Below are positions 1 to 34,702 of a stretch of 34,702 nt of DNA, one piece after another; the stretch's first letter is position 1; each line of letters starts with the position of its first letter. The notes beneath the pieces were generated by a model, which was given only the letters and a program-made list of their open reading frames with translations, did no database searches and had not been told where the DNA came from. The DNA is from a virus. The stretch is taken from positions 1 to 34,702 of IMG/VR virus record IMGVR_UViG_3300031576_000205, one strand, 5' to 3'. Position numbers and translations under genes: made by a program.

Positions 1-144
1 ATTCCGTTATTCCGTTATTCCGTTATTCCGTTATTCCGTTATTCCGTTATTCCGTTATTCCGTTATTCCGTTATTCCGTTATTCCGTTATTCCGTTATTC
101 CGTTATTCCGTTATTCCGTTATTCCGTTATTCCGTGATTCCTTA
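1..144. repeat. 8-bp tandem repeat (attccgtt), 16 perfect copies plus 2 degenerate
   Basis: Positions 1-128 are 16 perfect head-to-tail copies of attccgtt. Copy 17 (attccgtg, 129-136) has one change and copy 18 (attcctta, 137-144) is degenerate. The array begins at the first base, so its true length is unknown. It is followed by a small hairpin, ctccgc-gaa-gcggag, at 146-160. It may be a genuine minisatellite at the phage end or origin region, or an assembly artefact at a contig edge; the gradual decay on the right side favours a real array. Confidence 0.95.
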
Positions 145-166
145 TCTCCGCGAAGCGGAGTTCCAT

Positions 167-226
167 TTATTATCGTTATTATCGTCGTGATTCATCTTAT
201 TATCGTTATTATCGTCGTGATTCATC
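167..226. repeat. 30-bp perfect tandem duplication
   Basis: Positions 167-196 and 197-226 are identical 30-bp copies, each starting ttattatcgttattatcg and ending gattcatc. Each copy itself holds a short internal near-repeat (ttattatcg). The duplication lies in the non-coding left end, next to the 8-bp array. I see no gene across it. Confidence 0.93.
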
Positions 227-232
227 GCAGAA

Positions 233-294
233 ATTTTGCTACTGCAAATTACTGCATCTCCCCATGTCGAGACAAGATTTTGCTACTGCAAATT
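233..294. repeat. 18-bp direct repeat pair
   Basis: The sequence attttgctactgcaaatt occurs at 233-250 and again, unchanged, at 277-294, 44 bp apart start to start. It lies in the non-coding left end. Its role is unknown; a binding-site pair or a trace of duplication are both possible. Confidence 0.85.
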
Positions 295-668
295 CTTGTT
301 GAGAGTACCTTCGCATTTTATAATTTCAGATCCCTCCACTGTTTTTTTGATTTGGGTACGGGGGTACCCGGAATTTCGTCGTTGTGGTTGGGTAGGAGGA
401 TCCCCCGATACCGCGCAGATTTGAAAAATCAAAAATCAAAAATAAGGACTTACAACAAAAAACCATAAAAACCATAATCTGTACAAAAAACAATCTGCCA
501 AAAACGCAGTACACTTTCGGTTCACCATAAAGTAAATTAGTCACCCGCATCTGCTTACAATTCACACGAGTTTATTACTATGCTTTACACCACAATTGAG
601 TGGTAGATTCGTTGTAAGTGAAACTACCTGTGTATGCAAGTATGGTGGGGATGCACATTTATGGATTT
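295..668. other. Non-coding, AT-rich stretch with no convincing gene
   Basis: No open frame here has both a ribosome-binding site and protein-like composition. Visible structure: a perfect -10 hexamer TATAAT at 319-324 on the plus strand, 17 bp after a poor -35 (TTGTTG, 296-301); a hairpin gggtac-gggg-gtaccc at 354-369; and an A-rich run at 424-447 built on aaaaatc. With the flanking repeats this could be part of a replication origin, but nothing proves it. Confidence 0.5.
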
Positions 669-776
669 GCGTACCGATGCGAACCGATGCGAACCGTGTT
701 TCCAGTTTCTCCGCTTAGCACCTCTCAGGGGGCTAAAACCTGGAAACAGGGTTCGCATCGGTTCGCATCGGTACGC
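669..776. repeat. 37-bp inverted repeat carrying tandem 10-bp iterations (origin or terminator candidate)
   Basis: The left arm (669-705) and right arm (740-776) are reverse complements with one mismatch in 37, separated by 34 bp. Each arm holds two tandem copies of a 10-mer (cgatgcgaac or its complement). The spacer contains a smaller stem, ttagc (715-719) with gctaa (732-736). The element lies just 3' of the primase-polymerase gene (stop at 781). Two readings are possible: an origin bound by the primase/helicase, by analogy with phage P4 alpha and its iterons, or a large terminator for the leftward operon. No T-run follows the stem on the minus strand, which weakens the terminator reading. 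Confidence 0.85.
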
Positions 777-780
777 AGAG

Positions 781-2964
781 TCATTCTCGGATTGAAATTC
801 CGAGATACCACGTCGCATGGTCGTGAGCCAGCTTGGAAGTCTCGATTTTCAGCTTCTCACGGATCCGAACGGAAAACATCTTGTGGGATAAAACGAACTC
901 TCCGTTGGACTCGCACCAGTCGGAATAGACCTTGTAAAGCTGTTTGGCAGGGACCCTGACGCCCGGCCCGACGACACAACATTGCGAAATGAAGTTTTGG
1001 AGGGTATCCATCTCGCCCTTGTAAGCCTCCGTGGCTTGTTGTACGGCCTCTGGCGCCACGAGGCCATGCTCGAACCACCTACGGCACCCATCGACCAGCC
1101 AATTGAGGATACCGGGCAATTCAAGCATGAGGGTATTTTGAAGATTTTTATCCTGATCGGCGGGGGAGAAGGTTTTGGTGAATGGGATGGTGCGGATACG
1201 TCGCCATATACCGACATCCGTGCCTCGGATGGGTGGCTTATGATTAGCGGCGAGCCAGATTTTGTGGGTAGGGTGGAAACTGAAAAAATCCTGATGCATG
1301 CGCCGGGCGGTGATGGTATCTCCTCCGGTGAGTTGCTTAACCAGAACTTCAGCCATGCGCTTGCCTTCTTCGACTTCGACCGAGGCGGCGAAGCGCATGC
1401 CTTTGAGGTCGGCGATGCCCGTGGGGTGCGTGGAATCGTGGGTCATCATCAGCATATTGGGATCGGTCTGAGTCGCATACTCGCCCAACACGGCGAGCAT
1501 GGTGTTGAGGAAGGTGCTCTTGCCGTTGGCTCCGGTGCCGTAGCAGAAAAATAGGCACTGTTCGGTGACGAGGCCGGTAAGGGAGTAGCCGGAGGCGACT
1601 TGAAGGAAGTCAACCAGATCTTCATCGCCATCCATGATTTCATGGATGAAGTCAACCCAGCGCGGCGCGGAGGCTTTTTCGTCGTAGCGGACGGGCCCGC
1701 GCTTGGTGATGAGGTCTTCCTGTTTATGAGCCATGAGGATGCCTGACTGGAGATGAAGCGTGCCGTTGATGCAGTTGAGAAGATACGGAGAAGCGTCGAG
1801 CATGCTCGTATCGACGGGGAGCTCGGGTTGAGAAAGGGCGACCATGGCGAGGAGCTTGCGTTCCGACTCCGACTGCCAGCCCCACTTCATCACGGCGGCG
1901 CGCTTGTCGGCGTCTTTAACCTCTCCGCCGAGGGCGTATATTTTTTGAACCGAACGTTTTGCGAACTTGATGACTTGCTTACTGCGATCAACAGCCCAGC
2001 GCGACCCGTCCCAGATGAGCCAGCTTTTCCACGGGTGGCAGTAAAGAGCCTCCCCGGAATGCATCTCGGAGAACAAGGCCGCATTGCCCGTATCCGTCAG
2101 GTGGCAGGGGTACCCTTGAACGACGGCGGCCTCGCCGGGTTCCTTGGATTCGTTCCAGCCCAGCCACGACTGGATGCGGCCGACGACCGTATCCTTGAGT
2201 AATCTGATAAGCGTCGGGATGCCGGTGGCGGGTCCCCCTGCATCGAGGCGCTTGGCAGTGTAATCTACGGCGTTCATGCGCATCTTCGTCTCGGTGTCGC
2301 CGGCGGCGCCGGATATTTTTCCTATAAATTCCTTCACCTTGGCCTCGCTCCAGCCGTGGCGGAGAAGCCCGCCAGAGAGCGCGAGGGCGATATCCTGACG
2401 ACTACCCGCAGCTTGAGGCCAATTCTTGGCGAGAAGCGACGCGGCGGCAAGAAGCTGGACACATTCCCTTAGCGTGTCGGCGTTGACGCGAGCGGGGGCG
2501 CCCTGTTCATAAAATTCGACTTTCTCTTTCGATGGGTGAACGGACGGAGGGAAGATGGTTTGAGCTCCGGTGGAACGGATCTCGACAAGAGAATTGCCAT
2601 CGTCATCTTGAAAGCGGGCGCTCTCTACCTTGCCGTCCACGATAAAAATGTAATGGCTCTTCGGCTTAGACTGCCGGCCGAAAACGTAATGAGTTTCTGG
2701 AAGTAGAGACTCGGCGAGCATGACCGCTTGGGGAGAATCGCAGTCTATGTCTACAAGTCCGCCGGATGGATCGCCTAAAAGAACGCCCACATTTGACGCG
2801 GTTGAGAAATGTTGAAGCATGGTGCCTTCGGTGACTTTCAGTTTCTGCCACTCGGGCATCTTGGGAGCTTTTTCAAATGACGGCACCGGGATGGGAGCGA
2901 AGCCACGGTCAAGCAAGTCCTTGATTGCAACGTGAAAATGTACGAGGTCACCGTTGGAAGCCAT
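781..2964 (-). CDS. Primase-polymerase / SF3 helicase (P4-type replication protein)
   Basis: A 727-residue two-part replication protein expected to prime and unwind phage DNA. The N-terminal part (about 1-160) looks like a Prim-Pol (archaeo-eukaryotic primase) domain, with the acidic pair D72-I-D74 and a later SVHPS-type motif near 141-145. The C-terminal part is a D5/P4-type SF3 helicase: Walker A GTGANGKST at about 476-484, then acidic Walker B-like residues (EVEEG), a sensor asparagine (AANHKPP) and an RRIR arginine motif. Its length fits the P4-family primase class. The start has an excellent GGAGGAGGTGA site, and the first 17 bp overlap the upstream gene. It is the last gene of the left operon, next to the inverted repeat. 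It is the only replication enzyme I recognise here, so host polymerase is probably borrowed. Confidence 0.93.
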   Translation of the reverse strand: MASNGDLVHFHVAIKDLLDRGFAPIPVPSFEKAPKMPEWQKLKVTEGTMLQHFSTASNVGVLLGDPSGGLVDIDCDSPQAVMLAESLLPETHYVFGRQSKPKSHYIFIVDGKVESARFQDDDGNSLVEIRSTGAQTIFPPSVHPSKEKVEFYEQGAPARVNADTLRECVQLLAAASLLAKNWPQAAGSRQDIALALSGGLLRHGWSEAKVKEFIGKISGAAGDTETKMRMNAVDYTAKRLDAGGPATGIPTLIRLLKDTVVGRIQSWLGWNESKEPGEAAVVQGYPCHLTDTGNAALFSEMHSGEALYCHPWKSWLIWDGSRWAVDRSKQVIKFAKRSVQKIYALGGEVKDADKRAAVMKWGWQSESERKLLAMVALSQPELPVDTSMLDASPYLLNCINGTLHLQSGILMAHKQEDLITKRGPVRYDEKASAPRWVDFIHEIMDGDEDLVDFLQVASGYSLTGLVTEQCLFFCYGTGANGKSTFLNTMLAVLGEYATQTDPNMLMMTHDSTHPTGIADLKGMRFAASVEVEEGKRMAEVLVKQLTGGDTITARRMHQDFFSFHPTHKIWLAANHKPPIRGTDVGIWRRIRTIPFTKTFSPADQDKNLQNTLMLELPGILNWLVDGCRRWFEHGLVAPEAVQQATEAYKGEMDTLQNFISQCCVVGPGVRVPAKQLYKVYSDWCESNGEFVLSHKMFSVRIREKLKIETSKLAHDHATWYLGISIRE

Positions 2965-3154
2965 GCTTCACCTCCTCCGGTGTGTGTTGTGGGATATGAA
3001 TGAGCAATCTGCCGAGAATCAAGGCCGCGGCGGAATGCGCGGGAAGAAGTTTTTCGCGTTTTTCCAGCGGGATACGTTCGTCATCCAACTTTGATTCCAT
3101 CGCCTTCCACTTGCCGAGCATCTGGTTGTACTGTTGCTTCGCCAGAGATAACAT
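2948..3154 (-). CDS. Small phage protein, unknown function
   Basis: A 68-residue, charged, probably helical protein. The frame is open further upstream, but the ATG at 3154 is preceded by a clear GGAGGGG site about nine bases away, so this start is preferred over one near 3250. It overlaps the upstream gene by 74 bp and the primase gene by 17 bp, a tight packing typical of co-translated phage early genes. I do not recognise a family. A role as a replication accessory protein is only guilt by position. Confidence 0.7.
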   Translation of the reverse strand: MLSLAKQQYNQMLGKWKAMESKLDDERIPLEKREKLLPAHSAAALILGRLLIHIPQHTPEEVKHGFQR

Positions 3155-3320
3155 TTTTCCCCTCCAGAAGTTTTTTAAGCCGATCGTTTTCCTCAAGAAT
3201 GATTTCGTTGACGCGAAGAGACATCGAGCCCTTCTGCCTTTCTTCCTCAATCAGAGCTTTCGCGTATTCGAGGATGGCCTGTCCGACGCGCGTTGCAAAA
3301 ACATGTGGCTCAATAGTCAT
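3081..3320 (-). CDS. Small coiled-coil-like phage protein, unknown function
   Basis: A 79-residue protein with a long charged helix (about residues 15-52, rich in E, K, R and L) suggesting a coiled coil. The frame is open to 3389, but the ATG at 3320 has an AGGGGG site upstream and overlaps the preceding zinc-ribbon gene by only 11 bp, so it is the better start. Its last 74 bp overlap the next gene in another frame. No family is recognised. Confidence 0.6.
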   Translation of the reverse strand: MTIEPHVFATRVGQAILEYAKALIEEERQKGSMSLRVNEIILEENDRLKKLLEGKNVISGEATVQPDARQVEGDGIKVG

Positions 3321-3480
3321 AAGGACGCCCCCTATTGAAAGGCACAGTAATGATACGTTCGACAACACATCCCATGGCTTCATTTTCACGGCGACACCGT
3401 GAGCAGAAATGAAAATTACCCCGCACGGGAATTCTTTTCTTGCATTTCAAACAGAATCTTTTTTGTGGCTTGACGTCCAT
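3310..3480 (-). CDS. Small zinc-ribbon protein
   Basis: A 56-residue basic protein with C10-x2-C13 and C26-x2-C29, a zinc-ribbon or zinc-finger knuckle pair. The core (CLKCKKR ... C..C.R.NE.MG) closely resembles residues 49-75 of the protein at 30685-30963, which supports the gene being real despite its size. The ATG at 3480 lacks an obvious ribosome-binding site; translation may be coupled to the overlapping upstream gene (3416-3637). A nucleic-acid-binding role is likely from the fold type but not shown. Confidence 0.68.
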   Translation of the reverse strand: MDVKPQKRFCLKCKKRIPVRGNFHFCSRCRRENEAMGCVVERIITVPFNRGRPYDY

Positions 3481-3637
3481 CGAGCGCGATAAAATCAAGC
3501 GTCTCGCCGCTGTGAATGTGAGCGGCGTCCGCATCCACCTTGAAAACAACGACGTAATTATCTCCATCATCAATCCACATATCAAGAACAGGGCCGAACC
3601 TGTTTTCGATCACGGTCCGCGCTTTCCGAATAGTCAT
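3416..3637 (-). CDS. Hypothetical phage protein
   Basis: A 73-residue protein with alternating hydrophobic residues (for example VVVFKV, near the middle) suggesting a small alpha/beta fold. The ATG at 3637 is well supported by a GGAGG site nine bases upstream, immediately 3' of a strong GC hairpin (3651-3680). It overlaps the zinc-ribbon gene downstream by 65 bp. No family is recognised. Confidence 0.72.
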   Translation of the reverse strand: MTIRKARTVIENRFGPVLDMWIDDGDNYVVVFKVDADAAHIHSGETLDFIALDGRQATKKILFEMQEKNSRAG

Positions 3638-3650
3638 ACATCCTCCAAGA

Positions 3651-3680
3651 GGCGGGGGCGGGTTTTTACCGGCCCCCGCC
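3651..3680 (-). promoter_or_regulatory. Strong GC hairpin between operon genes
   Basis: A perfect 9-bp stem, ggcgggggc (3651-3659) with gcccccgcc (3672-3680), has a loop that can form two further G-C pairs. On the leftward transcript it follows the stop of the 3691-4389 gene and ends a few bases before the GGAGG of the 3416-3637 gene. No T-run follows, so it is more likely an attenuator, RNA-processing or mRNA-stability element, or a structure limiting access to that ribosome-binding site, than a true terminator. Confidence 0.7.
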
Positions 3681-3690
3681 GTGGCAACGT

Positions 3691-4389
3691 TTATTGTTCG
3701 CTCAAATCATCGCTATCCATCGTCGTATTCTCGAAAGCGGATAGCGTGTTTTTCAAAAAGTCCTCCACGCTCTTTACCGTGTCCGGGTCGATCATTCGTC
3801 CCATGATTGGATCGACACGAGAGTATTTGATGCCCTGCGCATTTTTGTACTCCACGAGGCGCAGTTTCGTTTCGACGGAGTAATAGCGCAATCCCTTGGA
3901 GATCAACCGCATGAAATATTTGCGGATTGGATCGACCGAGGTCGGCGGGATGATGACAATGAACGGGAGGAGATCCTGCGGCGTCACCATGAAAAGAAAC
4001 CGCATGAGCTTGCATCGCTGTCCTCCGTTTTTGCCTGACCCCCACTTTGAGTATGGGCACTCGTTGCATTGCCCTCCGGGCGTCCCGAAGCCAAGGACGC
4101 CATCCTCGGACTTGCATTCGGGCGCCGTTTCGCCTTGCGTTATTTCCTGAGACCAGTAAGCTCGCTTGGGTTTCCAATGAAGCACGATGCCATTTATTTC
4201 GGGGATCGCCTTTTCCCCTTCAAGCGTAGGCATCATCCAACTCTTGCCTCCGCCAGAGGGTACCCTGACACGATCCAGATCGAATGCCCTGATCTGATCG
4301 TTTCCCAAATTCGATACCAACAGTTGCTTCAACTCTTCTCGTCGTTCGATGAGCGCGTAATCGGAAGACGTGATAATCTCATTCGACAT
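3691..4389 (-). CDS. Conserved phage early protein with four-cysteine motif
   Basis: A 232-residue soluble protein. Four cysteines, C92, C108-x2-C111 and C126, in a GGQCNECP-type context look like a zinc-binding insert. The overall layout (PECKSEDG ... CNEC ... LPPTS) is one I recall from uncharacterised phage early proteins, but I cannot name a proven function. The acidic C-terminus (ends DSDDLSEQ) resembles the tails of ssDNA-binding proteins, which is suggestive only. The start is supported by a GGAGG site before the ATG at 4389. It sits between the coiled-coil protein and the small early genes. Confidence 0.85.
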   Translation of the reverse strand: MSNEIITSSDYALIERREELKQLLVSNLGNDQIRAFDLDRVRVPSGGGKSWMMPTLEGEKAIPEINGIVLHWKPKRAYWSQEITQGETAPECKSEDGVLGFGTPGGQCNECPYSKWGSGKNGGQRCKLMRFLFMVTPQDLLPFIVIIPPTSVDPIRKYFMRLISKGLRYYSVETKLRLVEYKNAQGIKYSRVDPIMGRMIDPDTVKSVEDFLKNTLSAFENTTMDSDDLSEQ

Positions 4390-4397
4390 AGAACCTC

Positions 4398-4790
4398 CTA
4401 TCTGCGGGAGCGGAGGCTGAACCGCTCCTCAATGTTGATTCCATTTTCAAAACCTTCCGGCAACTTTTCGCCCGATCTATCCTTCTCACGGACATATGCT
4501 GAAAGTGTATTCATATTAAAACTTTCCTTGACGACTTCACCAAGGCCGACCTGTTTTAAAATTTTACAGGCGGTCTCCATGTTTCCCTCCTTCGGACGTG
4601 CCCATAATTGCCGATGCGTGTAGACCGTGATGTCGTCCACGCGGGCGCTGGACATTCCCGCCTCCTCAAATTCCGTGAGCAGAAATTGTTCAAGGCCTTC
4701 CACTTCTCTTGCGATGGAGTTGATACGCCCTTCAAGATCACGGCGCTCTTTCTCCAACTCAACGAACCGCTTGAGCTTTACGGAGTCCAC
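4398..4790 (-). CDS. Phage early protein with N-terminal coiled coil (Gp157-like, tentative)
   Basis: A 130-residue protein with a heptad-rich coiled coil at about 5-45 and a more globular C-terminus. It resembles in layout the siphovirus Gp157 / host-nuclease-inhibitor-type early proteins, but similarity by eye is weak. The start is a GTG: the GTG at 4790 has a near-perfect AGGGGGTGATC site at normal spacing, while the alternative GTG at 4799 sits on top of that site, so 4790 is preferred. It overlaps the helicase gene by 32 bp, implying coupled translation. Confidence 0.78.
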   Translation of the reverse strand: MDSVKLKRFVELEKERRDLEGRINSIAREVEGLEQFLLTEFEEAGMSSARVDDITVYTHRQLWARPKEGNMETACKILKQVGLGEVVKESFNMNTLSAYVREKDRSGEKLPEGFENGINIEERFSLRSRR

Positions 4791-6168
4791 TGCGATCACC
4801 CCCTTTCATTTTAAATTCCGACAGGATGCTTTCGATGACGTTCCATCTTTTTTGCAAAGCGTAAAGACATATTTCATCAACCGTGTCTTTTGCGACAAGG
4901 TGTATGTAGACGACGTGCTTGGTTTGACCGGGACGATGGATTCGCGCACGAGACTGGAGGTAATCTCCCAAGGAAAATCCTATCGAATAGTAGATGCTGT
5001 ATCGGGCGCGAGTAAGATCAATACCCACACCCCCTGATTGAATCTGCGCAATGAGTATTCGCGTCCTGCCGCCCTGCCAGTCCGACAACTGGTTGATGCG
5101 CCCTGACAACTCAGAGCATGTGATCGTCTCCTTGGAACAGTGCGCCTTGATTTTTTCGATGTCCATATGGAATCTGCAAAAAACTACGACGGGCTCATCT
5201 TTTTCTATGTTGGCCAGCACATCTGAAAATAGCCTCATCTTCTCGTTTCCAATTTCCAGATTCAGACCCCCATCTCCGACAAACCCGCTTGTGATTTGTT
5301 GAAGTTTCAGCAGTTTCACCAAGGCGTTGCTTGCCGTGATAACTTCATCTTCAAGCTCTACGATGAAATCGCGCTCCATGCGGTTGTAGCATTGAAGCGT
5401 TTGCCCGTCCAAGTAGCAGAACTGTTCTTGATCTATTGTGTCCGGCAGATCGAGCACATCGTCCTTTTTTACTCGGAATGCTATCGAGTAGAATTTCCTG
5501 TTGAGAGTATCCATATTTCTAAATCGAAGTATCTGCTTATTCATCCATCCACCCAATACGGTGTGCGCTGCCTTGAATAGGTAGAAGCTGTTACCGAATA
5601 TTCTGGTGTCGAGAAACCGATATTGCGCGAAGATGTCAAGCGGCGAGTGCGGCATCGGCGTTCCTGTGAGGCACAGGCGACGCTCCGCGATTGCTCCCAA
5701 GTGCGAGCACATTCTACTTGTGATGCCACTGGGATCTTTTATCTTGTGCGACTCGTCCAGCGCCACCACATCCCACTTGATGAAGAAAATAACTTTTTGC
5801 ATGGCCTCTTCGCGGGCACTTTCATAATTTGTGACAAAGACGAATTTCTTGCGCTCAAATTCTGCCATCTCGTAATCCCGCATGAGCGTCTCGGCTTTTT
5901 TCACGACACTTCCAGCAAGCGGTGCCGATATGATGATCGATTCCTCGGGTATGCAGTGCATGGCAAATTGTTTTGGCCAGACGGGGACTACAGCCAGTGG
6001 GCACAAGATCAGTATGCGCGTGACAGGCGTATTGACGACGAGATCCACAACTACCTTGCTTTTGCCAGTCCCCATGTCCATGGCCAGCATAGTCGCCGGG
6101 CGCTCAAGGGCAAATTTCAAGGCATCCAGCTGGTGCTGCCACGGCTTTGTGTGAAATCGCAAATCCAT
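4759..6168 (-). CDS. SNF2-like SF2 DNA helicase/translocase
   Basis: A 469-residue ATP-dependent DNA translocase of the DEAD/SNF2 type. Visible motifs: an upstream Q-like WQHQLDAL (10-17); motif I MGTGKS (32-37); motif II DESH (138-141); motif III LTGTP (167-171); a C-terminal RecA-like lobe with VVVFCRF (327-333), GGVGIDL (379-385) and motif VI SRARIHRPGQ (406-415). Such proteins are common in phage replication and recombination modules; the substrate here is unknown. The frame begins at a TTG two codons earlier, but the ATG at 6168 is the more natural start. It is the first gene of the leftward operon, about 116 bp downstream of the predicted transcription start. Confidence 0.93.
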   Translation of the reverse strand: MDLRFHTKPWQHQLDALKFALERPATMLAMDMGTGKSKVVVDLVVNTPVTRILILCPLAVVPVWPKQFAMHCIPEESIIISAPLAGSVVKKAETLMRDYEMAEFERKKFVFVTNYESAREEAMQKVIFFIKWDVVALDESHKIKDPSGITSRMCSHLGAIAERRLCLTGTPMPHSPLDIFAQYRFLDTRIFGNSFYLFKAAHTVLGGWMNKQILRFRNMDTLNRKFYSIAFRVKKDDVLDLPDTIDQEQFCYLDGQTLQCYNRMERDFIVELEDEVITASNALVKLLKLQQITSGFVGDGGLNLEIGNEKMRLFSDVLANIEKDEPVVVFCRFHMDIEKIKAHCSKETITCSELSGRINQLSDWQGGRTRILIAQIQSGGVGIDLTRARYSIYYSIGFSLGDYLQSRARIHRPGQTKHVVYIHLVAKDTVDEICLYALQKRWNVIESILSEFKMKGGDRSGLRKAQAVR

Positions 6169-6180
6169 ATTCAAATAAAA

Positions 6181-6244
6181 ATCCGAGAGTGGTGGGGACG
6201 GGGAAGAGCTACCCGTCAGCCGAAATAAATTACCACCCTCGGAT
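6181..6244 (-). promoter_or_regulatory. Inverted repeat in the 5' leader of the leftward operon
   Basis: The arms atccgagagtggt (6181-6193) and accaccctcggat (6232-6244) pair over 13 bp. The one mismatch becomes a G-U pair on the minus-strand RNA. The stem lies in the untranslated leader, 13 bp upstream of the helicase ATG, and encloses a loop with its own short pairing (gggg with cccc). It may regulate translation, act as an attenuator, or be an operator on DNA. Confidence 0.65.
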
Positions 6245-6290
6245 ATTACTTTTCAGGAAATGCTCTTCAGGCATCCCCACGTTGATCGGT

Positions 6291-6318
6291 ATTATATATA
6301 TCCATCAGCCCGCGTCAA
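6291..6318 (-). promoter_or_regulatory. Sigma70-like promoter for the leftward operon
   Basis: On the minus strand TTGACG (6318-6313) is followed after 16 bp by a perfect TATAAT (6296-6291). Expected transcription start is near 6284, giving a leader of about 116 nt to the helicase gene. It matches consensus in 11 of 12 positions and would drive the 6168-781 operon. Confidence 0.8.
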
Positions 6319-6327
6319 CAAAAAAAC

Positions 6328-6356
6328 TTGACAAAAAATAAAAAATCGGATTAAAT
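6328..6356 (+). promoter_or_regulatory. Sigma70-like promoter for the rightward (virion) block
   Basis: TTGACA (6328-6333) is followed after 17 bp by TTAAAT (6351-6356). Its -35 box is back to back with the -35 of the leftward promoter, forming gtcaa-(9 bp)-ttgac. The -10 overlaps the first ATG of the terminase small subunit frame (6355), so the predicted start near 6363 would give a leaderless message or a start at the GTG codons at 6361 or 6364. Confidence 0.6.
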
Positions 6357-6873
6357 GATTGTGGTGGAGAATCCAGAACTAAATCAAAAGGCAACGCTCG
6401 CGCAATTTGTTGAAGACCCTGACGAGCGTTTCCTTGTGAAACATCTCAATTTTGTCCAAGAATTTCTCCAGACGGGGAATGCCACGGAGGCTTATATTCG
6501 TGTTCACCCAGAGGTTCCACGCGAAGAGGCGAAAACGATGGGCAGCCGCTTGGTGCGTGATCGTCGTATCGCGCCCTATGTAAGAAATGCCATCAAGGAT
6601 GCGCTCACCATCTTGGAAGTAGCGCCGCACTACTTGCTCGCAAAATTAAAAAGCGTTGTAGAAAGTCAGGAAGCCCCTTGGGCAACACGAGTGCGCGCAA
6701 TCGAATTGCTTGGTAAGCATCAGGGTATGTTTCAGCCGGTGGTGAACATCAACAACAACTCGCAGATCATTGTTGAGGAGATCAACTACACGCAGGTTCA
6801 AATAAAGAAGGATGAAAATAACAATTCCTTACCAGTTTCACCCGCGCGCTTATCAGCTTCCGATATTCTATGA
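6355..6873 (+). CDS. Terminase small subunit
   Basis: A 172-residue DNA-packaging recognition protein expected to bind phage DNA and hand it to the large terminase. Residues about 32-80 (FVQEFLQTGNATEAYIRVHP ... MGSRLVRD) form the helix-turn-helix pattern typical of small terminases, followed by a helical oligomerisation region and a polar tail. Length and position directly before TerL support the call. No convincing ribosome-binding site precedes the ATG at 6355, and the best promoter -10 box covers it; the real start could be a leaderless GTG at 6361 or 6364. The last 62 bp overlap the TerL gene. Confidence 0.85.
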   Translation: MIVVENPELNQKATLAQFVEDPDERFLVKHLNFVQEFLQTGNATEAYIRVHPEVPREEAKTMGSRLVRDRRIAPYVRNAIKDALTILEVAPHYLLAKLKSVVESQEAPWATRVRAIELLGKHQGMFQPVVNINNNSQIIVEEINYTQVQIKKDENNNSLPVSPARLSASDIL

Positions 6874-8140
6874 GGTGGATAGCGGGACGAAGCGAATCGT
6901 AATTGTCTGGCATCGTCGGTCAGGCAAGGATGAGACCTGCCTTAACGTCCAGATCAAACATGCGTGGAAGTATCCGGGATCTCATTACTATTTTTTTCCA
7001 AGTTACTCGCAAGGCCGAAAGGTGTTGTGGGAGGGTTGCAATGGAGATGGGAAACGCTTCATGGATCACTTCCCTAAAGAATTAATCATCGGGAGGCCGC
7101 GCGAGGATGACATGCAAATCAGGATCAAGACCCAAGACGGAGGCATGAGTACTTGGCAGATTGTCGGCGTTGACAACATAGACAGCATCATGGGAACAAA
7201 TCCTATCTCTGCTGTTTTTTCAGAGTTTTCCCTTCAACATCCACGCGGCTGGCAGATGATCCGCCCCATACTTGCTCAAAATGGAGGGTGGGCAATCTTC
7301 AACTTTACGCCGCGCGGAAATAATCACGCGAAGGAAATGTTCGACCTTGCATTGAAAAACAAATCATGGTATGTTGACCTGAAGACTGTGAAAAACACTT
7401 TGAAGGATGATGGCATGCCGGTATTGACTGAAGAGCAGATTGATGTTGAGCGCACAGACGGAATGCCAGAGGACTTGATCCAACAGGAATACTACTGTTC
7501 TTTCAGCGGGTCCATCACTGGTTCATACTACGGGCGTCTTCTTGAAAAAGTAAGAGAAGATGGCCGCATGACACGGATTCCCTACAATGCGAATTTGCTG
7601 GTGAACACATACTGGGACATAGGGCACCGTGATTCCACAGCTATCTGGTTTGCGCAATTCTACAATTCCGAAATAAGACTCATTGATTATTACGAAGCAT
7701 CCGGCGAAGCGTTGAATCACTACATAAAAATTTGCCGCGAGAAAGAGTACGTGTACGGACAGCACTTCGGCCCGCACGACATTGAGGTAAAGGAGTTGAC
7801 TTCCGGCCTTTCAAGGCGCGAGGTTGCGGCGAAGCTCGGCATTCGCTTCAGGACAGTGCCGCGCCATCCCGTTGACGAAGGCATTGATTCCGTGAGGCGC
7901 ATCTTGCCACGCTGCTGGTTTGATGAGAGCAAATGCAAAAGGGGTCTTGATGCATTGGCGCAATATCATAAAGAGTATGATGAAAAGCGCCGCGCATTCA
8001 TGGGGCACCCGCAACATGACTGGGCGAGCCATGGTGCCGATGCGTTCAGGACTATGGCCATGGCATACAGAGATGCGCAAAGCGATACCGATACGCCCCG
8101 GCAACTTGTGGCGGACAATACCTACACCATATTTACATGA
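6812..8140 (+). CDS. Terminase large subunit
   Basis: A 442-residue packaging motor ATPase and nuclease. The ATPase part shows Walker A HRRSGKD (34-40), a Walker B-like AVFSEF (134-139) and a coupling motif FNFTPRG (163-169). The C-terminal RNase H-like nuclease has TYWDIGHRDS (D269, D274), FGPHD (D323) and the terminal HDWASHGADAFR acidic motif. The ATG at 6812 has AAGAAGG just upstream, inside the small-subunit gene. The HRRSGKD form fits the terminase group seen in many podoviruses and related phages. It is translationally coupled to the next gene region (stop overlaps an ATG). Confidence 0.95.
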   Translation: MKITIPYQFHPRAYQLPIFYEVDSGTKRIVIVWHRRSGKDETCLNVQIKHAWKYPGSHYYFFPSYSQGRKVLWEGCNGDGKRFMDHFPKELIIGRPREDDMQIRIKTQDGGMSTWQIVGVDNIDSIMGTNPISAVFSEFSLQHPRGWQMIRPILAQNGGWAIFNFTPRGNNHAKEMFDLALKNKSWYVDLKTVKNTLKDDGMPVLTEEQIDVERTDGMPEDLIQQEYYCSFSGSITGSYYGRLLEKVREDGRMTRIPYNANLLVNTYWDIGHRDSTAIWFAQFYNSEIRLIDYYEASGEALNHYIKICREKEYVYGQHFGPHDIEVKELTSGLSRREVAAKLGIRFRTVPRHPVDEGIDSVRRILPRCWFDESKCKRGLDALAQYHKEYDEKRRAFMGHPQHDWASHGADAFRTMAMAYRDAQSDTDTPRQLVADNTYTIFT

Positions 8141-8148
8141 GGCATATT

Positions 8149-8454
8149 ATGGCGAGAAAGAATCTGCTTGGAGGAAATGCCGCATTTTTATCTCCACCGC
8201 CCCCGCCTCCTGCGGCCACCCGAATAAAAAAGCCGGAAGATTTATCGGTTGAAGCAGACACGGCTGCCATCGCAAAGCAGCTGGAAACCTCTCTTGAAAG
8301 ACCGGCGATCACAGGCAGCCTTGCAGATCCCGATTCTCCGCTTCAAAAATTACGACGCCGCTTCAATCGGACTCCGGTTACTTTTTTATCGAACATACGC
8401 ACGAGCCCGCTCGGCATAACCGAGTCGGGCATGCGAACACTTTTAGGAGGGTAG
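8149..8454 (+). CDS. Small proline-rich protein between terminase and portal
   Basis: A 101-residue protein with a polyproline run at about 16-21 and a C-terminal signature TSPLGI ... RTLLGG. Small proteins with this proline-rich N-terminus and a terminal TSPLG..TLLG motif recur between terminase and portal genes of podoviruses; their function is not established. The ATG at 8149 has TGAGG five bases upstream and is preferred to the ATG at 8137 that overlaps the TerL stop. The next gene follows after one base. Confidence 0.72.
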   Translation: MARKNLLGGNAAFLSPPPPPPAATRIKKPEDLSVEADTAAIAKQLETSLERPAITGSLADPDSPLQKLRRRFNRTPVTFLSNIRTSPLGITESGMRTLLGG

Positions 8455-8455
8455 T

Positions 8456-8767
8456 ATGCCGCCAGAATCAACAGCCGCCGTATCAAAAGCGATATCTGCG
8501 GATAACACGTTCACGGATGCGCTTCTTGCCCGGTCGAGCCCAACCAATGCCGGGAAATATCGGGTGTGGATTTCAGGGACCTTTGTGGGGACTGTAACGA
8601 TTCAGGCGTCGTCGGATGGAACGACATGGCATGATGTGGAGAGTTTCACCAGCGCCGTTCAGAAGGTCGGCGACGTTGGAGGAGAAGATCAGCATGTCCG
8701 CGGTGGCATTAAGACAGGAAATTACACGTCAGGCACGGTGACTGTGCGGATTGCTCAGAAACAATAA
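8456..8767 (+). CDS. Small beta-rich head-associated protein (hypothetical)
   Basis: A 103-residue protein predicted by composition to be a beta sandwich (VWISGTFVGTVTIQASSDG ... GTVTVRIAQK). Similar short beta proteins in head gene clusters are decoration or head-fibre components, which is an inference from position. A strong AGGAGG site precedes the ATG at 8456. Its TAA overlaps the portal ATG by one base. Confidence 0.7.
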   Translation: MPPESTAAVSKAISADNTFTDALLARSSPTNAGKYRVWISGTFVGTVTIQASSDGTTWHDVESFTSAVQKVGDVGGEDQHVRGGIKTGNYTSGTVTVRIAQKQ

Positions 8768-10458
8768 TGGCCGGATACATTTCAGTTGATATCACGGATT
8801 CGACGGGATCGAGCGACCCTGCCAAACGGTTGCTTCGCCAATATAATCGCCTGAAAGCTGATCGGAGCAATTTCGATTCGCTTTTCCAAGAAGTGGCGGA
8901 TTATGTGCTTCCAAGGAAAAGCAACATCATCATCCAGAGGGCGCGCGGCACGAAACAGACAGAGAAGCTGTTTGATTCGACCGCGCTTCATGCCAACCAA
9001 CTTCTTGCATCCTCAATGCAGTCTACATTGACCAGCGCCGCAACGAAGTGGTTTCAACTGAAAGCCAGAGATATGGACTTGCGGGAGGACAAGGAAGTTT
9101 TGGAGTGGCTTGAGGAGGTAAGCAACCTTCTTTTCTTCGAGCTCCAGATATCCAATTTTGAGGCGGAGACCCACGAGCTTTACCTTGACCTCGGAGCATT
9201 TGGAACATCCTGCATGTTGATAGAGGAGGACGTTCCCAAGGTGGGGAAGCGTTTCGGTGGCCTCTTGTTCAAAACTTTTGACATTTCGGACTACGTGATA
9301 TCTGAAAACGCCAGCGGATACGTTGATACGGTTTATCGCGTGGTGCGCATGGAGGCGCGGCAAGCTGTTGAAAAATTTGGCGCGGAGATTTTGGGCGAGA
9401 AGATCAGAAAAGCTGCCGATGAATCTCCATACAATGAATATGATTTCCTGCACGTAGTTTTCAAAAGAAGCGAGCGAGATGCGAAAAAGCTGACCACGCG
9501 AAACATGGAATACGCTAGCATTTGGATTTCAATCTGCGACAAGAAGATTGTCGCGGAGAGCGGATATGAGGAATTTCCTTACGTCGCTCCAAGATGGGAA
9601 AAGACTTCAGGCGAGAAGTATGGCCGAAGTCCGGCCATGACGGCACTCCCAGACATCAAGACGCTTAACAAGGCGATTGAACTCGGTCTCAAGACATGGG
9701 CGAAACTTCTGGATCCACCGCTGGAAGCCCTCGATGATGGAATCATTGGGAGTATTCGCACGGCTCCCGGTGGCATCACGCATGTAAGAGAGCTCGGATC
9801 CCTAAAACCGCTGGAGAGCGGCGCGCGCTTGGATATCTCATTTACAAAAGAGGAAAGTCTCAAGAGGGCCATCGAGAAGGAATTCTTCGTAGACTTGCTT
9901 CAGCTTCCCCCGATTCAGGGGACGCCCATGACGGCGACGGAAGTGGAGCGCCGCATAGAACAGATGCATCGCGTGTTGAGTCCCGTGGTGGGGCGGCTCC
10001 GCGCAGAATTTCTATCTCCGATGATAGACCGATGCTTCGCCATCATGTATCGAGCCGGCGCATTCCCCGCCCCGCCCAGTTCGGTTGTTGAAAAGCAGAA
10101 AGAGTCAGCCCAAGAATTTGATGTAGAGTTTTTAGGGCCTTTGGCCCGGGCGCAAAAGGCCAGCGACATCGTGGCGCAAAATCGCTGGCTGGAATCAATC
10201 TTTGCCATAGCGCAGGCTCAGCCTCAGATACTCGACAACATTGACGGAGACTTCATAGCCCAAAACAATGCGGTACTTCTTGGAGTCCCGACCGGAGCGG
10301 TCAACTCAAAAGAAAAGGTAGCTGGACTGCGCGAAGCTCGCAGTCAACAGATACGGGAAGCACAGGAACGTCAGGATGAGATGATGGAATCAGAGCAGGC
10401 GAAAAATTCAGCCCCTTTTATAAAGGCGGTGTCCGGTGGAAATGGAACAAGACGATAG
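8767..10458 (+). CDS. Portal protein (head-tail connector, T7 gp8-like)
   Basis: A 563-residue portal expected to form the dodecameric DNA channel at one capsid vertex. The N-terminus (about residues 16-52: AKRLLRQYNRL ... ADYVLPRK) is the hallmark of the podovirus head-to-tail connector family, and the length matches T7-type portals (about 500-560). The central PFPYVAPRW-type motif (EEFPYVAPRWEK) is also characteristic. The C-terminus is charged and glutamine/glutamate-rich. The start overlaps the preceding stop (TAATG). Confidence 0.93.
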   Translation: MAGYISVDITDSTGSSDPAKRLLRQYNRLKADRSNFDSLFQEVADYVLPRKSNIIIQRARGTKQTEKLFDSTALHANQLLASSMQSTLTSAATKWFQLKARDMDLREDKEVLEWLEEVSNLLFFELQISNFEAETHELYLDLGAFGTSCMLIEEDVPKVGKRFGGLLFKTFDISDYVISENASGYVDTVYRVVRMEARQAVEKFGAEILGEKIRKAADESPYNEYDFLHVVFKRSERDAKKLTTRNMEYASIWISICDKKIVAESGYEEFPYVAPRWEKTSGEKYGRSPAMTALPDIKTLNKAIELGLKTWAKLLDPPLEALDDGIIGSIRTAPGGITHVRELGSLKPLESGARLDISFTKEESLKRAIEKEFFVDLLQLPPIQGTPMTATEVERRIEQMHRVLSPVVGRLRAEFLSPMIDRCFAIMYRAGAFPAPPSSVVEKQKESAQEFDVEFLGPLARAQKASDIVAQNRWLESIFAIAQAQPQILDNIDGDFIAQNNAVLLGVPTGAVNSKEKVAGLREARSQQIREAQERQDEMMESEQAKNSAPFIKAVSGGNGTRR

Positions 10459-10723
10459 AGCGCTTGAGATATTGGAAAGAGCGAGAGCTTACGATATGCT
10501 CTTTTCGTCGGAACTGGGGCAGAAGATCTTGGAGGATCTGAAAAGATACTCTTATTTCAACCATTCAACGCATGTCATGGGAGATCCATACGAGACAGCA
10601 TTCCGGGAAGGCCGTAGATTTTCCATAATGAGAATCGCCAGACTTTTGGAGATTGCAAAAAATCCAGACAGCGTTACAGAAAAATACAAACAAGGCGGGG
10701 CATCATGGGTCAGCGTCGATTGA
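10442..10723 (+). CDS. Bbp19-like phage protein
   Basis: A 93-residue helical protein resembling the Bbp19 family first named in Bordetella phage BPP-1, with the pattern LFSSELGQKILEDLKR then MGDPYETAFREGRR and an arginine-rich helix. It lies between portal and scaffold, as in related phages; its function is unknown. The ATG at 10442 is preferred over the GTG at 10436. It overlaps the end of the portal gene. Confidence 0.82.
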   Translation: MEQDDRALEILERARAYDMLFSSELGQKILEDLKRYSYFNHSTHVMGDPYETAFREGRRFSIMRIARLLEIAKNPDSVTEKYKQGGASWVSVD

Positions 10724-10767
10724 CAAGTCGGGATTGTCCCGACCCGATCAAGCTGGCAACCCTGTAG
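10705..10767 (+). other. 20-codon leader-type ORF and hairpin before the scaffold gene
   Basis: An ATG at 10705 with AGGCGGGG upstream opens a 20-codon frame ending TAG at 10765-10767, inside the scaffold ribosome-binding site (GTAGGAGG). Within it, gtcggga (10727-10733) and tcccgac (10737-10743) form a 7-bp hairpin with a 3-base loop. This could be a leader peptide coupling Bbp19 and scaffold translation, or a chance frame. The region before the capsid gene has a loosely similar layout. Confidence 0.35.
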
Positions 10768-10776
10768 GAGGATACC

Positions 10777-11616
10777 ATGGCGGAAGGAGAAAAAGCTGGG
10801 GGCACAATACTCGACGCCGGACTTGCGACAAAAGAGGTCGCCTTTGATTGGAAATCTCAAATTCCAAGCGAGTTCAAGGACGAGCCTACATTGCAACAGA
10901 TAAAAGATCTACCGACGCTTGTTAAAAATTATGTCCATGCGGAAAAGAAGATAGGCAAAAGTATCAGAATCCCAGATGCCGATTCAAGCGAGCAGGAGCG
11001 TCAAGACTTCTTGAAAAAATTGGGACGCCCGGAGAGCAGCGAGAAGTACACGTCGCTGGACACATCCACACTTCCAAAAGATCTCAATGTAGACGGTGAG
11101 TTTATTAAAAATTTCAGAAACGCCGCATTTGAAAATGGCTTAACAGACGCTCAGCAGAAGTCCATATTGCAGCATTTTTTCAAGCATGAAATTTCCACCA
11201 TGGAGGCGGATGCCGCAGCGGAGGAAAAAGGGCTCGCAGAAATTGAGCAGGGACTGCGGAAACGATTTGGTCCTGCATATGATGAGCGCATGGCGCTTGC
11301 TCAACGCGCTTACAAGACTTTGGTGCCGGATGATTTGAAATCTCATTTCAGAAAAGAAGGACTTGAAAACGACCCGGCGCTTGTGGTATTATTTGCCAAT
11401 ATGGGCGCGAGGATGATTGAGGATCGGTCTATTGACGGATCTGGTGGTGTAGGGTCTCTGATTATGACGCCGGAGGAAGCCCTTGAGCGCATTGACGAGA
11501 TCCGCCGTGATCCAAATCATTCTTATCAAGCAAAGTTTGCGGGAACGCCAGAACATCAACGAGCCGTCGAACAGATGGACGGGCTTTACAAACTGGCTTA
11601 TCCCGGCGCCAAATAG
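10777..11616 (+). CDS. Scaffolding (capsid assembly) protein
   Basis: A 279-residue, acidic, helix-rich protein expected to direct procapsid assembly and then leave. The N-terminal WKSQIPSEFKDEPTLQQIKDL-type segment (about 25-45), the LGRPESSEKY motif (about 82-91) and helical middle are typical of podovirus scaffolds. It sits directly before the capsid gene. A perfect AGGAGGATACC leader precedes the ATG; the same 14-mer AGGAGGATACCATG recurs at 29264-29277. Confidence 0.85.
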   Translation: MAEGEKAGGTILDAGLATKEVAFDWKSQIPSEFKDEPTLQQIKDLPTLVKNYVHAEKKIGKSIRIPDADSSEQERQDFLKKLGRPESSEKYTSLDTSTLPKDLNVDGEFIKNFRNAAFENGLTDAQQKSILQHFFKHEISTMEADAAAEEKGLAEIEQGLRKRFGPAYDERMALAQRAYKTLVPDDLKSHFRKEGLENDPALVVLFANMGARMIEDRSIDGSGGVGSLIMTPEEALERIDEIRRDPNHSYQAKFAGTPEHQRAVEQMDGLYKLAYPGAK

Positions 11617-11740
11617 TCGGAAAACTTCTGGTCGGAGCCCGACTTGTTGCGACCCGGTGGCCCCGTAGGGCAAGGGGGGTCCTCAATTTCGAGGGCAGCC
11701 TTCCGAAAATGGTGCAGCACTAACATTTTTGGAGGGACTC
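11617..11740 (+). promoter_or_regulatory. 124-bp leader of the capsid gene with several small stems
   Basis: No gene is convincing here. Visible pairings are gtcgg/ccgac, cccc/gggg around gtagggcaa, and cctc/gagg around aatttc. A U-rich run (cattttt) precedes the GGAGG of the capsid gene, a pattern repeated before the decoration gene. The long leader may stabilise or boost capsid mRNA. Confidence 0.4.
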
Positions 11741-12616
11741 ATGTCCATCGAAATCACAGGTGCATTTGTACAGCAGTATCACGACAACGTGATGCATCTT
11801 GCGCAGCAGAAGGGTAGCAGGTTGCGCGGAAGCGTCATGGTCGAAAACAACATTGTCGGCAAGTCTGACTTTGTTGATCGCATCGGAAAATCATCGGCTC
11901 AGAAGAAGACGAGTCGGCATGGGGACACCCCGCTTGTCAATACGCCGCACAGCCGTCGCCGTCTCACTTTGACGGATTACGAGTGGGCGGATCTCATTGA
12001 CAAGTTGGATCAGGTCAGACTTCTCATCAATCCAGAGTCCGCCTATGCGATGGCCGGAGCGTGGGCCATGGGGCGATCCATGGACGATGAGATCATAACC
12101 GCAGCGAATGGGACTGCCTTCGGAAGCTCGGGCACGGATGACGCCGGAGCAACGGCTATTGCGCTTCCTGCCGCACAAAAGATTGCTGTCGCGGCAACCG
12201 GACTCACGATTGCGAAACTTCGCACGGCGGCTGAGATTCTGGATGCCAAGGAAGTGGACCCAGAGGAGCCGCGCTATATTGTTTATAGCGCCAAGCAGAG
12301 AACGAATCTTCTGGCGACGACCGAGGTGACTTCATCCGACTTCAACACGGTGAAGTCGCTGGTGCAGGGCCAGATTGATACGTTCATGGGTTTCAAATTC
12401 ATCCACTCCGAGCGTCTCGCTGTCGATGCCTCATCCGACCGGTTGGTGCTTGCGTATACGCAATCAGCCATCCGTCTTGGCATTGGACAAGAGATCGTTA
12501 CGAGAATTGATCCTCGCGTTGACAAGAGCTATGCCACGCAGGTTTTCCTTTGCATGGCGATTGGAGCCGTTCGCGTAGAGGAGGAGAAGGTTGTCGAGAT
12601 TGCTTGTGATGAATAA
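11741..12616 (+). CDS. Major capsid protein
   Basis: A 291-residue shell protein. Its placement after the scaffold, a strong ribosome-binding site (TTTTTGGAGG) and the sequence pattern support the call: an N-terminal helix (ITGAFVQQYHDNVMHLAQQKGSR, trimmed: begins ITGAFVQQYHDNV), an RHGDTPLVNTPHSRR loop near 63-77, and a terminal domain with DFNTVKSLVQGQIDTFMGF. These features match the HK97-fold capsid proteins of podoviruses (Phage_capsid_2-like). The frame opens 12 bp earlier at a TTG that is part of the ribosome-binding site, so the ATG at 11741 is the start. Confidence 0.88.
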   Translation: MSIEITGAFVQQYHDNVMHLAQQKGSRLRGSVMVENNIVGKSDFVDRIGKSSAQKKTSRHGDTPLVNTPHSRRRLTLTDYEWADLIDKLDQVRLLINPESAYAMAGAWAMGRSMDDEIITAANGTAFGSSGTDDAGATAIALPAAQKIAVAATGLTIAKLRTAAEILDAKEVDPEEPRYIVYSAKQRTNLLATTEVTSSDFNTVKSLVQGQIDTFMGFKFIHSERLAVDASSDRLVLAYTQSAIRLGIGQEIVTRIDPRVDKSYATQVFLCMAIGAVRVEEEKVVEIACDE

Positions 12617-12633
12617 CTTTTTTGGAGGTTGCA

Positions 12634-13113
12634 ATGGCTGTCACGAATCAGAAGTCAAATGAAGTGACCGACCTCGATGCGTCTCCGGTGGTTTTGCCGG
12701 ACACAAGCAAGAGGCACGGAAGGGTTCGCATTAACCGATTCACCTTTACGCAAAGTGGCGTTGGTGATGCGGGGAGCGACGTAGTGTTGGCAAGATTGCC
12801 CGCTCACTCGCGCGTGATTGGGCATGTGTCAAAGTTGTATTTCAGCGCGTTTGGCGCGGCCCGGACGCTCGATGTAGGCTACAAGGCTTACACCGAAGTG
12901 GACGGCGATGCTGTGGTTGCGAGTACGAATTTCTTTGCGACGGCGGTGGACGTGTCGGGCGCGGGGAGTCTTGTATTCGATGAGGCCGGAACAGCGGCTG
13001 CCCAGCAGGGTCAGAAATTCGACGGCCCTGTTGATCTCGTGGCGACGGTTGCTGGTGGCACGATCCCGGCTGCCGCGACGCTGAGCGGTTGGGTGTTCTA
13101 CGTTGTCGATTAA
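12634..13113 (+). CDS. Capsid decoration/stabilisation-type structural protein
   Basis: A 159-residue alanine- and valine-rich protein, probably beta-structured, starting MAVTNQKS with a DLDASPVVLPD segment. Proteins of this kind directly follow the capsid gene in many podoviruses and are found in virions, though the exact role is inferred. The ATG at 12634 has TTTTTTGGAGG upstream, nearly the same leader as the capsid gene, suggesting equally strong translation. A strong hairpin ends the pair. Confidence 0.75.
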   Translation: MAVTNQKSNEVTDLDASPVVLPDTSKRHGRVRINRFTFTQSGVGDAGSDVVLARLPAHSRVIGHVSKLYFSAFGAARTLDVGYKAYTEVDGDAVVASTNFFATAVDVSGAGSLVFDEAGTAAAQQGQKFDGPVDLVATVAGGTIPAAATLSGWVFYVVD

Positions 13114-13119
13114 CTCAAT

Positions 13120-13146
13120 GCCCGGGGGACTAAACATCCCCCGGGC
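13120..13146 (+). terminator. Strong hairpin after the capsid/decoration genes
   Basis: gcccggggga (13120-13129) pairs perfectly with tcccccgggc (13137-13146) around a 7-base loop. It starts six bases after the decoration stop. Only three T residues follow, so it may be a weak or partial terminator that lowers expression of downstream tail genes, or a 3' mRNA-stability element. Confidence 0.7.
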
Positions 13147-13154
13147 CTTTGGGA

Positions 13155-13191
13155 TTCGCCCCAGCGTTGATGCGAGGGCGTGGATTGAAAC
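13155..13191 (+). other. Solitary CRISPR-repeat-like sequence (type I-C style)
   Basis: The 3' half, gggcgtggattgaaac (13176-13191), is what I recall as the 3' end of type I-C CRISPR repeats. The 5' part ttcgcccc (13155-13162) resembles their start, and cgccc can pair with gggcg. The loop is 13-14 bases where classic I-C repeats have about 4, so the match is partial. There is one copy only, no spacer array and no cas gene. It lies between the capsid hairpin and the adaptor gene, whose ATG is at 13195. Confidence 0.4.
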
Positions 13192-13194
13192 GAG

Positions 13195-13761
13195 ATGGCT
13201 TCTGAAATTGAAATAGTCTCCAATGCCTTGATTTTGCTCGGGGACAAATCTGTCACTTCTTTTGAGGAAGCGTCAGACAGAGCGTTGCTTGTAAAAAGTT
13301 TGTACACTTCAACGCGGGACGCGGTGCTTAGAGCGCATCCTTGGAATTTTGCCATAAGAAGAAAAGTGGTCGCCAAGGATGCGGCTGCCCCCGTGTTTGG
13401 AGAATTTAAAACTCAGTTTACTCTTCCGACCGACCCGTATTGTCTCCGCGTTCTGGATGTGGATGATGACCCAGAAATACGCTTCAAAATAGAGGGGCGT
13501 AAAATTCTTGCTGATGTAGAAACCTTAAATCTTCGGTATGTGGCGCGTATTGTGGACACGAATGAGTACGACGCATTATTTTTGACAACGCTCGAAGCGC
13601 GCCTTGCGGCAGATGCGGCAACGCCAGTGACTGGAAGCGCAAGCATGTTCAATCAAATGTGGGCTGTTTATACATCGAAACTGCGTGAAGCAAGATCCAT
13701 AGATGGTCAGGAAGGTTCCCCAGACACATTCAGCGCGAACGATCTCAGCAAGGTGAGGTGA
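13195..13761 (+). CDS. Tail adaptor (tubular protein A, T7 gp11-like)
   Basis: A 188-residue protein expected to form the ring joining portal and nozzle. The N-terminus (SNALILLGDKSVTSFEEASD, then LYTSTRDAVLRAHPWNFAIRR in two parts) is the standard signature of podovirus tail tube A / gatekeeper proteins, and the length fits. There is no strong ribosome-binding site; the CRISPR-repeat-like element occupies that position. The nozzle gene follows four bases after the stop. Confidence 0.9.
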   Translation: MASEIEIVSNALILLGDKSVTSFEEASDRALLVKSLYTSTRDAVLRAHPWNFAIRRKVVAKDAAAPVFGEFKTQFTLPTDPYCLRVLDVDDDPEIRFKIEGRKILADVETLNLRYVARIVDTNEYDALFLTTLEARLAADAATPVTGSASMFNQMWAVYTSKLREARSIDGQEGSPDTFSANDLSKVR

Positions 13762-13765
13762 ACCT

Positions 13766-16609
13766 GTGGCCGTCAGGTCATTCCCCATATTTTCAAATTT
13801 TAGCGCAGGAGAAGTTTCCCCCCTGATGTTTGGCCGCGTGGACTTGGAAAAATATTCCAGCGGCCTAGAAACTCTCGAAAACTTCATCCTGCTTCCTTAT
13901 GGCGGCGTCACGGCCCGGCCCGGGACACGCTTCATCGTAGAAACAAAACACAGCGCATCGAATGAAAACAGGAAAGTGATGCTTCGCCACTTTATTTTCA
14001 ACAGGACTCAGGGATACATTTTGGAATTTGGGCATCTCTACATCAGATTTTACAGAGATCAGGCACAGCTTATGAGTGGCGGGAGCCCGGTGCAAGTGGT
14101 TACTCCATATCTTGAAAGCCAACTCTTCGGGCTGGATTTCGTGCAGACAGCGGACGTGCTTTATATTGTACATGGGAGCCATGCTCCGAGGAGGCTGGCT
14201 CGCACATCGGATACTGTCTGGACGTTCACATCATTCAGAGACGCTGGGGATGTCTTGAATCCAACAGCGGCGGCGGCCATATCAGGCCCTTCATTCGCGC
14301 CGCCGGCAGGTCCTACCACCCTTGCCGATGTTCCAGCTGCCAGCACTCCGCTGGGCATTAGAAGAACCAGTCACGTTATTGTCGTGGCATCAACTGCGGA
14401 AGATGGCTCCGACGCCAGCGTATACGCGGCTAACAAATTGGTGAAACTTACCGTCACCATCGGCGGAGCTTTGTGGGCGGTAGGCGACGTTGGAGAAATA
14501 TTGAAATTGGGGGAGGATGCCGACAAGGGGTTCGTTAAGATAAAGACTTTCTTAAATTCAACATCTGTCATCGTAGAACTCAAATCCAGCACATCTCCGG
14601 GATCTTACTCCGTCTTTTTCAGGGTGGCGTGGTCTACATCCTTGGGCTTTCCTAAAGCGATCACCGTGTTTGAGCAGCGCCTTGTTTTCGCCGGCACAAA
14701 CGATCTCCCAAATGGAATATGGGGTAGCGTATCGGGAGATTTTGAAAACTTTGAGCAGGGCGTAGAAAGCGACGACAGCTTTCTTTTCCTCATCGGGTCA
14801 AATCAGATAAATTCCATACAGTGGCTTTCATCCGAAAGAACACTTCTCATCGGGACAGAAGGCGATGAGTATAGACTTACCGGAAGTCCGGTAACACCAA
14901 CCAACGTGGACATCAAGCGCCAAAGCTCGCACGGCAGCCAGCTTGTCAAACCCATACAAATCGGACCGGCCACCATATTCCTTCAACGCGCCGGAAGAAA
15001 GATGCGCGCGCTTGAATTTAACAGAGACAAGGATGTATACATCGCTCCCGACATCACGGTTCTTGCGGAACATATTTCAGAAAGCGGAATTGTTCAGATG
15101 GCATATCAGCAGGAGCCGCATAGTCTGATTTGGATTGCAAGGAATGATGGCATTCTGGCTGCCCTGACATATTATCCAGAGCAAAATGTTTCCGGTTGGC
15201 ATCGACACTCATCTCCATGCGCCAATTTTGAGACTGTTGCCGTCATACCATCAACGGATGGCAGCCGAGATGAATTGTGGACGGTGGCGCGTAGAGTCTT
15301 GGAAATTCCGAACGGTCTTTTCGCGCGTTGGTGTCTGAATGAGTCGGATGGCGGCATCGCCCATGAAGACGTGAGCGGAAAGGCCGGCAAATTGATTGAC
15401 ATGGGGCCGTGCCTTCCTGTAAATCCATGGGAAAAAGGATTCGCGGGCAACGCATTGCATTTCACGGGAGCCGGTTATGTTGCCATACCGGTTGATTCCA
15501 TTCCTTCAAGCGGGGATGTATCGTTTGCTTTTCTTTTCAGCGTGGATGTTAACTATGATGGGATTTTAAAAGGCGATCAGGCTATCATTCACTACGCAGA
15601 CGACAACTCTCAAAATGATTTCAGAATAAATCTGTATGGCGAGGATGTCGGCGGAGACGCGCAATCCAGCGACGCCATCGCCGGATTTTCGCAAGGCGTG
15701 CTTGCTTTTCGTGTATGGAAAAAGTCATCGTCTGAATATGTAAACGTCAGTAGCAACGCTACTTCATGGAGCGCACTTGATGCAAACGGAGCGCGGCAGT
15801 GGTACGCCTGCATCTGCACATTCAGCGAAGCGAACGGATTAAGAATGTACATTGGGAAATATGGAACGGACGCCAGCATCATAAAACAGACGGATACGGA
15901 GCCGGGATTCGTAAGAGATGGGACTGGAATAAAAACGACGCTTGCCGCTATCGGAGCGCACACATATACAAAAGTTAACGATATCAATAGGGCGCTATGG
16001 TTTTTCGATGGGATGATAGATCATGTTCGTGTTTGGAATCGTGAGATTGGCGAGACGGAGGCGGATACCATTTACAAATCGTTCAAGCGGTATGTTGAGG
16101 TTTTTGATCCAAAACTTTCAACTGATGCAGCTATCACATCAACCAACACCAGTCCTCAAACTTCTGTAAGTGCCACCCATCTCAAGGGCCTCACGGTGGA
16201 CGTGGTGGGGGATTGCAACCCGCAAAAACAAAAAACGGTGAGCGCCTCTGGAGTTGTCACACTGGAGCGATCTGCAAAAAGCATCGAGGTGGGCATTCCG
16301 TACACTCCGACGCTTAAAACGCTTAGAATAGAATCAGGCAATCCTGCTGGAAGCGCACAGTCTCGGCAGCGACACTTTAATGAAGTCTTTGTGCGCGTAA
16401 AAGACAGCAGCACCTTGGAGATCAACGGCCAGCTGGTGGCATTTACGAAGGGCGGGGATTTGATGGATACGGCACCGAAGCTCTTCACAGGAGATCAGCG
16501 TGTAGTAAACTTAGGGTGGGATCGTGAAGCGCGGATCACATTGAGAAGAACTCAACCATTACCATGTACGGTACTGGCCGCTTTTGGAACTTACAATACG
16601 GGGTTATGA
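13766..16609 (+). CDS. Tail nozzle (tubular protein B, T7 gp12-like) with inserted LamG-like domain
   Basis: A 947-residue tail nozzle. The N-terminus (FSAGEVSPLMFGRVDLEKY ... LENFILLPYGGVTARPGTRF, two parts) and the C-terminal LKGLTVDVVGD ... VGIPYTPTLKTL are family hallmarks. Between ELWTVARRV (about 505-513) and RYVEVFDP (about 776-783), where the ordinary nozzle continues directly, lies an insert of about 250 residues resembling a LamG/concanavalin-type jelly roll (ALHFTGAGYVAIP, then MIDHVRVWNREI), a carbohydrate-binding fold. The start is a GTG at 13766 with GGTGAGGTGA upstream. The insert might bind host glycans, making the nozzle also a receptor-contact protein. Confidence 0.9.
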   Translation: MAVRSFPIFSNFSAGEVSPLMFGRVDLEKYSSGLETLENFILLPYGGVTARPGTRFIVETKHSASNENRKVMLRHFIFNRTQGYILEFGHLYIRFYRDQAQLMSGGSPVQVVTPYLESQLFGLDFVQTADVLYIVHGSHAPRRLARTSDTVWTFTSFRDAGDVLNPTAAAAISGPSFAPPAGPTTLADVPAASTPLGIRRTSHVIVVASTAEDGSDASVYAANKLVKLTVTIGGALWAVGDVGEILKLGEDADKGFVKIKTFLNSTSVIVELKSSTSPGSYSVFFRVAWSTSLGFPKAITVFEQRLVFAGTNDLPNGIWGSVSGDFENFEQGVESDDSFLFLIGSNQINSIQWLSSERTLLIGTEGDEYRLTGSPVTPTNVDIKRQSSHGSQLVKPIQIGPATIFLQRAGRKMRALEFNRDKDVYIAPDITVLAEHISESGIVQMAYQQEPHSLIWIARNDGILAALTYYPEQNVSGWHRHSSPCANFETVAVIPSTDGSRDELWTVARRVLEIPNGLFARWCLNESDGGIAHEDVSGKAGKLIDMGPCLPVNPWEKGFAGNALHFTGAGYVAIPVDSIPSSGDVSFAFLFSVDVNYDGILKGDQAIIHYADDNSQNDFRINLYGEDVGGDAQSSDAIAGFSQGVLAFRVWKKSSSEYVNVSSNATSWSALDANGARQWYACICTFSEANGLRMYIGKYGTDASIIKQTDTEPGFVRDGTGIKTTLAAIGAHTYTKVNDINRALWFFDGMIDHVRVWNREIGETEADTIYKSFKRYVEVFDPKLSTDAAITSTNTSPQTSVSATHLKGLTVDVVGDCNPQKQKTVSASGVVTLERSAKSIEVGIPYTPTLKTLRIESGNPAGSAQSRQRHFNEVFVRVKDSSTLEINGQLVAFTKGGDLMDTAPKLFTGDQRVVNLGWDREARITLRRTQPLPCTVLAAFGTYNTGL

Positions 16610-16610
16610 T

Positions 16611-16763
16611 ATGCCACTCCTTAAGGGAAGAAGCAGGAGGGTTGTGAGTAAAAATATTTCCATGTTGAGGAGTGAGGGGCGTCCACAGAAGCAATCTGTC
16701 GCCATCGCATTGAGAAGCGCAGGGAGATCGCGTCGGCGCCGTAACCCATATTTGAGAGGATGA
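16611..16763 (+). CDS. Small basic DUF6496-like protein
   Basis: A 50-residue, strongly basic protein starting MPLLKGRSRRVVSKN, with the core SEGRPQKQSVAIALRSAGRS. This pattern (lysine/arginine start, GRPQKQAVAIAL, then basic tail) is what I know as the DUF6496 group of very short phage proteins usually found among structural genes. It starts one base after the nozzle stop and ends one base before the next ATG, so it is a genuine tightly packed gene. Its charge suggests DNA contact within the virion, but the role is unknown. Confidence 0.85.
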   Translation: MPLLKGRSRRVVSKNISMLRSEGRPQKQSVAIALRSAGRSRRRRNPYLRG

Positions 16764-16764
16764 C

Positions 16765-17550
16765 ATGCCGCTTCCCTTGGCACTTTTCGCTGGCGCCGCC
16801 ATCGCCGGATCTGTTGTGAGCGGGGCTTCATCCATCTTTGGCGGAAAGAAGCGTCGTCGCGCCGCAAATGAGAATGCGCGGATCCTTGAAGAAGACGCCA
16901 GAGCATTGCGTGGCATATATGATCTTCGCGCCAAGACACTTCTTCAGGATGCCGAGGATTCCCTCGCCATATCCAAAGCCAACGCAGAGTTGTCGAACAA
17001 AGATGCTTTTGAAGTCAACCGCGTCGCTCAGGTAAATGCAAGAGCTTATGAGGAAGATGCCCGGGCGAGCTTGGAAGCGGCGGAAGTGGCGTCCATGCGG
17101 CAACAGCTTGCCGATAGAAAGATACTGGGCGATCAGCAAGTGTCTTACGCGGCATCGGGGCTTACACTTCAAGGCAGTCCGCTTCTGGCAATACGCAACT
17201 CCATGAAAATCGCCGAGCAGAATGCGAACAACATTTATCGCACTGGCATTCAAAGATCGAATAAGCTGCTCGCCCAAGCAGGAGAGGAGCGCTTGGCCGG
17301 CGGTGCCCGCGCCAGAAGATTCTTGAACGAGGGGCAGATCATCGCCAGAATGGGACAGATCACGAAGCAACGATACGAGAGTCAGGCAGATATAGAGCGG
17401 TTGGTTGGAAAGCGGGAGGCGGACAATCTGGTAAAACAGGCATCCTTGACGAGGATTCAGGGCAGACAGTTGGCCAGAGAGGGGCTTATGGGCGGCATCA
17501 GCACGATACTGGGAGGAGTTGGTTCAGTAGGCTTGGCAGTAAAAAGATAA
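16765..17550 (+). CDS. Ejection protein A (T7 gp14-like internal virion protein)
   Basis: A 261-residue protein with a hydrophobic N-terminal segment (about 4-25), a long helical middle rich in A, E, R and Q (30-150), and the sequence SYAASGLTLQGSPLL (about 130-144), a recurring signature of small podovirus ejection proteins. In T7 the equivalent crosses the host outer membrane during DNA delivery. Its stop overlaps the start of the next gene by one base. Confidence 0.82.
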   Translation: MPLPLALFAGAAIAGSVVSGASSIFGGKKRRRAANENARILEEDARALRGIYDLRAKTLLQDAEDSLAISKANAELSNKDAFEVNRVAQVNARAYEEDARASLEAAEVASMRQQLADRKILGDQQVSYAASGLTLQGSPLLAIRNSMKIAEQNANNIYRTGIQRSNKLLAQAGEERLAGGARARRFLNEGQIIARMGQITKQRYESQADIERLVGKREADNLVKQASLTRIQGRQLAREGLMGGISTILGGVGSVGLAVKR

Positions 17551-20048
17551 TGGCAACAATACCACGTGTCACAATAGAGCAGCTTCCTCCGTCTTTCGGG
17601 GCGGCCCCGGAGGCTCAATTCGTTCCGCGCGAACGCTTGCCACAGCTTCCCGAGCGTCCGCTTGTCCCGCCGCCTCCAAGAACACCGCTTGCGCCTGTCA
17701 TGGAGGCCGGAGCGGAAGCCGACGCTATCGGCAATCTTGCCGGCACCATTGGCAACCTTGGATTGCAATATTTCGCTGTAAGGGAGAGAGCCAAGCAGCA
17801 GGGCATCATCGCCAACGCCCACAAGGAGGCCGTTCTGATGTCAAACGTGATGCTGGATGAAGCCTCGCGTATGCCAGACGCGGACGGCTCCATGCTTATA
17901 AAAAGAGTGCAGGACGGCTGGGCTTCCATCAAGAAGCAGATAAAGGAAAAGTATGAACCTCAAAGCCGTGCGGCATGGAACGATCTCGACGTCAACAGGC
18001 TGGTCGGCTTGGAAACCAATCTTATCTCCAAGGCGCAGGACATGGCATCCAGAAAATTTGTGGAATCAAGCTCCGCGCAACTCACGGAAGCCAATACCGT
18101 CCTCAAGGATGCCGTGTCGGGCGTGGATATTATTTCAAATGGCAGTGAGATGCTGGAATATCTCAGGAACGGCTTTGACAATATCCGTATGGCGGGAGAG
18201 TCTTGGCTTGCCCCAGACGACGCCGCCCGCATGAAACGAGCGTTCATTCAGGATTCGATTATAACGCAGGCGGAGACGGCTATTCGGCGAGATCCAAAGC
18301 GCGCGCTCGAAGCTATTGACCAAGGTTTCTACAAGTTATCAGACGGGGTAATCAAAGAGGAAGAAGATGCTGACTTTGTGAAACTTTTAGACATTCCGGC
18401 GGAGCAAGCCGAAATTTTGAGAGACAAGGCGGAAGCTGGGGCGAGAGCGAACGACTCTGACCTGTTGCAGAGAGAGAGAAGCATGATCGCCAACGGGCTG
18501 GCCAGCGTGGAAGAAACTGGCGCCGGGCTCGACCCAGCCTTCATATCCAACAGCAGCCTGTCCGCGTTTGAAAAAGAAAAAGACATGGTGGGATATGGGC
18601 AAGCTCTTAGTTTTTATCAATTCAAGGAATACGCGGATCGCCACACATTCCCAGAAGTAGCCACGAAACTTGAAGAGTTGAAGCCGAAGGCAGGCGATGC
18701 CGACTTCATAATAAAGGATGCCGCGCACGAAAAGGCATCGCAAATTTTTAAGCGCAAAGTAAACCTTTTCACGGTTGACAATGTTGCGTTTTTCGAGGAA
18801 CGCAACAAGAAGCAATACAATCCATTCAACCCTGCCGACATGACTGAACTTAGAAACCAGCAGGAAAGTTGGGGGTCCCAAATACAGCCATTCTCAAAAA
18901 GATCCATATCCGATTTCAAGCTGGTTTGGGATATCGGGAGAGTCGGCGACGCGCGCCCGCTATCTCAACAGCGCGCGTCCATGATAGACCAGATGGCGCG
19001 GAGCATGTCGGAGGTGCAGTATGCCGCCGCCGCACAGCAGATGATTGACGCCGGATTTCCGCCAGAGGCGAGTGCGTTGGCGCAAGCAATACCGCAGGGG
19101 GATGCCGCGCTTACCAATCTTACCGTCGGGGCGATGAGCGCGGTTGAGGCGGATCTGGATAAGGCAGTCGGAGACGACAAGGCCAAGATCGAGCAGGAAG
19201 TGCTTGAAGCCTTGGATCCGTTTGGACCGATTGATCCAGCAATGCTGGCGCTGATAACGAAACAGGCGAAATATCAGCACAATCAGATGCGCGCTACGGG
19301 ATGGCCAAACATAGCCAAGGCCGTTGAGTACGTGATGAATCTTAACATTACTGGCAAAAACACTGCGGTCTATGTTGGCCCGGGGAGGGGCCGCAAAGCG
19401 ATAATTCCCAAGTCCCACGAAAGAGAAATCACAGATCCTTTCTTGCCAGATGAAAGAGCGCCATATTCTTTCTACCGCGAGGTGAGGCAAGGGTTTGAGA
19501 AATTTGTCGAGGGGGGGCCGGCCTACGAAGAGCCATTACCAAGTAAGGTGCCCGCCTATCAAGTTTACACAAACGATCTTTTGCGCAATCTCGCTGGATT
19601 TGATCTTGCATTGCCGCTCGGCACGGGAAAGGATGAATATGTGCGGCGCACAGCTAAGAATGCGAATTTCAGAACAGGAAATATTCAGCTTCACAAAAGG
19701 AATGCAAAAGGCGATCCGGTGCTCGATGCCGTGGGTGTCCCCATACAATTATCCACCCCTTATCGAGCCTACATCTTGGTGGATCAAGACGGAAATGATG
19801 TCGTGGAGTACATCAAGGACAAGGATGGGAATACTCTGAATGATGCCAAGGGTCAGCCTTCCGTCCAACCGGTTGCTGTGACATTCCGATACATAGACAG
19901 CAAGCTGGAAGGATTATCGGTGGAGGAGGCTGCCGATTACAATATAAGGCGGGCGAAGATGGAGGCTATAGCCGTCGGCGCAATAAGAGGAATAAAGAAG
20001 GCGCTGGAGACTTTGGGTGAGAAGCCATTCCCGATTTTAACTCCTTAA
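17550..20048 (+). CDS. Ejection protein B (T7 gp15-like internal virion protein)
   Basis: An 832-residue, largely helical soluble protein, close in size to T7 gp15 (747). It starts with a proline-rich stretch (residues about 25-50, LPERPLVPPPPRTPLAP) followed by long A/E/K/Q helices with no membrane segment. Position between the small ejection protein and the two large ones is the main evidence; sequence similarity to T7 is too low to judge by eye. It is expected to be packaged in the capsid and to form part of the periplasmic DNA channel. Confidence 0.75.
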   Translation: MATIPRVTIEQLPPSFGAAPEAQFVPRERLPQLPERPLVPPPPRTPLAPVMEAGAEADAIGNLAGTIGNLGLQYFAVRERAKQQGIIANAHKEAVLMSNVMLDEASRMPDADGSMLIKRVQDGWASIKKQIKEKYEPQSRAAWNDLDVNRLVGLETNLISKAQDMASRKFVESSSAQLTEANTVLKDAVSGVDIISNGSEMLEYLRNGFDNIRMAGESWLAPDDAARMKRAFIQDSIITQAETAIRRDPKRALEAIDQGFYKLSDGVIKEEEDADFVKLLDIPAEQAEILRDKAEAGARANDSDLLQRERSMIANGLASVEETGAGLDPAFISNSSLSAFEKEKDMVGYGQALSFYQFKEYADRHTFPEVATKLEELKPKAGDADFIIKDAAHEKASQIFKRKVNLFTVDNVAFFEERNKKQYNPFNPADMTELRNQQESWGSQIQPFSKRSISDFKLVWDIGRVGDARPLSQQRASMIDQMARSMSEVQYAAAAQQMIDAGFPPEASALAQAIPQGDAALTNLTVGAMSAVEADLDKAVGDDKAKIEQEVLEALDPFGPIDPAMLALITKQAKYQHNQMRATGWPNIAKAVEYVMNLNITGKNTAVYVGPGRGRKAIIPKSHEREITDPFLPDERAPYSFYREVRQGFEKFVEGGPAYEEPLPSKVPAYQVYTNDLLRNLAGFDLALPLGTGKDEYVRRTAKNANFRTGNIQLHKRNAKGDPVLDAVGVPIQLSTPYRAYILVDQDGNDVVEYIKDKDGNTLNDAKGQPSVQPVAVTFRYIDSKLEGLSVEEAADYNIRRAKMEAIAVGAIRGIKKALETLGEKPFPILTP

Positions 20049-20054
20049 AAATTC

Positions 20055-22094
20055 ATGCCGGAAAGCACATATCTCTACCCCGGAGTCTGGTTTGACCGCA
20101 AACCGCAGGAGAAACTTCTTCGCACTATAACCCGAATGGATCCTGAACAGTCGGCGTGGGGCGACGCGCTGGTCGCTCACATCGGCACAGGATTCTCCGA
20201 CACGCTCGCCACAACGATGGTGAAGGCGTACAACCTCGATGCGACCGCAGTTGATCCAACGCTTCCAGATGGGGCGACAAACCCTGAATTTGAGGAGCTT
20301 CACATAACAAGCAGGGAGTGGGAGAAGAGTTTGTATTTTCGACCGGGGCTTCAATACACCAAGCGAATGACGTGGGAGTACGCCCGACTCCTTGCGCAGT
20401 ATCACGACCTGCAAGCAAGGCGGAATGATATTATTTCAAGGTATCCGAGTGGATTTGTCGGGGGCTTTACTGGACTCGTGGGTCAGATAATCGGGCAAGT
20501 GCCTGACCCCATCAACTTCGTCCCCATCTTGGGGCCGTCGGTACGATCTCGCTTCTTGGTAAACGCTTCAAGATTGCTCGGAACTGGAACGGAGCGCGTG
20601 GCGATAAGCAACATGGCGCGAATCATCGGGAATGCAGCCGCAACCGGCTCCGAGGCGGCGATCACCACCGCTTTTGCTCAACCGTTCATCGCTGCCGGAA
20701 AGGGCATCACGCAAGAAGAGTTTGACACAAACATGGCCGCAATGAACGTTGCTTTCGCATTTGGAATTGGCGGTACGTTTGGCGCCATCGGAGGCGTGTT
20801 CGAGAATATCGAATTTAACAGGAAGCTGGACGCTCAGCGCCTCGCGGCAAGTCAGTTTGCTCAGGGTAAGGATGTGAACGTCGAAGCAGTAATCAGGGCG
20901 GAAGAGCAATCGCCGGGCGTTGAGACTGGGGTGCACATCAGTCCCGAAGAGCATCCCATCATCAAGCCGGCAGAGGAACTCCCCGCCTTAAAGAAACTCC
21001 CCGATCCGGCAGACGATCCAAAAATCATAGAAAAGTCAGACTCTGGAAAGCTGGGGGATGAGATTGACAAGGTTATCGAGGCGAACGATAAGAGGATGGA
21101 GACAGCAAAACCCCTTCAGGAATTGACGGTAGCTCGCATCAGCGATGCGGATCAGTTGACGGCCACCGATCCTATTTCCAAGGCAATCGCAAAAGATATT
21201 GAGACGAAGGGGCTCCCTAAAGAAGTAGTGCCAATACAGTCTCGCATACCAGACATGAACATGGCTGAATTGGAAGCCAACCCTGCAACACGCATAATAG
21301 CTTACAATATGAAAGCGCTGGCAAAGCTCTATGATGATGACATAACCGAGTTTGAGGGGCGGCATTTTCAAAGGGAAGCCATAGATCCAATCACCGGAAA
21401 GCTTACGGAGGGGGAGGTAGTAATATCCAAGAAGACCGGGAAAATTACAACTGAAATTCCCATGGTTAAAGGTGGAGTTGCAGGTGTGCCGGTAAGAAGG
21501 TGGATCGAATCGGCGCGGCCTGAATGGATGCAGGATTTTGTCGCCTCGCAGAAAATATCGTATAAGAAGTTGGGAGAATTGTTGCAGGACATCATCGACA
21601 ATAAAGATTCATACCCAAAGAAAAACACGCGAGACATCAGACTGTCAGCCGCATTGAAAAGCATAATGATGGGGGACCTGTTGAACGGAACTCGTGAGGG
21701 ACTGGAAAGTATCACATACTCCGAGGGCAATCTCGATGTCCAAGAAGCCGTGCGACGGATAAATGCGCGCGAAGCAGCCTTGGAGCGCGGCAAGCTCCGT
21801 TACGACGCTCCGTCGGATGAGCCGACAGATCCATCGGCGGCAATATCAAAATCCACGGCGGAACGAGACGTTCTTGCGGAGGAGGCGAAAAAAATTCTGT
21901 CGATCGATGAAACGCCTGTGGAGCATATTGATATAGAGAAAACGATAGACGATCTTCTGGCCTTGAAAGAACTCCAGAATCTTACAGATGATGAAATTGC
22001 CGCGCTCGCCTTAGCAGACACCGCCCTTGAGCAAGCGAGGCTCTTCGATAAAGTCGATGATGAAATCCTGAATTGCTTGGGAGGCATCCTGTAA
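20055..22094 (+). CDS. Ejection protein C, first part of a gp16-like protein
   Basis: A 679-residue protein. Residues about 135-165 contain GGFTGLVGQIIGQVPDPINFVPILG in two halves (FTGLVGQIIGQ then VPDPINFVPILG), typical of the membrane-active region in gp16-like ejection proteins, followed by more hydrophobic Ala/Gly helices (about 185-265). The C-terminal half is acidic and low in hydrophobicity. The next gene (839 residues) starts on its last base, and together they give about 1518 residues, similar to the single T7 gp16 (1318). No lytic transglycosylase motif is clear. Confidence 0.72.
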   Translation: MPESTYLYPGVWFDRKPQEKLLRTITRMDPEQSAWGDALVAHIGTGFSDTLATTMVKAYNLDATAVDPTLPDGATNPEFEELHITSREWEKSLYFRPGLQYTKRMTWEYARLLAQYHDLQARRNDIISRYPSGFVGGFTGLVGQIIGQVPDPINFVPILGPSVRSRFLVNASRLLGTGTERVAISNMARIIGNAAATGSEAAITTAFAQPFIAAGKGITQEEFDTNMAAMNVAFAFGIGGTFGAIGGVFENIEFNRKLDAQRLAASQFAQGKDVNVEAVIRAEEQSPGVETGVHISPEEHPIIKPAEELPALKKLPDPADDPKIIEKSDSGKLGDEIDKVIEANDKRMETAKPLQELTVARISDADQLTATDPISKAIAKDIETKGLPKEVVPIQSRIPDMNMAELEANPATRIIAYNMKALAKLYDDDITEFEGRHFQREAIDPITGKLTEGEVVISKKTGKITTEIPMVKGGVAGVPVRRWIESARPEWMQDFVASQKISYKKLGELLQDIIDNKDSYPKKNTRDIRLSAALKSIMMGDLLNGTREGLESITYSEGNLDVQEAVRRINAREAALERGKLRYDAPSDEPTDPSAAISKSTAERDVLAEEAKKILSIDETPVEHIDIEKTIDDLLALKELQNLTDDEIAALALADTALEQARLFDKVDDEILNCLGGIL

Positions 22095-24613
22095 TGGCTG
22101 TCAAAGACTGCCTCGCGCGCGCGCGCAAGGTTGACGAGAATAAGCGCCTTACCGACAATGATATTCTCAACAGGATCAGATACCTTGAGAATGCCCGCAA
22201 TACCCTCGCCACACAGCAGCCGCTGGAGAATCTGAAAGATTTCATCAAGAGACAGGTCAATGAATTAAAGCGCAAGGCGCTGGTACAGAAGCGGGAGACG
22301 GCATTCACCATTCTTCGGGAACGTGAAATGCGCGGGCGACTACTGCTATTAAGGGGCCAAGGGCTTAATTCCTCCGAAGCGCTCACCGCTACATTGACAG
22401 GGCTGGGCAAGAGACGGGTGGGAACCCAGCTTTCCCAAGACAATCTCGCAAAATCCATGACGGAGCACATGTGGGGACTTCTTAATAAGGAGATTTCAAG
22501 ACACGAAGGACTTGCTGACAAGTTGTTGAGCAAATCCATGGACGAGGATGTGGTTACTGAACTTTGGAATATCGGAAAGCCGGAGAGTGGCTCAACGGGT
22601 AATGCCGACGCGCTCATTGCCGCAAAAGCGCTCGCCTACGTGGATCGCTATGGTAAAGATAAGATGAACTCGGTTGGAGCGGACATTCGCTTCCTTCAAA
22701 CGGTTGGCCACATTCCCCAGACCGGAGGTTTTCACGAAACAGGTAAATTGCTGAAAGCTAAATCTGAAGCATGGGTAAGGGATGTCTCGGCATGGGTTGA
22801 TCCTGAACGCATGATGATCGACAGGCCGGAGAAAATAAACACCATCCTCGATGATGTTTACCGTGGCATCGTATTCGGGAGGCAACGGCTTCTTGAAGAA
22901 GGCAAGACCGTTGCCATAACGGCGCGCGACCTTGCCACTTCGGTAAGCGGTCATCGCGTCCTTGCCTTCAAGGGTCCGAAGGAGATGCTGGCTTATTATA
23001 GAAAGTATGGATCCGGCAAAAGTGTAATGGAGCTTTTTGTAGAGGCGGCTGAAAGCGATGGGAAAAATTATGCGCTCCTTCGTTTTTGGGGACCGCGCCC
23101 TGAGCAGACATTCATCAAGATGCGCGATGAGGCGTTGGAAAAGGCCAAGCGCGATAAGGATGAAAAGCTGGTAAATAAATTACAGAGTCCGCGTCTTCAA
23201 AATGAGTGGAATGCGGTGAGCGGAGCATTCACGCCACAAGGTAGCCCGCTTATTGCCAATATAGGAAAGTATGCTCGAATGGCGATGGTTTTCTCGAAGC
23301 TGGGACTCGTTCTGCCAAGCTCCTTCAATGACCTGTCCGGCATGGCGTTGGGGGGCCGATACAACGGTGTCAACATTCTTGAAGTTTACGGAGAGACGAT
23401 TCAGCGAATGACCAGCAAGATAACAGATACGACGGAGAAGCGACATTTCGCAAGCATGTTGGGCGTTGCATCAAACGTATTTACGGGTAGTTCTCTTGCG
23501 CGAGTGTCTGCCTACGACACTATTCCCGGAAGAGCGGGACGAGCGATGCATAACTTTCTAAAACTTACCGGGATCCACTGGTGGACGGATTCTTTGAAGG
23601 AAGCCTTCGGGCTTTCTATTTCGCACAGATTGGGCTTGGATCGTGGCACTTCATTTGGATCCTTAAATGCTTACCTCATGGAGACGCTTCTCCAATACAA
23701 TATCACGGAGCGGAATTGGGATTTCATAAGAAAGAATACAGAAACGCTGGGGCCGGATGGAAAACACTACATTGCGCCGGATGCCATAAGGCAAATATCC
23801 GATGAAGCTGTTTTGAAAGAGCTCTCGCAGAGAAGGAGCCTTGCTGGACTAAAACAAGAGCAGGTAAAAGAACTTTCTGATGATTTCAGAATGCAGCGAG
23901 AATTGGAATTAAGATCATATCTCATCGGGGAAACGAATCTCGCGGTATTAACTCCGAGCGCTAAAGAGCGGGCATTCATGCTCGGATCATCAGCCCCCGG
24001 CACCGCTCTCGGAGAATTTGCGAGGTTCTTTTGGCAGTTCAAATCTTTCTCGCTGGCAATTGGAGCGAGGATCATTCCGAGAATAGTAAATGGCGCCCCG
24101 GGAGGGAAATTCGATTACCGGGGGCTGACACAATATCTTGCCGGATCGTTATTGTGGGGTTACATTGGCCTTACAGCGAAGGACATGATAAAGGGCAGAA
24201 CGCCTAGAGATCCGCGCGAGTTCCGAACCATGTCTTCGGCGTTTCTCGCCGGAGGGGGGGCAGGAATTTATGGCGACTTTTTGTTTGGAGAGTATAATAG
24301 GTATGGGAGGGGAGTAATTGAGACGCTGGGCGGACCAGTTCTTGGAGAATCGTCCGACCTTCTTAAAATTTTATATGCGGCGAGGACAGGGGAGGATATT
24401 GGCGCAAAGTCTGTTCGATTTGCAATCAACAACGCTCCATACGCCAATTTGCTTTTTACAAGAACAGCGCTGAATTATCTTTTCCTATACAGCTTGCAAG
24501 ATACAATGAATCCGGGTTACTTGAGACGATCAGAAAAGAACTTGAGAGAGGATACTGGGCAGGAATTTTTATATCCTCCATCTCGAATACATGCGAGGCC
24601 GTTTGGCCGATAG
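22094..24613 (+). CDS. Ejection protein D, second part of a gp16-like protein
   Basis: An 839-residue, mostly helical protein. The C-terminal part (EFARFFWQFKSFSLAIG, then GLTQYLAGSLLWGYIGLTAKD) with hydrophobic helices is typical of the C-terminal ends of large podovirus internal virion proteins. The ATG at 22094 overlaps the preceding stop (TAATG) and has GGGAGG upstream. The frame opens 21 bp earlier at a TTG without support. It is likely injected into the envelope with the partner at 20055-22094. Confidence 0.75.
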   Translation: MAVKDCLARARKVDENKRLTDNDILNRIRYLENARNTLATQQPLENLKDFIKRQVNELKRKALVQKRETAFTILREREMRGRLLLLRGQGLNSSEALTATLTGLGKRRVGTQLSQDNLAKSMTEHMWGLLNKEISRHEGLADKLLSKSMDEDVVTELWNIGKPESGSTGNADALIAAKALAYVDRYGKDKMNSVGADIRFLQTVGHIPQTGGFHETGKLLKAKSEAWVRDVSAWVDPERMMIDRPEKINTILDDVYRGIVFGRQRLLEEGKTVAITARDLATSVSGHRVLAFKGPKEMLAYYRKYGSGKSVMELFVEAAESDGKNYALLRFWGPRPEQTFIKMRDEALEKAKRDKDEKLVNKLQSPRLQNEWNAVSGAFTPQGSPLIANIGKYARMAMVFSKLGLVLPSSFNDLSGMALGGRYNGVNILEVYGETIQRMTSKITDTTEKRHFASMLGVASNVFTGSSLARVSAYDTIPGRAGRAMHNFLKLTGIHWWTDSLKEAFGLSISHRLGLDRGTSFGSLNAYLMETLLQYNITERNWDFIRKNTETLGPDGKHYIAPDAIRQISDEAVLKELSQRRSLAGLKQEQVKELSDDFRMQRELELRSYLIGETNLAVLTPSAKERAFMLGSSAPGTALGEFARFFWQFKSFSLAIGARIIPRIVNGAPGGKFDYRGLTQYLAGSLLWGYIGLTAKDMIKGRTPRDPREFRTMSSAFLAGGGAGIYGDFLFGEYNRYGRGVIETLGGPVLGESSDLLKILYAARTGEDIGAKSVRFAINNAPYANLLFTRTALNYLFLYSLQDTMNPGYLRRSEKNLREDTGQEFLYPPSRIHARPFGR

Positions 24614-24616
24614 GTT

Positions 24617-26284
24617 ATGACAGTAGAATCCGCAACGGTATCGAACAGCTACACCGGCAACGGCACCACAAAAGATTTCTCTTATACATTCCGCGTTTTC
24701 AAGTCAACCGATATTGTCGTCACGCATGATGGTGTGACTGTATCCTCGGCAAATTACACGGTAACAGGTGTTGGCAGTGTAAGCGGTGGTCTGGTCCAGC
24801 ACCTCGCCGCGCCGGCGTCTGCCGTCAAGATCGTCGTCAAGCGAGTACTTCCGAGGACGCAACTTGTTGACCTTGTTGTAAACGCTGCGGAGCCTTCCGA
24901 ATCCGTAGAGGAGATCGGCGACCGGGCGATGATGTTGCTTCAAGAGGTGGAGGCGCTTATCACGACCAAGGTTTTGAAGTTGGCCGATAACTCGGCGCTC
25001 TCTGGGATAACATTCCCCGATCCCGGAGCCTCCAAATTCATCAGGTGGAACGCCGCAGGCACGGCTCTGGAAGTGGTGTCCGCCATTCCAGCCGGAAGCG
25101 TGGCGTTCTCCGCATTCGGAGAAAGTCTTGTTGATGATGCAGACGCGACCGCCGCCCGAACAACTTTGAAGGCGCTGGGACAAGCCACGGCGGAGATATA
25201 TGCGGCGGACGCTGGGGTATCCGACGCTTACGCCATCACACTTTCCCCCGCGCCTGTTGCATATGCCACTGGCATGCTTATTCTCTTCAAGGCGAATACG
25301 GCCAACACCGGGGCGGCTACGCTCAACGTGAACGCGCTTGGAGCCAAAGCGCTCAAGAAGAAGGGCGCCACGGATCTCGGCGACAACGACATCTCCGCAG
25401 GGCAGATCGTTGCTGTAGTCTACGACGGTACAAATTTCCAAATAATCTCCATATTTTCAACAGACGCAGACACGCTTGATACGCTTAATTCTACCGCGTT
25501 CATGCGCTCGGATCAGAATACTTCCACGACCGGGAACATCACGCTCAACAACAACAAAACGCTCGAAGGGAAAGAAGTAGGAGGCACGGCCAGAGTCCTT
25601 GTGGCCATAGATGGAGGCAACATCGTAACTGTGGGAGACGTAGCCAACGCTCTTAATATCAGGTCTAATGGCACAACGCAAATTAACAGCAACACGATAT
25701 GGCATGCGGGAAACGATGGGGCAGGTAGTGGACTGGATGCCGACCTTCTGGATGGGTTGAGCTCTGCGTCGTTTCCACGTAATGATCAAGCTACGACACA
25801 GGCATTTTTGGGAGGTATTCAGCTTGAAAATCAGAAGACGCTGGATGCGAAGGAGGTGGGCGGCACAGCACGCGTACTTGCCGCCATAGATGGGGGAAAT
25901 AACATTACCTTCGGTAGCACCACGAATGCTTTGCGACTTCGTTCAAATGGCACTGAAACCCTGAACTCCATTCCAATTCCACGCCTCGGGGCAAGAGGGA
26001 AGATAACCGGGGCCACGGGAGCCGTTGCCGATTCGGTAAACATTTCAAGTGTTGTGAAAAATGCCGACGGCGACTACACAATAAATTTCTCTACTTCATT
26101 CGGCAACGCGGATTATACGATTGCGGTCATGTGCGATGAGGGATCCCCGGCAGAGGCGGTATTCGGAAATGTAAAGAATGCGACATGGCTGGCAGGGAGT
26201 GTGCGAATCTTGATTAAGAATATCAGCGCAGTCCTGCAACCAAGAAATTTCAGCTTTCTCGCCATTGGAACCATAGGGACATAA
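24617..26284 (+). CDS. Tail fibre protein (T7-type N-terminus)
   Basis: A 555-residue fibre. Residues about 1-125 (NSYTGNGTTKDFSYTFRVF ... VEEIGDRAMMLLQEVE) are the T7 tail-fibre N-terminal domain that attaches to the tail. The middle has two copies of a fibre repeat (KEVGGTARVL ... AIDGGN ... NAL..RSNGT), each preceded by a LD(A)D.LD.L.S..F.R.DQ motif common in long fibres. The C-terminal part (about 455-555) is beta-rich and likely the receptor-binding tip. The tail-fibre chaperone-like gene follows immediately. Confidence 0.92.
   Translation: MTVESATVSNSYTGNGTTKDFSYTFRVFKSTDIVVTHDGVTVSSANYTVTGVGSVSGGLVQHLAAPASAVKIVVKRVLPRTQLVDLVVNAAEPSESVEEIGDRAMMLLQEVEALITTKVLKLADNSALSGITFPDPGASKFIRWNAAGTALEVVSAIPAGSVAFSAFGESLVDDADATAARTTLKALGQATAEIYAADAGVSDAYAITLSPAPVAYATGMLILFKANTANTGAATLNVNALGAKALKKKGATDLGDNDISAGQIVAVVYDGTNFQIISIFSTDADTLDTLNSTAFMRSDQNTSTTGNITLNNNKTLEGKEVGGTARVLVAIDGGNIVTVGDVANALNIRSNGTTQINSNTIWHAGNDGAGSGLDADLLDGLSSASFPRNDQATTQAFLGGIQLENQKTLDAKEVGGTARVLAAIDGGNNITFGSTTNALRLRSNGTETLNSIPIPRLGARGKITGATGAVADSVNISSVVKNADGDYTINFSTSFGNADYTIAVMCDEGSPAEAVFGNVKNATWLAGSVRILIKNISAVLQPRNFSFLAIGTIGT
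25463..25969 (+). repeat. Duplicated module inside the tail fibre
   Basis: Two copies of a fibre module lie at about 25463-25692 and 25735-25969. Within the best-aligned 44 residues roughly two thirds are identical (T-L-x-x-KEVGGTARVL ... NAL-x-x-RSNGT). It is an in-frame duplication that lengthens the shaft, not a mobile element. Confidence 0.8.
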
Positions 26285-26285
26285 C

Positions 26286-26714
26286 ATGGGAAAAGTTTTC
26301 ATTTACGAACGAGAGGGCGGGCATCTCGCGGTCGCTAGATTGTACGAGCCACGGCTTGAAAATGAAACGGACGCAGATTACATCGCCCGCATGATTGATA
26401 AGCTCAAGGCAACTCAGGGGGATCCCATTGCGGTGCTGAACGAAGAAGAATTGCCAGCGACGGGAAGCTACTTCGGCGCTTGGCGTTGGGACGGATCGAA
26501 GATTTATGAAAATGCTTCTCAGGTAGAAGAAATCAAGTGGGGGGGCATCCGAGAAACGCGGGATAAACTTCTCGAAGAGTCAGATCAGGGGCTGCTAAAA
26601 TTACAAGACATGGGCGCCGATACGACGGCTTTGAAAAAATACAGGCAGCAACTTAGAGATTTGACGACAACTTACGAAAATCCTGATTCTGTAATATGGC
26701 CGGATGAGCCATAA
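26286..26714 (+). CDS. Tail fibre assembly chaperone-like protein
   Basis: A 142-residue protein. The C-terminal part (about 80-142: IRETRDKLLEESDQ ... LKKYRQQLRDL ... VIWPDEP) is the tail-assembly-chaperone signature seen in many phages, where R..RD.LL..(S/T)D, YRQ.LRDL and a terminal (V)(I/V)WP recur. It starts two bases after the fibre stop and is expected to help fibre trimerisation. Confidence 0.82.
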   Translation: MGKVFIYEREGGHLAVARLYEPRLENETDADYIARMIDKLKATQGDPIAVLNEEELPATGSYFGAWRWDGSKIYENASQVEEIKWGGIRETRDKLLEESDQGLLKLQDMGADTTALKKYRQQLRDLTTTYENPDSVIWPDEP

Positions 26715-26720
26715 ATCATA

Positions 26721-26882
26721 ATGGGCGATTCTGTCACTGTCAAAGATCAGGATGGAAAGATCATACTCGAAAAATCCAGTCTGTCGCTTAACAGCGAAGG
26801 ATGCGTCAAATCCGCCACGCATCTCGTTGACTTCTATCAAGATAACGTGTCCAAATTGCAATGCTATATCATATTTCCCTAG
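26721..26882 (+). CDS. Small hypothetical protein
   Basis: A 53-residue frame from ATG 26721 to TAG 26880-26882, with a balanced, protein-like composition (MGDSVTVKDQDGKIILEK start). It fills the gap between the chaperone and the next gene. The ribosome-binding site is weak. Function unknown. Confidence 0.5.
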   Translation: MGDSVTVKDQDGKIILEKSSLSLNSEGCVKSATHLVDFYQDNVSKLQCYIIFP

Positions 26883-26949
26883 ACAAAATGGGACGGCGGA
26901 TGCTATTTTGTTGGAGTAGGCAAAAACAAATTAGACGGAGTAAGCGACA

Positions 26950-27183
26950 ATGGCTTCGGTAAAATTCCTCAATCGTTGCGCCGGCGGCAATCATTTCGAC
27001 GTGGAAATCACAACCGAAAAGGGCGTCGTAATCATTCCTGTGGTGTGGAACGAGATGAAAGCGACGAAAAATATCAAAGAACTGAAAGAGCAAATTATTT
27101 CCAATATAAAAACAAGGATCAAGGATTCGGTGGATTTCGATTCCGCGAAAACGCTTTGCGAAACAGTTCCGTTTCAGGAGTGA
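26950..27183 (+). CDS. Hypothetical protein
   Basis: A 77-residue alpha/beta protein starting MASVKFLNRCAGG, preceded by a GGAG site. It lies among accessory structural genes after the fibre; the next gene starts three bases after its stop. No family recognised. Confidence 0.7.
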   Translation: MASVKFLNRCAGGNHFDVEITTEKGVVIIPVVWNEMKATKNIKELKEQIISNIKTRIKDSVDFDSAKTLCETVPFQE

Positions 27184-27186
27184 AGC

Positions 27187-28254
27187 ATGGCTGCAACCTT
27201 AGTACCGTATACCAGGATTCCCAACGTCATGATAGATGCGTCACCATCGCTGACTAATTTGCTTCTAGATGCGGCGAGTGAAAAAGCGGCCTTCATCACC
27301 ATGATTCGTAAGGGTGGAACTATCAGCAAGGTAGCGTGGCGAACGGGCACGGTCACGACAGGGGCGACGATGGATGTGAGGATCGAAACTGTCGATCCGA
27401 CCACAGGCGACCCGACGGGAACTCTATGGGCTGCGAATACAAATGGTTCTCAAATCGTTGCGGATGCGGACGACGCTACCGTATTTACAACGACATTGAC
27501 GGCAGGAGCAGTCGTGGCTCAAGGCGATGTGCTCGCAGTGGTGATTGTCAATCCTTCGGTGTCTCCCGGCAATTTGAATGTTTCTTCTGTCGGAGGTGTC
27601 CTCGCGTACAATTATCCGTATCTGGATTTATTTACCACCGTGTGGAATCCCCAAACCGGGGGGGCATGCCTTGCGTTGGAATACAGCGATGTGACATACG
27701 AACCGATGCCAAGAATGCTTCCGTGTACCGCGTTTCAGACAACAGCTTATAATAGTGGATCTACACCGGACGAGAGAGCCTTGAAATTCAAATATCCTGT
27801 TCCGATTACCGTTTCGGGATTTTGGATTTTTGGAAGTCATGCTACCAGTTCAGATTTTGATGCAGTGCTTTACGATTCGAATGGTACAACTGCACTTCTA
27901 ACTCAATCTGTAGAAGCGATGCAACAACGGTCAACCAGCGTTGGATTGGTGGATTATTTTTTTGACAGCACACAAGCTCTCCTTAAAGATACTTTTTATC
28001 GACTTTCGTTTAAACCAACGACCGTGAACAACATCACGATAAATTCATTTACCGCATTCAATGCGGCAGTAATGAACCAGATCGAGGGCGGAGAAAATTT
28101 CCACTTGTCGGAAAGAACAGACGCAGGAGCATGGACGGATACCACAAGTCAACGGTTGTTTGTCGGATTGATCGTAGAAAAGCTTGACAATGCCGTTGGC
28201 GGAGCGTCAGGAATGCTTCATCACCCCGGCATGACCGGAAACATGAACGGTTAA
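27187..28254 (+). CDS. Accessory structural protein, beta-sandwich rich (hypothetical)
   Basis: A 355-residue protein that appears almost wholly beta-structured, with two jelly-roll-like halves: about 30-170 (TVTTGATMDVRIETVDPTTG) and about 190-330 (VSGFWIFGSHATSSDFDAVLYD). Such T/S/G/V-rich proteins behind the fibre often are appended tail or head fibres that bind sugars; this is an inference from composition and position. GGAG lies upstream of the ATG. I do not recognise a named family. Confidence 0.72.
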   Translation: MAATLVPYTRIPNVMIDASPSLTNLLLDAASEKAAFITMIRKGGTISKVAWRTGTVTTGATMDVRIETVDPTTGDPTGTLWAANTNGSQIVADADDATVFTTTLTAGAVVAQGDVLAVVIVNPSVSPGNLNVSSVGGVLAYNYPYLDLFTTVWNPQTGGACLALEYSDVTYEPMPRMLPCTAFQTTAYNSGSTPDERALKFKYPVPITVSGFWIFGSHATSSDFDAVLYDSNGTTALLTQSVEAMQQRSTSVGLVDYFFDSTQALLKDTFYRLSFKPTTVNNITINSFTAFNAAVMNQIEGGENFHLSERTDAGAWTDTTSQRLFVGLIVEKLDNAVGGASGMLHHPGMTGNMNG

Positions 28255-28264
28255 GGAGAACAAT

Positions 28265-29065
28265 ATGAAGCAGTTTATTAAGAAGGGCAAAACATCGCAG
28301 AGGATCGCGGTGAAGATTCTGGATTCTTCACAAACAGACGGAAGGGGCTTGACGGCTCTTGTCTTCAACTCCGCAGGACTCACCGCCTATTATTGGCGGG
28401 AAGATCAGGGCAACGTGGGGGCGACCGTCATCACGCTGGCTACTGCTACCCGTGGCACGTTCACATCCAGCGGCTTCATCGAGAAGGATGCGACGAATAT
28501 GCCCGGCTGGTACGAGATCGGTATCCCCGATGCGGCTCTGGCGACAGGCGCGAATTGGGTCGGCATACAACTCAAAGGCGCGACGAACATGGCGCAGGTG
28601 GATTTGGAGATCGAGCTTGTGGACTTCGATCCTGCGGACGGCGTGAGGCTGGGTCTGACCGCGCTTCCCAACGCGGCGGCGGCGGCAACTGGTGGCGTAC
28701 CGACAGTGGATGCGAGCAATGCAGTCAAGGTTCAGTCTGGAACGGGAGCCAACCAGATTGATCTTACAAGCGGACGCGTCAAGATCGCGGGGGCCTATCA
28801 GAAGAACACCGCCCTCAGCAATTTCGCCTTTATGATGGTTGATTCGGCAGACGACGTATCGCCGAAAACCGGACTCACGGTTGCCGGGACCATCTCCAAA
28901 GACGGAGCGGCATTTGTTGCGCTGACAAATGCCATATCCGAAATTGCGAATGGAATGTACAAGGTGAATCTCACGGCGGCTGAACTCAATGCCGATGTGG
29001 TCATTCTGCGATTTACCGGCACGGGAGCCAATGACAGGCTCATCGTACTCATTTCAACGACATGA
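28265..29065 (+). CDS. Accessory structural protein with Ig/BppU-like domains (hypothetical)
   Basis: A 266-residue protein. Residues about 8-125 (SSQTDGRGLTALVFNSAGL ... DATNMPGWYEIGIPDAALATG) follow a module I recall from many environmental phages and compare loosely with BppU-type baseplate proteins. Residues about 185-266 (TGLTVAGTISKDGAAF ... NGMYKVNLTAAELNAD) are a second related Ig-like module. It probably decorates the virion. An AAGGAGAA site precedes the ATG. Its stop overlaps the next ATG (ATGA). Confidence 0.75.
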   Translation: MKQFIKKGKTSQRIAVKILDSSQTDGRGLTALVFNSAGLTAYYWREDQGNVGATVITLATATRGTFTSSGFIEKDATNMPGWYEIGIPDAALATGANWVGIQLKGATNMAQVDLEIELVDFDPADGVRLGLTALPNAAAAATGGVPTVDASNAVKVQSGTGANQIDLTSGRVKIAGAYQKNTALSNFAFMMVDSADDVSPKTGLTVAGTISKDGAAFVALTNAISEIANGMYKVNLTAAELNADVVILRFTGTGANDRLIVLISTT

Positions 29066-29262
29066 TTATCCAGCAATGTTACGGTGACAAGGCGCATGTG
29101 TGCGGATATGTTTCGATGCCGAATCATTATCTTTGCGATAACATGTCCGCGCCGGGTGGCGTGGCAATCGACTTGAAAAAAGTCCTCGTCAAGCCACTTC
29201 AAAACATTTTGCAAAACATAATCAAAGATATTTTTGAGACCGGACAACCCGGATCACCGTAA
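29062..29262 (+). CDS. Small hypothetical protein coupled to the preceding gene
   Basis: A 66-residue frame whose ATG overlaps the previous TGA (ATGA), so translation is probably coupled. Three cysteines and one histidine lie in the first 25 residues (C6, C14, H22, C25), a possible metal site; the C-terminal half is an amphipathic helix (LKKVLVKPLQNILQNIIKDIF). Function unknown. Confidence 0.58.
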   Translation: MIIQQCYGDKAHVCGYVSMPNHYLCDNMSAPGGVAIDLKKVLVKPLQNILQNIIKDIFETGQPGSP

Positions 29263-29274
29263 AAGGAGGATACC

Positions 29275-29505
29275 ATGCAGGTGAATCTACCGAAGTTGGA
29301 TTTGGGATTTCTCGTTCGAAATCTTAAGAGCGGGAAAAACTGGTTGGCTGTGGCGACGGCATTCGTTGGCTGGCAATTTCTTGGCGCAGACAAGACGGAA
29401 GTATGGGAATACCTCAAAATTGCCACGCTCGTTACCATCGGCGGAATTGCTGTAGAGGACGGATTGAAAAAGTTGGGCGAGGCGAAAAATGCTCCGAAGG
29501 CTTAA
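29275..29505 (+). CDS. Small membrane protein, holin candidate
   Basis: A 76-residue protein with two weakly hydrophobic segments (about 23-37 and 48-60) and a charged C-terminus (KKLGEAKNAPKA). Size and layout suit a small holin or holin-like membrane protein, but the segments are short and this is tentative. The leader AGGAGGATACC before the ATG is identical to that of the scaffold gene. It overlaps the lipoprotein gene by 17 bp. Confidence 0.6.
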   Translation: MQVNLPKLDLGFLVRNLKSGKNWLAVATAFVGWQFLGADKTEVWEYLKIATLVTIGGIAVEDGLKKLGEAKNAPKA

Positions 29506-29776
29506 TCTTCTCGGACTTGTCGGAACATCAATCTTGATGTCAGGTTGTGCGTTACTGTCAACTATCCCATCCGATCATTCGGTAACGCCCACACCCTGCA
29601 TAAATGAAAAATGTTGCGTCTTTATCCCTCCGGCGGTTCGTACAGAACAATCGACACAAGGATCAAACATACCATTAGAGTTAGGAAAAACTGCAACATC
29701 TTTGTTGCCGCCTCCGTTTAACTATATCGCCCTTGGCGTTTTAACACTGGTGTCGGGGCTTGTCAAACGGAAATAA
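29489..29776 (+). CDS. Phage lipoprotein, spanin candidate
   Basis: A 95-residue protein with an N-terminal lipoprotein signal: positive start (RR), hydrophobic core and lipobox-like LMSG-C20. The mature part has two prolines-rich patches and ends with a hydrophobic stretch (about 77-92) before KRK. A lipobox at one end and a membrane segment at the other is the layout of unimolecular spanins such as T1 gp11, which connect outer and inner membranes at lysis; the mature part here is shorter than usual. An o-spanin or an unrelated lipoprotein remain possible. Confidence 0.65.
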   Translation: MLRRLNLLGLVGTSILMSGCALLSTIPSDHSVTPTPCINEKCCVFIPPAVRTEQSTQGSNIPLELGKTATSLLPPPFNYIALGVLTLVSGLVKRK

Positions 29777-29890
29777 CGTCATGGCATCAACCACGCACAG
29801 GATTTCATTACAGAAGCTGGCTCGTCTTTTGAAAAAACTACGGAAATGATACAAGACTACTACGAAAAATATAACATCAAGCCATTGTGA
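29777..29890 (+). other. Open in-frame stretch after the lipoprotein stop
   Basis: After the TAA of the lipoprotein (29774-29776) the same frame stays open for 37 codons to a TGA at 29888-29890 and reads like protein (DFITEAGSSFEKTTEMIQDY). It has no ATG, GTG or TTG near its beginning. It may be a decayed gene end, a readthrough extension, or chance. A different short frame (ATG 29781, 22 codons) is less convincing. Confidence 0.3.
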
Positions 29891-29901
29891 AGGAGTTGAA
29901 T

Positions 29902-30159
29902 ATGGACTACTCCGCCGCAAAAGAACTCGGACTTACCGCATTCCTCACGCTCGGCATCTTCGGCCTGTGCGTTTGGATCGTGAAGCATGTCGTTACATCC
30001 TACGACATCCAGATGAAAGCTCACGCCAACGCCCTACATGATATCGCGATACGTATAGCGCAAGCGGAATCCGAATCCCGTGAAGCCCATCATTTCCAGC
30101 GCGAAGAGCACAAGCAGATAGTTGAAGTCTTGGCGAAGCTGGTGGGGCATATCAAATGA
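29902..30159 (+). CDS. Small membrane protein with coiled coil (holin or i-spanin candidate)
   Basis: An 85-residue protein with one N-terminal membrane segment (about 9-30, LGLTAFLTLGIFGLCVWIVK) and a long charged helix behind it. That layout fits BhlA/UviB-type holins and also small i-spanins (Rz-like). With the lipoprotein at 29489-29776 it could form a lysis group. The ATG at 29902 has AAGGAG upstream; the frame opens at 29887 without support. It is the last gene of the rightward block and faces the leftward arm. Confidence 0.68.
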   Translation: MDYSAAKELGLTAFLTLGIFGLCVWIVKHVVTSYDIQMKAHANALHDIAIRIAQAESESREAHHFQREEHKQIVEVLAKLVGHIK

Positions 30160-30192
30160 TGGGGGACGCATAAGTCAATCTGGCCCGGACGC

Positions 30193-30510
30193 TCAAGAAG
30201 CTGCGATAATCTTCAAGGCATCATCCGGTGACATGACGACACCAACCAAGGCGCCGGATTTCTTCCAGTTTTCGAGTTCTCGCGCCTGAATGTCGGATAC
30301 CACGCCGCCCGGCCGCTTGACTTCCAAAGCAAACATTCTGCCCTCGTGGCATCCCAATATATCTGGCGTACCCACGTGGGAGAATGGGTTTCCGTGTATC
30401 TTCACACAATGGCAATGGGGGAGGGCGAGGAGCGCCTTCTTGATTCTCCTCACGATCTCCTTTTCACGTCTTGACTGAGTAGGTGGGGGAGGGGCGCCCA
30501 CTCCCGACAC
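30193..30510 (-). CDS. VRR-NUC domain nuclease
   Basis: A protein of about 105 residues of the PD-(D/E)xK VRR-NUC family, a nuclease group involved in DNA repair, recombination and phage DNA processing. Visible: an EKEIVRRIKKAL helix, KIHGNPFSHVGTPDILG with catalytic D50, and FALEVKRPG with E63 and K65, followed by Q75. The start is uncertain. GTG at 30510 (or 30501) keeps the N-terminal glutamates conserved in the family but overlaps the ribbon-helix-helix gene. GTG at 30453 has AAAGGAG upstream but would lose those residues. The frame is open to 30666, which is unlikely to be coding. Confidence 0.85.
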   Translation of the reverse strand: MSGVGAPPPPTQSRREKEIVRRIKKALLALPHCHCVKIHGNPFSHVGTPDILGCHEGRMFALEVKRPGGVVSDIQARELENWKKSGALVGVVMSPDDALKIIAAS

Positions 30511-30688
30511 CGAACCAGTTTTGCCGTATTGCCTCGCCCAAGCAGAGGCGAACGACGCCAGATCTGGATAATTTCGCGGATTGCGCATACCGATCCATCT
30601 TCTCGGCGATGTCTGAAGGAACGTTGACGCACCACTGTAACATCCTTGGCTTAAATTCTCCATCATTATCCACGGGTCCCCCTTTCAT
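30464..30688 (-). CDS. Ribbon-helix-helix (RHH) DNA-binding protein
   Basis: A 74-residue protein whose core (WCVNVPSDIAEKMDRYAQ, then LSRSGVVRLCLGEAIR) follows the MetJ/Arc-type pattern: a short beta strand, helix A, a turn, then helix B. Such proteins are typically dimeric repressors or regulators. The ATG at 30688 overlaps the upstream stop (ATGA); a GTG at 30673 with AAAGGGGG upstream is an alternative start (69 residues). The gene is a candidate regulator of the right arm or of the divergent promoters. Confidence 0.8.
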   Translation of the reverse strand: MKGGPVDNDGEFKPRMLQWCVNVPSDIAEKMDRYAQSAKLSRSGVVRLCLGEAIRQNWFGVGSGRPSPTYSVKT

Positions 30689-30963
30689 AACTTAAAACTT
30701 TCGACGCATCGCATCTTATGTTCGGACTCTGCCAGCCTGCCCATGTGCTCGTTATCCCTATGGCATTTGTCGCACAATCGGAAGTGTGCGCTTTTGAATC
30801 TTCTTTTGCATTTCAAACATTTCCTTTTTCGAATCTTGCATTTCATATTTAAAGGCGAATCCCATTCATCCCTTAGAGCGTTCACATGATTTTTCGCATC
30901 AACGGACGGCAGGTCCTTGCCCAGTCCCTTCAAATCCATCAAGCTATGTTTCTTTCTTGACAT
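30685..30963 (-). CDS. Zinc-ribbon protein, paralogue of the left-arm zinc ribbon
   Basis: A 92-residue basic protein with C49-x2-C52 and C64-x2-C67. Residues 47-75 (RKCLKCKRRF ... LCDKCHRDNEHMG) match the small protein at 3310-3480 in cysteine spacing and in the RxNExMG tail. An N-terminal extension of about 40 residues is specific to this copy. AAGGA lies upstream of the ATG. A nucleic-acid-binding role is inferred from the motif. Confidence 0.78.
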   Translation of the reverse strand: MSRKKHSLMDLKGLGKDLPSVDAKNHVNALRDEWDSPLNMKCKIRKRKCLKCKRRFKSAHFRLCDKCHRDNEHMGRLAESEHKMRCVESFKL

Positions 30964-31136
30964 TACATTTCCTTCATCTTTTCATTCGTGTAATATTGTT
31001 TTATCGCGTTTTCCACATCCTCCTTGTAGCATTCCACCCCCGCCTGTACGTCTGGATTGTTTCGGAAGCTGTCGAACCATTGACGCTTGCGGTCGTCCAG
31101 AATGTCGAGGAGGGCGATCAGGTCTCGTTCAGTCAT
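30963..31136 (-). CDS. Small hypothetical protein
   Basis: A 57-residue acidic, helical protein (MTERDLIALLDILDDRKRQW start). Its ATG overlaps the stop of the upstream nuclease gene (ATGA), and its TAA shares one base with the ATG of the zinc-ribbon gene. These junctions make it a convincing operon member despite its size and absence of a clear ribosome-binding site. Function unknown. Confidence 0.7.
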   Translation of the reverse strand: MTERDLIALLDILDDRKRQWFDSFRNNPDVQAGVECYKEDVENAIKQYYTNEKMKEM

Positions 31137-31468
31137 TGTGCTATGTTTTTGATTAATTCAAACGCCTTCCCGTTCTTCAGCATCCCCGCATGAATCCGGT
31201 ATACTCGCCAGCTCATGAGCGTGGCGGTGTTGTATTTCTCGATATCGGCGATCATGCCCGCTCCGCGATTGTGCCGGCCTCGAATCCACAAGCCCCCCTC
31301 CACTTCGATTGCGACATGGCCATGAAGCGCGAAGTCGAATCGCCATTTGCGATCTGGATGGAACCGATATTCCCGCTCATATTTCACCCTGAGCGATTTC
31401 AAAATCAACTCCACCTTTTTCTCAAGATTAGAAGGCATGCGTCTGTGTCGGAAAAGTAACATCCTCAT
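31133..31468 (-). CDS. DUF559/Vsr-like endonuclease
   Basis: A 111-residue PD-(D/E)xK-like nuclease. Residues about 41-100 (KWRFDFAL with D45, VAIEVEGG with E55 and E57, then NRGAGMIADIEKYN and a terminal WRVYRI) match the short phage/bacterial nucleases related to Vsr and DUF559. Its substrate is unknown; roles in recombination or host DNA attack are possible. The ATG at 31468 has TGGAG upstream and overlaps the preceding gene by 41 bp; a shorter start at 31438 lacks a binding site. Confidence 0.82.
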   Translation of the reverse strand: MRMLLFRHRRMPSNLEKKVELILKSLRVKYEREYRFHPDRKWRFDFALHGHVAIEVEGGLWIRGRHNRGAGMIADIEKYNTATLMSWRVYRIHAGMLKNGKAFELIKNIAQ

Positions 31469-31643
31469 ATATCTCCACTCCGTCGATACACGCCTCGGAT
31501 TTCATTGACTGGACATACTCTTGAATTTTCACGGCGTCCGGCATCAAGAATTGGCGCGGCAATTTCGCATGGCCGATTATCTGCCATTTCCACACCGAGC
31601 TGTACGATGGGCCTTCAATCGTTACCTGATGATTCTTTTTCAC
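31428..31643 (-). CDS. Small conserved phage protein, unknown function
   Basis: A 71-residue protein with a VWKWQI...LPRQFLMPD...DGVEIYED pattern that I recall from short phage early proteins and from the C-termini of some larger ones. No activity is known to me. The GTG at 31643 has AGAGGTGGT upstream and overlaps the TGA of the DUF6745-like gene (GTGA), indicating coupling; an earlier GTG at 31664 is less likely. Confidence 0.68.
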   Translation of the reverse strand: MKKNHQVTIEGPSYSSVWKWQIIGHAKLPRQFLMPDAVKIQEYVQSMKSEACIDGVEIYEDVTFPTQTHAF

Positions 31644-32944
31644 GTCACCACCTCTGGCTTCCACATTTTCTTACTATCTCCATACGCCCGCCAGTTAATA
31701 GATTCCTGCACCGTATTGCATTTCTCATCCACCTCCTCCACATGCCAGACTCCGATGGATGGATTTCTCATCTTGAGAAACCGGCAATTCTTTATCTCAC
31801 CAATCTTGTCGATGGAAAGCAATTCATAATCTCCGCGTTTGTCCAGCGTGATCGCTCCCATCTTGTGAATGAATCGCTCAAGTCCTATCTTGCGAAGCAA
31901 TTCCCTTTTCACGTTCAAATTTTCTTCCTTGACCACCAATTCAGGGTCTAGTTTTTCCGAGGGTGTCAATACGTGTTCCGGTTTCATCTTCGTGCCATTC
32001 AGATAATAAAGTTTCGTCCCGCAATTCCACTCTATAGCCGCTCCATTCTCGCAATGAAGCTGGTTTCTTGAATCCATCTTTCTCATTTTCGCCCTGTCGC
32101 AGAGCAGAACGAACTTTTCGTGCACGAAGCGGGGGCCTCCGTGAATAGCGGCCTGCTCGTAGAACGCATAATTCTTGTGAGACGGATGCTTCCATCCGAT
32201 CACGTCCCTTACGAATGACAGATAACAACACCACGATGCCCATTCGGAGCCTCCATTATAAAAAATGCTCCATTTCCTAACGGCATCCAAACATTCTTCC
32301 CTGACATCTTTCCCTAGTTTTTTCGATACAACGGAATATGCCACATCGAATATCATGCTGAAATTCGCGTGCTCCGTCATGTTTAAGTTCGAGGTGGCGG
32401 CGGAGGAGGCGGAGGTAGCTACGCGGGTGGCGGAGTCGATGGTGGCTTCGTATGTGGTGGTTTCGGTGGCAAGATCGATTGCGGAGGAGGTGGTTGCGTC
32501 GTAGGTGATGGCGCGGGTGGCGGCGACGGCGGCGGCGGAGGTGGTGGAGCGGGATGCGGCGAAGGTGGCGGCGGCGGTGGTGGAGGCAGAGGTACGGATG
32601 GCAGCATAAGTGGTGGCTTCTGAGGTGGCAGCGGCGGTGTAGTTGGTGGCGTCAACGGCAGTGTAGGTGGAGGTGTCTAGGTTGGTAGTGTGCGCGTCAG
32701 AATTATTCTTCATGTGTTTCCAGTACACCGCCGCGCATCCGAATACAATCGCCCCGACCATAGCAGACGGAACCCTGACAACATTTAACGGACGCGCAAG
32801 TCCAGCCGCGTCGTACATATTCAACACCGCTTCTTTCGTCCTCTCGAAATCAATGTGTTCTGTGGATAGAATCAATTCCTTCCATCGTTCATTCCAAGCT
32901 GGAATTTGCTTTTTGTGCTCTTCAGTCAAATCCCATTTTTTCAT
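31640..32944 (-). CDS. DUF6745-like protein with tetrapeptide-periodic insert
   Basis: A 434-residue protein. The flanks match what I know as DUF6745: an N-terminal TEEHKKQIPAWNERW and RPLNVVRVPS, and a C-terminal part with FVHEKFVLLCDR, HCENGAAIEW, VKRELLRKIGLERF and a terminal NPSIGVWHVEEV...NWR. Residues about 84-187 are a low-complexity insert of Ala, Thr and Ser with a period near four (A-T-x-x). Family members carry comparable short repeats of other composition here. Function is unknown. The ATG at 32944 overlaps the partner's stop (TGATG); the longer GTG start at 33010 is unlikely. Confidence 0.8.
   Translation of the reverse strand: MKKWDLTEEHKKQIPAWNERWKELILSTEHIDFERTKEAVLNMYDAAGLARPLNVVRVPSAMVGAIVFGCAAVYWKHMKNNSDAHTTNLDTSTYTAVDATNYTAAATSEATTYAAIRTSASTTAAATFAASRSTTSAAAVAATRAITYDATTSSAIDLATETTTYEATIDSATRVATSASSAATSNLNMTEHANFSMIFDVAYSVVSKKLGKDVREECLDAVRKWSIFYNGGSEWASWCCYLSFVRDVIGWKHPSHKNYAFYEQAAIHGGPRFVHEKFVLLCDRAKMRKMDSRNQLHCENGAAIEWNCGTKLYYLNGTKMKPEHVLTPSEKLDPELVVKEENLNVKRELLRKIGLERFIHKMGAITLDKRGDYELLSIDKIGEIKNCRFLKMRNPSIGVWHVEEVDEKCNTVQESINWRAYGDSKKMWKPEVVT
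32384..32695 (-). repeat. Degenerate 12-bp (four-codon) repeat region
   Basis: Inside the DUF6745-like gene, about 26 degenerate units code for A/T-T-x-x tetrapeptides, dominated by GCC ACC codons (the plus strand shows runs such as ggtggcggcgg). It differs sharply in composition from neighbouring genes. The period and purity suggest expansion and contraction by slippage or recombination. Confidence 0.8.
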
Positions 32945-33264
32945 CAGTCCACCACATTTTCTGTCATTCGCGTGATCCAATTCTTCGTGAGGATGCGGCC
33001 AATCCTCCACAGCGCGGGCATGAGCTTGACCGTCCCATGCTCCTGATGCGAAACATCCGAATCCGTTTTCACGTCCGCATAGATTGTTCCGTCGTCCGCA
33101 ACGTAGACATCCACACCATCACCATCCGGCAAAATCGTATGCGCGTGTCCCGTCGCCTCGCCTTCTGCCAAAACATATTTCCCATCCACAGGAATCAACT
33201 TCTTCAATCCCTCTGGACGCTTCTCCACCGTCTCAAACGTCACGTCTCCTTGCTGTAACTGCAT
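32944..33264 (-). CDS. Small conserved partner of the DUF6745-like protein
   Basis: A 106-residue beta-rich protein: MQLQQGDVTFETVEKRPEG ... LAEGEATGHAHTI ... HQEHGTVKLMPALWRI. The GEATGHAH and (H/T)xEHG signatures define a small protein I recall as often lying next to DUF6745 genes in bacteria and phages; its histidines could bind metal. Function is unknown. A GGAGG site precedes the ATG. Its stop overlaps the DUF6745-like ATG by one base, so the two are translationally coupled. Confidence 0.78.
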   Translation of the reverse strand: MQLQQGDVTFETVEKRPEGLKKLIPVDGKYVLAEGEATGHAHTILPDGDGVDVYVADDGTIYADVKTDSDVSHQEHGTVKLMPALWRIGRILTKNWITRMTENVVD

Positions 33265-33273
33265 ATCAACCTC

Positions 33274-33546
33274 CTACCAGACTGATTTGAACGGAAGGCC
33301 TCTCGCCGCGAGCGCGGCCAGTTTTGTTTCGCCGCCTTCGTCGCATTCCCCACAATAGGGGATCAATTTCGTTATCGACACCTCGCTCGAATCCCCTTCC
33401 GGACTCCATTCCAGTCCGCCCTCACTCCGGCTGTAATTCACACATTTCTCGCATACCGGAAAGTTACACCATTCGCAAACGTGCACTTCCACGTCATCCA
33501 AGGCCCCCTCACACACGACGCAGACGTGATCTATGTATTCCGTCAT
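33274..33546 (-). CDS. Cross-brace zinc-finger-like protein
   Basis: A 90-residue protein with four CxxC pairs, C9/C12, C24/C27, C32/C35 and C65/C68 plus H22, the spacing of two-zinc cross-brace folds (RING/PHD/FYVE style). This is inferred from spacing only; no enzymatic activity is implied. A GAGGA site precedes the ATG, which overlaps the endolysin stop (ATGA). Confidence 0.75.
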   Translation of the reverse strand: MTEYIDHVCVVCEGALDDVEVHVCEWCNFPVCEKCVNYSRSEGGLEWSPEGDSSEVSITKLIPYCGECDEGGETKLAALAARGLPFKSVW

Positions 33547-34058
33547 GGTTTCCTCATGAAAAGTTTCTCCTCATCCATCCGCCTGTTTCTCAATCCGTCC
33601 ATCGGCTTGCCTCCGGCATATATCCATCTCCCAAACTCGTCCGCCGCGCCGTCGTAGTCCTTCCCGTTAAGTTTCCTTAACATCGTGGACTTTTTGAACG
33701 CCGTTTCCCCGACATTGTACACGAACGACACCAGCGCGGCTTCCTGATTCCGGTTGATGGGAACCAGCACATGGCATCGTACCATGTCCCGCATCCAGTC
33801 CAAATCGGCTTCCAGCATTTGCTCCGCTTCCTCCTGCGATATGGACATCCCCTCCTGCACATCCCGCGTGTGCCCGTACCCTATTGTCCACCGTCCGGCT
33901 GGGCATAGGTACGAATCCAAGCGGCAACCCTCCCAACGCCTCACCAATGCGATGACAGGGCTGACTTCCTCGGTCAATGAAGGCCGAATATCGTTTCCTC
34001 TTAAACTGAGTACCGCAAGACCGGAAACGGCGACGAATGACAAAATCCAAAATCTCAT
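33543..34058 (-). CDS. Endolysin, GH24 lysozyme with N-terminal signal-anchor
   Basis: A 171-residue muramidase. The N-terminus (about 4-19, WILSFVAVSGLAVLSL) is a short, weakly hydrophobic, Ala/Ser/Gly-containing segment as in SAR endolysins. The catalytic region shows E43, C52 and T58 at the spacing of the E-D-T triad of T4 lysozyme, with cysteine in place of aspartate, and a further C45. This is the arrangement I recall for phage P1 Lyz (E42, C44, C51, T57). No cysteine exists in the anchor segment; C95 is the only other one. GGAGG precedes the ATG. It sits in the leftward arm, apart from the lysis candidates at 29.3-30.2 kb. Confidence 0.92.
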   Translation of the reverse strand: MRFWILSFVAVSGLAVLSLRGNDIRPSLTEEVSPVIALVRRWEGCRLDSYLCPAGRWTIGYGHTRDVQEGMSISQEEAEQMLEADLDWMRDMVRCHVLVPINRNQEAALVSFVYNVGETAFKKSTMLRKLNGKDYDGAADEFGRWIYAGGKPMDGLRNRRMDEEKLFMRKP

Positions 34059-34092
34059 GCTCTTGCCTCCTTCAAAAAAAAGGCATGGGTGA

Positions 34093-34108
34093 AGGCGCGT
34101 GTGCGCCT
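34093..34108. repeat. Palindrome aggcgc-gtgt-gcgcct, copy 1
   Basis: A perfect 6-bp stem with a 4-base loop in the gap between the endolysin and the next upstream gene, followed on the plus strand by taaaaattccc. The core ggcgcgtgtgcgcc recurs at the window end, and a close variant at 34384-34397. On the minus strand a run of seven T residues lies about 12 bases beyond the stem, so a terminator role is possible but imperfect. Confidence 0.75.
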
Positions 34109-34129
34109 AAAAATTCCCACCTTGGATAC

Positions 34130-34330
34130 TCATCGTACCTCCAGGACTCTCACACCTAATATTTTCCATTTTTCTGAATCCCGAACGATTCCATCGTGAC
34201 GGATATACCATTCTTCCAGGCCGAGCCTGTCTAGACGATTTTTAGCGCGTCTGATCGCGCCGTGCGCGGCCTGACGACTCCTGTAACATCCTTTATCTTC
34301 TGGATGACCGCTAAAACCGTAACCATCCAT
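34130..34330 (-). CDS. Small basic hypothetical protein
   Basis: A 66-residue basic protein (MDGYGFSGHPEDKGCYRSRQ start) with a helix rich in R and A followed by a WYIRHDGI strand. The ATG at 34330 is the natural start but has no clear binding site; a GTG at 34372 has GGAGGGC almost touching it, and would add a 14-residue segment encoded by an 8-bp tandem repeat. Family not recognised. Confidence 0.6.
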   Translation of the reverse strand: MDGYGFSGHPEDKGCYRSRQAAHGAIRRAKNRLDRLGLEEWYIRHDGIVRDSEKWKILGVRVLEVR

Positions 34331-34332
34331 CA

Positions 34333-34358
34333 AGGCTTCGAGGCTTCGAGGCTTCGAG
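34333..34358. repeat. 8-bp tandem repeat (aggcttcg), three copies
   Basis: Three perfect head-to-tail copies at 34333-34356 plus two bases. It lies between the two possible starts of the 34130-34330 gene, so copy number changes would alter the leader or, since 8 is not a multiple of 3, shift the frame of the longer form. Confidence 0.85.
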
Positions 34359-34383
34359 CCGCCTGGCCGCACGCCCTCCGGCC

Positions 34384-34397
34384 GGCGCGTGCGCGCC
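34384..34397. repeat. Palindrome-like ggcgcgtgcgcgcc, copy 2
   Basis: A one-base variant of the palindrome at 34093-34108, in the gap between the genes at 34130-34330 and 34470-34673. The same gap also holds cctaaaaatcccc at about 34427-34439, like the sequence beside copy 1, so the gap elements appear related. Confidence 0.7.
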
Positions 34398-34469
34398 CAT
34401 CATATGATTTTCGCGGACTCCTCTCCCCTAAAAATCCCCGCCCCCCGCGCAGGCGGGCCGAGGGGAAAA

Positions 34470-34673
34470 TCACGAAATTCCTACAAACGCCGTGACATCT
34501 TCACGGTCGAAATCCAGTCCCTCGCGCTCTCGAGCATAGAGTCCGGCATTGACCGGCACACCATATGGACCGATAATCCAATCGCCGGGGCCGTAGGCTC
34601 GCCCCTCGCCGTCGACTAACACAGGCTGGCCGTAGGAACTGGACGGATGATCTGTCGTCAGTGTGTAGCTCAT
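34470..34673 (-). CDS. Small hypothetical protein
   Basis: A 67-residue protein rich in Gly, Asp and Tyr (VLVDGEGRAYGPGDWIIGPYG) that looks like a small beta domain. The ATG at 34673 has GGGAGTGA upstream and is preferred to a GTG two codons before. It is the first right-arm gene visible; its promoter would lie beyond the window end, or in the left non-coding region if the molecule is circular. Family not recognised. Confidence 0.68.
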   Translation of the reverse strand: MSYTLTTDHPSSSYGQPVLVDGEGRAYGPGDWIIGPYGVPVNAGLYAREREGLDFDREDVTAFVGIS

Positions 34674-34688
34674 GTTCACTCCCTTTCC

Positions 34689-34702
34689 GGCGCGTGTGCG
34701 CC
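34689..34702. repeat. Palindrome ggcgcgtgtgcgcc, copy 3, at the window end
   Basis: Identical to the core of copy 1 (34094-34107) and ending exactly at the last base. Its spacing from copy 2 (305 bp) is close to that between copies 1 and 2 (290 bp). A repeat at the very end may have caused the assembly to stop here. Confidence 0.8.

Follow-up and report, generated by a model that had tools for sequence, protein, structure and literature searches.

Solitary CRISPR repeats carried by viruses inhibit CRISPR (PMC10651486). The experimentally validated type I-C example, RacrIC1 of a Bifidobacterium pseudocatenulatum prophage, lies outside any array, 11 nt downstream of an acr gene with which it is co-transcribed in a two-gene transcript, and inhibits the type I-C system (PMC10651486). 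Solitary repeat units (SRUs) in IMG/VR and in prophages were found with SRUFinder, which requires a match of 90% identity or more that covers no less than 90% of a known repeat from a database of 17,823 sequences (PMC10651486). The type I-C ribonuclease is Cas5d. It needs a hairpin plus a single-stranded 3' tail, and its cleavage at the base of the hairpin yields a handle of 11 nt (PMC3890593). Type I-C repeats, such as GTCGCACTCTACATGAGTGCGTGGATTGAAAT of Bacillus halodurans (PMC3890593), have a TCGC start, a hairpin and a GCGTGGATTGAAA(C/T) tail with this handle.

The window analyzed here, the whole stretch of 34,702 nucleotides, is a virus record of 34.7 kb. Podovirus genes in it are those for terminase, PHROG 332 portal, capsid, PHROG 394 adaptor and PHROG 376 tail protein. 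A repeat-like element stands directly before its adaptor gene, in the following surroundings, with the basis of each annotation in brackets.

12622..13113, + strand: 163-aa gene, downstream of the major capsid gene and upstream of the element, without a PHROG match (gene call, PHROG search)
13120..13146, + strand: older GC-rich, terminator-like hairpin with a weak T tract, between the 163-aa gene and the element (sequence, fold, relatives)
13155..13191, + strand: solitary type I-C CRISPR-repeat-like element of 37 nt, consisting of TT, a hairpin and an 11-nt tail (sequence and the population of similar viral solitary elements)
13155-13156, + strand: leading TT of the element (sequence)
13157..13180, + strand: hairpin with a CGCCC/GGGCG 5-bp stem (13157-13161 with 13176-13180), a 2x2 internal loop, a 2-bp inner stem and a 6-nt loop (RNA folding)
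13181..13191, + strand: 11-nt tail TGGATTGAAAC, the type I-C 5' handle, with a predicted Cas5d cut at 13180/13181 (tail shared with arrays of bacterial genomes that encode Cas5d)
13195..13761, + strand: head-tail adaptor / tail tubular protein A gene, with its ATG 3 nt past the element (PHROG 394, E 5e-49)

The last 16 nt of the element, GGGCGTGGATTGAAAC (13176-13191, + strand), occur once in the 34,702 bases, and the whole window holds no second site within three mismatches. From base composition, 1.7e-5 copies of this 16-mer (about 2e-5) would be expected in the window, and 3e-7 copies of the 16-mer together with a Watson-Crick CGCCC 5-bp arm 8-24 nt upstream. The earlier note had proposed that the 5' part pairs with GGGCG, and the folded RNA contains exactly this stem, reading CGCCC-CA-GC-GTTGAT-GC-GA-GGGCG with the internal loop CA/GA, the inner stem GC/GC and the loop GTTGAT. 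The picture of a 5-bp stem with a huge loop needs correcting: the hairpin consists of two stacked stems closed by 6 nt, and the whole element has 37 nt compared with 32 nt in a normal type I-C repeat. The hairpin (-12.4 kcal/mol for the element RNA) still formed when the full intergenic region 13112-13240 was folded. Since the fold by itself is only moderately stable relative to shuffles (z -1.7), the case rests on the sequence and population evidence. No Rfam family matched the element.

The assignment of the 16 bases to the 3' end of type I-C repeats, made in the earlier note, was borne out by bacterial genomes. There, 74 loci have the tail in arrays of three or more regularly spaced repeats (about 66 nt), with 41 different repeats among them, and the 16-mer is the 3' end of true CRISPR repeats, with 16 of 16 bases common to arrays and element. 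The Cas5d model TIGR01876 scored above its cut-off in 15 of the 18 genomes holding such arrays, compared with 1 of 14 control genomes. The 11-base 5' handle that had been read within the element was confirmed in the same way, as the tail of these Cas5d-associated arrays and as the 11-nt Cas5d handle (PMC3890593). That the element mimics a type I-C repeat is thus close to certain. The agreement did not extend over the whole element, whose best gapped global identity with the 90 array repeats fetched from bacterial genomes was 81%; its stem differs from all of them, yet the pairing and the tail are retained. Like the SRUs, the element is intergenic, solitary and CRISPR-repeat-like and lies in a virus record; unlike them, it has a divergent hairpin that is 5 nt longer and falls below the required 90%, as measured against our 90 repeats and not the 17,823 of the SRUFinder database. 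All features of a solitary repeat unit are present, namely a type I-C 3' part, an adjoining (imperfect) hairpin, no second repeat and an intergenic site in a mobile element, and the element is a divergent version of the known solitary-repeat/Racr elements.

The window contains no CRISPR array: as had been noted before, the tail is found only once (TGGATTGAAA has a single occurrence), and no second or partial repeat lies near the element. Tails of other CRISPR types (I-E, I-F, II) were not found in the window, where ATTGAAAG stands alone at 3334; no cas genes were recognized among the window proteins examined; and none of 1,327 distinct spacers from the fetched arrays matched the window above a reversed control. 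The element differs from genuine type I-C repeats in being a single copy, of 37 instead of 32 nt, with neither spacers nor recognized cas genes. It shares with the CreA-type repeat-like RNAs (PMC8501985) a degenerate repeat within a transcript and processing by a CRISPR ribonuclease, which in the window is a prediction, whereas CreA has a spacer-like guide and resides in host cas loci. Viral mini-arrays with host-type repeats do exist (PMC11656645), and the repeat might accordingly guide the sequence downstream of it against another phage or the host; however, there is one repeat only, not two around a spacer, and what would be the spacer encodes the first residues of the conserved adaptor (MAS...), so that we rejected this highly improbable reading.

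To place the element among viral sequences, we searched 2.9 million viral contigs, using only the 16-mer as query. It was present in at least 119 viral stretches, compared with 2 and 7 for control 16-mers that were read backwards and block-swapped, respectively. After removal of duplicates, 94 distinct solitary copies remained among the matches listed, and in 82 of these 94 an inverted 5' arm pairs over 5 bp or more, even though the query was the 3' end only. Most of these 82 span 27-39 nt; their stems have 5-9 bp, and their loops differ widely. The window hairpin falls within this size range, and the earlier objection to its length loses weight because hairpins of 35-39 nt are common among the solitary copies listed. 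Some copies (L038, L069) share the TTCGCC start, the length (35-36 nt) and the layout of the window element; their stems have 9 bp, while the window hairpin, with two mismatched layers, has a weaker 5 + 2 bp. No near-identical hairpin was found elsewhere in the viral contigs. Among the matches listed, 35 of the 82 paired elements are less than 90% identical to any of the 90 fetched repeats, and these, like the window element, are therefore expected to be missed by a repeat-identity search such as SRUFinder. The gene calls in this analysis were simple and crude, and some contigs may be host fragments; judged from these sequences, candidate solitary type I-C repeat mimics turn out to be common in uncultured phages. 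A chance resemblance in an ordinary intergenic region would fit the imperfect hairpin (z -1.7) and the lack of a close relative in which conservation could be seen. The expectation of 3e-7 and the rarity of the control 16-mers across the collection make it extremely unlikely, and we rejected pure chance.

The viral copies are distributed unevenly relative to genes. Of the solitary copies listed, 26 of 80 (33%) lie at most 60 nt upstream of a same-strand gene, compared with 4.2% of random positions (P about 1e-16). The interior of same-strand genes is avoided, with only 16% of the copies there compared with the 56% expected from random positions. This strong preference for gene leaders weakens another earlier objection, that the element doubles as the adaptor leader. 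In two viral copies (L022 and L056) the start codon comes directly after the tail (0 nt), and in the window it comes after 3 nt, with GAG between the tail and the ATG at 13195; because of an in-frame TGA inside the tail, translation of the adaptor starts at 13195 and not upstream. The tail itself thus occupies the place where a Shine-Dalgarno site would normally stand, and anti-Shine-Dalgarno pairing is weak (-3.1 kcal/mol, compared with -2.5 to -12.1 and a median of about -7 in 29 relatives). These positions, together with a similar repeat-like element preceding cas5d in two bacterial genomes, are what would be expected of a Cas-responsive mRNA leader that regulates the adaptor gene in cis, with decoy action perhaps secondary. 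The handle overlaps the ribosome-binding region, and in type I-C hosts Cas5d that cuts there and stays bound to it would alter adaptor translation or split the mRNA. The genes downstream of the other viral copies, however, are mixed (portal, SSB, endolysin, primase, DnaB-like helicase and sigma factor), so that no common target is seen, and reduced adaptor expression would harm the phage. We regard cis regulation as the main role as unlikely, although it is a serious rival that is compatible with, and does not exclude, an RNA anti-CRISPR.

Conservation in related phages, which the earlier note had proposed as a check, was not found: the element is absent from all 160 related loci identified by their adaptor and capsid proteins, all of which have at most 64% protein identity. 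The note had named such absence as a refuting outcome, although elements of this kind are by nature sporadic. Among cultured phages, those closest in their adaptor infect Pelagibacter, with about 50% identity or less. No annotated phage had DNA similar to the window, and searches with a 32-nt canonical repeat and a 47-nt element as queries returned only short, chance-level matches. Many relatives have a GC-rich hairpin comparable to that at 13120-13146, which a simple scan did not score as a terminator, followed by a normal Shine-Dalgarno site. A distant podovirus contig, L095, has a solitary type I-C repeat-like element (7870-7900) 9 nt before its adaptor ATG, with the same local gene order as the window and with this copy likewise preceded by a similar GC-rich hairpin and followed by the adaptor gene. 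The adaptor and portal proteins of the two are 27% and 23% identical, respectively, and BLASTP detected no significant similarity between their capsid proteins. The tail occurs at most 25 nt before ATGGC.(A/T)C in 21 viral stretches, and among the matches listed only L095 has it before an adaptor gene; most of the others look like chance, without a hairpin, and were set aside. The element is a sporadic acquisition in this phage, and since the 160 closer relatives lack it, its presence in both the window and L095 looks like repeated gain at one place and not inheritance. A recombination relic of a host CRISPR array, retained only as the leader of the adaptor gene, would also be a single copy with an imperfect stem and absent from relatives. 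We consider a relic quite improbable, given that no whole or partial second repeat lies nearby, that the stem departs from every fetched array repeat although, as in many viral copies, its pairing is preserved and so is the tail, and that viral copies avoid coding sequence.

The element is probably a type I-C solitary repeat unit acting as an RNA anti-CRISPR (Racr) within the adaptor mRNA leader. This is the best available reading, since a type I-C Racr has been validated and solitary 16-mers with paired arms are massively enriched in viral contigs; the earlier Racr proposal is partly supported, the part without support being conservation in relatives. As no sigma-70-like promoter or scored terminator was found at 12900-13500, the element would be expressed by read-through, carried on a capsid-to-tail phage mRNA. 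In a type I-C host, Cas5d would recognize the hairpin and the 3' single-stranded tail, cut at the hairpin base (13180/13181) and remain on the 11-nt handle, with adaptor mRNA occupying the spacer position. Cas5d, and probably also Cas7 and Cas8c, would consequently be tied up in non-productive, spacerless complexes. RacrIC1 and the window element are both solitary type I-C repeat mimics, without an array, on a phage transcript with a protein gene, the transcript being a predicted one in the window. They differ in that RacrIC1 follows an acr gene and has proven inhibition, whereas the window element, for which we infer an anti-CRISPR function, leads a structural gene and has a longer, imperfect hairpin, with no acr recognized (ten small or unnamed window proteins had no match to acr or other NCBIfam families). 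Against the Racr reading count the 160 relatives lacking the element, the imperfect stem, the best repeat identity of 81% and the lack of a recognized acr; an anti-CRISPR would also seem to be needed earlier than a late structural transcript is made.

RNA anti-CRISPRs have been catalogued by similarity to known repeats, and a search anchored on the tail only brings out far more type I-C candidates. Their hairpins are free-form, they often lie in gene leaders, and in two very distant podoviruses one precedes the same adaptor gene. If such elements work, Cas5d would require any hairpin plus the fixed tail, and phage mRNAs themselves would be suggested as decoys. We tentatively raise the possibility, doubtful as it still is, that CRISPR-repeat mimics serve as phage mRNA leaders, such that the mRNA of an ordinary, possibly abundant gene is the decoy captured and marked by Cas5d, which would link anti-CRISPR activity to gene expression or make a Cas-sensing switch of it. 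Were this so, divergent hairpins with a fixed tail would hide a large class of elements from repeat-identity searches.

Several further observations were made along the way. The minus strand of the window (31640-33010) has a 456-aa reading frame with a long Ala/Thr-rich stretch mid-protein and no NCBIfam match. Two bacterial genomes that belong to one class and contain type I-C arrays have a solitary repeat-like element between a cas3-like gene and cas5d, some 6 kb ahead of the array (L442:1495-1526, G009 contig C8:123494-123525; L443:1375-1406, G128 contig C21:101874-101905), and in L443 a degenerate second copy (GCATGGATTGAAAT) lies just upstream; these look like CreA/CreR-type regulatory mini-CRISPRs of the cas operon. 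Two viral contigs each carry two different solitary type I-C-like elements, 3.7 kb apart before portal and sigma factor genes in L009, and 4.8 kb apart before a helicase and an unknown gene in L116. In three near-identical contigs (L002, L039 and L047), one leader element, preceding the same 80-aa gene, has a homopolymer run of variable length in its hairpin, followed by aaacaaccggagataacaATG.
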